Shown here piece by piece: positions 1-64,000 of a stretch of DNA of 64,000 bases. Position numbers and translations under genes: made by a program. The DNA lies in the NCBI RefSeq assembly GCF_003008515.1, contig NZ_CP027668.1, positions 682,001 through 746,000 of the forward strand, given 5' to 3'. Each line of letters opens with the position of its first letter. The first letter of the stretch is position 1. Origin of the DNA: Phreatobacter cathodiphilus. GTDB lineage: Bacteria > Pseudomonadota > Alphaproteobacteria > Rhizobiales > Phreatobacteraceae. The notes under the pieces were generated by a model. It was given only the letters and a program-made list of their open reading frames with translations. It was not told the DNA's origin and did no database searches.

Positions 1-1089
1 GCGCTCGGCCACCGCTTCGCGCAGCAGGCCGAGCGGCCAGCGGCTGCGGGGGCGGCCGATGAGCACGCGCGTGACGTTGCGGCTCCGCGCAAACCCCAGG
101 ATCTCCGAGGCGACGTCCGACTCGGTCTGCAGGGTCACGACCTCTGCGCCGAGCGTCTCCGCCAGGCGCAGCGCGTCCGCCGTCGCGCCGCGCGCCTCCT
201 CGCCGAGCGCCTCGTGCCGCGGCGTGACGACGGTGGCGACGATCCAGGCGATGCGGGCCCGGTCGGCCATGCGCTTGCCGGCGCGCACCAGCGCCTTCGC
301 CACCGGCGCTTCGTTGATGCAGACCAGCAGGCGTTCCTGCGTCGGCCAGGGGCCCTTGACCGCATTGGCCTGCATGTAGCTGAGCATGTCGGCGTCGACG
401 CGGCTCGCCGCCGTCCTGAGCGCCAGCTCCCGCAGGGCCGTGAGATTGCCGCGGCTGAAGAAGTTCTCCAGCGCGCGGCCGACCTGCTGGGGAACATAGA
501 CCTTGCCCTCGCGCAGCCGGTGGATCAGCTCCTCCGGCGGCAGATCGATCAGCTCGATCTCGTCCGCCTGCTGGAGGACCTCGTCCGGCACGGTCTCCTG
601 CACCCGTACGCCGGTGATGCTGGCGACGACGTCGTTGAGGCTCTCGATGTGCTGGATGTTGAGCGTGGTGGTGACGTCGATGCCGGCGTCCAGCACCTCC
701 ACCACGTCCTGCCAGCGCTTCGGGTGGCGGGCGCCGGGTGCGTTGGTGTGGGCGAACTCGTCGATCAGCGCGAGTTGCGGCCGGCGGGCGAGCAGGCCGT
801 CGAGATCGAGCTCTTCCAGCGCCTGCCCGCGGTAGGAGACGCTCTTGCGCGGCAGCACCTCGAGGCTGGCGAGGAGGCCCGCCGTCTCGGCCCGGCCATG
901 GGTCTCGACCAGCGCCACCACCACGTCGCGCCCGGCACGCTGGCGCTGGCGGGCCTCCTCCAGCATGGCGAAGGTCTTCCCCACGCCCGGTGAGGCGCCG
1001 AGGAAGACCTTGAGGCGGCCCCGCCCGTCGCGCCGGTGCGCGTCGAGCAGGGCCTGCGGGTCGGGACGGTCGGGTTCGGTCGTCGGCAT
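1..1089 (-). CDS. kdpD: Sensor histidine kinase KdpD, N-terminal part (cut by window edge)
   Basis: This is the cytoplasmic N-terminal half of the K+/turgor sensor kinase that controls the kdp operon. The frame is open for 363 residues from the ATG at 1089 to the window edge. A P-loop GASPGVGKT lies at about residues 31-39, followed by the KdpD sensor domain (LIDEFAHTNAPGARHPKRWQ region). A universal-stress-like domain follows, with INEAPVAKALVRAGKRMA and LIGRPRSRWPLG. The membrane helices and kinase core lie off the left edge. The start is 5 bases after the kdpC stop, so it belongs to the kdp operon. A kdpE partner would be expected further left but is not in view. Confidence 0.96.
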   Translation of the reverse strand, partial: MPTTEPDRPDPQALLDAHRRDGRGRLKVFLGASPGVGKTFAMLEEARQRQRAGRDVVVALVETHGRAETAGLLASLEVLPRKSVSYRGQALEELDLDGLLARRPQLALIDEFAHTNAPGARHPKRWQDVVEVLDAGIDVTTTLNIQHIESLNDVVASITGVRVQETVPDEVLQQADEIELIDLPPEELIHRLREGKVYVPQQVGRALENFFSRGNLTALRELALRTAASRVDADMLSYMQANAVKGPWPTQERLLVCINEAPVAKALVRAGKRMADRARIAWIVATVVTPRHEALGEEARGATADALRLAETLGAEVVTLQTESDVASEILGFARSRNVTRVLIGRPRSRWPLGLLREAVAER

Positions 1090-1094
1090 GCGCT

Positions 1095-1685
1095 TCAGGG
1101 CAGTTCCGCGTCGAGGGCGAGATTGAGCGCGAGAACGTTGACCCGCGGTTCGCCGATGATGCCGAAACTACGCCCTTCCGTGTGGCGTTGCACCAGGGCC
1201 TCGACCCGTGCCGGTGCGACGCCGCGCGCGGCGGCGATGCGGGCCGCCTGCGCCATCGCCGCGGTCGGCGAGACGTGCGGGTCGAGACCCGAGGCCGAGG
1301 CGGTGACGAGATCGGCCGGCGCCTGCGTCACGCCCAGCGCCGTCACGCGCGCCTGCACCGCCTCCAGGAGGGCCTTGGACGAGGGCCCGAGGTTGGAGCC
1401 GCCGGAGGCGGCGGCATTGTAGGGCGCGTCGACGGTCTTGGTGGCGTCGGCCGGGTCGACGGCCGTCGTGGCGGAGGGGCGGCCGTGGACGTAGCGCGGA
1501 CCTGCGAAGGCCTGGCCGATCAACTCGGAACCGACGACGCGGTCGCCGCGCGTGATCAGGGAACCGTTGGCCTCTCGGGGCAGGAGCCCCTGGGCGAGAC
1601 CGGTGATCGCCAGCGGATAGGCGAGGCCGGTCAGGAGGGTGAAGAGCGCCATCAGAACGAGGGCGGGGCGCAGAAGGGCGAGCAT
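1095..1685 (-). CDS. kdpC: K+-transporting ATPase subunit KdpC
   Basis: KdpC is the small single-span subunit that stabilises the KdpFABC high-affinity K+ pump. The 196-residue product has one N-terminal membrane helix (about residues 5-28). The periplasmic domain carries the family signature RPSATTAVDPADATK and, towards the end, RVNVLALNLALD. Length is normal for the family. It starts 13 bases after the kdpB stop and ends just before kdpD, consistent with one transcript. Confidence 0.97.
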   Translation of the reverse strand: MLALLRPALVLMALFTLLTGLAYPLAITGLAQGLLPREANGSLITRGDRVVGSELIGQAFAGPRYVHGRPSATTAVDPADATKTVDAPYNAAASGGSNLGPSSKALLEAVQARVTALGVTQAPADLVTASASGLDPHVSPTAAMAQAARIAAARGVAPARVEALVQRHTEGRSFGIIGEPRVNVLALNLALDAELP

Positions 1686-1698
1686 GGAAGCCTCCTTT

Positions 1699-3753
1699 TC
1701 AGGCGAGGCGCAGCAGATCGACGACGATGTCGATCAGCTTGATGCCGATGAAGGGCACGATCAGGCCGCCGAGGCCGTAGATCGTGAGGTTGCGGGCGAG
1801 CAGTGCGGAGGCGGACGCCGGCACGTAGGAGACGCCCTTCAGTGCGATGGGGATCAGCGCGACGATGACCAGCGCATTGAAGATGATCGCCGAGAGGATC
1901 GCCGACTGCGGCGTGCCGAGGCCCATTACGTCGAGAACGCCGAGGCCGGGATAGGCGGTGACGAACAGAGCCGGCAGGATGGCGAAATACTTCGCCACAT
2001 CGTTGGCGATGGAGAAGGTCGTCAGCGCGCCGCGCGAGATGAGCAACTGCTTGCCGACCAGAACGATCTCGATGAGCTTCGTCGGGTCGCTGTCGAGGTC
2101 GGTGAGATTGCCGGCCTCCTTGGCGGCGGGCGTGCCGGAGTTCATGGCGACGCCGACATCGGCCTGGGCGAGGGCCGGCGCGTCGTTCGAGCCGTCGCCG
2201 CACATGGCGACGAGGCGGCCGGCGGCCTGCTCCTTGCGGATGAGCTCCAGCTTCTTCTCCGGCGTCGCCTCGGCGAGGAAGTCGTCGACGCCGGCTTCCG
2301 CCGCGATGGCGGCGGCGGTCAGCGGGTTGTCGCCGGTGATCATCACCGTGCGGATGCCCATGCGCCGCAGTTCGGCGAAGCGCTCGCGGATGCCGGGTTT
2401 CACGATGTCCTTGAGGTGCACGACGCCGAGGATGCGGCGGTCGCGGGCGACCACCAGCGGCGTGCCGCCGCTCATGGCGATGCGCCGTACGATGGCGTCG
2501 AGCGCCGGCTCCGCAGGCCGGCCCACCAGCCGCAGCATGGCGTCGGAGGCGCCCTTGCGGATGGCGGTGCCGTCCGGCAGGTCGACGCCGGACATGCGGG
2601 TCTGCGCGGTGAAGGGCATGAAGGTCATGCCGGCACGGTCCGCCGGCGCGAGGCCGAACTTGCGGGTAGCGAGATCGACGATGGATTTGCCCTCCGGCGT
2701 CTCGTCGGCGAGCGAGGCGAGGCAGGCGGCTTCCGCCAGGTCGCGCTCGGTGACGCCCGGCAGCGCGTCGAAGGCGTCCGCCATGCGGTTGCCGAAGGTG
2801 ATCGTGCCGGTCTTGTCGAGCAGCAGCACGTCGATGTCGCCGGCAGCCTCCACCGCGCGGCCGGATTTGGCCACCACATTGGCCTTCACGAGGCGATCCA
2901 TGCCGGCGATGCCGATGGCCGAGAGCAGGCCGCCGATGGTCGTCGGGATCAGCGTGATGAAGAGGGCGGCCAGATAGATCACCGGAATCTCGGTGTTCGA
3001 CCAGGAGGCGAAGACCGGCAGCGTCACCACGACGAAGAGGAAGACCAGCGTCAGGCCGGCGAGCAGGATGTCGAGGGCGATCTCGTTCGGCGTCTTCTGA
3101 CGCTTGGCGCCTTCCACGAGCGCGATCATCCGGTCGAGGAAGGTCTCGCCCTGGCGGGCGGTGACGCGCACCACCAGCCAGTCCGAGACGAGGCGGGTGC
3201 CGCCGGTGACGGAGGAGCGATCGCCGCCGGATTCACGGATCACCGGCGCGCTCTCGCCGGTGATGGCGCTCTCGTCCACCGAGGCGACGCCCTCGATCAC
3301 CTCGCCGTCGGTCGGGATCGTGTCGCCGGCCTCGACGAGGATGAGGTCGTCGATGGTGACGTCGTCGACGTCCTTGGATTGCCAGACGTCGCGGCGCGCG
3401 GCCTCGACCAGAACCTTGGCGCGGGCATTGGAGCGCGTCGCCCGGAAGGCGTCGGCGCGGGCCTTGCCGCGGCCCTCCGCAACCGCTTCGGCGAAGTTGG
3501 CGAAGAGCACGGTGAACCACAGCCAGACGGCGATCTGCACGCCGATGAAGGCGTTGACGCCGCCGGAAGCGACCTCGCGGGCGGCGAGGACGGTGGCGAG
3601 CACCGCCACCAGCGCGGTGACGAAGATGACGGGATTGCGCACCAGGCCGCGCGGATCGAGCTTGGCGAAGGCCTGCAGGCTCGCCGCCTTCAGGATGCGG
3701 CCGTCGAACAGGCCGATCTCGGCCGCGGGCGCCGGAGTGGGGACGTGGGTCAT
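1699..3753 (-). CDS. kdpB: K+-transporting P-type ATPase, catalytic subunit KdpB
   Basis: KdpB is the ATP-hydrolysing subunit of the KdpFABC pump in the inner membrane. The 684-residue protein has the actuator loop TGES (about 165-168), the phosphorylation motif DKTGTIT (D at about 313) and the hinge motif [16 protein letters not shown] near residue 520. Hydrophobic segments occur at about 40-90, 225-285 and in the C-terminal quarter. Length is normal for KdpB. It sits between kdpA (12 bases upstream) and kdpC (13 bases downstream). Confidence 0.98.
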
Positions 3754-3765
3754 GTCTGTGAGCTT

Positions 3766-5457
3766 TCAGAAGGTCTTGCCGGCGAGGATCGACACCTGTT
3801 CGGCGACGGGGCCGAGGGCGAGGACCGGCAGGAAGGTGAGGGCGCCGACGATCAGGATGGTGACCACCAGCAGCACGACGAAGACGGGGCCGTGGGTCGG
3901 GAAGGTGCCGGCCGACGCGGGGGCGGTCTTCTTCGCCGCCAGCGAGCCGGCGATGGCGAGGATCGGCACGATGTAGCCGAAGCGCCCGAGGAGCATGGCG
4001 AGGCCGAGCAGCGTGTTGTGGAACGGCACGTTGGCGTTGAAGCCGGCGAAGGCCGAGCCATTGTTCCCCGTGGCCGAGGAATAGGCGTAGAGCAGCTCGG
4101 ACAGGCCGTGGGGGCCGGCGTCCTGGATCGATCCCTGCGCCGCGCCGGTGACGATGGCGAGGGCCGCCAGCGCCAGCGCGCCGACGGGCATGACCAGCAG
4201 CGTCAGGGCGGCGAGCTTCACCTCCCGCGCCTCGATCTTCTTGCCGAGATATTCCGGCGTGCGGCCGACCATCAGCCCGGCGAGGAAGACGGTGAGGATG
4301 ACGAAGAGCAGCATGCCGGTGAGGCCGACGCCGACACCGCCGAATACGATCTCGCCGAGCTGCATCTGCAGCATGGCGACGAGCCCGCCCAGCGGCGTCA
4401 GGCTGTCGTGCATGGCGTTGACCGAGCCGTTGGACGCCGCCGTCGTGGCGACTGCCCAGAGGGCCGAGCCGATGACGCCGAAGCGCACCTCCTTGCCTTC
4501 CATGTTGCCGGCGCCCGGCGCGATGAGGCCCGCCTGCAGCGGATTGCCGGTCTTCTCGGCCGCGTAGAGCGCCGCGAAGGCGAGGACGAGCATCACCCCC
4601 ATGGCGGCGAAGAGCGCCAGGCCCTGGCGATGGTCGCCGACCATGCGGCCATAGGCGAAGCAGAAGGCGACCGGCAGGGCGAGGATGGCGAGAAGCGACA
4701 GCAGGTTGGAGATGGCCGTCGGGTTCTCGAAGGGATGCGAGGAGTTGACGTTGAAGAAGCCGCCGCCGTTGGTGCCGAGCTGTTTGATCGCGACCTGGCT
4801 GGCGACGGGCCCGAGCGCGAGCGTCTGCTGGCCGCCCTCCAGCGTCGTCGCCTGCACCGAGGCGGCGAGAGTCTGCGGCATGCCGGTGGCGACGAAGGCG
4901 AGGGCGAGCAGGACGGCAAGCGGCAGCAGCACGTAGAGCACCGCCCGGACCAAATCGCTCCAGAAATTGCCGATGGTGCGCACCTGACGTCCGGCGAAGC
5001 CGCGCGCCACGGCAGCAGCCACCGCCATGCCCGAGGCGGCGGAGACGAAGTTCTGCGTCGTCAGGCCGGCCATCTGGCTGAGGTGGGAGAGCGTCGTCTC
5101 GCCGCCGTAGGACTGCCAGTTGGTGTTGGTGACGAATGAGATCGCCGTGTTGAAGGCGAGATGCGCCGGCACGCCGTCGAAGCCCTGCGGGTTCAGCGGC
5201 AGAAGGTGCTGGAAGCGCAGCACCAGGAACAGGACGAGGAAGCCGCACGCGTTGAAGGCGATGAGGGAGAGGGCGTAGCGGGTCCAGTGCTGGCCGTCTC
5301 CAGGGCGCACGCCGGCGGGGGCGAGGAGCGCCCGCTCCAGCGGGGCGAGGAAGGTGGCATCGCCCGCGAAGACGCGGGCCACATAGAGGCCGAGAGGGAC
5401 GGCGACGGCGACGAGGATAGCCGCATAGAGCGCGGCCTGGAGGAGGTCCGGTGTCAT
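3766..5457 (-). CDS. kdpA: K+-transporting ATPase, channel-like subunit KdpA
   Basis: KdpA is the K+-translocating subunit, a member of the superfamily of K+ transporters with four pore loops. The 563-residue product is strongly hydrophobic and contains filter-like segments, for example [20 protein letters not shown] in the middle and [15 protein letters not shown] near the C terminus. Length is normal. The start follows the kdpF stop by 11 bases with no obvious Shine-Dalgarno, suggesting translational coupling. Confidence 0.97.
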
Positions 5458-5468
5458 GGGATGGGCTT

Positions 5469-5558
5469 TCAGAAGCGCTCGGGGCGCAGCAGGGCGACCA
5501 GGAGGTAGCCGAAGGCGAAGAGCGCGAAGGCGAGGCCGAGGCCGATGTCGAAGGTCAT
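5469..5558 (-). CDS. kdpF: KdpF, 29-residue membrane peptide
   Basis: KdpF is a single-helix peptide that stabilises the KdpABC complex. The ATG at 5558 opens a 29-codon frame beginning [20 protein letters not shown] and ending in RPERF. It is one hydrophobic helix with a short charged tail, the usual KdpF layout, and lies directly before kdpA. A GAGGCGG purine run sits a few bases upstream of the start. The gene is too short for most gene callers. Confidence 0.88.
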
Positions 5559-5565
5559 CGCCGCC

Positions 5566-5652
5566 TCACACGCGCTCGGCGCCGGTGACCGCGGCGGCGA
5601 TCAGGGCGAAGCCGGCGAGGCCGCCGGCAAGGAAGAGGAAGTCGACCCACAT
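5566..5652 (-). CDS. 28-residue hydrophobic peptide at the head of the kdp operon
   Basis: The ATG at 5652 opens a 28-codon frame, MWVDFLFLAGGLAGFALIAA followed by AVTGAERV. It is one predicted membrane helix with a short polar tail. A GGAG box is spaced 7 bases from the start, and the stop is only 7 bases before the kdpF ATG. Position, spacing and hydrophobicity suggest a real translated peptide cotranscribed with kdp. It may be a second KdpF-like accessory peptide or a leader peptide. It is not recognisably KdpF itself, so function is unknown. Confidence 0.55.
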   Translation of the reverse strand: MWVDFLFLAGGLAGFALIAAAVTGAERV

Positions 5653-5696
5653 GGAAGAGCTCCGGTTGATGTGATCCGGAGGCTAGGATCGCCGGG

Positions 5697-5745
5697 CGTA
5701 AAGGGACGAGGCGGAAGCGGCCTTCCGGCCGTAACGGCAGCGTAA
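5697..5745. promoter_or_regulatory. Helically phased CGTAA repeats upstream of kdp (candidate KdpE site)
   Basis: CGTAA occurs at 5697, 5730 and 5741. Spacings are 33 and 11 bases, both multiples of 11. Read on the kdp strand this is TTACG-N6-TTACG with a third copy one to three turns downstream. OmpR-family regulators such as KdpE bind direct repeats with this kind of phasing. The cluster lies 45-93 bases upstream of the first kdp micro-ORF. Binding by KdpE is inferred, not shown. Confidence 0.35.
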
Positions 5746-5879
5746 AACCGGCGAATCCGAAGGCGTCGGAGGCCGGGGAACGACCGGCATCCGGGCCGGC
5801 GACGACGGCGGCCCGCCGGATCGGCCCGCCCGCAACGCGTTTATCCGCAGGCCCTGACATCACACCTGCCGACGGTCCC

Positions 5880-5975
5880 TCAGGGCTCTAACGCGGCCTG
5901 AGCCAGAGAGGCCACGGTGGGGCCCTTTTTGCGTTTGCGGTCGATGATGGTACCCGTACCCCACGGGGCTCCCAT
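5880..5975 (-). pseudogene. Possible remnant of an integrase N terminus upstream of dusA
   Basis: From an ATG at 5975 the minus strand reads MGAPWGTGTIIDRKRKKG followed by PTVASLAQAALEP and a stop. The piece GTIIDRKRKKG resembles the conserved N terminus of many tyrosine-recombinase integrases ('MGTI..RKRKDG...Y.AQI'). Only about 22 residues match, then the frame ends; nothing integrase-like follows to 5653. It lies about 100 bases upstream of dusA and points away from it. dusA is a known integration target for a dedicated integrase family. The match is short, so chance is possible. Confidence 0.35.
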
Positions 5976-6078
5976 GGGAGCCCGAGAGCTGCGACATCCG
6001 CTGAGGGAACGGCGTCGACAACGCCGGATGTCGGAGCTTCGATGCTCGACGATGGCGATGTGTATAGCGGAAACCCGC

Positions 6079-7110
6079 ATGAACGCTGACTTGTCCGGAC
6101 GCGCCGGCCCCTGGCGGTTCTCCGTGGCGCCGATGATGGACTGGACGGACCGGCACTGCCGGTTCTTCCACCGCATCCTCACGCGCCATGCCCTGCTCTA
6201 CACGGAGATGGTGACCGCCAATGCGGTGATCCACGGCGATCGCGACCGCCTGCTCGGCTTCGACCCGGGCGAACAGCCCGTGGCCCTGCAGCTCGGCGGC
6301 GCCGATGCCGGGGCGCTGGCCGAGGCGGCGCGGATCGGCGAAGCCTTCGGCTACGACGAGATCAACCTGAATTGCGGCTGCCCGTCGGACCGCGTCCAGG
6401 GCGGCCAGTTCGGCGCCTGCCTGATGGCGGTGCCGGATCAGGTGGCGCGGGCGGTCGCGGCGATGAAGGCGGCGGTGGCGGTGCCGGTCACGGTGAAGTG
6501 CCGCATCGGCATCGACGATCAGGACCCGGAGACGGGCCTCGACGCCTTCGCCGACGCCGTCGTCGCCGCCGGCGCGGACGCGCTGATCGTCCACGCGCGC
6601 AAGGCCTGGCTGCAGGGGCTGTCGCCGCGCGAGAATCGCGAGGTTCCGCCGCTCGACTACGACCGGGTGTTTCGCCTGAAGGCGCGCCTGCGCCACGTGC
6701 CCATCGCCATCAACGGCGGCATCGGCGGCATCGCCGAGGCTGAGAGCCTGCTCGCGCCCCGCGACGGTGTTCAACTCGACGGCGTCATGCTCGGCCGTGC
6801 CGCCTACCAGTCGCCGGCCTTGCTGCGCGATGTCGACCGCGCCTTCTTCGGGGTTGAGCCGCCCGTCGCCGGTCTCGCCGAAGCCATCGAGGCCTTCATT
6901 CCCTATGTCGAAGCGCGGCTCGCCGAGGGCGTGCGGCTCTCCGCCATGACGCGCCATATCCTCGGCCTGTTCCAGGCCGTGCCCGGCGCCCGCCAGTTCC
7001 GCCGCCACCTGTCGGTCGAGGCTGTGAAGCCGGGTGCCGACGCGCGGGTGCTGCGCGAGGCCCTCGCCCTCGTCGCCGACCGGCCCGCCGGGCGCGACAT
7101 GGCCGCCTGA
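6079..7110 (+). CDS. dusA: tRNA-dihydrouridine(20/20a) synthase DusA
   Basis: DusA is a flavoenzyme that reduces uridine to dihydrouridine in the D-loop of tRNA. The 343-residue product begins shortly before FSVAPMMDWTDRHCRFFHR, the FMN-binding start of the TIM barrel. NCGCPSDRVQGGQFGA follows at about 99-114, with catalytic Cys near 101. Later come KCRIGIDD, IVHARKA and the C-terminal helical tRNA-binding domain. The ATG at 6079 gives the usual DusA length; the open frame extends further upstream to 5917 but without similarity. It is divergent from the kdp operon. Confidence 0.96.
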   Translation: MNADLSGRAGPWRFSVAPMMDWTDRHCRFFHRILTRHALLYTEMVTANAVIHGDRDRLLGFDPGEQPVALQLGGADAGALAEAARIGEAFGYDEINLNCGCPSDRVQGGQFGACLMAVPDQVARAVAAMKAAVAVPVTVKCRIGIDDQDPETGLDAFADAVVAAGADALIVHARKAWLQGLSPRENREVPPLDYDRVFRLKARLRHVPIAINGGIGGIAEAESLLAPRDGVQLDGVMLGRAAYQSPALLRDVDRAFFGVEPPVAGLAEAIEAFIPYVEARLAEGVRLSAMTRHILGLFQAVPGARQFRRHLSVEAVKPGADARVLREALALVADRPAGRDMAA

Positions 7111-7126
7111 GGTGGCATGAACGCGA

Positions 7127-7151
7127 AAGGGCGGCGCGTGGCGCCGCCCTT
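7127..7151. terminator. Hairpin between convergent dusA and the 83-aa gene
   Basis: An 11-bp perfect stem, AAGGGCGGCGC (7127-7137) paired with GCGCCGCCCTT (7141-7151) around a GTG loop. It lies 16 bases after the dusA stop and 20 bases from the end of the convergent gene. It can act as an intrinsic terminator for both, with only short T/A runs. Confidence 0.75.
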
Positions 7152-7171
7152 CGTCGGGTCGTTTCGGCCGG

Positions 7172-7423
7172 TCAGCGGGTGCGGACGGATTCGCAATAGT
7201 GACCGCGGAGCACCTCGAAGCGGCACATCACGACGGAGTCGCGCTGCGCGTCGACCCGCGACTGGGGAATGCCCGGGGTCTGGATGGCCATGATCGGCGC
7301 GTCGTAGCCGATCGAGCCGCCGCCGTCGCCGGCGCTGCCGCCGCCACCGGCGGTCTGGGCCATGGCGCCACCGGCGGCGCAGACGAGAAGGGCGGCGACG
7401 GCGAAGGTCTTGAAACGGGTCAT
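7172..7423 (-). CDS. Small secreted protein of unknown function (83 aa)
   Basis: The start at 7423 has an AGGAG box at proper spacing and yields a signal peptide, MTRFKTFAVAALLVCAAGGA, with likely cleavage after AMA. The mature part begins with a Gly-rich stretch (QTAGGGGSAGDGGGS). It ends with DSVVMCRFEVLRGHYCESVR, where two cysteines could form a disulfide. The open frame extends further upstream but without coding character. No family recognised. It is probably a periplasmic or exported protein, transcribed alone. Confidence 0.7.
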   Translation of the reverse strand: MTRFKTFAVAALLVCAAGGAMAQTAGGGGSAGDGGGSIGYDAPIMAIQTPGIPQSRVDAQRDSVVMCRFEVLRGHYCESVRTR

Positions 7424-7668
7424 CTGACAGTCTCCTGGTCGGTTGGAGCGGTGCGCCCGGTGGCCCTCTCGGCCGGCCGGTGTCGTCCGCCTGTGACGCC
7501 CTTGTGCACCCCGCCCTTTGCTGCCGCTCGCCGCCGGGCCGGCGCCCCGTTTCCCCTGTATCCGCCATGTTGCAGGCGCTGTTCCACGTCGGCACCGGCG
7601 TGCAGGCCGGCTGCGCGCGCCTTGCACTTGCCGCGCCCGGCCATGAGGGCTAAGTCGCGCGCTTCCCT

Positions 7669-8550
7669 GTGACGCGGATGTCCCCCATGTTCTTCGGCGT
7701 TCCCTACGACCAGCTCGCCATTCTCGCCGTCGGGCTCCTCGGGGCCGGGGCCATCACGGGCATCCTCGCCGGCGTCTTCGGTGTCGGTGGCGGCGCCGTC
7801 ATCGTGCCGGTGCTCTACGAGCTCTTCGGCGTGGTGGGCGTCCCGGTCGAGCTGCGCATGGCGCTCGCCGTCGGCACCTCGCTCGCCATCATCATCCCGA
7901 CCTCCATCCGCTCCTTCCAGGCCCACAAGGCCAAAGGCGCGGTCGACATGGACATCCTGCGCGCCTGGGCGGTCCCGGTCGTGCTCGGCGTCGTCGCCGG
8001 CTCGTTCATGGCGCGCTATGCGCCGCCGGCCGTGTTCAAGGCGGTCTTCGTCTTCGTCGCCGGCCTCTCCGCCTGGCGGCTGCTCACCGGCAAGGAGCTG
8101 AATTTCGGCACCGGGATGCCCGGCCGCGCCGGCATGATCGCCTCCGGCGGCGTCATCGGCGTGCTGTCCAGCCTGATGGGCATCGGCGGCGGCCAGCTCG
8201 GCAACCTCGTGATGATGGCCTATGGCCGCTCCATCCATAACGCCGTGGCGACCTCCTCGGGTCTCGGCGTCCTCATCTCCATCCCCGGCGCGCTCGGCTA
8301 CATCTATGCCGGCTGGCCCAAGGCGGCGGAGTTCCCCGGGGTCGCCGCCATCCAGTTCCCCTTCGCCCTCGGCTATGTCTCGCTGATCGGCTTCCTGCTC
8401 TTCATCCCGACCTCCATGTGGACGGCCCCGCTCGGCGCGCGCCTCGCCCACGCCCTGCCCAAGCGCAAGCTCGAGCTCTCCTTCGGCATCTTCCTGCTCA
8501 TCGTCTGCCTGCGCTTCACCTGGGACCTGGTGACCCACGGCCTCGGCTGA
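7669..8550 (+). CDS. TSUP-family (TauE/SafE) membrane exporter
   Basis: This is a probable anion/organosulfur permease of the sulfite exporter TauE/SafE family (TSUP). The 293-residue protein has about eight hydrophobic segments. It carries the duplicated glycine-rich signature GVFGVGGGAVIVPVL near residue 40 and SLMGIGGGQLGN in the second half, as expected for two repeated halves. The GTG at 7669 is taken as start; in-frame ATGs at 7678 and 7687 are equally possible because no clear Shine-Dalgarno is seen. Substrate cannot be deduced. It converges on the beta-lactamase gene with only 10 bases between. Confidence 0.92.
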   Translation: MTRMSPMFFGVPYDQLAILAVGLLGAGAITGILAGVFGVGGGAVIVPVLYELFGVVGVPVELRMALAVGTSLAIIIPTSIRSFQAHKAKGAVDMDILRAWAVPVVLGVVAGSFMARYAPPAVFKAVFVFVAGLSAWRLLTGKELNFGTGMPGRAGMIASGGVIGVLSSLMGIGGGQLGNLVMMAYGRSIHNAVATSSGLGVLISIPGALGYIYAGWPKAAEFPGVAAIQFPFALGYVSLIGFLLFIPTSMWTAPLGARLAHALPKRKLELSFGIFLLIVCLRFTWDLVTHGLG

Positions 8551-8566
8551 GGCCTCCGGCTCAGCC
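8545..8566. terminator. Hairpin spanning both stop codons of convergent genes
   Basis: GGCTGAG (8545-8551) pairs with CTCAGCC (8560-8566) across an 8-base loop. The left arm contains the TGA of the TSUP gene and the right arm contains the TGA of the beta-lactamase gene. The compact layout suggests a shared bidirectional terminator, though the stem is only 7 bp and no T-run follows. Confidence 0.45.
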
Positions 8567-9364
8567 GTAGATTCCGAGCCGCTTCAACGCGGCGCGGCCG
8601 ATCTCCAGCCGCTGCGGCGCCATGGCCATCTGCGGCATGTCCATGTTCAGCGTGAAGGCGTGGATGCGGCTGCCGCGCTCCACCCAGCCTGTCCACCAGC
8701 CGACCGACGTCTCCCCGCGCTTCACGAACCAGCCGGTCTTGCCGTAGAGCGTCGCGCCGTCGGCGGTCTCCAGCCGCACGATGTCGTGGACCAGGGTCTG
8801 CGCCCGCTGCGAGGCCGGCAGGCCCTTCTGCGCCAGGCGCAGGTTGAACCGCGCCTCCTCCGTCGCGCTGATGCGCAAGGGGCCGTCGAGCCAGAAGCGG
8901 TCCACCACCGTGCCGGGGTCGCGGTTGCCGTAGTCGAGCTTCGCGAGCCAGTCGCGATAGCGCGCCAGCCCGACCCGCCGCGCCACCTCCTGGAAGATCG
9001 GCACGTTGGAGATCGGCATGGCGTCCCGGAGCGACATGTCCCGTGCCCAGGCCGGGTTCGAGGTGCGCCCGCCGCCATAGGGCAGCACGGTGTCGGCGTC
9101 GGCCACCGCACCGGTCTCGAAGGCGATGAGGCTGTTCGGTATCTTGAAGGTGGAGGCCGGAACGAGCCGCCGTCCGGCGCGGCGCGCGTCGGAGATCGTC
9201 GCCTCGCCCGTTGCGCCGTCCACCAGCGCGAAGGTGCCACTCGCTCCGTGGTCGCGGAAGATGCCGGCGAGGTCCGGCCGGTCGGGGCTGGCGGCGAGCG
9301 CCGGTGCGCTCGGCAGGAGGGCAGCGAGGGCGAGGGCGTCGCGGCGCGTGAGGGCAGGGGGCAT
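8561..9364 (-). CDS. Class D (OXA-type) beta-lactamase with Tat-like signal
   Basis: This is a serine beta-lactamase that would hydrolyse beta-lactams in the periplasm. All class D motifs are present in order: STFK at 71-74 (nucleophile Ser, carboxylated Lys), SNV at 119-121, YGN at 145-147, and KTG at 209-211 followed by W. WLDGPLRISATEE, typical of OXA enzymes, is also present. The 267-residue length fits. The N terminus has a twin arginine before a hydrophobic stretch (TRRDALALAALLPSAPALA), so Tat export is likely. It is a chromosomal stand-alone gene with no mobile element nearby. Activity and spectrum are not predictable here. Confidence 0.93.
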   Translation of the reverse strand: MPPALTRRDALALAALLPSAPALAASPDRPDLAGIFRDHGASGTFALVDGATGEATISDARRAGRRLVPASTFKIPNSLIAFETGAVADADTVLPYGGGRTSNPAWARDMSLRDAMPISNVPIFQEVARRVGLARYRDWLAKLDYGNRDPGTVVDRFWLDGPLRISATEEARFNLRLAQKGLPASQRAQTLVHDIVRLETADGATLYGKTGWFVKRGETSVGWWTGWVERGSRIHAFTLNMDMPQMAMAPQRLEIGRAALKRLGIYG

Positions 9365-9470
9365 GGTGCTCTTCCGTGGGGCGGGCCGGCAGGGCTAGCG
9401 CCCGATCAAGGCGCGTTCTGGGCAGGTGCCGGGCTCTTGCGCGCAGAACGCGTCCGTACCCGACGCCGCT

Positions 9471-10997
9471 CTAGCGCAGGATGATGCGCCCCTCGATGCG
9501 AGGCGCGACGGTTCCGAGCGCCCGCAGATGCTCCATCAGGTCGAGCGCCACGAGCTTGCCCTGCACGTCCTTGTCCGGTGCCCTGAGGCCGAGGGTCGTG
9601 TAGCCGTCGCCGCCGCGCAGCATGAAGTCGTTGGTGGCGACGCTATAGACCCGGTCGTCGTCGAGGGGCTGGCCGCCCACTTGCACCGAGACGACGCGGC
9701 TGCCCGCCGGCCGGCGCGGATCGACCTCCACCGTCAGGTTGGAGACGTGGGGGAAGCGCCCGGCGCGCTGCTCGACCTGGCTCACCCCATTCTCCAGCGC
9801 CTGGCGGATGTCGGCGCCCGAGACCTTGGCGACGACGGTGCGGTTGCCGAAGGGCAGTTCGCTGAGGGCGTCGCGCCGGGTGAAACGGTGGCCGGCGGGA
9901 TAGATCCGGTTGCCGCGGATGGCCCCGGCATTGGTCAGGCCGATATCGGTGCCCGCCGCCCGGCGCATGGCGTCGGCGACGAGATTGCCGATCGCCTGCT
10001 CGCCGGAGCGCACGGATGCCGTGCGGGTGTCGAGTTCGCCCGTGACCGTGGCGACCTCGACGTCCAGCTCCTCCGAGAGCACCTTTTCGTATTGCCGCAC
10101 CCGCTGGAGCGTTTCCGGATCGGGCGTCACGTGGCGGCTGTCGTTGACCCGGAAGGCCGGCGTGAAGGCCATGCGGGTCACCCCGTCCACGGTGACGCGG
10201 TTCAGCGTCAGGTCGATGGCGGTGACGTAATAGCCCTCCTCGGAGCTCTCCACCATGACGGTGCGGCCGTCATAGGTGATGGCGAGGTCGTGGTCGTGGC
10301 CGGTCAGCAGCACGTCGACGAGGCGCGAGCGGACGATCTCGTCGTCCTCCCGCCGGTCGGTATGGGCGCAGCAGACGACGAGGTCGGCGCCCTCGCGCCG
10401 CAGCCGCGCCGTCTCCCGCCGCACCGTCTCCATGGTGGGCAGGAAGCGGATGTCGCCGGTGGAGGAGACCTCCGGCGTATTGGGCAGGGCAACCCCGAAG
10501 ACGCCGAGCTTCACCACGCCGAGATCGACGATGCGCCCGTCCTCGTGGCCGGGCAGCAGCGAACCGTCCGCGGCGCGCATGTTGGAGGCGTACCAGGGAA
10601 AGCGCGACTGGACGCGCCGCTGGGCATAGGCCTCCGGACCGAAGTCGAACTCGTGGTTGCCGGGGACGAAGACGTCCGGTGGCGCCATGTTGCAGAGCTC
10701 GACCGTGTGGGCGCCCTGGTCGAAGCCCGACATCAGTGAGGGTGAGAACATGTCGCCGGCATGGACGTAGAGCAGCGGCACGCCGCGCGCCCGCTCCGCC
10801 CGCACGATGGCGTTGAGCCGGGCGAAGCCGCCGCGGCCGTTCTCCTCGCCCATCTTGTAGATGTCGTTGACCAGCAGCAGCGTCACCATGGCCGCACCGC
10901 CGCCGGGCGCCTGGGCGCCGGCCTGCGCGCCGCCGAGGGCGGCGATGCCGGCTCCCAGTCCGGCTGTCAGGGTGTCGCGGCGGGAAATGCGGTTCAT
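9471..10997 (-). CDS. 5'-nucleotidase/UshA-family metallophosphoesterase, Tat-exported
   Basis: This is a probable periplasmic nucleotidase or phosphodiesterase of the UshA family. The ATG at 10997 gives 508 residues with a Tat signal (MNRISRRDTLTAGLGAGIAA). The metallophosphatase domain has NDIY (44-47), GDMFSP (81-86), GNHEFD (113-118) and LLTGHDHD. The first metal motif is D-x-Y instead of the usual D-x-H, seen in one subgroup of the family. The C-terminal 5'-nucleotidase domain carries TNAGAIRG and NDFMLRGGDGY. It follows the aspartic protease gene on the same strand with a 59-base gap. Confidence 0.92.
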   Translation of the reverse strand: MNRISRRDTLTAGLGAGIAALGGAQAGAQAPGGGAAMVTLLLVNDIYKMGEENGRGGFARLNAIVRAERARGVPLLYVHAGDMFSPSLMSGFDQGAHTVELCNMAPPDVFVPGNHEFDFGPEAYAQRRVQSRFPWYASNMRAADGSLLPGHEDGRIVDLGVVKLGVFGVALPNTPEVSSTGDIRFLPTMETVRRETARLRREGADLVVCCAHTDRREDDEIVRSRLVDVLLTGHDHDLAITYDGRTVMVESSEEGYYVTAIDLTLNRVTVDGVTRMAFTPAFRVNDSRHVTPDPETLQRVRQYEKVLSEELDVEVATVTGELDTRTASVRSGEQAIGNLVADAMRRAAGTDIGLTNAGAIRGNRIYPAGHRFTRRDALSELPFGNRTVVAKVSGADIRQALENGVSQVEQRAGRFPHVSNLTVEVDPRRPAGSRVVSVQVGGQPLDDDRVYSVATNDFMLRGGDGYTTLGLRAPDKDVQGKLVALDLMEHLRALGTVAPRIEGRIILR

Positions 10998-11056
10998 CGG
11001 GACCTCGTCGTCGGGGCGGGACAATGCCGCCGCGGGCGGTGCCGTGGCAAGGCCTG

Positions 11057-11773
11057 TCAGTTGCGCCCGCGCAGCACCATCCGTCCGCCGCGCACCTCGT
11101 AGCTCTCCAGTCGGTCGAGGAAGGTGTGGCCGAGGAGGCTGGTGGTCAGTGCCCCCGGGCGCGCCACCAGCGCCCTGACGTTCCGCTCGACGATCGGGCC
11201 GACGGCGACGGTCTGCACCATCGTGAAGGCGGTGAGGGCCGGTCCGTTGGCGGTCTGTACCGGGACGGTGAAGGACAGTTCCTCGACCTTGATGCCGGCC
11301 CGCCGGGCGTCGGCCTCGGTGAGCACCAGGGCCGAGGCGCCGGTGTCCACCAGCATGGGTGTCGCCCGCGCGCCGTTGAGGGCGACGCGCACCACGTAGG
11401 TGCCGCCGCCGCCGCGCGGCACCGATACCTCGCGCGTGCCGGTGACGCCGTCGCTCGCCATCCCCGGCACCAGGTTCGCCATCACCCGCCGGCCCACCAG
11501 CTCGAACTCGTAGCGGTAGGTGTAGATGACGCCGAGAAAGGCGAAGATGGCGAGCCAGGCGACCGCCGCCTGCAGCGCCTCTCCCGCCCTTCCGCGGAAC
11601 ATGCCGAGCACGCTGGCACCGCAGAGCACCGCGAGCATGGAGAGGCCGACGAGCGAGCCCCAGTCGCCGGCATCCAGCGTGCCGGCGGCGACCCCGCTGG
11701 AGCGGATCGCGACCAGCAGAACCAGCAGGAGGATGGCGACGAGCAGGATCCACAGCGTGGTGCGTGACGTCAT
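11057..11773 (-). CDS. Membrane-anchored retropepsin-like aspartic protease (TIGR02281 type)
   Basis: The 238-residue protein has three N-terminal hydrophobic segments (about 7-24, 40-56, 68-86). They are followed by a periplasmic retropepsin-like domain with MLVDTGASALVLTEADA (catalytic Asp at about 143) and LLGHTFLDRLESYEV near the C terminus. This matches the single-lobe clan AA aspartic proteases common in alphaproteobacteria, which act as dimers. Physiological substrate unknown. The ATG at 11773 overlaps the stop of the DUF1289 gene (ATGA), so the two are translationally coupled. Confidence 0.9.
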   Translation of the reverse strand: MTSRTTLWILLVAILLLVLLVAIRSSGVAAGTLDAGDWGSLVGLSMLAVLCGASVLGMFRGRAGEALQAAVAWLAIFAFLGVIYTYRYEFELVGRRVMANLVPGMASDGVTGTREVSVPRGGGGTYVVRVALNGARATPMLVDTGASALVLTEADARRAGIKVEELSFTVPVQTANGPALTAFTMVQTVAVGPIVERNVRALVARPGALTTSLLGHTFLDRLESYEVRGGRMVLRGRN

Positions 11774-11970
11774 GCGCTGGCGCCTCCGCCGGCGCGGCGG
11801 CGGGGAAGGTCGGCCAGGATGGCGCGGCGCTCCTCGCCGGTCATGCCGAGCCAGGCGGCGATCTCGGCCAGCGTGCGGGCGCAGCCCTGGCAGAGGCCGG
11901 ACTGTGGGTCGATGCGGCAGAGCCGGATGCAGGGGCTCTCCAGGGCCGGCGGCGCTGAGATCGCGTTCAT
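11770..11970 (-). CDS. DUF1289 family small cysteine-rich protein (66 aa)
   Basis: The compact 66-residue protein has the DUF1289 pattern SPCIRLCRIDPQSGLCQGC, with cysteines at about 14, 18, 27 and 30, followed by T..EIA.W..M...ERR. The four cysteines suggest metal or Fe-S binding, but no function is established. The start at 11970 overlaps the cobS stop (ATGA) and its own stop overlaps the protease start, so three genes are coupled. DUF1289 proteins are widespread in proteobacteria. Confidence 0.92.
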   Translation of the reverse strand: MNAISAPPALESPCIRLCRIDPQSGLCQGCARTLAEIAAWLGMTGEERRAILADLPRRRAGGGASA

Positions 11971-12767
11971 GGGGTGGCAGCCGCCAGCAGGGTCAGAAGC
12001 ATGGCGATCTCGATCACCTGTTGCGTCGCGCCGGTGATGTCGCCGGTCTGCCCTCCCACATGGGAATCGGCGAAGCGGATGGCCAGAAGCAGCACGAGGC
12101 CTGCGACGCAAAGTCCGCAAAGCGTGCCGAAAAGGCCGCCGGCTGGGACGGCGAGGACCGCAATCAGGGCTGTGAGCGCCAGGGCGCGATGCCAGTCCGC
12201 CTCGCGCGGCGTGCCCGTGGCATAGGCGACGCCCTCGACCCGCGCCGGCGGCAGGCGCACCTGCAGGCCGAGCGCCACCGTGCGCGACACCGCACCTGCG
12301 GCCGCCAGCGCCAGCGCCGTGCGGCCTGTCCCGACGGCGGCGACGAGCCCGGCGAGGCCCGCGACCCGGAGGCCGAGGCCGACGATCAGCGCCGTGGCGC
12401 CGAAAGTGCCGATGCGGCTGTCCTTCATGATGTCGAGGCGGCGTTCCTTGCTCATGCCGCCGAGACTGTCGGCGGTATCGGCCAGCCCGTCCTCGTGGAA
12501 GGCGCCGGTCATCACCGCCGCGGCCCCGACGCAGAGGAGGGCGGCGATCACCGGCTGCCAGAACAGGCCGGCGGCGATCAGCACCGCCCCGGCGAGCCCG
12601 CCGAGCACGAGCCCGACCAGCGGCACCACCCGGATCAGCCGGGTAAAGTCCGGCAGACCGTGCGGATCGGCCTCTCCGGGCAGGGTCGGCAGCGGCAGGC
12701 GTGAGAAGAAACGAAGCGCAACGATCGTGTCACGCCAGAGGGCTGGATTGTCCATGGCGAATGGCAT
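11967..12767 (-). CDS. cobS: Adenosylcobinamide-GDP ribazoletransferase (cobalamin synthase)
   Basis: This membrane enzyme joins adenosylcobinamide-GDP with alpha-ribazole, a late step of cobalamin assembly. The 266-residue hydrophobic protein has RFFSRLPLP near the N terminus, GAFHEDGLADTADSLGG at about 88-104 and KDSRIGTFG, all hallmark CobS/CobV motifs. The start at 12767 is used; an in-frame ATG at 12755 is possible. It is divergent from cobT, its partner in the same pathway, across a 98-base gap. The upstream gap is too short for a cobalamin riboswitch and none was seen. Confidence 0.96.
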   Translation of the reverse strand: MPFAMDNPALWRDTIVALRFFSRLPLPTLPGEADPHGLPDFTRLIRVVPLVGLVLGGLAGAVLIAAGLFWQPVIAALLCVGAAAVMTGAFHEDGLADTADSLGGMSKERRLDIMKDSRIGTFGATALIVGLGLRVAGLAGLVAAVGTGRTALALAAAGAVSRTVALGLQVRLPPARVEGVAYATGTPREADWHRALALTALIAVLAVPAGGLFGTLCGLCVAGLVLLLAIRFADSHVGGQTGDITGATQQVIEIAMLLTLLAAATP

Positions 12768-12865
12768 AGCCAGAGCCGCGACCGTTCGCCAGTCCGGCTT
12801 GTGCCGCGTTGCCCTGTCCTGCTACCGCTCGCCTCCCGCGACGCCCCCGAGTCTGAAAGCGCCTC

Positions 12866-13894
12866 ATGGTTCTGCCGCCTCCCAATCCGACCGGTCTGCC
12901 CTTCGAAGACATTCGCGATCTCCTCACCCGCATGCCGGGGCCGGACGAGTCGGCGGTCGCCGAGGTGCGCGCCCGCGACGCCGAACTGACGAAACCCGCG
13001 GGTGCGCTCGGCCGGCTCGAGGACATCGTCGAATGGGTCGCCGCCTGGAGCGGCAACGGCAAGCCGCGGGTCGACCGCCCGCTGGTGGCGATCTTCGCCA
13101 CCGCTCACGGCGTGACCGCACAGGGCGTCTCCGCCTTCCCCGATGCCGTGAACCGCCAGATGCTGGAGAATTTCGCCGCCGGAGGCGCGGCGGTGAACCA
13201 GCTTTGCATCGCCAACGACATCGGCCTCAAGGTCTTCGACCTCGCCATCGAGGTGCCGACGCCCGACATCACCACCGCCGACGCCCTCGACGAGCCCGGC
13301 TGCGCCGCGACCATCGCTTTCGGCATGGAGGCCATCGTCGGCGCCGACCTGCTCTGTCTCGGCGAGATGGGCATCGGCAACACCACCGTCGCCGCCGCCG
13401 TCTATCACGGCCTCTATGGCGGCGAGGCCCGTGACTGGGTGGGCCCCGGAACCGGCGTCGACGCCGAGGGGCTGAAGCGCAAGGCCGATGTGGTCGCCCG
13501 CGCCGTCGCCCGTGCTGGCGGGTCCGGCCTCGATCCGCTCGAAGTGCTGCGCCGGGTCGGCGGCCGCGAGATCGCGGCCGTCGCCGGCGCCATCCTGGCG
13601 GCGCGACTGCAGCGCATCCCCGTCCTTCTCGACGGCTATGTCGTCACCGCCGCGGCGGCCGTGCTCCATGCGCTGGACCCGGCGAGTCTCGACCATTGCC
13701 TCGCCGCTCACCGCTCCGCCGAGCCGGCCCATGGCCGTGTGCTCGAGAGGATCGGCAAGCGCCCGCTGCTCGACCTCGGCATGCGGCTGGGCGAGGGCTC
13801 CGGCGCCGCGCTCGCCTGCGGCATCGTCCGCAACGCCCTCGCTGTCCACCAGGGCATGGCGACCTTCGAGCAGGCGGCCGTCAGCCGCGGCTGA
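12866..13894 (+). CDS. cobT: Nicotinate-nucleotide--dimethylbenzimidazole phosphoribosyltransferase
   Basis: CobT transfers phosphoribose from nicotinate mononucleotide to dimethylbenzimidazole, supplying alpha-ribazole phosphate for the lower ligand of cobalamin. The 342-residue product shows GALGRLEDIVEWVA, FATAHGVTAQGVSAFP, GEMGIGNTTVAAA and, near the end, DLGMRLGEGSGAALA containing the catalytic Glu. Length is normal. It is divergent from cobS, and its 3' end carries a perfect palindrome facing the two-component genes. Confidence 0.97.
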   Translation: MVLPPPNPTGLPFEDIRDLLTRMPGPDESAVAEVRARDAELTKPAGALGRLEDIVEWVAAWSGNGKPRVDRPLVAIFATAHGVTAQGVSAFPDAVNRQMLENFAAGGAAVNQLCIANDIGLKVFDLAIEVPTPDITTADALDEPGCAATIAFGMEAIVGADLLCLGEMGIGNTTVAAAVYHGLYGGEARDWVGPGTGVDAEGLKRKADVVARAVARAGGSGLDPLEVLRRVGGREIAAVAGAILAARLQRIPVLLDGYVVTAAAAVLHALDPASLDHCLAAHRSAEPAHGRVLERIGKRPLLDLGMRLGEGSGAALACGIVRNALAVHQGMATFEQAAVSRG

Positions 13895-13899
13895 CGGCC
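13876..13899. terminator. 24-bp perfect palindrome at the cobT stop codon
   Basis: GGCCGTCAGCCG (13876-13887) is immediately followed by its exact reverse complement CGGCTGACGGCC (13888-13899). The cobT TGA (13892-13894) lies inside the right arm, and the convergent response-regulator gene ends 8 bases further on. As RNA it would form about a 10-bp stem with a tetraloop, suitable as a bidirectional terminator. A protein-binding palindrome cannot be excluded. Confidence 0.6.
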
Positions 13900-13906
13900 C
13901 GGCGCG

Positions 13907-14509
13907 TTACTGCTCCGTCAGGACGATCCGCACCAGATTGGCGGCATTGCGCGCGCCGATCTTCTCCATGATCCGCGCCCGATGCACCTCGATGGTGCGT
14001 GGGCTGATGCCGAGGGTGCGGCCAGCCTCCTTGTTCGAGGCGCCGCCGGCGATCTGCTCCAGCACCTGCCGTTCTCGCGGAGTGAGCAGCTCCATGCCGG
14101 GGAAATGCGAGGCGAGCTGGCCGGACCTGCGGCTCGGGCGCTGACCCTCGGCGAGCACCTCGCGGACGCGGCCGACGAGGCGCTCCGCGTCGAAGGGCTT
14201 TTCGAAGAAGTCCACCGCGCCGCTGCGGATGGCATCGACCGCCATCGGAATGTTCGCCTGGCCCGACATGGCGAAGATCGGCGCCGCGCAGGCGTCGGCC
14301 TTGAGGCGCTTCAGCACGTCGAGGCCCGAGGGTCCGGGGATGTTGACGTCGAGGATGACGCAGGCCGGCACATGACCCTTCACGGCCGACACCACCGAGG
14401 TGCCGTCGGCGAAGCTGGTCACGTCGAAGCCCTGCATGGTGAGGATGGAACTGAGCGCGTCGCGGACCGCGGGGTCGTCGTCGACCACGAAGATGTCGTC
14501 ATGGGACAT
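13907..14509 (-). CDS. FixJ/NarL-type response regulator
   Basis: The 200-residue protein has a receiver domain (acidic pocket D10-D12, phospho-acceptor D54 in VILDVNIPG, conserved FFEKPFD). A LuxR/FixJ helix-turn-helix follows from about 137, LTPRERQVLEQIAGGASNK then GISPRTIEVHRARIMEKI. It resembles FixJ-type regulators. The histidine kinase gene ends 4 bases upstream of its start, so the pair forms an operon. Targets are unknown; the palindrome at 15636-15655 upstream of the pair is a candidate site. Confidence 0.93.
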   Translation of the reverse strand: MSHDDIFVVDDDPAVRDALSSILTMQGFDVTSFADGTSVVSAVKGHVPACVILDVNIPGPSGLDVLKRLKADACAAPIFAMSGQANIPMAVDAIRSGAVDFFEKPFDAERLVGRVREVLAEGQRPSRRSGQLASHFPGMELLTPRERQVLEQIAGGASNKEAGRTLGISPRTIEVHRARIMEKIGARNAANLVRIVLTEQ

Positions 14510-14512
14510 GGA

Positions 14513-15562
14513 TCAGGAGCTCCGCTGCACGACGTGATGCTCGGCCGGGCCTGCGAGGGGCAGGACGAGCGACACGGTCGCCCCCCGGCCGTCGCCGCCG
14601 GGCTCGATGCTGATGGACCCGCCATGGCGCTCGGCGATGGTCCGGGAGATGGCGAGGCCGAGGCCCAGGCCTCCGGCCTTGGCCGACCGGAAGGGCGCGA
14701 ACAGGCGAGCCATGTCGGCTTCCGCGATGCCGGGTCCGCTGTCGCGGACCGACAGGCGCACCGTGCCGCCTTCGCAGTCGGTCGTGATCCACAGCCGGGC
14801 GGTGCTCTGCTCCGCGACGGCGTCGAGGCCGTTGCGGACGAGATTGACCACGACCTGCTGCAACTGCACCGGGTCGGCGATCACCGCGAGGCCTCCGGGG
14901 GCCCGGCTGCGTCGGATATCGGGGGGCGGGGAGCGGCCGACGAGGGCGAGGTCGAGGGCCTCGTCGACCGTCGCGTCGAAGTCCACGGCCGTCGTTTCCG
15001 GCGGCCTGTTCTCGGCGAAGCGGCGCAGGGCGCGGATGATCTTGCCGGCCCGTTCCGCCTCGTGCCTGGCCTTGCCGACGAAGGCGGCGGCGCGATCGTC
15101 TCCGCCGATCAACCCCTCGGCCGCCCTCAGATAGAGGGCCGCGGCGGTGAGCGGCTGGCTGAGTTCGTGGGCGAGGGCGGGGCCCATCGCGGCGACCAGC
15201 GCGAGCCGCTCCGCATGGGCCTCGTCCGCCGCGGGGCGGGGCTGAAGTACGGCGACGAACTGCCGTCCGCTCGCCGCTTCGACGGTCGCGACGTCCACCC
15301 GCAGCGCGACCGGTGTCCCGTCCCTGTGGCGACCGACGATCTCCCGTGCGCCGCCCCAGGTTTTCAGCGCGCCAGCATCCACGGATTGGCTGGCGAAGAG
15401 CGTCGCGAAGGGCAGTCCCAGGGTCTCGGCGGCGGTCCAGCCGAGCAGCGGCGCGCAGGCGCGGCCGAAGGCGGTGATCAGCCCCTGGCCGTCGAGCACG
15501 ACGAGAGCGTCGCCCGCCATGTCGATGACCTTCGACAGGAGGGCGTCGTTCGCATGCGGCAA
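14513..15562 (-). CDS. FixL-like PAS histidine kinase (no heme histidine evident)
   Basis: This is a soluble sensor kinase of 349 residues: a PAS domain (about 10-108), a dimerisation/phosphorylation helix with ALAHELSQPLTAA (His at about 132), and an ATPase domain with N-box VVNLVRNGLDA (Asn near 244), RDSGPGIA and GLGLGLAIS. The HELSQPL box and EIVGRHRDGTPVALRVDV before it are FixL-like. The PAS helix that carries the heme-ligating His in FixL reads LFASQSVDAGALKTW here and has no His, so classical oxygen sensing is unlikely. No membrane segment is visible. The signal is unknown. Confidence 0.9.
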   Translation of the reverse strand: MPHANDALLSKVIDMAGDALVVLDGQGLITAFGRACAPLLGWTAAETLGLPFATLFASQSVDAGALKTWGGAREIVGRHRDGTPVALRVDVATVEAASGRQFVAVLQPRPAADEAHAERLALVAAMGPALAHELSQPLTAAALYLRAAEGLIGGDDRAAAFVGKARHEAERAGKIIRALRRFAENRPPETTAVDFDATVDEALDLALVGRSPPPDIRRSRAPGGLAVIADPVQLQQVVVNLVRNGLDAVAEQSTARLWITTDCEGGTVRLSVRDSGPGIAEADMARLFAPFRSAKAGGLGLGLAISRTIAERHGGSISIEPGGDGRGATVSLVLPLAGPAEHHVVQRSS

Positions 15563-15635
15563 GAGTGGGACGGCGCGTTCGATGCGATCCTCCGCCGGCG
15601 GGGCGCGGCGGAACAGCCTGCGACATCCCGCCTCA

Positions 15636-15655
15636 TCCGTAAATCATGCTACGGA
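15636..15655. promoter_or_regulatory. 20-bp palindrome TCCGTA-N8-TACGGA upstream of the two-component operon
   Basis: TCCGTA (15636-15641) and TACGGA (15650-15655) form a perfect inverted repeat with an 8-base A/T-leaning spacer. It lies 74 bases upstream of the kinase start and 48 bases past the end of the aminotransferase gene. Its length fits a dimeric helix-turn-helix regulator, possibly the FixJ-like protein encoded downstream (autoregulation). Binding is inferred only. Confidence 0.4.
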
Positions 15656-15703
15656 CAAATGCGGAGCGCAACGGCCTTCACATCACCAAACGTCAACCGG
15701 CTC

Positions 15704-16885
15704 CTAAAGCTGCGGAATGGCCGCCTTCAGGCGGTCGGCGGCGAGGGCGATCTGCTCGGGCGAGCGCAGGTAGCAGAGCCTGAGATGGCCCTCTCCGCCG
15801 GGGCCGAAGGCGCTGCCGGGGGCAAGGCCGACCTTGGCGATGTCGACGAGCTTCATCGCCGCGGCGTTGGAATCGGTCACGCCGTCGATGCCGAAGAACA
15901 GGTAGAAGGCGCCGTCGGGCCGCGAGAAACGGCAGCGTCCCGTCGCCTCGATCGCCTCCGAAACGATGTCCCGCGCCTTGCGCGCCTTCGTCACCTGGTG
16001 GGCGAGGAAGCTCTCGCCGCGCTCGAGCGCGACGACGCAGGCCCGCTGGATGAACACCGGCGAGCCGGACGTCGAATACTGGATGAGGTTCTCGATGACG
16101 TCGCCCAGCGCCGGGTCGGCCTCGACCCAGCCGGTGCGCCAGCCGGTCATCGCCCAGTTCTTCGAGAAGGTGTTGACCCAGACGATGCGGTCGCCCTCCT
16201 CGCGCACGTCGTGGAAGGAGGGCGCGCGGCGCGGCGACCCTTCGGTCCAGACGAAGCGGGTGTAGATCTCGTCGGCGATGATCCAGAGGCCGTGGCGGCG
16301 GGCGATGGCGAGGATGGCGGCGAGCTCTTCCTTCGTGGCGGTCCAGCCGGTGGGGTTGGACGGCGTGTTGATGAACATCGCCTTGGTCCGCGGCGTGACC
16401 GCCGCCTCCAGCTTTTCGAGGTCGATCTGCCAGCCGCGATTGCCGTGGTCGAGTTCGACGAAGACCGGTGTCGCACCGCGCAGACCGGCGGCGGCCGGGG
16501 CGTTCGGCCAGGTCGGGGAGGGGATGATGACCTCGTCGCCGACGCCGGCGACCAGTGTCATCGCGATCTGGATCGCCTGCATGCCCGAGCCGCAGACGAA
16601 GAAGCGCTCCGCCGACAGCTCGCGGCCGTAGAGGTCAGAAGCGTAGGTGGCGATCGCCTGCCGCAGTTCGGGAATGCCGCGCTGCCAGGTGTAGGTCGTC
16701 TCGCCGGCGGCCAGCGAGCGCGTCGCCGCCTCATAGATGAAGGACGGCGTCGGCATGTCGCCCTCGCCCACCCAGAGCTGGATCACCTCACCGGCGGCGC
16801 GGGCATATTTCGACAGCTCGACGATGCCGCTGGCGGGGGCGGTGGAGGCTTCCGGACGCAGCGAGGCGAGGAGGGCAGAGGTCAT
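15704..16885 (-). CDS. PLP-dependent class I/II aminotransferase
   Basis: This is a fold-type I aminotransferase of the aspartate aminotransferase family, 393 residues from the ATG at 16885. An AGGA sits before the start; the frame continues upstream to 16966 without similarity. Recognisable pieces are SPTWPNAPAAAGLRG, INTPSNPTGWTATKEEL (about 172-188), ADEIYTRFVW and the PLP-lysine segment NTFSKNWAMTGWRTGW (Lys at about 242). Substrate cannot be fixed from sequence. It is a single gene, divergent from the lipoprotein at 17097. Confidence 0.92.
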   Translation of the reverse strand: MTSALLASLRPEASTAPASGIVELSKYARAAGEVIQLWVGEGDMPTPSFIYEAATRSLAAGETTYTWQRGIPELRQAIATYASDLYGRELSAERFFVCGSGMQAIQIAMTLVAGVGDEVIIPSPTWPNAPAAAGLRGATPVFVELDHGNRGWQIDLEKLEAAVTPRTKAMFINTPSNPTGWTATKEELAAILAIARRHGLWIIADEIYTRFVWTEGSPRRAPSFHDVREEGDRIVWVNTFSKNWAMTGWRTGWVEADPALGDVIENLIQYSTSGSPVFIQRACVVALERGESFLAHQVTKARKARDIVSEAIEATGRCRFSRPDGAFYLFFGIDGVTDSNAAAMKLVDIAKVGLAPGSAFGPGGEGHLRLCYLRSPEQIALAADRLKAAIPQL

Positions 16886-17096
16886 GCGGACGGTCCTGGA
16901 TGGGAAGGCCGGAGCCGGGAGGGCGCCAGCATAACGGTCGCGAGGGCTCCTTCTCATGAAATTCACGCGCCTTGTCCATCATCGGCAGCGATGGAAGCGG
17001 CGGACTGCTGCCGGTGGACGACAGCAGGATGGCCTTTGTTCCGCCCGAAGCCTGTTGCTATAAGCGCCGATCGCGACGGTAAATCGAGGTAGCGGC

Positions 17097-17744
17097 GTGC
17101 GGATGTGGAAAGTGACGGCTGTTCTGGCGGCGGGCCTGGCGCTCGGCGCATGCGGCAGCACCGGCGGCAACCTGTTCGGTGGCCAGCAGCAGCAGACGAC
17201 GCAGGCCGCGGCCCAGCCCGCTCCCGGCGTCGGCTCGCCCGTCCACAACGCGCTGTTCGGTCAGCCGGTGCCGGAGGGCCAGCAGGCCCTGCACGCCAAC
17301 CTCTGCCCGCGTGTCGAGATTCGCGACGGCTCGGCCGTCTGGCGCCAGGGCGGCGAGGGCCCGACGGAGCTGCGCTACCAGGGAACCATCACCGATCTCG
17401 CCCGCGAGTGCCGTATCGACGGGCAGACCATGACCATCCGCGTCGGCGTCGAGGGCCGGGTGCTGGTCGGCCCGAAGGGCGACGGCGGCCGGGTGAACCT
17501 GCCGATCCGCATCGCCGTGACCAAGGGCCTGTCGACGCCGGTCTGGACGCGCCTCTACCAGGTGCCGATCGACATTCCCGCCGGCTCGCCCAACGTCGCC
17601 TTCACCCAGGTGGAGGATCAGGTCTCCTTCCCGCTGCCCGAACCCGGCGACCTCGCGACCTACATCGTCTTCGTCGGTTTCGACAACCAGGCGACCCAGC
17701 CCGAGCGCCCGCGCCGCGGCCGTGCCCGCACCGCCCAGCGCTGA
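17097..17744 (+). CDS. Putative outer-membrane/periplasmic lipoprotein of unknown function
   Basis: The 215-residue product has a lipoprotein signal ending LALGACGS, with the lipobox Cys at about residue 19. A Gln-rich linker, a folded domain with two further cysteines (ANLCPRVEI, ARECRIDGQ) and an Arg-rich tail (RPRRGRARTAQR) follow. The GTG at 17097 is favoured because GAGG lies about 8 bases upstream; an ATG at 17103 is the alternative. The family is not recognised, though such proteins are common in Hyphomicrobiales. It is separated from the gcv riboswitch by a hairpin. Confidence 0.8.
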   Translation: MRMWKVTAVLAAGLALGACGSTGGNLFGGQQQQTTQAAAQPAPGVGSPVHNALFGQPVPEGQQALHANLCPRVEIRDGSAVWRQGGEGPTELRYQGTITDLARECRIDGQTMTIRVGVEGRVLVGPKGDGGRVNLPIRIAVTKGLSTPVWTRLYQVPIDIPAGSPNVAFTQVEDQVSFPLPEPGDLATYIVFVGFDNQATQPERPRRGRARTAQR

Positions 17745-17760
17745 GGCCTGCCTGACGTTG

Positions 17761-17786
17761 AGGCAATGCTGCCCACAGCATCGCCT
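17761..17786 (+). terminator. Hairpin after the lipoprotein gene
   Basis: AGGCAATGCTG (17761-17771) pairs with CAGCATCGCCT (17776-17786) around a CCCA loop, 11 bp with one mismatch, 16 bases after the stop. It likely ends the lipoprotein transcript before the gcv promoter region. Confidence 0.55.
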
Positions 17787-17830
17787 TGACTTCGCCACCC
17801 GATCCGGCCATTGCGGTGGCGTGCCATAAG

Positions 17831-18042
17831 AACCCGGCGGGAGAGTCCGGGTGGTCTTCATGTTGATGGGATCCCCCGGCGCCGAAGGAGCAACGGCCCC
17901 GGAACCTCTCAGGCAAAAAGGACCGCCGGTGGAATGGCATTCTGGAAAGTGGCCGGAGGTCCAATCCCGGCCCACCGACGGAGTAAGCCGACGGCTCTCA
18001 CCGAGCCTGACGTGAATCTCTCAGGTCCTGCGACAGAGGGGC
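17831..18042 (+). ncRNA. Tandem glycine riboswitch (two gcvT aptamers)
   Basis: Two consecutive glycine aptamers precede gcvT. The first (about 17831-17935) has GGGAGAGT, CGCCGAAGGAGCAA and CTCTCAGGCAAAAAGGACC. The second (about 17941-18042) has CACCGACGGAGTAAGCC and CTCTCAGGTCCTGCGACAGAGG. These are the conserved core strings of the gcvT RNA. Glycine binding normally switches on the downstream glycine-cleavage genes, which fits gcvTHP here. A GC hairpin (18047-18063) between aptamer and gcvT could be the expression platform. Boundaries are estimated by eye. Confidence 0.96.
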
Positions 18043-18046
18043 GCGA

Positions 18047-18063
18047 GCGGGCGACAAGCCCGC
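18047..18063 (+). promoter_or_regulatory. Hairpin between glycine riboswitch and gcvT (candidate expression platform)
   Basis: GCGGGC (18047-18052) pairs with GCCCGC (18058-18063) around GACAA, followed by ATTTC. It starts 5 bases after the second aptamer. Without a long T-run it may control translation or serve as a weak terminator. Confidence 0.45.
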
Positions 18064-18118
18064 ATTTCGGACGGTTCGGCTGACCCCGGGCGCGTCCGCG
18101 CGCCGGAGTGCAGGATCC

Positions 18119-19264
18119 ATGGGCGAACCCCAGAGCGGACCGTTGCTGACCACGCCTCTCCATGCCCTGCATGGCGAGCTCGGCGCCAAGATGGTGCCCT
18201 TCGCCGGCTACGACATGCCGGTGCAATATCCGACCGGCGTCCTCACCGAGCACAACTGGACGCGCACCCATGCCGGCCTGTTCGACGTCAGCCACATGGG
18301 CCAGTGCTTCCTCATTCCCGCCGACGGCCGGTTCGAGACTGCGGCGGCGGCCCTCGAGAAGCTCGTTCCGGCCGACGTGCTGGCCCTGAAGCCGGGTCAG
18401 CAGCGCTATTCCCAGTTCACCAATGCCGAGGGCGGCATCCTCGACGACCTGATGGTCACCCGCCTCGGCCATCCCGGCCACGAGCACTGGATCTACCTGG
18501 TGGTCAACGCCGCCTGCAAGGACGCCGACTACGCCCATCTGAAGGCGCATCTGCCGGAGGGCGTCACGCTGAAGATCGCCGACGACCTCGCGCTGATCGC
18601 CGTGCAGGGTCCCGAGGCGGTGGCGGCCGTCGCGGCGCTCGCGCCAGACCTGGCGAACCTCAAGTTCATGACGTCGGTGGACCTCCCAATCGACGGCATC
18701 TGGGCCCACGTTTCCCGCACCGGCTATACCGGCGAAGACGGTGTCGAGATCTCGGTGAAGAGCGCCGACGCGGTCGCGCTCACGAAGAAGCTGCTGGCCG
18801 ACGCGCGGGTGAAGCCCATCGGCCTCGGCGCTCGCGATTCGCTGCGCCTCGAAGCGGGCCTCTGCCTCTACGGCCACGACATCGACACCACGACATCGCC
18901 GGTGGAAGCCGGCCTCACCTGGTCGATCCAGAAGCGCCGGCGCGCCGAGGGCGGCTTCCTCGGCGCCGCGCGCATCCAGAAGGAACTCGCCGACGGGGCG
19001 CCGCGGCTGCGCATCGGCATCCTGCCCGACGGCAGGGCCCCGGCCCGGGAGGGCACGCCGGTGAAGTCCGCCGACGGCCAGCCCATCGGCACCGTCACCT
19101 CCGGCGGCTTCGGTCCCACCATCAACGGCCCGCTCGCCATGGGCTACGTCAACCGCCGCTTCGCCGAGCCGGGAACGCCCGTCCTGCTGGAGGTCCGCGG
19201 CAAGGACCTGCCCGCCAAGATCGTCACCATGCCCTTCGCGCCGCACCGCTATTTCCGCGGCTGA
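18119..19264 (+). CDS. gcvT: Aminomethyltransferase (glycine cleavage T protein)
   Basis: GcvT releases ammonia from the aminomethyl-lipoyl H protein and passes the one-carbon unit to tetrahydrofolate. The 381-residue protein has AGLFDVSHMGQ, SGFTGEDG-like SRTGYTGEDGVEISV (about 198-212), GLGARDSLRLEAGLCLYGHD and the C-terminal GCV_T_C domain ending FAPHRYFRG. The ATG at 18119 has AGGA upstream. It is the first gene after the glycine riboswitch and is followed by gcvH after 33 bases. Confidence 0.97.
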   Translation: MGEPQSGPLLTTPLHALHGELGAKMVPFAGYDMPVQYPTGVLTEHNWTRTHAGLFDVSHMGQCFLIPADGRFETAAAALEKLVPADVLALKPGQQRYSQFTNAEGGILDDLMVTRLGHPGHEHWIYLVVNAACKDADYAHLKAHLPEGVTLKIADDLALIAVQGPEAVAAVAALAPDLANLKFMTSVDLPIDGIWAHVSRTGYTGEDGVEISVKSADAVALTKKLLADARVKPIGLGARDSLRLEAGLCLYGHDIDTTTSPVEAGLTWSIQKRRRAEGGFLGAARIQKELADGAPRLRIGILPDGRAPAREGTPVKSADGQPIGTVTSGGFGPTINGPLAMGYVNRRFAEPGTPVLLEVRGKDLPAKIVTMPFAPHRYFRG

Positions 19265-19297
19265 TCCAGTCCACGACACGCCTTCAGGGGACCCGCC

Positions 19298-19672
19298 ATG
19301 GCCACCGTCAAATATACGAAAGACCACGAATATATCCGCATCGAGGGCGACACCGGCACGGTGGGCATCTCCCACTATGCCCAGGAGCAGCTCGGCGACG
19401 TGGTCTTCGTCGAGCTCCCGGCCGCCGGCAAGGCGGTGAAGAAGGGCGACAGCGCCGCCGTCGTCGAGAGCGTCAAGGCAGCCTCCGACATCTATTCCCC
19501 GGTCTCCGGCGAGGTGACTGCGGCCAACCCCGACCTCGAGGGCGCGCCGGCCACCGTCAACGACGACCCCGCCGGCAAGGGCTGGTTCTTCAAGGTGAAG
19601 ATCGCCAACCCCGCCGAGCTCGACGAGCTCATGGACGAGGCCGCCTACAAGGCCTTCCTCGACACGCTGTGA
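19298..19672 (+). CDS. gcvH: Glycine cleavage system H protein
   Basis: GcvH is the lipoyl carrier shuttling the aminomethyl group between P, T and L proteins. The 124-residue product shows [32 protein letters not shown] and the lipoylation site [19 protein letters not shown] (Lys at about 60). Length is standard. It is the second gene of the gcv transcript. Confidence 0.98.
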
Positions 19673-19800
19673 GCCGGGCGGCTCCTCTCCTCGTATGGAG
19701 CGGAGCGTGCCGCAGGCCCGGGTGAGGCGAGCCGCCTCACCACAGCATCCCCACGGGCCACGCGCCCTGACGACCTCTCAACCGCCCGCCTTTTGCGGGC

Positions 19801-19825
19801 ACCTTCTCCCGTCACGGGAGAGGGT
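19801..19825. repeat. Palindromic intergenic element between gcvH and gcvPA
   Basis: ACCTTCTCCCGT (19801-19812) and ACGGGAGAGGGT (19814-19825) form a near-perfect inverted repeat around one base (one mismatch). 'CTTCTCCCG...CGGGAGA' palindromes are frequent dispersed intergenic repeats in Hyphomicrobiales. A second small hairpin, GCCCGC-CTTTT-GCGGGC, precedes it (about 19785-19800). The gap (19673-19839) is otherwise empty; it may attenuate the operon or stabilise the gcvTH mRNA. Confidence 0.55.
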
Positions 19826-19839
19826 CAGTGGAGCCCTCC

Positions 19840-21195
19840 ATGCGCTATCTGCCGCTGACGCCCCAAGACCGCACCGACATGCTGGCCAAGATCGGCGTCG
19901 CCGCCGTCGACGACCTCTTCGCCAACGTGCCGAAGGACAAGCTGCTGAAAGGCCCGGTGAACCTGCCGAAGGCGCGCGGCGAACTGGAGGTCGAGCGCAT
20001 CCTCGGCGCCATGGCGGCGGAGAACATCTCGGCCTCCGAGGTGCCCTTCTTCGTCGGCGCGGGGGCCTACAAGCACCACGTGCCGGCTTCCGTCGACCAC
20101 CTGATCCAGCGTTCGGAATTCCTGACGAGCTACACGCCCTACCAGCCGGAAATCGCCCAGGGCACGCTGCAGTACCTGTTCGAGTTCCAGACGCAGGTCG
20201 CCATGCTCACCGGCATGGAGGTCGCCAACGCCTCCATGTATGACGGCTCGACCGGTGCCGCCGAGGCCGTGCTCATGGCCCACCGCGTCACCAAGCGCCG
20301 CAAGGCCGTCCTCGCCGGCAACCTGCACCCGCACTACCGCGACACGATCGAGACCGTTTCGCGCATGGCCGCCGACCGGCTCGTCTCGCTGACCCCGAAC
20401 CCGGAGGACGCCGGCGCCGACCTCAAGGCGGTGGCTGCGGCCATCGACGCCGAGACCTCCTGCGTGGTGATCCAGACGCCGGACGTCTTCGGCAACCTCC
20501 ACGACCTCGCCGCCATCGCCAGGAAGGCGCAGGACGCCGGCGCGCTGCTCATCGCCGTCGTCACCGAGGTGGTGTCGCTCGGCGCGGTGACGCCGCCCGG
20601 CGCCATGGGCGCCGACATCGTCGTCGCCGAGGGCCAGTCCATCGGCGTCGGCCTCAATTTCGGCGGACCCTATGTCGGCCTCTTCGCCACCAAGCAGAAA
20701 TACGTCCGGCAGATGCCGGGCCGCCTCTGCGGCGAAACGGTGGATGCCGAAGGCAAGCGCGGCTTCGTGCTGACCCTCTCCACCCGCGAGCAGCACATCC
20801 GCCGCGAGAAGGCGACCTCCAACATCTGCACCAATTCCGGGCTGATGTGCCTCGCCTTCACCATCCACATGTCGCTGCTCGGGGAGAGCGGCCTGCGCCG
20901 CCTCGCTGCCGTCAACCACGCCAACGCCTGCGACCTCGCGGACCGCCTCGCCGACGTGGACGGCGTGACGGTGCTCAACAAGAGCTTCTTCAACGAATTC
21001 GCCATCCGCGTGCCCGGCGATGCGGCCAAGGTGGTGGAGAAGATGGCGAAGAGGGGCGTGCTGGCCGGCGTGCCGGGCTCCCGCCTGTGGCCGAAGACCA
21101 AGGGGGTGGCCGACGTCATCCTCGTCGCCAACACCGAAGTGAACACCGACGACGACCGCGCCGCCTTCGTGGCGGCGCTCGGCGCCAGCATCTGA
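19840..21195 (+). CDS. gcvPA: Glycine dehydrogenase (decarboxylating), alpha chain
   Basis: This is the N-terminal half of the split P protein, which with GcvPB decarboxylates glycine and loads the H-protein lipoyl arm. The ATG at 19840, with GGAG 7 bases upstream, gives 451 residues, the usual size. Conserved blocks are [38 protein letters not shown] and [16 protein letters not shown]. The catalytic PLP lysine lies in the other chain. An in-frame GTG at 19828 is less likely. Confidence 0.97.
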
Positions 21196-21206
21196 GGAGC
21201 GGAACG

Positions 21207-22781
21207 ATGTCCATGAACACCCAGGGTCGTCCCACCTCCGCCGGCGAGACCGGCACCGCCGCCGCCCACCCGACCTTCACCGGCAACAAGGCGCTGCAGA
21301 TCGAAGAGGCGCTGATCTTCGAGATCGGCCGTCCGGAGGTCTCAGGCGTCGACATCCCTGAGCCGAAGAAGGTGAAGTCGCGCCTCGGCAAGCTCGCCCG
21401 CGACGAGGCCATCGGCCTGCCTGGCCTCACCGAGCCCGAGGCGATGCGCCACTACGTGCGGCTCAGCCAGAAGAACTTCGGCATCGACACCGGGCTGTTC
21501 CCGCTCGGCTCCTGCACCATGAAGCACAACGCCCGCCTCAACGAGAAGATGGCGCGGCTGCCGGGCTTCGGTGACGTCCACCCGCTCCAGCCGGTCTCCA
21601 CCGTCCAGGGCGCGCTGCAGCTCATCGACACGCTGGCCCATTATCTCAAGGAACTGACCGGCATGCCGGCCGTCGCCATGAGCCCCAAGGCGGGCGCCCA
21701 TGGCGAGCTCGCCGGCATGATGGCGATCAAGGCGGCGCTGGAAGCCAAGGGCGAGGGCCACCGCAAGATCGTGCTGGTGCCGGAATCGGCCCACGGCACC
21801 AACCCGGCCACCGCTGCCCTCATCGGCTTCGAGGTGCGCTCGGTGCCTGCCCAGGCCGACGGCACGGTGCACGTCTCCGACGTCAAGGCCGCGCTCGGCC
21901 CGGAGGTGGCGGCGATCATGCTGACCAACCCCAACACCTGCGGCATCTTCGAGAAGGAGATCGTGCAGATCGCCAAGGCGATCCATGACGCGGGGGCCTA
22001 TTTCTACTGCGACGGCGCCAACTTCAACGCCATCGTCGGCAAGGCGCGCCCCGGTGATCTCGGCGTCGACGCCATGCACATCAACCTGCACAAGACCTTC
22101 TCGACGCCCCATGGCGGCGGCGGCCCGGGCTCGGGTCCGGTGGTGCTCTCCGAGCGCCTCGCCGCCTTCGTGCCCTATCCCTTCATCCGCGTCGGCAAGG
22201 GCTATGCCCTGGTCGAGGAGGGCGGCAAGCTGGCCAAGGGCGAGCAGCCCTTCGGACGCATGTCCGCCTTCCACGGGCAGATGGGCATGTTCGTGCGCGC
22301 CATGGCTTACATGCTCAGCCACGGCGCCGACGGCATGCGCCTCGCCTCCGAGGACGCGGTGCTCAACGCCAACTACATCCGCGCCTCGCTCGCCGACCTC
22401 ATGAGCCTGCCCTTCGGCGACCAGCCCTGCATGCACGAGGCGCTGTTCGACGACGACTGGCTGAAGAACACCGGCGTCTCCACCCTCGACTTCGCCAAGG
22501 CGATGATCGACGAGGGCTACCACCCGATGACCATGTACTTCCCGCTCGTCGTCCACGGGGCCATGCTGATCGAGCCGACAGAGAGCGAGTCCAAGGCCTC
22601 CCTCGACCTCTTCATCGCGGCACTGCGCGACCTCGCCATGGCCGCCAAGCGCGGCGACGTCGACCGCTTCAAGGGCGCGCCCTATCACGCGCCCCGCCGG
22701 CGCCTGGACGAGACGCGGGCCGCCCGCACGCCGATCCTGCGCTGGACGAAGCCGGCGCCCTACGCCGAGGCGGCGGAGTAG
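21207..22781 (+). CDS. gcvPB: Glycine dehydrogenase (decarboxylating), beta chain
   Basis: This is the C-terminal half of the split P protein; it carries the PLP lysine. The 524-residue product contains NFGIDTGLFPLGSCTMKHN, ESAHGTNPATAALIGFEV, CDGANFNAIVGKARPGD and INLHKTFSTPHGGGGPGSGP (PLP Lys at about 296). It starts 11 bases after gcvPA with a GGAGCGGAAC upstream run. The first roughly 25 residues are a polar extension. It is the last gene of the gcv transcript, closed by a hairpin. Confidence 0.98.
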   Translation: MSMNTQGRPTSAGETGTAAAHPTFTGNKALQIEEALIFEIGRPEVSGVDIPEPKKVKSRLGKLARDEAIGLPGLTEPEAMRHYVRLSQKNFGIDTGLFPLGSCTMKHNARLNEKMARLPGFGDVHPLQPVSTVQGALQLIDTLAHYLKELTGMPAVAMSPKAGAHGELAGMMAIKAALEAKGEGHRKIVLVPESAHGTNPATAALIGFEVRSVPAQADGTVHVSDVKAALGPEVAAIMLTNPNTCGIFEKEIVQIAKAIHDAGAYFYCDGANFNAIVGKARPGDLGVDAMHINLHKTFSTPHGGGGPGSGPVVLSERLAAFVPYPFIRVGKGYALVEEGGKLAKGEQPFGRMSAFHGQMGMFVRAMAYMLSHGADGMRLASEDAVLNANYIRASLADLMSLPFGDQPCMHEALFDDDWLKNTGVSTLDFAKAMIDEGYHPMTMYFPLVVHGAMLIEPTESESKASLDLFIAALRDLAMAAKRGDVDRFKGAPYHAPRRRLDETRAARTPILRWTKPAPYAEAAE

Positions 22782-22808
22782 CTCGCGGCAGTGGCCCCTG
22801 AAACGTCA

Positions 22809-22833
22809 GAAGCCCGGCCGATGGCCGGGCTTC
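22809..22833. terminator. Bidirectional terminator after gcvPB
   Basis: GAAGCCCGGCC (22809-22819) pairs perfectly with GGCCGGGCTTC (22823-22833) around a GAT loop. It lies 27 bases after the gcvPB stop and 25 bases from the end of the convergent PfpI-type gene, so it can serve both. Confidence 0.8.
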
Positions 22834-22858
22834 GTCGTTTGGAGCGATGTCAGGAGCC

Positions 22859-23428
22859 TCAGGCCGCGCGCTGGTGCCGCCCCTCGCCGATCTCCTCGAC
22901 GATCTTGGCGACGAAGGCCGGCAGGTCCTTCGGCGAGCGCGAGGTGATGATGCCCTCGTCAGTCACGACCTCCTTGTCGACCCAGGAGGCGCCGGCATTC
23001 TCGATGTCGGTGCGGATCGAGGCGTAGGACGTCATCTGGCGGCCGTCCGCCGCGCCGGCCTCGGCCAGCAGCCAGGGCCCGTGGCAGATCGCCGCCACGA
23101 TCCGGCCGTCGGCGACGAAGCTCTTGATGATCGCGATGACCTTCTCCTCGACCCGGAGCTTGTCCGGGTTGATGACGCCGCCCGGCAGGACGAGGGCGTC
23201 GTAGGATGCGGCGTCGACCTTGTCGAGCGTCGTGTCGACCTTCACCGGCTGGCCCCAGTCGGCGCCGTCCCAGCCCATGATCTCGCCCTCCTTCAGCGTC
23301 TTGGCGGGGGCGGCGACGTGGACGGTGGCGCCGCGGTCGCGCAGCTCCTTCAGCGGCACTTCGAGCTCGGACTGCTCGAAGCCGTCGGTGGCGAGGATGA
23401 GCACTTTCGCGCGGGCGATATCGGTCAT
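22859..23428 (-). CDS. DJ-1/PfpI family protein (general stress protein 18 type)
   Basis: This is a 189-residue DJ-1/PfpI superfamily protein. It has the conserved Glu in DGFEQSE (about 18) and the nucleophile elbow AAICHGPWLLAEAGAADGR, with Cys at about 115 and the adjacent His. It ends with ITSRSPKDLPAFVAKIVEEI, as in YfkM/general-stress-18 proteins. These have been linked to stress protection, deglycase or protease activity, and which applies here is unknown. Monocistronic. Confidence 0.93.
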   Translation of the reverse strand: MTDIARAKVLILATDGFEQSELEVPLKELRDRGATVHVAAPAKTLKEGEIMGWDGADWGQPVKVDTTLDKVDAASYDALVLPGGVINPDKLRVEEKVIAIIKSFVADGRIVAAICHGPWLLAEAGAADGRQMTSYASIRTDIENAGASWVDKEVVTDEGIITSRSPKDLPAFVAKIVEEIGEGRHQRAA

Positions 23429-23501
23429 GGGCAGAACTCCTGGGAAAGGGGGATCCCAGGACGAACGAGGCGGGGCGGGCAGGGGTTCCGTCCGCGGCGA
23501 C

Positions 23502-23891
23502 CTAGCGCACCGGAAGCGGCCGCGCGCAGCGGTGATAGGTTCGGGATATCTGGCTGCCCCGGTAGCTCACCATCAACTGGTCGCCGAGCCCCATGAGTGA
23601 CACGCCGCCCTCATAGCGGCGGCCGCCCTTCACCTCGACGCAGTGTCCACGGCCCTCGAAGATGCCGTCGGCGACGATGCGGATACGGGCGAAGGTGCAG
23701 GTGGCATGAAAGAGCTGGACGGCCCGTGCTTCCACCCTGATCCGGCCCCGGCTGTCGGCACGCGTGCAGGCCTCGGGGTCGGCTCCCCAGGTGCCGTGGA
23801 TTTCGTCCGGCATGGCGGCGGCGGGGACGGCGGGCGTCGCGCCGGCAGGTGAGGAGATCAGGGGGAGGACGAGGAGAGCGAGGCGGAGCAT
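23502..23891 (-). CDS. Secreted protein, 'GTWG...RPLPVR' paralog A (129 aa)
   Basis: The ATG at 23891 gives a signal peptide (MLRLALLVLPLISSPAGATP) and a mature domain with IHGTWGADPEACTRADSRGR, four further cysteines or so and the C-terminal YHRCARPLPVR. The open frame upstream of 23891 (to 24125) looks non-coding. It is a clear paralog of the next gene (same GTWG start, same Cys spacing, identical RPLPVR end). Function unknown; probably periplasmic and disulfide-stabilised. Confidence 0.78.
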   Translation of the reverse strand: MLRLALLVLPLISSPAGATPAVPAAAMPDEIHGTWGADPEACTRADSRGRIRVEARAVQLFHATCTFARIRIVADGIFEGRGHCVEVKGGRRYEGGVSLMGLGDQLMVSYRGSQISRTYHRCARPLPVR

Positions 23892-23997
23892 CGAAGCACC
23901 GGGCTTGGCCAGACGACGCTCTTCTCGCACGGACCCGTTTCTGGCCCGTGCCGCGGGAAGGGGCGGGGAGGCCCGCGCCCGTTTCACCGCCTTAGGG

Positions 23998-24399
23998 TCA
24001 ACGCACCGGAAGCGGCCGCTCGCAGCGCTGGTACCGCGTGTCGTCGCCGCCATTGAGGGCGACGACGAGGCTGGTCGGCCCCTCGAGCCTGAGACGCACG
24101 CTGCCCCGCTCGGTGGTCGTCTCACCCTCGCCGCGGCAGCGGCCGTGGCCGGAAACTGCGCCGTTGCGATGTGAGCGGAACCGGCTGAGGCTGCAGGAGG
24201 AGGCGAAGAAGGTGACCGATCGCGCCTTGACCTCCACGCGGCCGTCGTCGCTTTCCTCGGTGCATGACCGCGCCTCGTACCCCCAGGTGCCGATCATGGC
24301 TGGCGGGAAGGCGCGGATCGCCTCCCGCGCCGGCGCGGCAGAGGCATTGATCGCGAGAATGGCAGCCGAGACGAGGGAGGGCAGGGCGGATCGTTTCAC
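23998..24399 (-). CDS. Secreted protein, 'GTWG...RPLPVR' paralog B (133 aa)
   Basis: The start is a GTG at 24399, giving MKRSALPSLVSAAILAINAS as signal peptide. The mature domain reads MIGTWGYEARSCTEESDDGR ... FFASSCSLSRFR ... GHGRCRG ... YQRCERPLPVR. It aligns along its whole length with the downstream paralog 106 bases away, so the two arose by tandem duplication. The family is not recognised. It is divergent from the secreted protein at 24471. Confidence 0.75.
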   Translation of the reverse strand: MKRSALPSLVSAAILAINASAAPAREAIRAFPPAMIGTWGYEARSCTEESDDGRVEVKARSVTFFASSCSLSRFRSHRNGAVSGHGRCRGEGETTTERGSVRLRLEGPTSLVVALNGGDDTRYQRCERPLPVR

Positions 24400-24470
24400 C
24401 GAAGGTCCAGACTTGCTAGGGAGATCATGACGGGCTGTGGCTTGGCCACGGCGACAGGAGCGCTCTCGCT

Positions 24471-25235
24471 ATGGCACGACCGTTTCAGGCTATCGCCGCT
24501 GCGGCGGTTCTCATGCTGGCGCCGTTGTTGTCGGCGGTCGGCGCCTCCGCCCAGCAAGGGGCCCTGGCGATCGACGGTGCCGCCGCGCGCGAGGCCCTCG
24601 CCCGTTTCGAAGGGCTGGCGCAGGCGGTCAGGCCCGCCGGCCAGATGCCGCGCATCACCGACCCGGCCGTGCGCCAGGCGCTGGCCACGATCTGGGACGT
24701 GAGGCCCCTCGATCCCGCCCGCCGCGCCAGCGAAGCGGACCTGCCGGTGCTGATGCCCTACTGCGAGGCGGGAAGCCAGGTCCTGAGGTCCTATTTTCTG
24801 TTCAATCCGCGTGGAACGGGTGCCCCGGATGCCGCAGCGAACTTGCAGACCTACGGCGATGAAATCATGTCCGGCTTCGCCTTCTCGGTGCGCTGTTCCG
24901 GCGCGACGCTGGAGGCGGCCACCGCCTTCATGGGTTCCCTTCCCGCCGACCAGATGAACCAGGTCCGCCGGGATGGCTGGAACCGCCTGCGCCTCGGCGC
25001 GACACAGGTCATCCGGGGGACCCTGATGATGCTGGGTGATGCGAGCCTCTCGTCCGTCCATGCGGACGCGCTCGCCCGCGCCCTGAGCGACTCCGCGCCG
25101 CGCTATGCCGCCGGGCTGGAGCCGGCCGAGCGGCAGGCCATCGTCGAGGTGACCCGCACCATCCTGCCCGCCGTGCGCCTGGCGCCGGTGAGGGAGCGGC
25201 TGGAGGGCTTTGCGGGGGTGCTCTCCGGCCGCTGA
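24471..25235 (+). CDS. Secreted alpha-helical protein of unknown function (254 aa)
   Basis: The ATG at 24471 follows AGGAG. A signal peptide (MARPFQAIAAAAVLMLAPLL, cleavage near ASA) precedes a largely helical domain with two cysteines (PYCEAGS, SVRCSGA) and no catalytic motif I can name. It contains YFLFNPRGTGAPDAAANLQT, FMGSLPADQMNQVRRDGWNR and a long C-terminal helical region. Probably periplasmic. It is divergent from paralog B and followed by ileS after 202 empty bases. Confidence 0.75.
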   Translation: MARPFQAIAAAAVLMLAPLLSAVGASAQQGALAIDGAAAREALARFEGLAQAVRPAGQMPRITDPAVRQALATIWDVRPLDPARRASEADLPVLMPYCEAGSQVLRSYFLFNPRGTGAPDAAANLQTYGDEIMSGFAFSVRCSGATLEAATAFMGSLPADQMNQVRRDGWNRLRLGATQVIRGTLMMLGDASLSSVHADALARALSDSAPRYAAGLEPAERQAIVEVTRTILPAVRLAPVRERLEGFAGVLSGR

Positions 25236-25437
25236 GGCCGCTCCGCCCTTGCCTTTCAGCCCGCCTTCCCCTTAAGAGACGGCCATGCGCATCGCCGCCC
25301 GCTCCGCTTCGCGAATTACCGGCCCGGCCTCCTGAAGGCCGCGCGGCCCTCGCGCGTGTGTCCGGAGGTCCGGGGTTCCAGCTCTCACCCGATCCGATAC
25401 CTGCGGCCTGCCGCCGCCATTCCCGGCCGATCACCCC

Positions 25438-28437
25438 ATGTCCGACACGTCCAAGACCTCCGCTGACGCAGCGTCCGAGACCTTCGATTACTCCAAGACC
25501 CTGCTGCTGCCCGAGACGCCCTTTCCGATGCGCGCCGGCCTGCCGGAGAAGGAGCCGCAGATCCTCAAGGCCTGGGAGGAGATGGACCTCTACGGGCGCC
25601 TGCGCCGCGCCGCCCGCGGCCGCCACCGCTTCGTGCTGCACGACGGCCCGCCCTACGCCAACGGCCATCTCCACATCGGCCACGCGCTCAACAAGATCCT
25701 CAAGGACATGGTGACGAAGTCGCAGCAGATGCTGGGCTTCGACAGCGACTACGTGCCGGGCTGGGACTGCCACGGCCTGCCGATCGAGTGGAAGATCGAG
25801 GAGGAGTACCGTTCCAAGGGCAAGAACAAGGACGAGGTGCCGGTCGTCGAGTTCCGCCAGGAATGCCGGGCCTTCGCCACCCACTGGCTGACCGTCCAGC
25901 GCGAGGAGTTCAAGCGGCTCGGCGTCGTCGGCGACTGGGCCAACCCCTACCAGACCATGACCTTCCACGCCGAGGCGCAGATCGCCGAGGAGATCCTGAA
26001 GTTCGCCGCCTCCGGCCAGCTCTACCGCGGGTCCAAGCCGGTCATGTGGTCGGTGGTGGAAAAGACCGCGCTGGCCGAAGCCGAGGTCGAGTATCACGAC
26101 TACCAGAGCGACATGATCTGGGCGGCCTTCCCGGTACGCCAGGTCGGATCGATCGGTGCAGATGCGCGCGCCGTCGCAGATAAGCTCGCGCTGCTCCGCC
26201 ACTCCTCCGTCGTCATCTGGACCACGACGCCCTGGACCATCCCCGGCAACCGGGCGATCTCCTATTCCAGCCGCATCGCCTACGGCCTCTACCGCGTCAT
26301 GGCGGCGCCGGCGGACAACTGGGCGCGCGTCGGCAACACCTACCTGCTCGCGAAGTCCCTGGCCGAAAGCGTCTTCAAGCAGGCCAAGGTCGAGGGCTTC
26401 GAACTCGTCGCCGACGTCTCGGCGGAGGAACTCGCCGGCATCACCTGCGCCCATCCGCTCGCCAATCTCGGCTACGGTTTCGAAGTGCCCCTGCTCGACG
26501 GCGACCACGTGACGGATGACGCCGGTACCGGCTTCGTCCACACCGCGCCCGGCCACGGCCGCGAGGACTTCGACATCTGGATGGCCAACGGCCGCATCCT
26601 CGCCGAGCGCGGCATCGAGACCCGCATCCCCTACACCGTCGACGGCGACGGCCGCTTCACCGCGGAAGCGCCGGGCTTCGAGGGCCGTCAGGTCATCACC
26701 GACAAGGGCGACAAGGGCGACGCCAACCCGGCCGTCATCGAGGCCCTGTCGGCGGCCGGCAACCTCGTCGCGCGCGGTCGCCTGAAGCACCAGTATCCCC
26801 ATTCCTGGCGCTCCAAGAAGCCGGTCATTTTCCGCAACACGCCCCAGTGGTTCATCGCCATGGACAAGCCCTATGCGGACGGCACGACGCTCCGCCAGCG
26901 GGCGCTGAAGGCCATCGGCGAGACCCAGTGGGTGCCGGAATCGGGTGAAAACCGCATCCGCGGCATGATCGAGAACCGGCCGGACTGGGTGGTCTCGCGC
27001 CAGCGCGCCTGGGGCGTGCCCATCGCCGTCTTCGTCCACCGCGACAGCGGCGAGATCCTCAAGGACGAGGCCGTCAACCTGCGCATCGCCGAGGCCTTCC
27101 GTCAGGAGGGCGCCGACGCCTGGTTCAAGGCGGGGGCGAAGGAGCGCTTCCTCGGTCCGCAATACGACGCCGCGGACTGGGACAAGGTCGACGACGTCCT
27201 CGACGTCTGGTTCGATTCCGGCTCCACCCACGCCTTCACCCTGGAGAGCCCGCAGGACTTCCCGAATTTCGAGGGCCTGAAGCGCAAGGTCGACGGCGGC
27301 GCCGACACCGTCATGTATCTGGAGGGCTCCGACCAGCACCGCGGCTGGTTCCATTCCTCCCTGCTGGAGAGCTGCGGCACGCGCGGCCGGGCTCCCTATG
27401 ACGTGGTGCTGACCCACGGCTTCGTGCTCGACGGCGAGGGCCGCAAGATGTCGAAGTCGCTCGGCAACACGGTCGCCCCGCAGGACGTCATCAAGCAGTC
27501 CGGCGCCGACATCCTGCGCCTGTGGGTGGCCGCCTCCGACTATTCGGACGACCTGAGGATCGGCAAGGAGATCCTGCAGACGACGTCGGACGCCTATCGC
27601 AAGCTGCGCAACACCATCCGCTGGATGCTCGGCGCGCTCGCCCATCACGACGGGTCGGCCCTGCCGGCGGCCGTAGCCCTGCCGGAGCTCGAGCGGCTGA
27701 TGCTGCACCGGCTCGCCGACCTGTCGCCGCAGATCCACGAGGCCTACGCCGCATACGACTACAAGAAGGTCTTCGCGCTCCTGACCCAGTTCATGAACGT
27801 CGACCTCTCCGCCTTCTATTTCGACATCCGCAAGGACCGCCTCTACTGCGACCCCGTCTCGTCGCCCGAGCGCAAGGCGACGCTGGCGGTGATCGAGGAG
27901 ATCTTCCGCGCGGTCACGACCTGGCTGGCGCCCATTCTCTCCTTCACGGCGGAAGAGGCCTGGTGGGACCGCTACGGCCGCGACGGCTCGGTCCATCTCG
28001 CCGGCTTTTACGAAGCCGACGCCGCTTGGCGCGATACCGCACTCGAAGAGAAGTGGGAGAAGGTCCGGCGCGTGCGCCGCGCCGTCACCGGCGCCCTGGA
28101 AGTGGAGCGCGCCGCCAAGCGGCTCGGCTCGTCACTGGAGGCCGCCCCCGTCGTGCACATCGCCGAGCCGGACCTGCTGGCGGCCCTGGAAGGCGTCGAC
28201 CTCGCCGAGGTCGCCATCACCTCCGGCATCCGCATCGTCGCGGGCGAGGGGCCTGGCGAGGCCTTCCGGGCCGAGGACATCAGGGGCGTGGCCGTCGTCC
28301 CCGCCAAGGCGGGCGGCGTCAAATGCGCCCGGTCGTGGAAATATTTCGAACCCGCCACCGCCGATCCCGATTTCCCCGACATCACGCCGCGCGATGCCGC
28401 GGCGATGCGCGAGTGGAAGCAGCGCCACGCCATGTGA
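25438..28437 (+). CDS. ileS: Isoleucyl-tRNA synthetase
   Basis: IleS charges tRNA-Ile and edits valine. The 999-residue protein has the class I motifs [15 protein letters not shown] (HIGH at about 79-82) and [10 protein letters not shown] (KMSKS at about 670-674). The CP1 editing domain includes [12 protein letters not shown] and [20 protein letters not shown]. The C-terminal part ([13 protein letters not shown]) has only one clear zinc-site Cys. Length fits the bacterial type. Unlike in many relatives, lspA does not follow. No T-box-like leader was seen in the 202-base gap upstream. Confidence 0.98.
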
Positions 28438-28619
28438 CCAGCCGGTGGCGGGGAACCTCCGCTCCGCTCACGCGTCTGACAGTCAGCCCCGCGGACGGCC
28501 GCCCGTCCGTGGAGGGCTGCCCGCGGTACTTTCCCTTAAGCGGAAACACGTGGGGGCAAAGCCCGATCCCCATCCGGGCCGGGTATGCGATCATGGCGAA
28601 TCACCAGCAGGGACGGGTC

Positions 28620-28907
28620 ATGGCCCCATCCGCCGACACCAATGACGACGGAATGAGCCGCAGCGGGGACGCAACGCGCTATGCCGTCGTGTCCTTCGTC
28701 CAGAAGGGGTCGCGCATGGTGGCGGAAGACATCCACTACCTCGACACCTATCCGCAGGCGCAGGCCGTGGCAAAATTCGTCTCGTCGCGGCGGCCGGGCG
28801 TTCTCGTCCTGTCGGTGTCGCCTGCGCCCGAGGGCGAGGATCCCGAGATCGTCGTCCTGGACCAGGTCGGCGCCGGACTGGCGAGCGCGACCGCTACGGT
28901 GCATTAG
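28620..28907 (+). CDS. Small hypothetical protein (95 aa)
   Basis: The ATG at 28620 is preceded by CAGGGACGGGTC, the best ribosome-binding candidate; an upstream in-frame ATG at 28593 would add nine residues. The product starts MAPSADTNDDGMSRSGDATR. The core YAVVSFVQKGSRMVAEDIHYLDTYPQAQAV looks like a small alpha/beta fold, followed by GVLVLSVSPAPEGEDPEIVV. No signal peptide or known domain is seen. It is convergent with the cold-shock gene. Confidence 0.6.
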   Translation: MAPSADTNDDGMSRSGDATRYAVVSFVQKGSRMVAEDIHYLDTYPQAQAVAKFVSSRRPGVLVLSVSPAPEGEDPEIVVLDQVGAGLASATATVH

Positions 28908-28995
28908 AAAAAGGCTGCGCGGCGCCGCGGACGGCACCACGATTGACGTCCATCAAGGCCGGACCGCGGGGCCAGCCTCGTCGCCTTCGGCGAAA

Positions 28996-29205
28996 TCAGG
29001 CCAGCTTCAGCTGATCGGCCGACTGCTTGCCGGTGCGGCGGTCGGTGGCCAGCTCATACGACACCTGCTCGCCCTCACGCAGGTCGTTCAGACCGGCGCG
29101 CTGCACGGCGGAGATGTGGACGAAAACGTCCTTTCCGCCGTCGGACGGCTGGATGAAGCCGTAGCCCTTCTGGGGGTTGAACCACTTAACGGTCCCGGTC
29201 GCCAT
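28996..29205 (-). CDS. Cold-shock-domain protein (CspA family)
   Basis: The 69-residue cold-shock domain binds single-stranded RNA/DNA and melts RNA structure. RNP1 (KGYGFIQP) and RNP2 (DVFVHISAV) are intact, and the start [17 protein letters not shown] is typical of the alphaproteobacterial type. It lies 36 bases downstream of a DEAD-box helicase gene on the same strand, so the two are probably coexpressed. Which Csp paralog this is cannot be told. Confidence 0.97.
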
Positions 29206-29241
29206 GGAATGCTCCTCGATGTTTGGCGGTGGAGGGATTTG

Positions 29242-30450
29242 TCAGGCAGCCCGTCGCCGGGGCTGCGGACGCCTGGCAGGCGCCGGCGGCGGGCGGGTAT
29301 CGCCACGTGCCGAGGCCTGGATGGGAGACCCGGCGACGGCGAGGCGCACGCGGGTCAGCTTTTCGATGGCGGCGAGATGGCCGCGCTCGCTGGGGTCGCA
29401 GAAGGCGAGGGCGATGCCCGTCCGGCCAGCCCGGCCGGTGCGGCCGATGCGGTGGACGTAGCTCTCCGGCTCGTTCGGCAGGTCGAAGTTGATGACGTGC
29501 GTCACCTCGGCCACGTCGATGCCGCGGGCGAAGAGGTCGGTCGCCACCAGGATGCGGCACTCGCCGGCCTTGAAGGCGGCGAGGGCCCGCTGGCGGGCGT
29601 TCTGGCTCTTGTTGCCGTGGATGGCGTCGGCCGAGAAACCCGACTTCAGGAGCTGGCCGGCGAGCCGGTTGGCGCCGTGCTTGGTGCGGGTGAAGACGAC
29701 GACGCGGGCGAGGGCCGGGTCGGTCAGGAGCTTCTCGAGCAGACTGCGCTTGTCAGCGGTGCCGACGTGATAGACGTGCTGCTCGATCGCCTCCACCGTG
29801 ACGGTCTCGGGCGTCACCTCGACGCGCATCGGCTCCCACAGCATGTCGCGGGCGAGCTTGGCGACCTCGGTCGGCATGGTCGCGGAGAACAGCATGGACT
29901 GCCGCTGGTCCGGCAGCTTGGCGATGATCTTCTTCACGTCGCGGATGAAGCCCATGTCGAGCATGCGGTCCGCCTCGTCGAGGACGAGGTGGGTCACCGT
30001 GTCGAGGCGCACCAGGCCCTGGTTCATCAGGTCGATGAGGCGGCCGGGGGTGGCGACGAGGATATCGATCCCGCGGGCCAGCGCATCGGCCTGCGGCTTC
30101 TGGCCGACGCCGCCGAAGATGACGGTGTGGCGCAGCTTCAGGTTCTTCGACAGACGGGCGACGCTCTCGGAGATCTGCAGGGCGAGTTCGCGCGTCGGGG
30201 CGAGGACGAGGGCGCGCACGCCCTTGGCCGGCGGCCGCACCAGGTCTTCCGACAGGTGCTGCAGGATCGGCAGCGCGAAGGCCGCCGTTTTGCCGGTTCC
30301 GGTCTGGGCGATGCCGATCAGGTCGTGATCGTCCAGCAGGTGCGGGATGGCCTTGGCCTGGATGGGCGTCGGGGTGGCGTAGCCGGCTTCGTGCAGGGAA
30401 CGCAGGAGGGGCTCGGCGAGGCCGAGGTCCGCAAAAGTTCGATTGTTCAA
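29242..30450 (-). CDS. DEAD-box ATP-dependent RNA helicase (RhlE-like)
   Basis: This is an RNA helicase of the RhlE/DeaD group. Motifs are the Q motif (PTPIQ, Gln at about 31), AQTGTGKT (48-55), [29 protein letters not shown], and [11 protein letters not shown] in the second RecA lobe. A short Arg/Pro-rich tail ([16 protein letters not shown]) completes about 402 residues. I take the TTG at 30450, giving [11 protein letters not shown], because family similarity starts there; a GTG at 30510 would add 20 poorly coding residues. No strong Shine-Dalgarno is evident. A run of seven T (kinase strand sense) precedes the start. Confidence 0.93.
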
Positions 30451-30959
30451 GAAAAAAAGTCTTTCAAGCCTACCGGAAACGCGCTGTCGCGTCCTCCAGG
30501 TCAAAGTCACGAACCGCGCGCCGGGCGGCCCAGACGAAATTGTCGCACCGGATCTCCGGTTGTCGACGCCTGGTTACTCACAAAGGCGGCGCAGCGCAGT
30601 CACGACGATGGTGATCCAAGGATGGGGCAGGTTTCCGCATTCGTCAAGCCCGGTTGCAAAAAATAGGTCTATGGGGGCGATGAATAGTGCCAAGTCTTAC
30701 GCAATTCTTCTTTTGAACCTGTTGAATTCGGCAAAATTATTCCAAGCAGTAGAACAGCCGGGGGAGCATGTCCCGCGTGCGGCGCAGGCCGGGCCCGCCC
30801 GCGGTGGTTTGCCACACGACGCCGTGGCGGGGTCCGGTACGGGCGTCTCGACCGTGCGGCCGATTGCCGAGGCTCCCGCCGCCGACTACTGATGACCGCG
30901 AGGCGCCGACGGCCCCGCGCATCCGCGCCGCCGATGGGCGCGACCGAGGAGGTCCATCC
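30451..30959. other. 509-base intergenic region between helicase and oxidoreductase genes
   Basis: This is the longest gene-poor stretch in the window and includes an unusually A/T-rich patch (about 30650-30760). It must hold the promoters of the divergent helicase-csp and oxidoreductase genes. Cold-shock transcripts often have long structured leaders, which would fit. A 70-codon frame (30680-30892, plus) with GGGGG before its ATG is possible but unproven. No RNA gene or repeat recognised. Confidence 0.5.
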
Positions 30960-31976
30960 ATGCCGACGACCAGCCGCCAGATCCTGCTCGCCAGCCGCCC
31001 GCACGGCGAGCCGACCGCCGCCAATTTCTCCATCGCCGAGACGGCGCTGGCGGAGCCGGGGCCCGACCAGGTCCTGCTGAAGATCCGCTATCTCTCGCTC
31101 GACCCCTATATGCGCGGACGCATGAACGACGCCAAGTCCTATGCCGCGCCGGTGCCGGTCGGCGGCGTCATGGAAGGCGGCACGGTGGCCGAGGTCGTCG
31201 CCTCGAACAGCGACCGCTTCCGCCCCGGCGACATCGTCCTGTCCCATTCCGGCTGGCAGAGCCACGCCGTCGCCGATGCCAAGGACCTGCGCAAGGTGGA
31301 CCCCACCGCGGCTCCGATCTCCACCGCCGTCGGTGTGCTCGGCATGCCCGGCATGACCGCCTATACCGGCCTCCTCACCATCGGCCAGCCGAAGCCGGGG
31401 GAGACCGTCGTCGTCGCCGCGGCCACCGGCCCGGTCGGCTCGGCCGTCGGCCAGATCGCCAAGATCAAGGGCGCCCGCGCGGTGGGCATCGCCGGCGGCG
31501 CCGACAAGGTCCGGGCCCTCACCGAGGAGTTCGGCTTCGACGTCGCCCTCGACCATCGCTCGCCGACCTTCGCGGCCGACCTCAAGGCGGCCTGCCCGGA
31601 CGGCATCGACGTCTATTTCGAGAATGTCGGCGGCCACGTCTTCGACGCGGTCTTCCCGCTGCTCAACTTCTTCGCCCGCATCCCGGTCTGCGGTCTCATC
31701 GCCCAGTACAATGCGACCTCGCTGCCCGACGGGCCGGACCGCCTGCCGCTCTTGATGCGCGACGTGCTGACGAAGCGCCTGAACTTCCGCGGCTTCATCG
31801 TCCGCGACTTCGCCGACCAGTCCAAGGCGTTCTTCACTGACATGAGCCGCTGGATCGCCGAGGGCAAGGTCAAGTATCGCGAGGACGTCGTCGAGGGGCT
31901 CGACAAGGCGCCGGAGGCCTTCATCGGCCTCCTCAAGGGCAAGAACTTCGGCAAGCTGGTGGTGAAGGTCGCCTGA
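30960..31976 (+). CDS. NADP-dependent medium-chain oxidoreductase (zinc-free, CurA/leukotriene-type)
   Basis: The 338-residue protein belongs to the zinc-independent MDR family that reduces activated double bonds of enones and alkenals. LSLDPYMRGRMND near residue 50 and AATGPVGSAVGQIAKIKGAR (nucleotide-binding loop) are diagnostic, as are YFENVGGHVFDAVFPLLN and CGLIAQYN. The ATG at 30960 follows GGAGG. It is monocistronic, convergent with the class V aminotransferase. Substrate is unknown. Confidence 0.94.
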   Translation: MPTTSRQILLASRPHGEPTAANFSIAETALAEPGPDQVLLKIRYLSLDPYMRGRMNDAKSYAAPVPVGGVMEGGTVAEVVASNSDRFRPGDIVLSHSGWQSHAVADAKDLRKVDPTAAPISTAVGVLGMPGMTAYTGLLTIGQPKPGETVVVAAATGPVGSAVGQIAKIKGARAVGIAGGADKVRALTEEFGFDVALDHRSPTFAADLKAACPDGIDVYFENVGGHVFDAVFPLLNFFARIPVCGLIAQYNATSLPDGPDRLPLLMRDVLTKRLNFRGFIVRDFADQSKAFFTDMSRWIAEGKVKYREDVVEGLDKAPEAFIGLLKGKNFGKLVVKVA

Positions 31977-31986
31977 GGCGCGACGC

Positions 31987-32010
31987 CCGCGCCGGCTCAG
32001 GCCGGCGCGG
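31987..32010. terminator. Strong hairpin at the convergent oxidoreductase/aminotransferase ends
   Basis: CCGCGCCGGC (31987-31996) pairs perfectly with GCCGGCGCGG (32001-32010) around a TCAG loop. The minus-strand stop codon of the aminotransferase (31997-31999) sits in the loop, 11 bases beyond the oxidoreductase stop. Likely a bidirectional terminator. Confidence 0.6.
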
Positions 32011-33244
32011 TGGCGAGGGCGAGGGTCGTCTCCGCCACGCCCTTGTCCGCAGGCCGGGATGGCAGGCCGGCGCCCTTGGCGAGGGAGGCGACCGCCGCGG
32101 CGACGCCGCCTTCGCCGTGGGGGATGTCGAGGGCCTGCAGCGCCATCTCGATCGCCGAGAGGGTGCCGAGCACCATGGGCGCGTTGACATGGCCCATATG
32201 GGCGATGCGGAAGGCGCGACCGGCGAGGTCGCCGATGGCCGAGCCCAGCGTCACGCCGCAGATCTGCTGGGCATAGGCCGAGATCGCTCCGGCATCGGCG
32301 CCGTTGACGACGACCGGCGTCACCGAGGGCGACCGGTGGGCGGGATCGATGATGTTGCAGGAGACGACCTGCCCCTCCGCCCATTTGCCGATGGCCGCAT
32401 GGGTCGCCTCGGCGAGCAGGGCGTGGCGCTTCCACACCGCAGGCAGGCCCTCCTCCATGATCATGTCGAGGGCGGCGCGCAGCGCGAAGAGCAGGTGCTC
32501 CGGCGGGGTGCCGCAGTACTTCATGTAATGCTCGGCCCCCTGGCGGGCGGTCCAGTCCCAGTAGAGCGTCTTCATGTCGGCTTTCGCATGGGCCTTGTGC
32601 GCCTTGTCGTTGGCGGCGACGAAGGCGAGGCCGGGCGGGGTCATCAGGCCCTTCTGCGAGGCCGACATGGCGACGTCGACGCCCCAGGCGTCCATCTCGA
32701 AGTTCATGCAGGCGAGCGAGGCGACGCCGTCCACCATGAACAGGGCGGGATGGCCGGCGGCGTCGATGGCCCGGCGCACGGCCTGCACGTCGTTGGCGAC
32801 GCCCGAGGCCGTGTCGACCTGGACCATGAGGATGGCCTTGATCGCGTGGTCGCGGTCGAGCCTGAGCCGCGCCTCGACCGTCGCCGGATCGATGGCGGCG
32901 CGCCAGGAGCCTTCGAGCACCTCGACGTCGGCGCCCATGAAGGCGGCCATCTGGCCCCAGCCCACCGCGAAGCGGCCGCTGGCGAGGACGAGCACCTTGT
33001 CGCCGCGCGACAGCACGTTGGAGATCGCCGCCTCCCAGCCGCCATGGCCGTTGGCGGCGTAGATGTAGGTGCGCGCCGTGGTGGCGAAGACGCGCTTCAG
33101 GTCCGCGAGCAGGCTGTCGGTGAGTGCCACCATCGGGCCCGAATAGATCTCCTCGGCCGGGCGCATCATGGCCTGCAGCACGCGGTCGGGAATGTTGGTC
33201 GGGCCGGGAATGGCGAGAAGGCTGCGGCCGTTGGCGACGCTCAT
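31997..33244 (-). CDS. Class V aminotransferase (serine/alanine--glyoxylate type)
   Basis: This is a PLP enzyme of the alanine-glyoxylate / serine-glyoxylate aminotransferase family, 415 residues. Key segments are IPGPTNIPDRVLQAMMRP, ANGHGGWEAAISNVLSRGD, FMVDGVASLACMNFEMD and AMSASQKGLMTPPGLAF (PLP Lys at about 198). Serine-glyoxylate aminotransferase serves glyoxylate and one-carbon metabolism, which would fit with the gcv operon elsewhere in the window. Which amino donor is used cannot be told. Monocistronic. Confidence 0.92.
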   Translation of the reverse strand: MSVANGRSLLAIPGPTNIPDRVLQAMMRPAEEIYSGPMVALTDSLLADLKRVFATTARTYIYAANGHGGWEAAISNVLSRGDKVLVLASGRFAVGWGQMAAFMGADVEVLEGSWRAAIDPATVEARLRLDRDHAIKAILMVQVDTASGVANDVQAVRRAIDAAGHPALFMVDGVASLACMNFEMDAWGVDVAMSASQKGLMTPPGLAFVAANDKAHKAHAKADMKTLYWDWTARQGAEHYMKYCGTPPEHLLFALRAALDMIMEEGLPAVWKRHALLAEATHAAIGKWAEGQVVSCNIIDPAHRSPSVTPVVVNGADAGAISAYAQQICGVTLGSAIGDLAGRAFRIAHMGHVNAPMVLGTLSAIEMALQALDIPHGEGGVAAAVASLAKGAGLPSRPADKGVAETTLALATAPA

Positions 33245-33355
33245 GGATGGTCCTTTGCCGGGATCAGCGGAAATCCTGTCGCAAATGGCCTAGACGGCGG
33301 CGCGGCGGCGGGCAAGAGCCGCGGCGGCGGAACTGCCGCGCGCCTCGCCGCCCGG

Positions 33356-34393
33356 TCAGAGCACCAGAATGCCGGCCGTCACCAGCGCCAGGATGACGAG
33401 CGTGGCGCCGAGGAAGACGGCCACGTGCCGCCAGCCGATGGTCAGGATGGCGGTGAGCGACGTGCCGAGGCCGAGCGCGGCGATGGCGATGAGCAGGCCG
33501 GCATTGGAGAGCTGGACGAGCCAGGGCTTCACCGCGGCATAGGGGGCCGCCAGCGCCGGCACCGACGGCAGGATCGAATTGACCACCACCAGGGCGAGGA
33601 AGACCAGCGCGAAGACGGGCACCGGCACCCGCGCCTCGCCCGCCGCCCCGCCGCGCCTTGCGAACCACCAGCCGATGGCGAGGACCACCGGCAGCAGCAG
33701 GAAGACCCGGAACAGCTTCACCACGACGGCGGTGTTGCCCACCGGCTCCGAGACGGCATAGCCGGCGCCCACCACCTGGGCCATGTCGTGGATGGTGGCG
33801 CCGAGGAGGATACCCGTCTGCGTCGCATCGAAGCCGAGCGCCACGGCGAGCGGCGGATAGGCGAGCATGACCAGCGTCGACAGGGCGTTGGCAGCGACCA
33901 CGGTGAAGGCCGTATCGGCGGCCTTGGCTGGATAGTTCGGCACGACGGTGGTGGTGGCGAGCGTCGCCGAGGCGCCGCAGACCGCCGTCGCCGCGCCGGC
34001 GAGCGCGCCGTAACCGTCGGCGACGCCGAGGCGGCGCGCCAGCCAGACGGCGCCGGCGATGGTCGCCGCCATCGACCCCACCACCAGCACCAGCGTGCCG
34101 AGGCCGAGGCCGACGATGTCGCCGAAGGCGATGCGCAGCCCCAGCAGCGCGATGGCCCAGCGCAGCAGCTTCTTCACCGCGAAGGTGAGCCCCGGCTCGA
34201 AGACCGGCCGTGCCGCAAGGGGATGCAGTACGATGCCGATGACGAGGGCGATGACCATGACCGGAAGCGCCAGCCGGCCGCCGGTCGCCTGGCCCAGCAG
34301 CGGCTCGGCGAGGACGGCCGCCACCCCGACGCCCGCCGCCAGCACGAAGCCCGGCATCAGCAGGCGCGGCATCGCCATGGCTTGGACGGTCAT
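33356..34393 (-). CDS. YeiH/UPF0324 family putative sulfate exporter
   Basis: The 345-residue polytopic membrane protein of the Cons_hypoth698 (YeiH, 'putative sulfate exporter') family has about ten hydrophobic segments. Signature stretches are CGASATLATTTVVPNYPAK, LLGATIHDMAQVVGAGYAVS and NAGLLIAIAALGLGTSL. The ATG at 34393 overlaps the stop of the upstream GNAT gene (ATGA), showing translational coupling. Transport substrate has not been settled for this family. Confidence 0.92.
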   Translation of the reverse strand: MTVQAMAMPRLLMPGFVLAAGVGVAAVLAEPLLGQATGGRLALPVMVIALVIGIVLHPLAARPVFEPGLTFAVKKLLRWAIALLGLRIAFGDIVGLGLGTLVLVVGSMAATIAGAVWLARRLGVADGYGALAGAATAVCGASATLATTTVVPNYPAKAADTAFTVVAANALSTLVMLAYPPLAVALGFDATQTGILLGATIHDMAQVVGAGYAVSEPVGNTAVVVKLFRVFLLLPVVLAIGWWFARRGGAAGEARVPVPVFALVFLALVVVNSILPSVPALAAPYAAVKPWLVQLSNAGLLIAIAALGLGTSLTAILTIGWRHVAVFLGATLVILALVTAGILVL

Positions 34394-34902
34394 GCAGGTC
34401 CCCCGGAGGCCAGCGCGAAGATGGCGAGGCGCGCGTGACCGGTGTCGCGGATCTCGCGCAGCGCGAACCCCAGATCGACCAGAATCTGCCTGGAGACAAG
34501 ATTGTTTTCGCGCGTCACCGCCATGACAGGATGAATGTTCTGCTGTTCCGCGAATTTGAGAACGGCTATTGCGCCTTCCTTGGTGTAGCCCCGGCTGCGG
34601 TGCTCGGGCATCACCGCGTAGCGCATCGCCACGCCGACGCCCTCGTCGTGGTCCCACAGCCCGACGATGCCGACGAAGGCGCCGTCCTCCCGCCGCCGCA
34701 TCACGAAGACGCCGTAGCCACGGCTGTCCCAGGTAGCCCGATAGGTGTCGAGCTGGGCGCGCGTTTCGGCCTCGGTCAGCACGCCATGTTTCAGCTTGCC
34801 GCCGACCTCGGGGTGGGCGGTGAGACGGCAGAGGTCGGCGAAGTCGGTCTCGGCCACGGGCGCGAGGCGGAGGCGGTCGGTGTCCAGGCTCTCGGGGTTC
34901 AC
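34390..34902 (-). CDS. GNAT-family N-acetyltransferase (RimJ/RimL-like)
   Basis: The 170-residue GNAT protein reads LDTDRLRLAPVAETDFADLC at the start, VGLWDHDEGVGVAMRYAVMP, then the acetyl-CoA loop EHRSRGYTKEGAIAVLKFA and NLVSRQILVDLGF near the C terminus. I choose the GTG at 34902 because a strong GAGGAGAC lies 8 bases upstream; in-frame ATGs further out (for example 34938) lack such a site. The substrate is unknown. It is coupled by overlap to the YeiH-type gene. Confidence 0.88.
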   Translation of the reverse strand: MNPESLDTDRLRLAPVAETDFADLCRLTAHPEVGGKLKHGVLTEAETRAQLDTYRATWDSRGYGVFVMRRREDGAFVGIVGLWDHDEGVGVAMRYAVMPEHRSRGYTKEGAIAVLKFAEQQNIHPVMAVTRENNLVSRQILVDLGFALREIRDTGHARLAIFALASGGPA

Positions 34903-35101
34903 GCGGCTTGTCTCCTCGTCCGGCGAGGGCCGGTCCATCTGCGCTTGTATATCGCCACCGCCCGTGGCGTCAGCCGCGCGAACGTCAGGGGGGGCCGGCG
35001 ATTTCAGCCCTCCCGGCAGCGACCGGCGCCCCTCCGTTCCGGCGGGTTGACGCTGGCCGACCAACCGGGCGACATCGGGGGCCACGATTGAGATCCCCTT
35101 C

Positions 35102-36298
35102 ATGTCAGATCCCCGCCTCGCGCCGCGCGCCCTCGTGCCGCTGCTCGTCGTCTTCGCCGCGATCGGACCCATGGCGCTGAACCTGCCCCTGCCGGCGGTT
35201 CCGGGCCTGGCGCGCTATTTCGAAACCGATCCCGGTACGATCCAGCTCACCATCACCCTCTATCTCGCCGGCATGGCCGTGGCGCAGCTCTTCCTCGGGC
35301 CCCTGTCCGACCGTTACGGCCGCCGTCCCGTCATCATCGGTGCGCTGGCCGTCACGGCCGCCATGAGCCTCTTCGCTGCGCTCGCCGCCAGCGCCGCCAT
35401 GCTCATCGTCGCCCGCGTGCTGCAGAGCTTCGGCGCCTCCGCCGGCCAGGTCATCGGCCGCGCCATCATCCGCGACGTCTTCGACAAGGACCGTGCCGCC
35501 TCGATGATCGGCTGGGTCACCATGGCCATGGTGGTGGCGCCCATGGTCTCCCCCTCCATCGGCGGACTGATGACGGAGACGATCGGCTGGCGCTGGGTCT
35601 TCGCCGCCACGGCCTGCATCGCGCTCGTCACCCTGGCGCTCGCCGTCGTCCGCCTGCCGGAGACCCGCGCCGTCGTTTCCTCGCCGAGCTTCGGGCAACT
35701 CCTCCGGGACGCCGGCGGGCTCTGCCGAAACCGCTTTTTCGTTGGTTATCTTCTGATCGGCGCCCTCTCCTCCGTCACCTTCTTCTCCTTCGTCGGCGGC
35801 GCCCCCCACGTCACCGTCACGATCATGGGCCAGTCCTCCACCGTCTATGGCCTGTGGTTCATGGTGAACGCCTGCGGCTACATGGCGGGGAACGCGATCT
35901 GCGGCCGCTACGCCGCGCGCTTCGGCTCCGACCGGCTGATCCGCTGGGGCAGCGCCATGATGGTGATGATGGCGCTGGTGCAGTTCGCCATCGCCCTGGC
36001 GGGCTGGATGGTCCATCCCGCCTGGCTCTTCCTGCCGCAGGCGGGGATCGCCTTCGCCAACGGCCTGCAATTGCCCGGTTCCATCGCCGGCGCGGTCAGC
36101 GTGCGGCCGGAGGCGGCGGGCTCCGCCTCCGGCATCGTCGGCTTCGCTCAGATGGGGCTCGGCGCCATCGCGGCGCAGATCGCCGGCACCCTGGTGGGCA
36201 CGACCATGAGTCCCGTGCCCATGGTGGCGTTGTCGGTCGTCGGCGCGGTCGGCGCCTTCGCTGCGGTGGCGCTCATCCGCCGCCGCGACGCCTATTGA
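35102..36298 (+). CDS. Bcr/CflA-type MFS multidrug exporter
   Basis: The 398-residue major facilitator has twelve predicted membrane helices and the 12-TMS drug:H+ antiporter layout. Helix 1 contains FAAIGPMALNLPLPAVP, and GPLSDRYGRRPVIIGALAV is the MFS signature loop 2-3. RVLQSFGASAGQVIGRAIIR and FDKDRAASMIGW are typical of the Bcr/CflA branch. It probably extrudes drugs or small metabolites; the substrate is not deducible. Divergent from the GNAT gene. Confidence 0.93.
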   Translation: MSDPRLAPRALVPLLVVFAAIGPMALNLPLPAVPGLARYFETDPGTIQLTITLYLAGMAVAQLFLGPLSDRYGRRPVIIGALAVTAAMSLFAALAASAAMLIVARVLQSFGASAGQVIGRAIIRDVFDKDRAASMIGWVTMAMVVAPMVSPSIGGLMTETIGWRWVFAATACIALVTLALAVVRLPETRAVVSSPSFGQLLRDAGGLCRNRFFVGYLLIGALSSVTFFSFVGGAPHVTVTIMGQSSTVYGLWFMVNACGYMAGNAICGRYAARFGSDRLIRWGSAMMVMMALVQFAIALAGWMVHPAWLFLPQAGIAFANGLQLPGSIAGAVSVRPEAAGSASGIVGFAQMGLGAIAAQIAGTLVGTTMSPVPMVALSVVGAVGAFAAVALIRRRDAY

Positions 36299-36305
36299 GC
36301 CCTCG

Positions 36306-36914
36306 TCAGCTCACGCCGGCATAGCGCCCGGGGCGGTGGTTCATGCCGACGATGGCGCACAGGACGGTGACCCCGGCCACCGACAGCGCCACGAGGTCGA
36401 AACTGATGACGGCGGTCGCCGCCAGCATGACCAGCATGTCGACCCCGAGCTGGAAATAGCCGGCACGCAGGCCGTGCCGCTCCTGCAGGTAGTAGGCGAG
36501 GATGCTGACGCCGCCGAGGCTCATGCCGTGGCGGAACAGGATGAGGAGGCCGATGCCGAACAGGCCGCCGCCGACGATGGCGGCATAGACGGGGTTGAGA
36601 TGGCCGATCTCCAGCCAGAAGGGCATCAGTCGTGAGAAGACCGAGACCAGAAGAACCGCCGCCAGGGTCTTGACCGTGAAGGCCCAGCCGAGCCTGAGCA
36701 GTGACAGGGCGAAGAAGGGCAGGTTCACCAGCAGGAACAGGGCGGAGAAATTGAGCGGCGTCGCGTAGCTCAGCAGGAGGGCTATGCCCACAGTGCTCCC
36801 CGTCAGCAGCGAGGACTTGGCGTAGAAGGCGATGCCGAGGGCGACGAAGAGCGTGCCCAAGACGAGGGCGATGGCGTCTTCGTGGATCCGGTGGCGCAGC
36901 ACGTGCTCCGACAT
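36306..36914 (-). CDS. YitT-family membrane protein
   Basis: The 202-residue integral membrane protein has about five hydrophobic helices. LVLGTLFVALGIAFYAKSSL, TGSTVGIALLLSY and GHLNPVYAAIVGGGLFGIG followed by RHGMSLGGVSILAYYLQER match the YitT/DUF161 N-terminal membrane domain. The C-terminal cytosolic domain of longer YitT proteins is absent. The ATG at 36914 is chosen over an upstream ATG in poorly coding sequence. Convergent with the MFS gene (7 bases). Function unknown. Confidence 0.85.
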   Translation of the reverse strand: MSEHVLRHRIHEDAIALVLGTLFVALGIAFYAKSSLLTGSTVGIALLLSYATPLNFSALFLLVNLPFFALSLLRLGWAFTVKTLAAVLLVSVFSRLMPFWLEIGHLNPVYAAIVGGGLFGIGLLILFRHGMSLGGVSILAYYLQERHGLRAGYFQLGVDMLVMLAATAVISFDLVALSVAGVTVLCAIVGMNHRPGRYAGVS

Positions 36915-37010
36915 GGCGCGACTCCTTATTGCAGTGCAACAATAGCAGAAACGGAGGCGGCAGGTCGCGCCCATCTTGTGGGCAGGCCTGCATTCAATGC
37001 AGGCGCGGGC

Positions 37011-38084
37011 TCAGGGGTCGACCGGATCGGTCGCCTGCAGCACCACGAACCACGGCGCCGCTTCCGGATGGCACAGGGGACCGATCCGCCCCTCGGCAGG
37101 GCAGGCACCGCCGCGCCGCGGCCGGGCCAGAATGCCTCGCCGGTCGGTCTTCAGCTCGCGCCGCGCCACCGATTGCAGCACGTTGCCGCCGACCAGCGTC
37201 GCCAGCCGGCGGCGGGCATCCGTCGCCACCACCACGTCGCAGTGGAGGTTCCACACCGGGCGCTCACCCGCCGCCAGGGCCGGTACAAGGCCGGCGAAGT
37301 CGCCGGGGCCGTCGTGGCGGTGCAGGCACAGGAGGTCGCCCGGCCGCAGCGGCGTCAGCCGCGGGTCGCAGGCCCGGTAGAAGGCGCCTGCCGACAGCCC
37401 TTGCGCCTCGTCGCGGCTGCGCCGCGCCGCTTCGGCGACATAGTCGAGATGGGCCATGGCCGCCTGGAAGCGCAGCCGCGACACGCCGGCGGTCACCACC
37501 ACGTGGGACACGAAGGCGGCGGACCAGGGAATGTCCGAAGCCGCGGCGCGAAAGGCCGCCTGCGCCAGCGCCTCGCGCTCGGCCTCGGGCAGGCTGGTGC
37601 CGCGCAGGCGGGCGAGAATCTCGGCGAGCGGCACCAGTTCCCCCGTGCCCGGTGCCGTCGCGTCCTCCGCCAGGCGTGGGAAGCGGCGGACCTGCAGCGG
37701 CCCGTCGCCCAACGGCCCCAGCGTCTCCCAGTAGCGCATGACCTGCCGCCAGGGAGCGCCGCGCCCGGCTGCCTCGTCGCGCGTCGCATCCGCTTCGACC
37801 GCCCCGAAGCGGACCAGTGCCCCGCCCGGCGCGATAACGTGGCCGCCGAAGGCCTCATGCTCACGCACCGCCGTCCCGGCGACGGCCAGCGCCGCGGGGG
37901 AGGGAGGCGCCGTGCCGGTGGCGCGGCACAGCCTGTCGAGCCGGCCTCGATCCGCCGCGGTGAAGGCCGCCGTCTCGGCGTCCGCCGGCCCCGAGGATGC
38001 GAGAAGGCCGGCGAGCAGCAGGGCGGCGCCCCCGCGCCGGTGGCTGCGCCGCCTTGGCCGGCGCTGTGCGTCTTCTCGCGTCAT
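37011..38084 (-). CDS. DUF2272 family secreted protein
   Basis: From the ATG at 38084 the 357-residue protein has a basic N-terminus and a signal sequence (GGAALLLAGLLASSGPADA). The DUF2272 domain carries DIPWSAAFVSHVVVTAGVSR, RACDPRLTPLRPGDLLCLHR and WNLHCDVVVATDARRRLATL. The pattern (W-S-A-A-F, then GD...H, then H-C-D) resembles NlpC/P60/CHAP-like cell-wall amidases, but activity is not established. The open frame upstream of 38084 overlaps the FAD-oxidoreductase promoter and is not used. Confidence 0.82.
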   Translation of the reverse strand: MTREDAQRRPRRRSHRRGGAALLLAGLLASSGPADAETAAFTAADRGRLDRLCRATGTAPPSPAALAVAGTAVREHEAFGGHVIAPGGALVRFGAVEADATRDEAAGRGAPWRQVMRYWETLGPLGDGPLQVRRFPRLAEDATAPGTGELVPLAEILARLRGTSLPEAEREALAQAAFRAAASDIPWSAAFVSHVVVTAGVSRLRFQAAMAHLDYVAEAARRSRDEAQGLSAGAFYRACDPRLTPLRPGDLLCLHRHDGPGDFAGLVPALAAGERPVWNLHCDVVVATDARRRLATLVGGNVLQSVARRELKTDRRGILARPRRGGACPAEGRIGPLCHPEAAPWFVVLQATDPVDP

Positions 38085-38317
38085 GGGCGGAGAACAGCAG
38101 GATTCCGCTTCCGTGGCGAGCCCGCCGGCTGCACCGCCGTTCCCGACCTGTGGCTCCCCGCCGCCGGCCGGCCTGCCGCTCGCCGCGGCCGCTCCCGTCG
38201 AGCCGCCGCGCCCCGCGGTAGCCGGGGAGGGAACGAAAGCGGGCCTCGCGCATTCCTGTTCGCTGACGGGCGCATCTCGTCGCCACCATCGTCTCCCCTG
38301 AACTCCGAGGTTTGCCA

Positions 38318-39541
38318 ATGGCCGCCACCGTCGCCAGGGACCTGCGCACGGGCCGATCCCCCTGGATGTCGCGACCGCTCGCCGCCATTCCTACCCTCGA
38401 ACTGACCCGGGACCTCACGGCGGACGTGGTCGTGATCGGCGCCGGCATTTCCGGGGCGATGGTGGCGGATGCGCTGACCGATGCCGGGCTCGACGTCGTC
38501 ATCCTCGATCGCCGCGGGCCTCTGCTCGGCTCCACGCCCGCCTCCACCGCCCTGCTGCAATACGAGATCGACACGCCGCTGACCAAGCTCGCCGCCCGCA
38601 TCGGGCTCGACCGGGCGGAGCGCATCTGGCGGCGCTCCAAGCTGGCCCTCGGCGCACTGCGGGAGCGCGCCGTGCATCTCGGGATCAGCGCAGACCTCGC
38701 CGATCGCGACACGCTCTATCTCGCCGGCGACCTGCTCGACCGCGAGGCGCTCGCGCTGGAGGCCGATGCGCGTAGGAGGGCCGGGTTCGAGGTCTCGCTG
38801 CTGACCGGCCCGGCGGTGCGCGAGCGCTACGGCATCGCGGGACGGCCGGCGATCCTCGGCCACGGCAACCTCGCCGCCGATCCGCGCCGCCTCGCCGCCG
38901 GGTTCCTCCGTGCGGCGCTGGGGCGCGGCGCCAGGCTCTACGCTCCGGTGACTGCGGCGCAGGTGGAGGCGACCGCGGGCGGCGTCTCCGTGGAGACCGA
39001 GGAAGGTCCGGTGGTGCGCGCCACGACTCTCGTCTTCGCCACGGGCTATGAACTGCCGCGAAAGGTGCCGCGCAAGGTCCACCGGGTCGTCTCGACCTAC
39101 TGCCTCGCCACCCGACCGCAACCGCGGGCCTTCTCGCCCGACCTTCCCTTCGTCTGGGAGGCGTCGGAGCCCTACCTCTACCTGCGGTCCGATCACGAGG
39201 GGCGCATCATCTGCGGCGGCGAGGACGAGGACCTCGCGGACGAGGAAACCCGCGACGCGCTGCTGCCGGTCAAGATCAAGACGATTCAGGCGAAGCTGGA
39301 GGCCGTCCTCCCCGGCATCGACACCGAGGCCGACTACGCCTGGTGCGGCTCCTTCGGCGCCTCCGAAACTGGCACGCCCTCGATCGGACCGGTGCCGCGC
39401 ATGCCCGGCTGCTACGCCGTCCTCGGCTATGGCGGCAACGGCATCACCTTCTCGATGATGGCGGCGCAGATCCTGCGGGGGCAGATCGCGGGAACCGGCG
39501 ATCCCGACGCCGACCTCTTCAGCTTCCGGCGCCGGTTCTGA
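38318..39541 (+). CDS. FAD-dependent amino-acid/glycine-oxidase-like (DAO) oxidoreductase
   Basis: The 407-residue flavoprotein of the DAO family has a Rossmann motif VVVIGAGISGAMVADALTDA at about 37-56 and the C-terminal FAD-contacting segment GCYAVLGYGGNGITFSMMAA. It also has TYCLATRPQPRAFSPDLPF and YLRSDHEGRIICGGEDED. The ATG at 38318 follows GAGG at 8 bases; a TTG at 38312 is the alternative. Its substrate, probably an amine or amino acid, is unknown. It stands alone, divergent from the DUF2272 gene. Confidence 0.9.
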   Translation: MAATVARDLRTGRSPWMSRPLAAIPTLELTRDLTADVVVIGAGISGAMVADALTDAGLDVVILDRRGPLLGSTPASTALLQYEIDTPLTKLAARIGLDRAERIWRRSKLALGALRERAVHLGISADLADRDTLYLAGDLLDREALALEADARRRAGFEVSLLTGPAVRERYGIAGRPAILGHGNLAADPRRLAAGFLRAALGRGARLYAPVTAAQVEATAGGVSVETEEGPVVRATTLVFATGYELPRKVPRKVHRVVSTYCLATRPQPRAFSPDLPFVWEASEPYLYLRSDHEGRIICGGEDEDLADEETRDALLPVKIKTIQAKLEAVLPGIDTEADYAWCGSFGASETGTPSIGPVPRMPGCYAVLGYGGNGITFSMMAAQILRGQIAGTGDPDADLFSFRRRF

Positions 39542-39542
39542 C

Positions 39543-39716
39543 CTATTTGTCGTTGGAGGCGTTGAGGTCCTCGACCGGTAGCGCCTTTCCCGCCTCCGGC
39601 GGTTCGGCGCGGTGGTTGCCGGTCTTCATCTCGTCCTTGTCGCGGGGTGTCGGCGGCCGCGGCGGCACCTGTCCGTCGTCGCGCGGAACGGGGGCGGTCT
39701 GGTCGGGATCGTCCAT
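39543..39716 (-). CDS. Small hydrophilic protein downstream of folC (57 aa)
   Basis: The ATG at 39716 has a strong GAGGAGGAC ribosome site upstream. The 57-codon frame reads MDDPDQTAPVPRDDGQVPPR, continues Pro/charged-rich (PPTPRDKDEMKTGNHRAEP) and ends VEDLNASNDK. Low complexity suggests disorder. It lies 60 bases after folC on the same strand, so it could be cotranscribed. The family is not recognised. It is convergent with the FAD gene, the two stops only a base apart. Confidence 0.65.
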   Translation of the reverse strand: MDDPDQTAPVPRDDGQVPPRPPTPRDKDEMKTGNHRAEPPEAGKALPVEDLNASNDK

Positions 39717-39776
39717 GGCTGTCCTCCTCGGGTCGGATGACCAACGAAAGGCGGCCGGACGGGTTCCCGAAGGGGA

Positions 39777-41096
39777 TCAGGAAGGCTCCCAGCCGTCCTT
39801 CGCCAGCACCTCGCCCGCAAGATAGAGACTGCCGGTGATGAGCACGCGCGGCGGCAGGCGGCCGGGCTCGCTCTTCACGGCGGCGAGCGCCGCTTCGAGG
39901 CTGTCGCAGGCCGTGGCGTCGAGGCCCGCCGCCCGCGCCGCCTCGGCGAGGGCGGGGGCGGAAAGGGCCGCCGGATAGCCGAAGGGCACCGCCAGAACCC
40001 GCGGGGCGAGGGCCCTGAAATGGTCGAGGAAGCCGCGCGGGTCCTTGGTCGAGATCATCCCGGCGATCATCACCAGCGGCTTGGACTGGCGCGCCTGCAT
40101 GGTGGTGACGGCCTTTGCCAGCACCTCGCCGCCGCCGGGATTGTGGCCGCCGTCGAGCCAGACCTCGGCGCCGGTGGGCAGCGCCTCGAGGGTCTTTCCC
40201 GTCAGCCGCTGCAGCCGCCCGGGCCAGGCCACCGTCTGGAGGCCCCGCTCCACCGCAGCCGTCGTCATGGAGAAGCCGGCGGTCTTCACCGCCATCAGCG
40301 CCGTGCCGGCATTCTCGAACTGATGGGCCCCGGCCAGCCGCGGCGGCGGCGCGTCGATCAGGCCGTCGTCGTCCTGGAAGACGAAGCGGCCGTTTTCGGA
40401 GCGGGCGAACCAGTCGAGGCCGGAGACGAACAGGCGCGAGCGCGTCGTCTCGGCCGCCGTCTCGATCACCGCCATGGCCTCGGGCGTCTGCCGCGCGACG
40501 ACCACCGGGCGGCCGCGCTTGAGGATGCCCGCCTTCTCGCCGGCGATCTTGGCGACGGTGTCGCCGAGGAAATCCGCATGGTCCATCGACACCGGCGTGA
40601 TGACGCTCACCGCCGGCCGCGGTACCACGTTGGTGGCGTCGAACCGCCCGCCCATGCCGACCTCGAGGATCACCGCATCGGCCGGGTGGCGGGCGAAGAG
40701 CATCAGGCCGGCGATGGTGGTGATTTCGAACTGCGTGATCGCCTGGCCCTCGTTGACCCGCTCCACCTCCAAGAGAACGTCGGCGAGCGTCGCGTCGTCC
40801 ACCAGCCGCCCGCCCCCTGCCGCCCCCAGCCGGTAGCGCTCGTTGAACGTCACCAGATGCGGCGAGGTATAGACGTGGACCGTGCGGCCCGAGGCCTCCA
40901 GGAAGGCGCGGGCGAAGGCGGAGGTCGACCCCTTGCCGTTGGTGCCGGCGACATGGATCACCGGCGGCAGGGCGAGATGCGGGTTGCCGAGCCGCTCCAG
41001 CGCCCCCGTCATCCGGTCGAGCGACAGGTCGATCAGCTTGGGGTGGAGCTTCGCCAGCCGGTCGAGAATGGTGGCGATGGGGACTGCAACCGTCAT
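39777..41096 (-). CDS. folC: Bifunctional dihydrofolate synthase/folylpolyglutamate synthase
   Basis: FolC makes dihydrofolate and adds glutamates to folates. The 439-residue Mur-ligase-fold protein has the P-loop VAGTNGKGSTSAFARAF, TSPHLVTFNERYRLG, VSMDHADFLGDTVAKIAGEK with the lysine, and VWLDGGHNPGGGEVLAKAV in the C-terminal domain. It sits downstream of trpA-accD, the usual alphaproteobacterial order, with an 89-base gap to accD. Confidence 0.96.
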   Translation of the reverse strand: MTVAVPIATILDRLAKLHPKLIDLSLDRMTGALERLGNPHLALPPVIHVAGTNGKGSTSAFARAFLEASGRTVHVYTSPHLVTFNERYRLGAAGGGRLVDDATLADVLLEVERVNEGQAITQFEITTIAGLMLFARHPADAVILEVGMGGRFDATNVVPRPAVSVITPVSMDHADFLGDTVAKIAGEKAGILKRGRPVVVARQTPEAMAVIETAAETTRSRLFVSGLDWFARSENGRFVFQDDDGLIDAPPPRLAGAHQFENAGTALMAVKTAGFSMTTAAVERGLQTVAWPGRLQRLTGKTLEALPTGAEVWLDGGHNPGGGEVLAKAVTTMQARQSKPLVMIAGMISTKDPRGFLDHFRALAPRVLAVPFGYPAALSAPALAEAARAAGLDATACDSLEAALAAVKSEPGRLPPRVLITGSLYLAGEVLAKDGWEPS

Positions 41097-41185
41097 GGCG
41101 AGGCAACTTGGGGCGGTGGTCTGCCGGCAGGACGGCGGTGGGCGGGTACGTGCCGGGCGGCATCGGCCGCCCGCCGCGAGACGCG

Positions 41186-42088
<903 letters not shown>

Positions 42089-42150
42089 GAATGTCGTCCT
42101 GACGAAAAATGAGGTTTCTGGATCGAGGCTATGGCGGTGAAAGGCGGCGC

Positions 42151-42983
42151 TTATTCGGCAGCCTTGCGGGCATGGCGCACGCCGGATGCGAGGGAGCCGA
42201 CGAGGCCGGTGACGGCGCCGACCGTGCCGGCGGTCGCCTTGCCCTCGGCATCGAGAGAACCCTTCAGCGCTTCGACCAACGCCGAGCCGACGACGACCGC
42301 GTCAGCGCCGCGCGCCACCGCGCTCGCATGGTCGGCGTTCTTCACGCCGAAGCCCACCGCGACCGGCAGGTCCGTGTGTCGCTTGATGCGGGCCACCGCT
42401 TCGGCGGTCTTGCCGAAATCCGGGGTCGCCGCGCCGGTAATGCCGGTGATGGAGACGTAATAGACGAAGCCCGACGTGTTGCCGAGCACCGTCGGCAGGC
42501 GCCTGTCGTCGGTGGTCGGGGTGGCGAGCCGAATGAAGTTGAGGCCCGCCTTCAGGGCGGGAATGCAAAGCTCGGAATCCTCTTCCGGCGGCAGGTCGAC
42601 GACGATCAGTCCGTCGATGCCGGCGGCTTTGGCATCCGCGAGGAAGCGCTCGACGCCGTAGATGTAGATCGGGTTGAAATAGCCCATGAGCACGATCGGC
42701 GTCGCGGCGTCGCCCTCGCGGAACCAGGCGATGTCCTCGAGGGTCTTCTTCAGCGTCTGCCCGCCGGCGAGCGAGCGAAGCCCGGCCGCCTGGATGGACG
42801 GGCCGTCCGCCATGGGGTCGGTGAAGGGCATGCCGAACTCGATGACGTCGGCGCCCGCGCCCGGCAAGGCCTTGAGGATCGCCCGCGCCGTCTCGCGGTC
42901 GGGGTCGCCGGCCATGACGTAGGTGACGAGGCCGGCGCGGCCTTCGCGCGCGAGATCGGCGAAGCGGGTGTCGAGACGGGTGG

Positions 42984-42987
<4 letters not shown>
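42151..42987 (-). CDS. trpA: Tryptophan synthase alpha chain
   Basis: TrpA cleaves indole-3-glycerol phosphate to indole and glyceraldehyde-3-phosphate. The start is a GTG at 42987 overlapping the trpB stop (GTGA). The 278-residue barrel has [30 protein letters not shown] (catalytic Glu about 50, Asp about 61) and [11 protein letters not shown]. It closes the trpFBA run and is followed by accD after 62 bases. Confidence 0.97.
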
Positions 42988-44197
<1,210 letters not shown>

Positions 44198-44201
<4 letters not shown>

Positions 44202-44863
44202 TCCCGTTCTCCTTCGCCCTGCGCAGAGCGGGCGGCGGCCACGAAGGCCCTGATCCTGTCCGGGTCCTTGCGGCCCGGCGTGCTTTCCACGCCCGAAGAT
44301 ACGTCGACGCCGGACAATCGGGTCAGCCGCACGGCCTCCGCCACATTGCCGGAATGGAGGCCACCGGAAAGCATGACCGGACGGCCGGGGTCAAGGCCGG
44401 CCACCAGGCGCCAGTCGAATGTCAGTCCGTTTCCGCCCGGCAGGGCCTCCGTCGTCTTCGGCGGCTTGGCGTCGACCAGCAGCATATCGCTCACCACGGC
44501 ATAGGCGTCGACGGCGGCGAGGTCGGTTTCACCGGCGACGCCCACCGCCTTCATGACCGGCCGGCCGAAGGCGGAGCGGATGGCGGCGACCCGCTCGGGG
44601 CTCTCCCCGCCGTGGAGCTGCAGCACGTCCGGCGCGAGGCCCGAGACGATCGTTTCGAGATCCTCGTCGGTGGCATCCACGGTCAACGCCACGATGCGCG
44701 CCCGTCCTGCTGCGCGTTCGGCGAGGGAGCGTGCCGTCGCCAGCGACAGATGGCGCGGGCTGCGCGGGAAGAAGACGAGGCCGATCATGTCGGCGCCGGC
44801 CGAGACGGCGGCGTCGATGGCGTCCGGCGTCGTGACGCCGCAGATCTTGACCAGCAGGGACAT
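44198..44863 (-). CDS. trpF: Phosphoribosylanthranilate isomerase
   Basis: TrpF catalyses the Amadori rearrangement of phosphoribosylanthranilate. The 221-residue TIM barrel reads [20 protein letters not shown] (catalytic Cys in KICG), [27 protein letters not shown] and [20 protein letters not shown](VDVSSGVE). It is the first trp gene here; the other trp genes are not in the window. Confidence 0.97.
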
Positions 44864-44872
44864 GGCCCTGTC

Positions 44873-45832
44873 TTAGACGGGCAGCGACCGCCACACCAGC
44901 ATGGCGGCGGCGAGATCTTCCAGCGCCGTGCCCACCGACTTGAACAGCGTGATCTCCTCGGCGGAGCCGCGGCCGGGATGGATCCCGCGGGTGAGGTCGA
45001 ACAGGTCCGCCTTCACGTCTGCCTCGCCGATGAGGCCGCGCCGGATCGGATCGACGATGTCGCCGGCCTCCTTCAGGCCGCCCGTGCGGGTGTCGACGAA
45101 GAGGCTGGCGCGCGTCACCGCCGCGTCGTCCGCCTCGCGCATGGCCGGCGTGTAGCCGCCCACCAGGTCGAGATGGGCGCCCGGCTTCAGCCAGTCGCCG
45201 GAGACGATGGGGCTCGAGGAGATGGTGGCGCAGGTGACGATGTCCGCCTCCTCCACCGCCGCCTGCAGGTCGCCGGCGACCGCGATGCTGACGCCCGGCA
45301 CCGTCCGGCCGAGCCCCTCGGCGAGGGCGTTCGCCTTCTCGCGCGAGCGGTTCCACAGGGTGACGTGGCGGATCGGGCGGATCGCCGCATGGGCGCGAAT
45401 GAGGTGGGGCGCGAGCGCGCCGGCGCCCACCATCACCATGTGCGAGGCGTCGGGGCGCGACAGGTAGCGCGAGGCCAGCGCGCTGGCGCAGGCGGTGCGC
45501 CAGACCGTCAGCATGGTGCCGTCGAGGATGGCGAGCGGGGCGCCGGTCTCGCCGTTGCACAGCACGTAGCTGCCGTAGATCGACGGCAGGCCCTTCGCGC
45601 CGTTGCCGGGATAGACGGAGACGAGCTTGGTGCCGACGAAGGCGCCGTCGCCCGGCGGCGTCCAGGCCGGCATCAGCAGCAGCATGGCCTCCGGCACGCC
45701 CGCCGCCTGCGGGATCGGATGGTGGTGGCGCAGCGGTACCGTGACGTCGGAGCGGAAGGCGTCGGCCAGAGCGTCCACCAGCGCCGGATAGGACAGGGCG
45801 GCGGCAATTTCGGCGGAGGAAATGATGCGCAT
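44873..45832 (-). CDS. Ornithine cyclodeaminase/mu-crystallin family protein
   Basis: The 319-residue product from the ATG at 45832 is a Rossmann-type NAD(P) enzyme of the OCD family. It has GTKLVSVYPGNGAKGLPSIY, LDGTMLTVWRTACASALASR, MVMVGAGALAPHLIRAHAAI (dinucleotide fold at about 127-133) and GGYTPAMREADDAAVTRA. Members act as ornithine cyclodeaminases, ketimine reductases or alanine dehydrogenases; which one applies is undetermined. It lies between lapA and trpF on the same strand (8 and 9 base gaps), inserted into an otherwise conserved housekeeping run. Confidence 0.92.
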   Translation of the reverse strand: MRIISSAEIAAALSYPALVDALADAFRSDVTVPLRHHHPIPQAAGVPEAMLLLMPAWTPPGDGAFVGTKLVSVYPGNGAKGLPSIYGSYVLCNGETGAPLAILDGTMLTVWRTACASALASRYLSRPDASHMVMVGAGALAPHLIRAHAAIRPIRHVTLWNRSREKANALAEGLGRTVPGVSIAVAGDLQAAVEEADIVTCATISSSPIVSGDWLKPGAHLDLVGGYTPAMREADDAAVTRASLFVDTRTGGLKEAGDIVDPIRRGLIGEADVKADLFDLTRGIHPGRGSAEEITLFKSVGTALEDLAAAMLVWRSLPV

Positions 45833-45840
45833 GGAGGATG

Positions 45841-46200
45841 TCAGGCGGCCGGACGGTTCAAAAAGGCGACGGCGCCGCCCGGGGGCGGCTCGCGGCGGGC
45901 GAGATCGGCCCGCAGCCTGTCGGCCTCGGTGCGCGCGGCGGCGAGCTCGTTCTCGGCGGCGCGGCAGCGCTTGCGGTAGCGCCCCTGCTTCCACCAGACG
46001 GCGAAGCCGCCGATGGCGACACCCACGATCATCGACAGGATGACCACGGCGAAGAGCGGCACGGAGAAGGCGAGGGCGGCCGTTCCGCGGGCGAAAGGAT
46101 CGAGCGACAGGGTGACCGGCGCCCGGTTGGCCACGGCCAGCACCACAGCGATGAGAGCCAGGGGAACGAGGAAGAGCCAGTTGACGATGCGCCGGACCAT
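45841..46200 (-). CDS. LapA-domain (DUF1049) membrane protein
   Basis: The 119-residue protein has two membrane helices (about 5-24 and 44-68) and a C-terminal charged coiled coil (RCRAAENELAAARTEADRLR). This is the layout of the LapA/YciS-type domain involved in envelope (LPS) assembly in gammaproteobacteria; the role in alphaproteobacteria is less defined. It follows ihfB by 2 bases, the usual neighbour. Confidence 0.9.
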   Translation of the reverse strand: MVRRIVNWLFLVPLALIAVVLAVANRAPVTLSLDPFARGTAALAFSVPLFAVVILSMIVGVAIGGFAVWWKQGRYRKRCRAAENELAAARTEADRLRADLARREPPPGGAVAFLNRPAA

Positions 46201-46202
46201 GG

Positions 46203-46487
46203 TCAGGCGCCCTTGTTCAGACGCTCACGCATCTCCTTGCCGGTCTTGAAGAACGGCACGACCTTGTCCTCGACCTCGACATGCTCTCCGGTGCGCGGGT
46301 TGCGGCCGACGCGGGCGCTGCGCGCCTTCACCGAGAAGGCGCCGAAGCCGCGCAACTCGACCCGGTCGCCACGGGCGAGGGCCCCGACGATCTCGTCGAG
46401 GATCGCGTTGACGATGTTCTCGACGTCGCGCTGGTAGAGCTGGGGGTTCTGCTCGGCGATCTTCTGCACAAGTTCGGACTTGATCAT
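46203..46487 (-). CDS. ihfB: Integration host factor subunit beta
   Basis: IHF-beta is a nucleoid protein that bends DNA as a heterodimer with IHF-alpha. The 94 residues from the ATG at 46487 begin [20 protein letters not shown]. They include [20 protein letters not shown] and the minor-groove arm with [14 protein letters not shown] and [13 protein letters not shown]. The frame upstream is non-coding. It is cotranscribed with lapA. Confidence 0.97.
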
Positions 46488-46536
46488 GGTGCCCGCACCC
46501 CCGAGGAGCGCTCCCGGTTCAATTTTGCGAAATCTG

Positions 46537-47508
46537 TCATGGGGTTGGAGGCTGCCAGAGTGCCAGCAGGCCGTCAAGCGAGGAGCGCTCGATCTGCGTC
46601 GCCAGCGCCGAGCTGCGAATGCGCTCGGCCCAGTCGGCGAGGCCCGCGGCCTCCGCCAGGCTGCCCGAGATGCTGCGCAGCCAGGAGAGGTTGGTGTCGC
46701 TCGCCGGGCGATGGAGTTGCACCCGCATGGTCGCCGGAACGCCCTTCGTGGCGAGCCAGGCGCGCGCCTCCGGCTCGCCGCCGATCTGGTCGGTCAGGCG
46801 CAGGTCGAGGGCCCGGCGGCCGACGAAGACGCGGCCGTCCGCCACGATCCGCAACTGCTCATCGGTCAGGCCGCGGCGCTCCTTCACGATGCGCTGGAAC
46901 CAGTCGTAGCTGTCGGTGATGATCTCCCTGAGGGCGGCGAGCGCCTCCGGGCTCGTCGGCTCGACCCCGCTCGGCATGGCCTTGAGCGGAGAGGAGCGGA
47001 CCGCCTCGACGCGCACGCCGATCGTGTCGAGCAGCCTGACGACGTTGGGAAACTGCGCCACCACGCCGATCGAACCGGCGATCGAGGTCTCGCGCGTGAC
47101 GATATGGTCCGTGCCGATGGCGGCGATGTAGCCGCCGGAGGCGGCCGTGCCCTCCACCACGGCCACCGTCGGCTTGGCGGCGGCGACCGTGCGGATGGCG
47201 GTGTAGAGCGCCTCGGATCCGGCCACCGTGCCGCCGGGGGAATCGATGGTCACGATCACCGCCCGCACGTTGCGGTTGCGGCCGAGCGCCTCGATGGTGC
47301 GGACGAGGTTGGCGTTCTGGGTGATGACGCCCTTCACCTCGACGCGGGCGACGTGCTGCAGCGGCGCGACCCAGCCGAAGCGCTGCGCGCCCGCCAGACC
47401 CGCCACGGCGACGGCGACGATGACGGCGAAGATGCTGAGGGCGCGCCAGAACGTCACCTTGCGGCGCAGGAGGCGGCGGTCCAGCACGGCGTCGGTCTCG
47501 AGCGGCAT
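46537..47508 (-). CDS. sppA: Signal peptide peptidase SppA (short type)
   Basis: This membrane-anchored serine protease degrades cleaved signal peptides. The 323-residue protein has one N-terminal helix (about 22-42) and the S49 peptidase core: [39 protein letters not shown] (catalytic Ser at about 124) and [10 protein letters not shown] (catalytic Lys at about 176). It is single-domain, as in most alphaproteobacteria. It lies 49 bases upstream of ihfB on the same strand. Confidence 0.95.
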
Positions 47509-47653
47509 GTCGCGAGGCTCCCTGTGGCAACCGGTCAGCCCTGTGGGCGAGGTTCAGGTAGCCTCGCCCATGCCGGAGCGCAAGCGAGAGATGGCCGGAG
47601 AGGAGTGAGCGGAGGGGCGGACGCCGCGGCGATACCGCCGCGGACGCGTCGGT

Positions 47654-47983
47654 TCAGCGGGCGCGGGAGCGCTCACGGGCCCGGTTTCCCGGTCGCTGGC
47701 GGTAGAGCATGAGGGCGCTGACCAGGGCGACACCGACGCCGACTACGATGGCGGTCGGATAGAGCGCGGCCATGGCGACGATGTAGCTCAGCGGCTCGCT
47801 GTCGTAGTCGAAATCGATGGCGGGCCGGCTGCGACCGCCGAAGGCGAAGACGCCGTCGAGCCAGGCGGTGCGGAGCTGCACGAAGCTGTATAGGGCAAGA
47901 ACAACGCCGCCGCCGACGCCGAAAAGCGCCGTGAGGAGAGTCGCAAGAGGTCCGAGACGACGGGTTTCGTCAGGCCGGTTCAT
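47654..47983 (-). CDS. Small two-helix membrane protein of unknown function (109 aa)
   Basis: Two hydrophobic helices (about 13-34 and 67-92) flank a polar loop (GGRSRPAIDFDYDSEPLS), and the C terminus is Arg-rich (YRQRPGNRARERSRAR). No family recognised. It is on the same strand as pyrF upstream and sppA downstream, with gaps of 81 and 145 bases holding no visible gene. Confidence 0.65.
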   Translation of the reverse strand: MNRPDETRRLGPLATLLTALFGVGGGVVLALYSFVQLRTAWLDGVFAFGGRSRPAIDFDYDSEPLSYIVAMAALYPTAIVVGVGVALVSALMLYRQRPGNRARERSRAR

Positions 47984-48064
47984 TCGACATCGCCTTTCAT
48001 CTGGGCTCCCGCGAACGGGTACGGGAGGCTCGGTTGAACGCGCACTGCCACGGTATATGTGACG

Positions 48065-48796
48065 CTAAACGTTAACACGCAATGACCGAAGTGCCCCATC
48101 GATGGCATTCACGATTTCGCGTGCGGCGGCGGCCGGATCGGCAGCTGCCGTGATCGGCCGTCCGATCACCAGCCTATCCGCACCGCCGCGGATCGCAGCC
48201 TCGGGGGTGACGACCCGCTTCTGGTCGCCGCCGTCGGCCCCGGCAGGGCGGATTCCCGGCGTCACCAGCTCCACCTTCGGCGGGATGCCGATGGCCCTGA
48301 GGTTGGCGGTCTCCTGGGCCGAACAGACGATGCCGTCGATGCCGATCGCCGCGGCCTGCTGCGCCTTGGCGGGCACGAGGGTCGCCACCGTGCCGGCATA
48401 GCCCGCCTCGGCGCAGTCGATGTCGTTCCACGAGGTCAGGATGGTCACCGCCAGGATCTTCAGGGCCGATCCGCCGCGCCCCTGCACAGCCGCGCGCATG
48501 GTCTGCGGATAGGCGTGGACGGTGAGATAGTGCGCGCCCGTGCGCGCGATGGCCTCCACGCCCTCGCGCACCGTGTTGTCGATGTCGTGCAGCTTGAGGT
48601 CGAAGAAGATCGTCTTGCCGGACGCGGCGAGTTCGCGCCCGAAGCCGATGCCGTCCGAATAGCCCAGCCTGTAGCCGATCTTGTAGTGCGTCACCGTGTC
48701 GCCGAGCACCGAGACCAGCCGCTCGGCCTCGCCGAGGCTCGGCAGGTCGAGCGCGACGAACAGCTTGTCGCGGGGATCGGTGGCGGGGGCGGACAT
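48065..48796 (-). CDS. pyrF: Orotidine 5'-phosphate decarboxylase
   Basis: PyrF decarboxylates OMP to UMP, the last pyrimidine step. The 243-residue TIM barrel has [18 protein letters not shown], the catalytic [13 protein letters not shown] (D-x-K-x-x-D), and [10 protein letters not shown] with [12 protein letters not shown] at the phosphate site. The start overlaps the stop of the FMN-reductase gene by one base, so the two are coupled. Confidence 0.97.
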
Positions 48797-49371
48797 CAGG
48801 CGAGGCTCCGGGCTTTGGCGACGAGGGATTCGCAGCAGGCCTTCAGCATGCCGCGGGTGCGTTCGTCCTTCAGGGTGCCGTCCTCGTCGAAGGCCTGATG
48901 GGCGCTCGCGACGGCGCAGCTCTCCGGAATGACGAGGGCGCCGCAGCCGATCTCCAGCACCTGCCGCGTCGCCATCTGTGAGCGGAAGCCGCCATAGCCG
49001 CCGGGCGAAGCCGAGCCGAGGGCGAAGACGCGGCCCCGGTAGGCGGCGAGCGGCGTCTCGCCCGCCTCCTTGACCCGGCTCACCCAGTCGATGGCGTTCT
49101 TGAGCAGCGGCGTGACGCCGGCATTGTATTCCGGCCCGGCGATGAAGATGCCCTGGTGGGCGCAGAACTGCCGCTTCAGCTTCAGCGCCGGTTCGGGAAT
49201 GCCTTCGGAGGCTTCGAGGTCGCCGTCATAGAGCGGCAAGGGATAATCGGCGAGGGAGATCAGCGACACGTCGGCATCGAGCCGGCCGAGTTCGGAGGCC
49301 GCCGCCGCGGCGAGGCGGGTGTTGAAGGACCCCGACCGGATCGAGCCCGAGAAGACGAGGATGCGGACCAT
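48796..49371 (-). CDS. NADPH-dependent FMN reductase family protein
   Basis: The 191-residue flavodoxin-fold protein begins [20 protein letters not shown] (phosphate-binding loop for FMN) and contains [20 protein letters not shown], typical of the SsuE/ChrR-like quinone or chromate reductases. [14 protein letters not shown] follows. It is probably an NAD(P)H:quinone/FMN oxidoreductase. It is coupled to pyrF by a one-base overlap. Confidence 0.93.
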
Positions 49372-49405
49372 GGCGAGCCTCCCGATTGGGTCGCCACGGC
49401 TTCTA

Positions 49406-49423
49406 GCCGCCGCTGTCGGCGGC
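49406..49423 (-). terminator. Hairpin after the UPF0104-type gene
   Basis: GCCGCCG (49406-49412) pairs with CGGCGGC (49417-49423) around CTGT, 9 bases past the stop of the upstream membrane-protein gene. It is a modest terminator candidate separating it from the FMN-reductase/pyrF pair. Confidence 0.4.
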
Positions 49424-49431
49424 GTAAACGG

Positions 49432-50556
49432 CTATTCCGCCGGTCGCGGCTTCACCGCCTTGGCTGCCTCCTGGCTCGCCTCCGCTTGGCGGATCACGGC
49501 CATGCTCTCCTTCAGGTGGTCGAGCGACGTATGGCCGCTCGCCAGCTCCCGGATGGCGATGATCAGCAGCGCCAGGACGAAGGGGACGATGAAATAATAG
49601 AGGCGGAACAGGATGAAGGCGGCGACCACCGCCTCAGCCGTGAAGCCGAGCGGCGGCAGGGCGACCAGCAGCGTCGCCTCGAAGGCGCCGGCCGCTCCCG
49701 GCGCGTGGGTGGCGAATCCCAGCAGCATGGCCGAGCAGAAGATCACCGCCACGGCCACGAAGGGCGCCGGCGGGGCGTTGGGCATGGCCATCAGCAGCAC
49801 GTAGAGGATCATCGCGGTGCAGGAGAGATCGACGATGCCGATGATCATCTGCAGACCGGTCAGCTTGGCGCTCGGCAGCTTGACGACCCAGGCGCCCGAG
49901 CCGAACTGGCGCGGAACCGAGACGAAGATCAGCCAGCCGAGGAGGGCGGCGAGCACCACCACGCCGACGATGCGCACCGTGCCGCCGCCGATGCCGAAGG
50001 GCTGGACGACGGGCGTCACCACCCAGGGCTCCAGCACGAAGCCGAGGCCGAGCACCGTGGCGTTTCCGAGCCAGAACGTCAGGCCGGCGATGAAGCAGAT
50101 CTTCACCACCTGCGGCCCGGTGATCTTGTAGCGGGAATAGACGAGATAGCGCACCACGGCGGCCGTGAAGACGGTCGCGCCGAGATTGTGGGCGATGGAA
50201 TAGCTGGTGAACGAGCCGACGGCGCAGGCGGGATAGGGGATGTCTTCGCGGCCGATCGTCCGCGTGGCGAAATAGTCGTAGACGGTCAGCGTCGCATAGG
50301 CGGCGGCGGCGAAGAAGCCGGCGAGAAGAAGCGTCGCGGGGCCGATCTGGCCGATCGCCTCCCACACCTTCGCCCAGTCGATGACGCGGAGCTTGGTGAA
50401 GAGCACGTATCCGGCCGTGGCCAGCATGGCGAGGGCGACCACGAGCAGGATCTTCTTGAAGCCGATCCGGTCGCGCAGAAATTCAACGATGTTCTTGATC
50501 AAGAGCGCTCTCGCCACGCGTTCCGGCGCGAAGTCTCCGCGCCCATCATCAGCCAC
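49432..50556 (-). CDS. UPF0104/YbhN-type polytopic membrane protein
   Basis: The 374-residue membrane protein of the lysylphosphatidylglycerol-synthase-TM/YbhN family has about eight helices. Conserved pieces are YDYFATRTIGREDIPYPACA, GSFTSYSIAHNLGATVFTAA, VRYLVYSRYKITGPQVVKIC and GFATHAPGAAGAFEATLLVA. The catalytic C-terminal domain of MprF proteins is absent. The frame opens at a GTG (50556); a TTG before LIKNIVEFLRDRIGFKK is an alternative start. A lipid-translocation role is plausible but unproven. Confidence 0.87.
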   Translation of the reverse strand: MADDGRGDFAPERVARALLIKNIVEFLRDRIGFKKILLVVALAMLATAGYVLFTKLRVIDWAKVWEAIGQIGPATLLLAGFFAAAAYATLTVYDYFATRTIGREDIPYPACAVGSFTSYSIAHNLGATVFTAAVVRYLVYSRYKITGPQVVKICFIAGLTFWLGNATVLGLGFVLEPWVVTPVVQPFGIGGGTVRIVGVVVLAALLGWLIFVSVPRQFGSGAWVVKLPSAKLTGLQMIIGIVDLSCTAMILYVLLMAMPNAPPAPFVAVAVIFCSAMLLGFATHAPGAAGAFEATLLVALPPLGFTAEAVVAAFILFRLYYFIVPFVLALLIIAIRELASGHTSLDHLKESMAVIRQAEASQEAAKAVKPRPAE

Positions 50557-50682
50557 CTAGCAGAGGCCGTGTATCCGGCATATGTCGCCGCACATCGGGA
50601 GAAACCCTTAAGGGCCTTCTCGGGCGCGCCGCCAGCCTTTCGATGTAGTGCCGGGCCGCCCGATGTCCAGCGACAGATTGTC

Positions 50683-51321
50683 CTACTGCAGGAACGGATT
50701 GGTCTTCCGCTCCCGCTCCAGCGTCGTCGCCGGTCCGTGGCCGGGCAGCACGGTGAAGTCGTCGCCGAGCGGCAGGATTTTCTCCTTGATGCCGCGGATC
50801 AGCAGGTCGTGGTCGCCGCCGGGAAGGTCGGTGCGCCCCACCGAACCCTGGAAGACGGTGTCGCCCACCAGCGCGAATTCCGACGGCGCATGGACGAAGA
50901 CCACGTGGCCCGGCGCGTGGCCGGGCACGTGCAGAACGTCGAAGGTGAGGCCGCCGACCGTCACGGTGTCGCCTTGCCTCAGCCAGCGCGTCGGCGTCAC
51001 CGGCCGCACGCCGGGCAGGCCGAAGCGCTGCGCCTGGGCGGTGAGATTGGCGAGCAGCGGCGCGTCGTCCTCGTGCGAGCCCTCGATCGGGATCGACAGC
51101 AGCTCGGCGAGTTCGGCGGCGCCGCCGGCATGGTCGATATGGCCGTGGGTCAGCAGGATCTTCTCCGGCGTCACCTTGAGGTCGGCAATGGCGCCCTGGA
51201 TCCGCGGCAGGTCCCCGCCGGGATCGACGATCGCCGCCTTCATCGTGTCGGCGTCCCAGACGATCGAACAGTTCTGCTCGAACGGCGTCACCGGAACGAT
51301 CGCAACCTTCAATGTCGCCAT
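50683..51321 (-). CDS. Metallo-beta-lactamase-fold hydrolase (glyoxalase II-like)
   Basis: This small MBL-fold hydrolase of the YcbL/GloB-like group is 212 residues from the ATG at 51321 (AGGAG 7 bases upstream). It has the metal motif LLTHGHIDHAGG (H59, H61, D63, H64), VLHVPGHAPGHVVFVHAP, GDTVFQGSVGRTDLPGGDHD and VLPGHGPATTLERERKTNPF. Probably a thioester hydrolase; substrate unknown. Monocistronic. Confidence 0.93.
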   Translation of the reverse strand: MATLKVAIVPVTPFEQNCSIVWDADTMKAAIVDPGGDLPRIQGAIADLKVTPEKILLTHGHIDHAGGAAELAELLSIPIEGSHEDDAPLLANLTAQAQRFGLPGVRPVTPTRWLRQGDTVTVGGLTFDVLHVPGHAPGHVVFVHAPSEFALVGDTVFQGSVGRTDLPGGDHDLLIRGIKEKILPLGDDFTVLPGHGPATTLERERKTNPFLQ

Positions 51322-51577
51322 GGGCATCTCCTGTCCAGTTCCACCGATTAACGGCGGCGGGCCGGGGCCGCAACCTGTTCCGGCAGGCTGACAGGTTCTG
51401 AAATACAAGTTTATTGCGCCGCAGCAATTCGGTGTCTATAAGCGCCCTGCCAACGCTCATCCCACGGTTATGCACGCTTCGCCGTCACGTGTTGACGCAT
51501 TCGGTGCGGGATGAGGTTCCGATAGTCGTTGCCTGTATCATCAGGGCGGCTGATCTTACTTAGGACAACAAAAAACC

Positions 51578-52162
51578 ATGATTGATACACGCGCGAAAGC
51601 GTATCGCATCCCCGTTTGCCATGCAGCCGTTGCTGGCGTGATGTCGCTGATGCTTACATCTCCCGTTCTGGCCAGCGACGGCGACCGCGCGAATGCGAGC
51701 TGGGCGACGCTCTACGCGAGCGGCCAGGCGTCCGCCCCGGCCGCGGGCCGTGCCGAAGCTCCGGCCGCCGCGCCGTCGGCCTCTTCCGCAGCCACGGAGA
51801 TGACGTCGATCCGCCGCCGCATCACAGAGGTCGCCGCCCGTCACGGCGTGCCGGCGGGCCTCGCCCTTGCCGTCGCGCGGGTGGAGAGCAACATGCGCTG
51901 CCAGGCGCGTGGCCGGGCAGGCGAGCTCGGTCCGCTGCAGATCAAGCCGGCCACCGCACGTGGCCTCGGCTACACCGGCCCGGCTTCGGCGCTCAACTCC
52001 TGCGGCGCCGGCCTCGAATGGGGCATGCGGCACCTGGCGGTCGCCTACAAGCGCTGCGGCTCGGCGGCGGGCGCCGCCGCCCTGCACAACCGGGGCCTCG
52101 CCTCCGCCTGCTCCCGCACGGCCTATTCCCACCGCGTCACGCGGCTGATGGCCAGCCTCTGA
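51578..52162 (+). CDS. Lytic transglycosylase domain protein
   Basis: The 194-residue exported protein has a signal peptide (cleavage near PVLA, about 32) and an Ala/Pro-rich linker. A soluble lytic transglycosylase (goose-lysozyme-like) domain follows: HGVPAGLALAVARVESNM with the catalytic Glu at about 103, AGELGPLQIKPATARGLGY and ALHNRGLASACSRTAYSHRV. It would cleave peptidoglycan glycan strands. The upstream 256-base gap holds an A/T-rich patch and a plausible TTGCGC-N16-TATAAG promoter near 51415-51442. Confidence 0.9.
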   Translation: MIDTRAKAYRIPVCHAAVAGVMSLMLTSPVLASDGDRANASWATLYASGQASAPAAGRAEAPAAAPSASSAATEMTSIRRRITEVAARHGVPAGLALAVARVESNMRCQARGRAGELGPLQIKPATARGLGYTGPASALNSCGAGLEWGMRHLAVAYKRCGSAAGAAALHNRGLASACSRTAYSHRVTRLMASL

Positions 52163-52193
52163 CGCCTCGTCCCTCGTCCCCTGCGCAAACGAA

Positions 52194-52220
52194 AACGGCC
52201 GCCCGGATCGGGCGGCCGTT
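52194..52220. terminator. Strong bidirectional terminator between transglycosylase and rpsA
   Basis: AACGGCCGCCCG (52194-52205) pairs perfectly with CGGGCGGCCGTT (52209-52220) around a GAT loop, with an A-run on the left (GAAAAC) that becomes a T-run for rpsA transcripts. The 12-bp stem between convergent genes is the clearest intrinsic terminator in the window. Confidence 0.85.
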
Positions 52221-52268
52221 CTCATGTCGGGGCCTTGAGGCCGGCGGGTGTCCCCGCCGGCGCCGGGC

Positions 52269-53975
52269 TCACTTCTTGTCGCCGGTGCGCGCCTTGAGGG
52301 CGGCGCCCAGAATGTCGCCGAGCGAAGCACCCGAGTCGGCCGAGCCGAACTGGGCCATGGCTTCCTTCTCCTCGGCCACTTCCAGCGCCTTGATCGACAC
52401 CTGGACCTTGCGGGCCTTGCGGTCGAACATGGTGACGCGGGCGTCGAGCTTCTCGCCGGGGGCGAAACGCTCCGGACGCTGGTCGGCACGGTCGCGGGCC
52501 AGCTCGTTGCGCTTCACGAAGGCGGTCAGGTCGGTGCCGACGAGCTTCACGTCGATGCCGCCTTCCTTCACCTCGACGACCTCGCAGGTGACGATCTGAC
52601 CTTTGCGGATCTCACCGGCGTCGGCGAAGGGATCGCCGCCGACCTGTTTCAGGCCAAGCGAGATGCGCTCCTTCTCCACGTCGACGTCGAGGACCTGGGC
52701 GCGGACGATGTCGCCCTTCTTGAACTCCTCGATCACCTGCTCGCCCGGACGGTTCCAGTCGAGGTCGGACAGGTGGACCATGCCGTCCACGTCGCCCTCG
52801 AGGCCCAGGAACAGACCGAACTCGGTCTTGTTCTTGACCTCGCCCTCGACGACGGCGCCGATCGGGTACTTCTCGATGAAGGCTTCCCACGGATTCTGCA
52901 GGGTCTGCTTGAGACCGAGCGAGATGCGCCGCTTGGACGAGTCGACCTCGAGCACCGAAACCTCGACCTCCTGGGAGGTGGAGACGATCTTGCCCGGATG
53001 GACGTTCTTCTTGGTCCAGCTCATCTCGGAGACGTGGATGAGGCCCTCGATGCCCGGCTCCAGCTCCACGAAGGCGCCGTAGTCGGTGATGTTGGTGACG
53101 CGGCCCTTGAACTTGGCGTTGATCGGGTACTTGGCCTCGATGCCCTGCCACGGATCGTCCAGGAGCTGCTTCATGCCCAGCGAGATGCGGTGCGTCTCGT
53201 GGTTGATCTTGACGATCTTGACCTTCACGGTCTGGCCGATCGTCAGCACCTCGGACGGGTGGTTGACGCGGCGCCAGGCGATGTCGGTGACGTGCAGCAG
53301 GCCGTCGATGCCGCCGAGATCCACGAAGGCGCCGTAGTCGGTGATGTTCTTCACCACGCCGTCGATGACCTGACCCTCTTCGAGGTTCTGGACGAGCTCG
53401 TGACGCTGTTCGGCGCGGGTCTCCTCGAGAACCGTGCGGCGCGACACCACGATGTTGCCGCGGCGACGGTCCATCTTCAGGATCTGGAACGGCTGCGGCG
53501 AGTTCATCAGCGGGCCGACGTCGCGGATCGGACGGATGTCGACCTGGCTGCGCGGCAGGAAGGCCACGGCGCCGTCGAGATCGACGGTGTAGCCACCCTT
53601 GACGGTGTTGAAGATCGTGCCGGTGACCTTCTCGTTGGCGTTGAACGCCTTCTCGAGTTTGACCCAGCTTTCCTCGCGGCGCGCCTTGTCGCGCGAGATG
53701 ACCGCCTCGCCCAGCGCGTTCTCGACGCGCTCGAGATAGACCTCGACCTCGTCGCCGATCTTGATCTCGCCTTCACGGCCGGGGCCGGTGAATTCCTTCA
53801 GGGCCACGCGGCCCTCGGTCTTCAGGCCGACGTCGATGATGGCGAGATCCTTCTCGATCCCGACGACGATGCCCTTGACCACCGAGCCTTCGTTCATCTC
53901 GGTCTTGCCGAAGCTCTCGGCGAGGAGCGCGGCGAAATCGTCGCGGGAGGGGTTCATGCTGTTGGCGCTTGCCAT
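52269..53975 (-). CDS. rpsA: 30S ribosomal protein S1
   Basis: S1 binds mRNA and helps 30S initiation on structured leaders. The 568 residues from the ATG at 53975 begin MASANSMNPSRDDFAALLAE and contain six S1 (OB-fold) repeats, for example DYGAFVDLGGIDGLLHVTDI and DYGAFVELEPGIEGLIHVSE. Length fits alphaproteobacterial S1. The frame is open further upstream to 54329 but without similarity. The cmk gene, its usual upstream neighbour, is absent here. Confidence 0.98.
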   Translation of the reverse strand: MASANSMNPSRDDFAALLAESFGKTEMNEGSVVKGIVVGIEKDLAIIDVGLKTEGRVALKEFTGPGREGEIKIGDEVEVYLERVENALGEAVISRDKARREESWVKLEKAFNANEKVTGTIFNTVKGGYTVDLDGAVAFLPRSQVDIRPIRDVGPLMNSPQPFQILKMDRRRGNIVVSRRTVLEETRAEQRHELVQNLEEGQVIDGVVKNITDYGAFVDLGGIDGLLHVTDIAWRRVNHPSEVLTIGQTVKVKIVKINHETHRISLGMKQLLDDPWQGIEAKYPINAKFKGRVTNITDYGAFVELEPGIEGLIHVSEMSWTKKNVHPGKIVSTSQEVEVSVLEVDSSKRRISLGLKQTLQNPWEAFIEKYPIGAVVEGEVKNKTEFGLFLGLEGDVDGMVHLSDLDWNRPGEQVIEEFKKGDIVRAQVLDVDVEKERISLGLKQVGGDPFADAGEIRKGQIVTCEVVEVKEGGIDVKLVGTDLTAFVKRNELARDRADQRPERFAPGEKLDARVTMFDRKARKVQVSIKALEVAEEKEAMAQFGSADSGASLGDILGAALKARTGDKK

Positions 53976-54342
53976 ACGTTGATCGTCCTTGAGGGCCCGT
54001 TGATGCGCCGGGGGTGGAAGTGGCCGCCGGCTCCGCATGGGCCGGACGAGGGGCTGAAATCGCGTCCGGACGCGGCCGAAGACGGCTCGCGGGCGCAACC
54101 CAGGCGGAAGGCGGCTTGGATGTCCTATTGGGCGGATCGCGACGGAGCCGGCAGCGGACCCCGTCCTGAGGCGGCGGCCCGTCGGGGGCCACGGCGAGGA
54201 CGCGAGGCGGGCGAGGGCGCCTGACGCCCGGCCCGGGCGGAGGTCATCCGCCACGCGATGCCGGCAGCTCCGACCGGAAGCCGATCTGCCGAATGTGGGG
54301 GCAATACAGGAAACGGCACCGCGCGACAAGCGCCGCGGCGTC
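53976..54342. other. 367-base gap upstream of rpsA
   Basis: No convincing gene is seen on either strand; long frames here are extensions of the rpsA frame or its antisense. It should contain the rpsA promoter and leader. S1 leaders are often autoregulated in proteobacteria, but I see no structure I can name. Confidence 0.5.
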
Positions 54343-54651
54343 TCAGCTCCGCTTGCGGTCGAAGGTGAAGCGGTGCGAGCGCTTCAGCTCCAGCACAAGG
54401 GCGACGAACTGCTGCGCCGACAGGATCTCCTCCTTCCCCGAGGGATAGGAGACGAAGAATCGCGACTTGTCCGGATACATCAGCACGCGCGCTTCGAGCC
54501 TGGGCTCGGCGCCGGTTCCCGGCTCTGGGAGGGCGATGACGTCGCCCCACCGCACCCTGCGCTGTTCGGGGGGAGCTGCGACCAGATCCAGTCCCAGCTC
54601 GGGATCCAGATGATCGGGCGCCGGCAGGTCGGAGGGCGGTGGGCGGGTCAT
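54343..54651 (-). CDS. Hypothetical protein (102 aa)
   Basis: The first half is Pro/acidic-rich (MTRPPPSDLPAPDHLDPELG). The second half looks folded: RLEARVLMYPDKSRFFVSYP, then SGKEEILSAQQFVALVLELKRSHRF. No signal peptide or named domain. It lies downstream of zapA on the same strand after a 127-base gap. Coding is supported by the well-structured C-terminal half; function unknown. Confidence 0.6.
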   Translation of the reverse strand: MTRPPPSDLPAPDHLDPELGLDLVAAPPEQRRVRWGDVIALPEPGTGAEPRLEARVLMYPDKSRFFVSYPSGKEEILSAQQFVALVLELKRSHRFTFDRKRS

Positions 54652-54778
54652 GGCCTTGGCCGGATGAAGATGGAGACAGCGACCGGTTTAGACACCCGGC
54701 CGGGCCGGCGCAACATGCCGGGCCCCGTGGACCCCCTCGCCAGCGCGCTCCGAAGCCGCCGAATCGACCGGCGCGGTA

Positions 54779-55153
54779 TTAGGAAACCGGCTTGGTCAGC
54801 CCCGTGAGCTGCGAGGTCAGCCGCTCGATCGAGGACGCGGCGTCGTCCAGCGTGTGGGCCAGCAGCGCCTCGCGCTGGTCGGCGCGCTCGACGATGACGG
54901 CGCGCGCCTCGCGCAGGGCGGCGAGCTCCGTCTCCGCCGCCTTCAGCCGGCGGCGCGTGTCGGCCAATTCGTCGGCCACCATGATCGCCGCCATCACGGT
55001 GAGGCGGGTGTCACCGATCTCGCCGAAGGCCCCCTTCAACTGATCGACCTTGCCGTTCACCTCCGCCGCCAGCCTGAGGAGATGGTCCTCCTGGCCGTCG
55101 TCGCAGGCCATGCGGAAAGACCGGCCGTTGATCGTCACCGAGACATGCGCCAT
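54779..55153 (-). CDS. zapA: Cell division protein ZapA
   Basis: ZapA is a Z-ring-associated protein that crosslinks FtsZ filaments. The 124 residues from the ATG at 55153 show the ZapA N-terminal domain (VSVTINGRSFRMACDDGQED, HLLRLAAEVNGKVDQLKGAF) and a C-terminal coiled coil (RRRLKAAETELAALREARAV). It follows the DUF4164 gene by 8 bases, a common alphaproteobacterial pair. Confidence 0.94.
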   Translation of the reverse strand: MAHVSVTINGRSFRMACDDGQEDHLLRLAAEVNGKVDQLKGAFGEIGDTRLTVMAAIMVADELADTRRRLKAAETELAALREARAVIVERADQREALLAHTLDDAASSIERLTSQLTGLTKPVS

Positions 55154-55161
55154 GGCGGACC

Positions 55162-55452
55162 CTAGCTCTCGTAGCGGGCGAGAACGCCGCGGATGGCGTC
55201 CATGGTCAGGTCGAGCCGGCGCGCCACCTCGCGATTGACCGATTCCAGCCCGGCGACGCGGTCGGCCGAGCGGTCGAGGTCCTCCGCCAGGCGCGAACGA
55301 TCGGCCTGCAGCGCCTCCACCTGCTTGTGGACGACGGCGTGCTGGCGGTCGTTCTCCAGCTTGCGGGCGACCGCGGTCTCCAGCGCGGCGAGCGCCGTCT
55401 TCAAACGGGAGGCCGCCGTTTCGAGGCGTGATGGGCCTGTCGTGGGTCCCAA
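55162..55452 (-). CDS. DUF4164 coiled-coil protein upstream of zapA
   Basis: The 96-residue, almost entirely coiled-coil protein includes LKTALAALETAVARKLENDR, VEALQADRSRLAEDLDRSAD and ESVNREVARRLDLTMDAIRG. The size, heptad pattern and position beside zapA match DUF4164. The start is a TTG at 55452 with AGGA 6 bases upstream. A role with ZapA in division is inferred from linkage only. Confidence 0.85.
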   Translation of the reverse strand: MGPTTGPSRLETAASRLKTALAALETAVARKLENDRQHAVVHKQVEALQADRSRLAEDLDRSADRVAGLESVNREVARRLDLTMDAIRGVLARYES

Positions 55453-55740
55453 GCTTGGTCCTGCTTCGTCTGAGAGGGCCTGCCCCTCGCGCCCTGCGGC
55501 GCCGGCGAGCCGGCAGGGAACCTACGCGAGCCGGTCGAACAGCGTCAACGCCGCCGTGACCCTCCCGCTTCGCCCCGCCCGAGGGCGCTTCGGCAGGCCG
55601 AACCTGCCGATGGGGCCATTGACTCGGGGGCCGTCGCTGGTAGGACACCGGCCCGACGGCCCGGTGCCACGACTCCGGGCGAGTTTCCATCGCATGCGCG
55701 CCGTTTTCCGCCGAGGCGGCGCCGCAAGGAGCCGCTCCTG

Positions 55741-57738
55741 ATGTCCACCGCCGCCCTGCCGCGCGCCCAGCACGACAAGCTCGCCAACGCCATCCGCACC
55801 CTCGCCATGGATGCGGTGGAGAAGGCCAAGTCCGGCCATCCCGGCATGCCCATGGGCACGGCCGACATCGCCACGGTCCTGTTCTCGCGATTCCTCAAGT
55901 TCGACGCGGCGAACCCGACCTGGCCCGACCGTGACCGCTTCGTCCTCTCCGCCGGCCACGGCTCCATGCTCGTCTACGCGCTGCTCTATCTCACGGGCGC
56001 GCCGGAGATGACGCTCGACGAGATCAAGAACTTCCGCCAACTCGGCTCGAAGACCCCGGGCCATCCCGAGAACTTCATCACCAAGGGCGTCGAAACCACC
56101 ACCGGTCCGCTCGGCCAGGGCATCGCCACGGCCGTGGGAATGGCGCTCGCGGAGAAGATGCTCGCCGCCGAGTTCGGCAAGAAGGCGGTCGACCACTACA
56201 CCTACGTCATCGCCTCCGACGGCGACCTGATGGAGGGCATCAGCCAGGAAGCCATCGCCATGGCGGGGCACTGGAAGCTGAACAAGCTCATCGTGCTCTT
56301 CGACGACAACGACATCTCCATCGACGGCCCGCTCTCCATCGCCGACTCCGTCGACCAGGTGAAGCGCTTCCAGGCCGCCGGCTGGCGCGCCGAGCGCGTC
56401 GACGGCCATGACCCCGAGGCCATCGCAGCCGCCATCGAGCGGGCGCAGAAGTCGGGCAAGCCCTCGCTCATCGCCTGCAAGACCGTCATCGGCTACGGTG
56501 CGCCGAAGAAGGCCGGCACCTCCAAGGCCCACGGCGAGCCGCTCGGCGCGGACGAGCTCAAGGCCGCCAAGGAGAAGCTCGGCATCTCGCCGGAGCCCTT
56601 CAGCATCGCTCCCGACGTGCTCGACGCCTGGCGCAAGATCGGTGCCCGCGGCGCCGCGGCGCGCAAGACCTGGGAATCGCTGTTCGGCACCCTGCCGCCG
56701 AAGAAGCAGGCCGAGTTCAACCGCCGCCTCGCCCACGAGCGCCCGGCCAAGCTCGCCAAGGCCCTCGCCGCCCACAAGAAGGCGCTCATCGCCAATCCCC
56801 AGCACATCGCCACGCGCAAGTCGTCCGAGCTCGCCATCGAGGCCATCGTGCCGGCCATGCCGGAATTCCTCGCCGGCTCGGCCGACCTCACCGGCTCGAA
56901 CAACACCAAGGCGAAGTCGGCGGTCGCCTTCTCCGCCAAGACCCCCAAGGGCCGCTACATCCACTACGGCATCCGCGAGCACGGCATGGCCGCCGCCATG
57001 AACGGCATCGCCCTGCACGGCGGCTTCGCGCCCAACGGCGCCACCTTCCTCGTCTTCACCGACTATTGCCGCCCGGCCATGCGCCTCTCGGCGCTGATGG
57101 GCACCGGCGTCGTCTATGTGATGACCCACGATTCCATCGGCCTCGGCGAGGACGGCCCGACCCACCAGCCGGTCGAGCACGTCGCCGCCCTGCGCGCCAT
57201 GCCGAACATGCGCGTCTTCCGCCCCTGCGACGCCATCGAGGTGGCGGAGTGCTGGGAGCTGGCGCTGAACCGCACCGACGGCCCGACCACTCTGGCGCTC
57301 ACCCGCCAGAACCTGCCGCAGCTCCGCACCGAGGTGAAGGCGAACCGCTCCGCCGCCGGCGCTTACGAGCTCATGAAGGCCGAGGGCGGCAAGGCGCAGG
57401 TGACGCTCTTCGCCACCGGCTCCGAGGTCGAGGTCGCCGTCGGCGCCCGCAAGCTTCTCGCCGACAAGGGAATCGTCGCCCGCGTCGTCTCCGTCCCCTC
57501 ACTGGACCTCTTCCTCGAACAGTCCGCCGAGATCCGCGAGACCGTGATCGGCGACGCGCCGGTGAAAGTGGCCATCGAGGCCGGCGTGCGCATGGGCTGG
57601 GACGCGGTCATCGGCAACGACGGTATCTTCGTCGGCATGACCGGCTTCGGCGCCTCGGCGCCCTACAAGGAACTCTACAAGCATTTCGGCATTACGCCGG
57701 AGGCCACCGCCGAGGCCGTTCTGGCGCGGATCGGCTGA
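55741..57738 (+). CDS. tkt: Transketolase
   Basis: Transketolase is a thiamine-diphosphate enzyme moving two-carbon units in the pentose phosphate and Calvin pathways. The 665-residue protein has [20 protein letters not shown] near residue 35, the ThDP motif [37 protein letters not shown] and [20 protein letters not shown] with the catalytic Glu. Length is normal. It starts a plus-strand series with gap, pgk and fba. The 288 bases upstream hold no further gene. Confidence 0.97.
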
Positions 57739-57838
57739 TTTCGCCTTGGGATTGACGTGATTGGACGCCAGATCGCGGCGTCCGCCCGCTGAACGGGCCG
57801 CTCGGGATCAGGCGGACCGCATGAAGGAGAGGAATTCC

Positions 57839-58849
57839 ATGACCACCCGCGTCTTCATCAACGGTTTCGGCCGCATCGGCCGCAACGTCCTGCGCGCCAT
57901 CGTCGAAGGCAAGCGCAAGGACATCGAGGTGGTCGGCATCAACGACCTCGGGCCGGTCGAGACCAACGCCCACCTGCTGCGCTTCGATTCGGTCCACGGC
58001 CGCTTCCCGGCCGAGGTCTCCGTCGACGGCGACACCATCGTCGTCGCTGGCAAGCGCATCAAGGTCACCGCCATCAAGGATCCGGCCGAACTGCCGCACA
58101 AGGCGCTGAACGTCGACGTGGCGATGGAGTGCACCGGCATCTTCACCACCCGCGACAAGGCCGCCGCCCACCTCAAGGCCGGCGCCAAGCGCGTCCTCGT
58201 CTCCGCCCCCTGCGACGGCGCCGATATGACCGTCGTCTACGGCGTCAACCACGAGCAGCTCACCAAGGAGCACCTCGTCGTCTCCAACGCCTCCTGCACC
58301 ACCAACTGCCTCGCCCCCGTCGTCGCCGTGCTCCACAAGGCCTGCGGCATCGACAAGGGCTTCATGACCACGATCCACGCCTATACCGGCGACCAGCCGA
58401 CGCTGGACACGATGCACAAGGACCTCTACCGCGCCCGCGCCGCGGCGCTGTCGATGATCCCGACCTCGACCGGTGCCGCCAAGGCCATCGGCCTCGTCAT
58501 CCCCGAGCTGAAGGGCCGCCTCGACGGCACCTCCATCCGCGTGCCGACGCCGAACGTCTCCGTGGTGGACTTCAAGTTCATCGCCAAGCGCCGGACCACG
58601 GTCGAGAAGATCAACGAGGCGATCCTCAAGGCGGCCAAGCGCGGCCCGCTGAAGGGCATCCTCGGCTTCACCGACCAGCCCAACGTCTCCATCGACATGA
58701 ACCACGACCCGCATTCGTCCATCTTCGCCCTCGACCAGACCAAGGTCATGGATGAGAAGTTCGTCCGCGTGCTCTCGTGGTACGACAACGAGTGGGGCTT
58801 TTCGAACCGCATGAGCGACACGGCGGTGGCGATGGCCAAGCTGATCTGA
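57839..58849 (+). CDS. gap: Glyceraldehyde-3-phosphate dehydrogenase, type I
   Basis: This enzyme interconverts glyceraldehyde-3-phosphate and 1,3-bisphosphoglycerate. The ATG at 57839, with AAGGAGAGG upstream, gives 336 residues: [14 protein letters not shown] (Rossmann loop), [40 protein letters not shown] (nucleophile Cys at about 153), [12 protein letters not shown] and [13 protein letters not shown]. It follows tkt by 100 bases and precedes pgk, with a dispersed palindromic repeat between. Confidence 0.98.
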
Positions 58850-58911
58850 CGACAGGGGCCGCGCCGGGTGCGCGGCCATTTCCGCGCCGGGGCGTTCGAC
58901 CGGCCCACAAG

Positions 58912-58999
58912 CGTCATGCCCGGGCTCGTCCCGGGCATCCACACTTCCTGAGGCGTCGTGGTCAAGTCGTGGGTGCCCGGCACGGGGCCGGGCATGACG
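58912..58999. repeat. Dispersed palindromic repeat (REP-like) between gap and pgk
   Basis: An 88-base inverted repeat: CGTCATGCCCGG (58912-58923) and its exact complement CCGGGCATGACG (58988-58999) at the ends, with an inner GGGCTCGTCCCGGGCATCCA stretch and GTGGGTGCCCGG. Elements with these termini are common in Rhizobiales intergenic regions. The transcript can fold into a long branched hairpin and may affect gap-pgk mRNA processing. Confidence 0.75.
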
Positions 59000-59040
59000 G
59001 TTTGGACCGGGTCGCCGAACCCTCCTGCAGGCCGACCGCC

Positions 59041-60231
59041 ATGACCTCGTTCCGCACCCTCGACGACGCAGATGTGAAGGGCAAACGCGTCCTCGTCCGC
59101 GTCGACCTCAACGTTCCCATGGAGGACGGCAAGGTCACCGACCTGACCCGCCTCGAGCGCATCGTTCCGACGCTCACCGACATCGCCGACCGCGGCGGCA
59201 AGGTCGTCATCCTCGCCCATTTCGGCCGCCCCAAGGGTGTCGATCCCTCGCAGTCGCTGAAGGCGGTGGTGCCGGCCCTCGCCGACGTGCTGAAGCGTCC
59301 CGTCGCCTTCGCCGCCGACTGCATCGGCGAGGTCGCGGCGCAGGCCGTCGACGCCATTCGGCCGGGCGAGATCCTCGTCCTCGAGAACACCCGCTTCCAC
59401 AAGGGCGAGGAGAAGAACGAGCCGGACTTCGTCAAGGCGCTGGCCGCCAACGGCGACCTCTTCGTCGCCGACGCCTTCTCCGCAGCTCACCGCGCCCATG
59501 CCTCCACCGAGGGCCTCGGCCGCGTCATGCCCGCCTATGCCGGCCGCACCATGCAGGCCGAGCTCGACGCCCTCACCCGCGCGCTGGAGAAGCCGGAGCG
59601 CCCCGTCGTTGCCGTGGTCGGCGGCGCCAAGGTCTCCACCAAGCTCGACCTCCTCGGCAATCTCTCGAAGAAGGTCGACTTCCTCGTCATCGGCGGCGGC
59701 ATGGCCAACACCTTCCTCGCCGCCGAGGGCAAGGCGGTGGGCAAGTCGCTCTGCGAGCACGATCTCGTCGACACCGCCCGCGCCATCGTCGCGGAGGCGG
59801 CGAAGAACGGCTGCCGCATCGTCCTGCCCGTCGACGTGGTCTGCGCCAAGGAGTTCAAGGCCAATGCGTCGCATCGCGTCTGCGGCATCGACGAGGTCGC
59901 GCCCGAGGAGATGATCCTCGACATCGGCCCGAAATCGGTCGAGCACGTCGTCTCGATTCTCGGCAGGGCGAAGACCCTGGTCTGGAACGGCCCCTTCGGC
60001 GCCTTCGAGCTGGAGCCCTTCGACAACGGCACGGTTTCCGTGGCCGAAGCGGCCGCCGAACTGACCCGCGCCGGCCACCTCGTCTCGGTGGCGGGCGGAG
60101 GCGACACGGTCGCCGCGCTCAACCAGGCGGGCGCCGCCGACCGCTTCACCTATGTCTCGACCGCCGGTGGCGCCTTCCTCGAATGGCTCGAGGGCAAGCC
60201 GCTGCCGGGCGTGGACGTGCTCAGGACCTGA
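59041..60231 (+). CDS. pgk: Phosphoglycerate kinase
   Basis: Pgk transfers phosphate between 1,3-bisphosphoglycerate and ADP. The 396-residue product starts at the ATG at 59041 and has [74 protein letters not shown] and [15 protein letters not shown]. The open frame upstream of 59041 runs through the repeat and is not coding. Confidence 0.98.
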
Positions 60232-60280
60232 GGGGTTTTCCGTCGCCGAGCGGGCAGGGGGCTTGCGGAGGACGAAGGGA

Positions 60281-60892
60281 ATGACGATGCCCGATGGCCG
60301 TGCCTGGCTGTTGATCCTGGGCCTGCTGGCCGCCTCGGGTCCCGCCCGAGCCGGCGAGACCCGACCGACGGCGCTGCTGCTCGACGGCCTCTTCATCTAC
60401 GTGCATCAGGCCTATGTCGGCGTCTCGGCGTTGGCGCCGCTGCTGGAGCGGCTCGGCTACCGGGCTGCCGTCGACACCCATCTGATGACCCGCACCGCCC
60501 GCGAGGAGCCCGTCCTGCTCGTCGGCCATTCCATGGGCGGTGCGACGGCGCTCAAGCGCGCCCGCGAGATGGTGGAGGCCGGCAAGCCCGCCCCGGTCGT
60601 CATCACCATCGATGCCGCATTCGGCTCGCCGCCCTGTCCGGTGCCCCGCTGCGTCAACTACTACAGCCCCGGCTTCCCGAAGGTGGAGGGCGCGGAGAAC
60701 ATCGACGCCTGGCAGGCCGGCGCCTTCATGGCGAACCATGCCCTGCTGGCGACCCATCCGGCGGTGCAGCGGCTGGTGCTGGAGCGGGCGCGGGCGCTGA
60801 TCGAGGAGAGGGCGGTCTCGCAGGCCGTCGCTCCCAACGCTCCGCTCAGCGCTCCTGTTCCAACCCCGCGGCCGACGGCTGCCGGCCGCTGA
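60281..60892 (+). CDS. Secreted lipase-like alpha/beta-hydrolase protein (203 aa)
   Basis: The product begins with a signal peptide (MTMPDGRAWLLILGLLAASG, cleavage after ARA). The mature part has LLLDGLFIYVHQAYVGVSAL and the lipase-type nucleophile elbow VLLVGHSMGGATALKRAREM. It continues VITIDAAFGSPPCPVPRCVN, where an Asp might be catalytic; a late His is plausible (ANHALLATHPAV). It is shorter than most hydrolases. An in-frame ATG at 60287 is an alternative start. Placement between pgk and fba may be incidental. Confidence 0.75.
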   Translation: MTMPDGRAWLLILGLLAASGPARAGETRPTALLLDGLFIYVHQAYVGVSALAPLLERLGYRAAVDTHLMTRTAREEPVLLVGHSMGGATALKRAREMVEAGKPAPVVITIDAAFGSPPCPVPRCVNYYSPGFPKVEGAENIDAWQAGAFMANHALLATHPAVQRLVLERARALIEERAVSQAVAPNAPLSAPVPTPRPTAAGR

Positions 60893-60981
60893 TTCTTGCG
60901 TGGATACGGCTTTTTTTGGCCGCGAGCTTGCGCTAGAGGGTCGCAAACCTTCGTTCACGAACGTCAGGATGGAAACCGCCC

Positions 60982-62049
60982 ATGGCCCGCATCACCCTCC
61001 GCCAGCTTCTCGACCATGCCGCCGAGAACGACTACGGCGTGCCCGCCTTCAACATCAACAACATGGAGCAGGCGCTGGCGATCATGTCGGCGGCCGACGC
61101 GGTCGATGCCCCGGTCATCATCCAGGCCTCCCGCGGCGCGCGGTCCTACGCCAACGACATCATGCTCAAGCACATGATGGATGCGGTCACAGAGATCTAT
61201 CCGCATATCCCGGTCTGCGTGCATCTCGACCACGGCAATGAGCCGGCGACCTGCATGACCGCCATCCAGGCGGGCTTCACCTCGGTCATGATGGACGGGT
61301 CGCTGAAGGCCGACGGCAAGACCCCCGGTGACTGGGACTACAACGTCGCCGTGACCAAGACCGTCACCCAGATGGCCCATCTCGGCGGCATCTCGGTGGA
61401 GGGTGAGCTCGGCGTGCTGGGTTCGCTCGAGAGCGGCATGGGCGAGGCCGAGGACGGACACGGCGCCGAGGGCAAACTGTCGCACGACCAGCTGCTGACC
61501 AATCCCGACGAGGCCGTGAAGTTCGTCAAGGAGACCAAGGTCGACGCCCTCGCCATCGCCATGGGCACCTCGCACGGCGCCTACAAGTTCACGCGCAAGC
61601 CGGACGGCAAGGTCCTCGCGATGAACGTCATCGAGGAAATCCACCAGAAGCTGCCGAACACCCACCTCGTCATGCACGGCTCCTCCTCGGTGCCGCAGGA
61701 GCTGCAGGACATCATCAACAGGTTCGGCGGGCAGATGAAGCCGACCTGGGGCGTGCCGGTCGAGGAGATCCAGCGCGGCATCAAGCACGGTGTCCGCAAG
61801 ATCAACATCGACACCGACAACCGCATGGCGATGACCGGCCAGATCCGCAAGGTGCTGACGGAGAACCCCGGCGAGTTCGACCCGCGCAAGTATCTGAAGC
61901 CGGCCATGGAGGCGATGACCGCCCTCTGCAAGCAGCGCCTGCAGGAGTTCAACACCGCCGGCCAGGCCTCGAAGATCAAGCGCGTCGTGACGCTCGCCGA
62001 CATGGCCAAGCGCTACGCCAAGGGCGAGCTCGACCCGAAGGTCGCCTGA
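60982..62049 (+). CDS. fba: Fructose-bisphosphate aldolase, class II (Calvin-cycle subtype)
   Basis: This zinc aldolase splits or forms fructose-1,6-bisphosphate (and sedoheptulose bisphosphate in some members). The 355-residue protein has [36 protein letters not shown] (catalytic Asp at about 83, zinc His at about 84), [40 protein letters not shown] and [20 protein letters not shown]. This layout is the class IIB subtype found with Calvin-cycle operons. A strong terminator follows. Confidence 0.96.
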
Positions 62050-62072
62050 TCGTCGTCGCAGCGTGAATGCGG

Positions 62073-62098
62073 AACGGGGAGGCGCGAGCCTCCCCGTT
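62073..62098 (+). terminator. Intrinsic terminator after fba
   Basis: AACGGGGAGGC (62073-62083) pairs perfectly with GCCTCCCCGTT (62088-62098) around GCGA, followed by TT. It lies 23 bases after the fba stop and before the convergent gene ending at 62154. Confidence 0.85.
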
Positions 62099-62153
62099 TT
62101 CGTTCGGGCTGGTGATGACGCGCGCGGCCCGGCGGGCGGCGCCCGGAAGGTCC

Positions 62154-64000
62154 CTACTCGTTCGCCTTCACCGCGATGTTGAACATCGGCATGGCGGCGA
62201 AGGGGGAGCCGCGCAGCGCCACCGCCAGGGCGGCGAGCGGGATGTCGCCCTTCGGCGTCAGCGTCACCGCGAGCGAGGTCGGGTCGTCGAGGAACTCGCC
62301 GAAGGCCTCGACGATCTGCTCGGCCACGGCGCGGTCCTGGATGAACTGGCCGACCATGGCTTGGGCCTGTGTCTTGATCTGCTCCTTGAAGTCGTCCTCG
62401 CTCATCCCGGTCTGGCCGGCGAGATGGCTGATGAAGTTCGCCACGCCCCCGTCCTCGGTATAGGTCAGCGTGATGGCCCCCGCCTTGGCGGACAGGCCGA
62501 GGACTGCGGCGCTGCCGGGCAGCGCTTCGATCTGCCCCCGGTCGAGGCCGCCGACCGTCATGACGAGGTTGAGTGAACCGACATCGTCCACCTCGACGTT
62601 GAAGGTGCGCATGCGCAGTTCTTTGGCGCCCTCCACATAGTCGATCTCCAGCTCGGCGCCGAGGCTGATGCTGTCGGTGAGGCCGAGGGGTGCGAGCTGC
62701 GCGCGCTGGCGGGCGTTTGTGATCGGCGCTTCGAAACCGGTGAGCTTGGCGCGCAGGCGCGAGGGCATCAGCCCGACGCGCGGCCCGCTCTCGACCTCGA
62801 AGCGGCCGACCTTGGCGAGCTGCTGGCTGGTGCCGCGCTGCTTGACGTCGACCTCCTCCAGCACGATGCGCGCGACATGGGGGTAGGCCTGCGGCGGCAT
62901 GGTCTGGCCCGGCGCGAAGCGGCCCGCGGCGTAGTCCTTGCCGAGCGCGAGAAGCCCCGAGGCATCGATCCCCTCGACCGAGATCTGACCGATGGTCGTG
63001 TCCTGCCCCTCGCGGGAGGCAGCCGAGACGCCGGACATGGCGACCGAGGCCAGCCGGCCCTGCGACAGGCCGGAGAAGACGAAGCGCTCGATGCGGAAGG
63101 GCAGGCCCTCCGGCGACTGGCCGCTGATGCCGGCGATCTCGAAGCGCTCCATGTCGAAACGCTCGATGAATTCGGCCGCGAGCCCCGCCTGGCGGCGGCG
63201 TGCCGCGTCGTCCTCGGCGGGCCCGAGCGCCTGCATGCTCTCGGTGAGCGCCGCGATGGACTGGGTGCCGGGACGCAGGGAGACCTTGCCCATGGCGATG
63301 CGGGCGATGGCGAAGGGCGGGGCGCCCGGCCGCGGCGAGGCGATGCTGATGCCTTCGACCACACCGCTCTCCATCCACACGCCGACCGGGCCGGAGGCGC
63401 GGACGGCGGCGGCCATGTCGAGCCCGTTGAGGCGGATGCTGGCGGCCGAGGCGGCCGGTCCCGGCTGCCCGTCGGTGGGGGCGGCCTGGGTGGTGCGCAC
63501 CACCAGCTCGGCGACCCGGCCGCGCTCGTAGCCGGTGAGCGCGATCTCGCCGTAGCGCACCGTCTGCTGGCGGTTCTGCCGCGCCTGGGTGACGACGAGG
63601 TCGCGGCCGGCGATGGCCTGCGCGGAGAAGCCCGTGGCCGTGCCCTCGTTGGCCGGCTGCACCAGTGGCGCCTGCGTGGCGAGGTTGCCGAGGATGGCGG
63701 CGAGCGAGCCCTGGGCGCCCTGGAACTCGGCCCGAGCCAGCTTGTAGCCCTGGCCGTCCGCTCCCGTGCCCTCGACGTCCTCGAGCAGCACGCGGGCATT
63801 GGACAGCGCGCCGTCCGCGCCCGGGGCCCCGGTGATCGTCGCCCGGCCGATCCTCACGCCGATGGGCACGGCGCCGGTGGAGGAGAAGGTGACGTTGACG
63901 AGAACCGCATTGCCGCCCTCGTCCCGCGCCTCGCCGATCGCGGCTCCCCCCATCTGCAGCGACGGCATCGCCCCGACGGCCGCCCGCGACAGGTCGTCGG
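62154..64000 (-). CDS. Large protein of unknown function (partial, runs off right edge)
   Basis: The frame is open from the right window edge to 62154, over 600 residues. The ATG at 63968 is in frame, but coding continues beyond it (DDLSRAAVGAMPSLQMGGAA), so the true start is outside. The sequence is rich in beta-type repeats with the phrase FVFSGLSQGRLASVAMSGVS and IGQISVEGIDASGLLALGK, and a charged C-terminal region (SEDDFKEQIKTQAQAMVGQF). It ends ALRGSPFAAMPMFNIAVKAN. No transmembrane helix is visible in this part. I do not recognise the family; an envelope role is only a guess. Confidence 0.8.
   Translation of the reverse strand, partial: DDLSRAAVGAMPSLQMGGAAIGEARDEGGNAVLVNVTFSSTGAVPIGVRIGRATITGAPGADGALSNARVLLEDVEGTGADGQGYKLARAEFQGAQGSLAAILGNLATQAPLVQPANEGTATGFSAQAIAGRDLVVTQARQNRQQTVRYGEIALTGYERGRVAELVVRTTQAAPTDGQPGPAASAASIRLNGLDMAAAVRASGPVGVWMESGVVEGISIASPRPGAPPFAIARIAMGKVSLRPGTQSIAALTESMQALGPAEDDAARRRQAGLAAEFIERFDMERFEIAGISGQSPEGLPFRIERFVFSGLSQGRLASVAMSGVSAASREGQDTTIGQISVEGIDASGLLALGKDYAAGRFAPGQTMPPQAYPHVARIVLEEVDVKQRGTSQQLAKVGRFEVESGPRVGLMPSRLRAKLTGFEAPITNARQRAQLAPLGLTDSISLGAELEIDYVEGAKELRMRTFNVEVDDVGSLNLVMTVGGLDRGQIEALPGSAAVLGLSAKAGAITLTYTEDGGVANFISHLAGQTGMSEDDFKEQIKTQAQAMVGQFIQDRAVAEQIVEAFGEFLDDPTSLAVTLTPKGDIPLAALAVALRGSPFAAMPMFNIAVKANE

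Follow-up and report, generated by a model that had tools for sequence, protein, structure and literature searches.

dusA-associated integrases (DAIs) and the genomic islands specific to dusA have been described by Farrugia et al. (2015; PMC4482086). According to that article, in living DAI elements the whole stretch from the integrase gene to the attachment core is element DNA, and the new 5' end of dusA comes from the island, which brings in putative promoters and replaces a beta strand. The nearest relative of the DAIs is Rci, the survey of the family includes members at other genes, and Burkholderia phage AH2 is named among the carriers (PMC4482086). The annotated integrase of AH2 starts MGTITKRKRGNGTFGYTAQI, also given as MGTITKRKRGNGTFGYTAQIRLKRDGK. 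When this integrase is used as a query at E<=1e-10, matches occur in 73 of the 397 order genomes and in none of the 12 from the genus. At 26 of the 30 loci fetched, dusA lies divergently beside the integrase (the exceptions are L105, L106, L110 and L120).

The locus analyzed here lies in a stretch of 64,000 nucleotides from Phreatobacter cathodiphilus, referred to in its entirety as the window. The dusA gene, encoding tRNA-dihydrouridine synthase A (343 aa), occupies positions 6079-7110 on the plus strand. Its attachment core region, CGATGATGGACTGGACGGA, is located at 6131-6149 (+), and dusA copies diverge at the same point at islands in two other genomes (G009 and G004). Upstream of dusA, positions 5898-5957 on the minus strand are the N-terminus of a DAI, decayed and with its start codon lost.

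The integrase stub upstream of dusA

Read as an open frame, the minus strand from 5957 gives TGTIIDRKRKKGPTVASLAQAALEP and then a stop at 5882-5880, so the peptide originally reported beside dusA is present as described. The likeness to an integrase N-terminus claimed for it holds for about 20 codons (codons 1-20, TGTIIDRKRKKGPTVASLAQ, 5898-5957) and fails for the remainder. DAI likeness ends after LAQ, tblastn covers DAI residues 2-22 only, and the integrase breaks off at about 5898, where it is followed by a non-integrase tail consisting of AALEP and a TGA stop (5880-5897, minus strand). The former start codon at 5955-5957 (-), which aligns with the ATG or GTG starts of DAIs, is now ACG. The closest relative (G001) has ATG at the same place, and ACG is also present at one other decayed DAI copy adjacent to dusA, in genome G101. 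With its start codon gone and a stop after five foreign codons, the stub is non-functional.

Two models were used to evaluate the stub: an N-terminal HMM composed of 22 DAI N-termini, that of the AH2 integrase among them, and a 36-nt DNA matrix derived from 18 DAI gene starts. The window sequence was left out of the building of both. In a six-frame search of the window, the stub scores 21.6 bits with the HMM (E=1.2e-5), the next stretch reaching 5.4 bits, and the best score in 310,241 bp of control loci is 7.5 bits. The stub is also the sole match to this HMM at E<=0.1 in its whole genome of 4.49 Mb (E=6.8e-4). The DNA matrix peaks in the window exactly at 5957 (-) with 37.6 bits, versus 17.2 for the runner-up, while 30 block shuffles of the window give a maximum of 17.3 and true DAIs have leave-one-out scores of 28.7-48.5. 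The nearest DAI start is that of locus L097 (N-terminus MGTIIERPRKKGPPAYLAQ), which is identical to the stub at 28 of 36 nucleotides. Similarity to DAIs was found by both models at levels far over the controls.

Searches with the 26-aa peptide alone gave nothing convincing against phages (best E about 10) or plasmids (best E 8), 0 families in Pfam and chance-level similarity only within the genus (E 0.7 and 1.65). The stub is visible only with a family profile, not by single-sequence search. When viral contigs were scanned with the AH2 integrase, the query recovered its own phage and otherwise only similarities confined to the C-terminal tail, and the scan was dropped as evidence. The shortness of the peptide and its absence from single-sequence results are what a chance similarity in ordinary intergenic DNA would produce, and the match was initially reported with the caveat that it may be chance. 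Such an origin is nevertheless highly improbable given the profile E-values in the window and in the genome, a DNA-level score within the range of true DAIs, a strand and distance exactly as expected and an eroded copy shared with the closest relative.

The position of the stub is likewise that of a DAI. It points away from dusA and lies immediately upstream of it, and the distance from its codon 1 to codon 14 of dusA is 161 bp, compared with 149-195 bp at 17 intact dusA-adjacent DAIs. This exact position and spacing at dusA make it very unlikely that the stub was left by some other Rci-like tyrosine recombinase without a dedication to dusA, even though Rci is the nearest relative of the DAIs, the survey in PMC4482086 includes members at genes other than dusA and the 20 codons left are too few to prove the subfamily. 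Neither a tyrosine recombinase catalytic domain (RHRH and Y) nor an attL is left to confirm the DAI family directly. The genome has 7 PF00589 matches, all of them outside the window, and the stub is a relic rather than a working member of the family.

The spacer and the closest relative

The spacer from the stub to the attachment core, including the first dusA codons (5958-6130), would be element-derived by its position and belongs to the same length class as at intact DAIs (compare PMC4482086). The first-pass annotation had put the remnant at about 75 bases. The scar is probably longer, continuing across the spacer as far as the attachment core at about 6131, since in living DAI elements all of this DNA belongs to the element (PMC4482086). 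By the same analogy the start of dusA may derive from element DNA. Counting against this, its first codons resemble those in relatives with no detectable stub, and a promoter scan found no sigma-70-like promoter in the spacer. An inverted repeat at 5987-6038 (AGCTGCGACATCCG and CGGATGTCGGAGCT, with 24 nt between the arms) has a weak likeness to the int-proximal repeats of DAI elements that is suggestive only, and it was not counted as an integrase arm site since its spacing is unlike that of DAI repeats. A perfect 18-bp palindrome, GGGCTCCCATGGGAGCCC, is also located between the stub and dusA, at 5966-5983.

The closest relative carries a colinear and more eroded stub, which starts with ATG and reads MGITGKSKRKKPGAVV. 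DNA identity between the two genomes rises from 63% in the stub (47/75 columns) to 86% in the immediate vicinity of the dusA start and 92% within dusA beyond the core. None of 2000 shuffles reaches the local alignment score of the relic. By the DNA matrix the relic scores 17.3, higher than any other position in its 9.3-kb contig, but this only equals the top shuffle of the window and is marginal when taken alone. Because this relative holds an eroded version of the stub, the scar is judged from the sequence comparison to be older than the split of the two genomes. The N-terminal profile finds no match at E<=0.1 in the eleven other members of the genus, the relic of the closest relative being too eroded for it, and no relative among the 12 genus genomes has an intact DAI element at dusA.

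The same comparison bears on whether the stub could instead encode a short working peptide or a leader of dusA whose likeness to an integrase start is coincidental. Both genomes do have a short in-frame ORF here, as this explanation would have it, but the protein likeness between the copies amounts to little beyond KRKK, the stub retains only 63% DNA identity where dusA beyond the core retains 92%, and the alignment contains gaps whose lengths are not multiples of three. A functional peptide or leader is thus extremely improbable, and the stub is better read as a decayed DAI.

The kdp junction and probable loss of the element

The kdp genes lie to the left of the stub on the minus strand. The upstream end of this kdp block (5640-5750, minus strand) is conserved in relatives where kdp is not beside dusA, and the 8-kb block as a whole (about -2305 to 5750) is common to five relatives at 81-86% DNA identity, in each case away from dusA. 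The unassigned DNA that separates the stub from the kdp block (5751-5879) has no similarity to the kdp or dusA flanks of relatives and is 47% identical to the closest relative in a global alignment. In that relative, other DNA, not kdp, lies to the left of the relic. Beyond the relic, nothing recognizable in the left dusA flank is shared by this genome and its relatives. A search of this genome with the dusA-upstream DNA of the closest relative gave no match, in a search with no positive control. Carriage of kdp as island cargo was considered and is unsupported: kdpA occurs in 11 of the 12 genus genomes, the block is away from dusA in five relatives and no second attachment copy was found.

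The kdp block (about 679696-687750 in genome coordinates) has near-identical end points on both sides in the five relatives, which have no flank in common with this genome, and from these sequences it looks as if it moves as a unit. In genome G002 (locus L077, contig G002:C7), a 237-aa open frame with a PF00589 match is located at about 7325-7760, roughly 0.2-0.7 kb past the end of the kdp block. Within the window, an ORF at 8561-9364 on the minus strand has an STFK motif and presumably resembles a class D beta-lactamase or a related sensor domain.

No other piece of a DAI was found in the genome. The AH2 integrase query finds no DAI match elsewhere in the genome, and there is no second copy of the dusA 5' end in it, so the paired attachment sites of dusA islands are absent. 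Copies of the dusA 5' end were observed in other genomes. They bracket a 12.9-kb stretch upstream of dusA at L035 (G009:C297, about 4544-17431) and a 16.6-kb stretch at L036 (G004:C54, 548-17122), and two copies at 2161 and 8669 of L037 (G004:C25) are perhaps in tandem in that genome. PF00589 has no match on the G009 and G004 island contigs. Eight proteins tested on the G009 contig are mostly transporters, regulators and signaling proteins, one having no Pfam match. Judged by sequence, the G009 and G004 stretches look like dusA islands with no tyrosine recombinase of their own.

For how these events followed one another, for the deletion and for the survival of the stub, we infer the following. 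A DAI-type element would have inserted into the dusA 5' end before this genome and its closest relative diverged, placing its integrase gene just upstream of dusA and pointing away from it, as in living DAI elements. A deletion or rearrangement after about codon 20 of the integrase would then have taken the rest of the element and brought other DNA alongside, here the kdp block, while the dusA-side end stayed in place, from the first 20 integrase codons across the spacer to the attachment core. Loss within the integrase gene is favored over clean excision because site-specific excision would take the integrase too. The remaining end may have survived because it would also bear the start of dusA, whose loss would harm the gene. 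This history, in which a DAI element at dusA was later removed by deletion or rearrangement and left a stub, is very probably correct. The original proposal of a past integrative element that was lost is therefore upheld by motif, strand, spacing, neighboring gene and the relic in the closest relative, with the refinement that the loss would have been by deletion or rearrangement. The stub is real, an unremarkable fossil from an element family already described, as the first-pass annotation had suggested.

Stubs beside dusA across the order

The N-terminal profile was also run on the same 397 genomes of the order at a cut-off of E<=0.1. It returned 69 matches in 62 genomes, 36 of which, at 35 loci, are divergent beside dusA. 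Adjacency to dusA was scored from the fetched loci, and 1.3 kb from each integrase start was examined for stubs. At least 355 integrase residues are covered at 18 of the 35 dusA-adjacent loci, one of which (in G274) is frameshifted, and 231, 149 and 106 residues at three others. Eleven are stubs of at most 70 codons, that of this window being the shortest at 21 residues. The N-terminus has no tblastn support at two further loci (G135 and G082), and a contig end truncates one more (G292). Six of the 11 stubs come from profile matches weaker than E=1e-6, yet they lie at dusA, a placement that is not expected by chance.

The profile search is biased toward retained N-termini. As a partial check of this bias, four weak matches without the extreme N-terminus (L179, L181, L182 and L183) were inspected, and the 3-6 kb fetched for them contain no dusA. 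A further 80 dusA loci were collected independently with DusA alone, including one (L297) that has almost no upstream DNA and for which the score is meaningless. The DNA matrix scores at least 10 at the expected place and on the integrase strand at 8 of the 80, and at 1 on the opposite strand. Near-full-length integrases account for four of the 8 (Bradyrhizobium jicamae SZCCT0349, Bradyrhizobium sp. dw_78, a Pseudorhodoplanes MAG and a Cohaesibacter MAG) and stubs for the other four (Methylocystis sp. Sn-Cys, Methylobacterium sp. E-045, Aquamicrobium defluvii DSM 11603 and the contig of the closest relative).

This recurrence of stubs is more interesting than the single case. In the sample from the order, stubs of at most 70 codons (11 loci) are not much rarer beside dusA than near-full-length integrases (18 loci). 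Terms for truncation, decay, scars or pseudogenes are absent from PMC4482086, a narrow full-text literature search found no description of dusA integrase stubs and their frequency beside dusA seems to be undescribed. Tentatively, and with somewhat more doubt than confidence, decayed DAI stubs may form a widespread class of fossils that is selectively retained, because a dusA 5' end supplied by the element cannot be lost without damaging dusA, which would then permanently begin in DNA of a former mobile element. If so, the integrase start and spacer persist as testimony to earlier insertions. Traces of an integration at dusA can outlast the element itself, which allows past visits of elements to be counted from short stubs, and the present locus offers a specific example of a host gene whose start may once have belonged to a mobile element.

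Compared with the DAIs and dusA islands described in PMC4482086, the stub shares the N-terminal motif, the minus-strand placement, the spacing and the attachment core in the dusA 5' end. It differs in consisting of about 20 decayed codons with no catalytic domain, cargo or attL, and its flank is kdp instead of an island. The stubs of Methylocystis sp. Sn-Cys (L322) and Methylobacterium sp. E-045 (L269) likewise keep the N-terminus beside dusA with the rest gone, although they retain about 48-60 integrase residues, whereas the window retains about 20.
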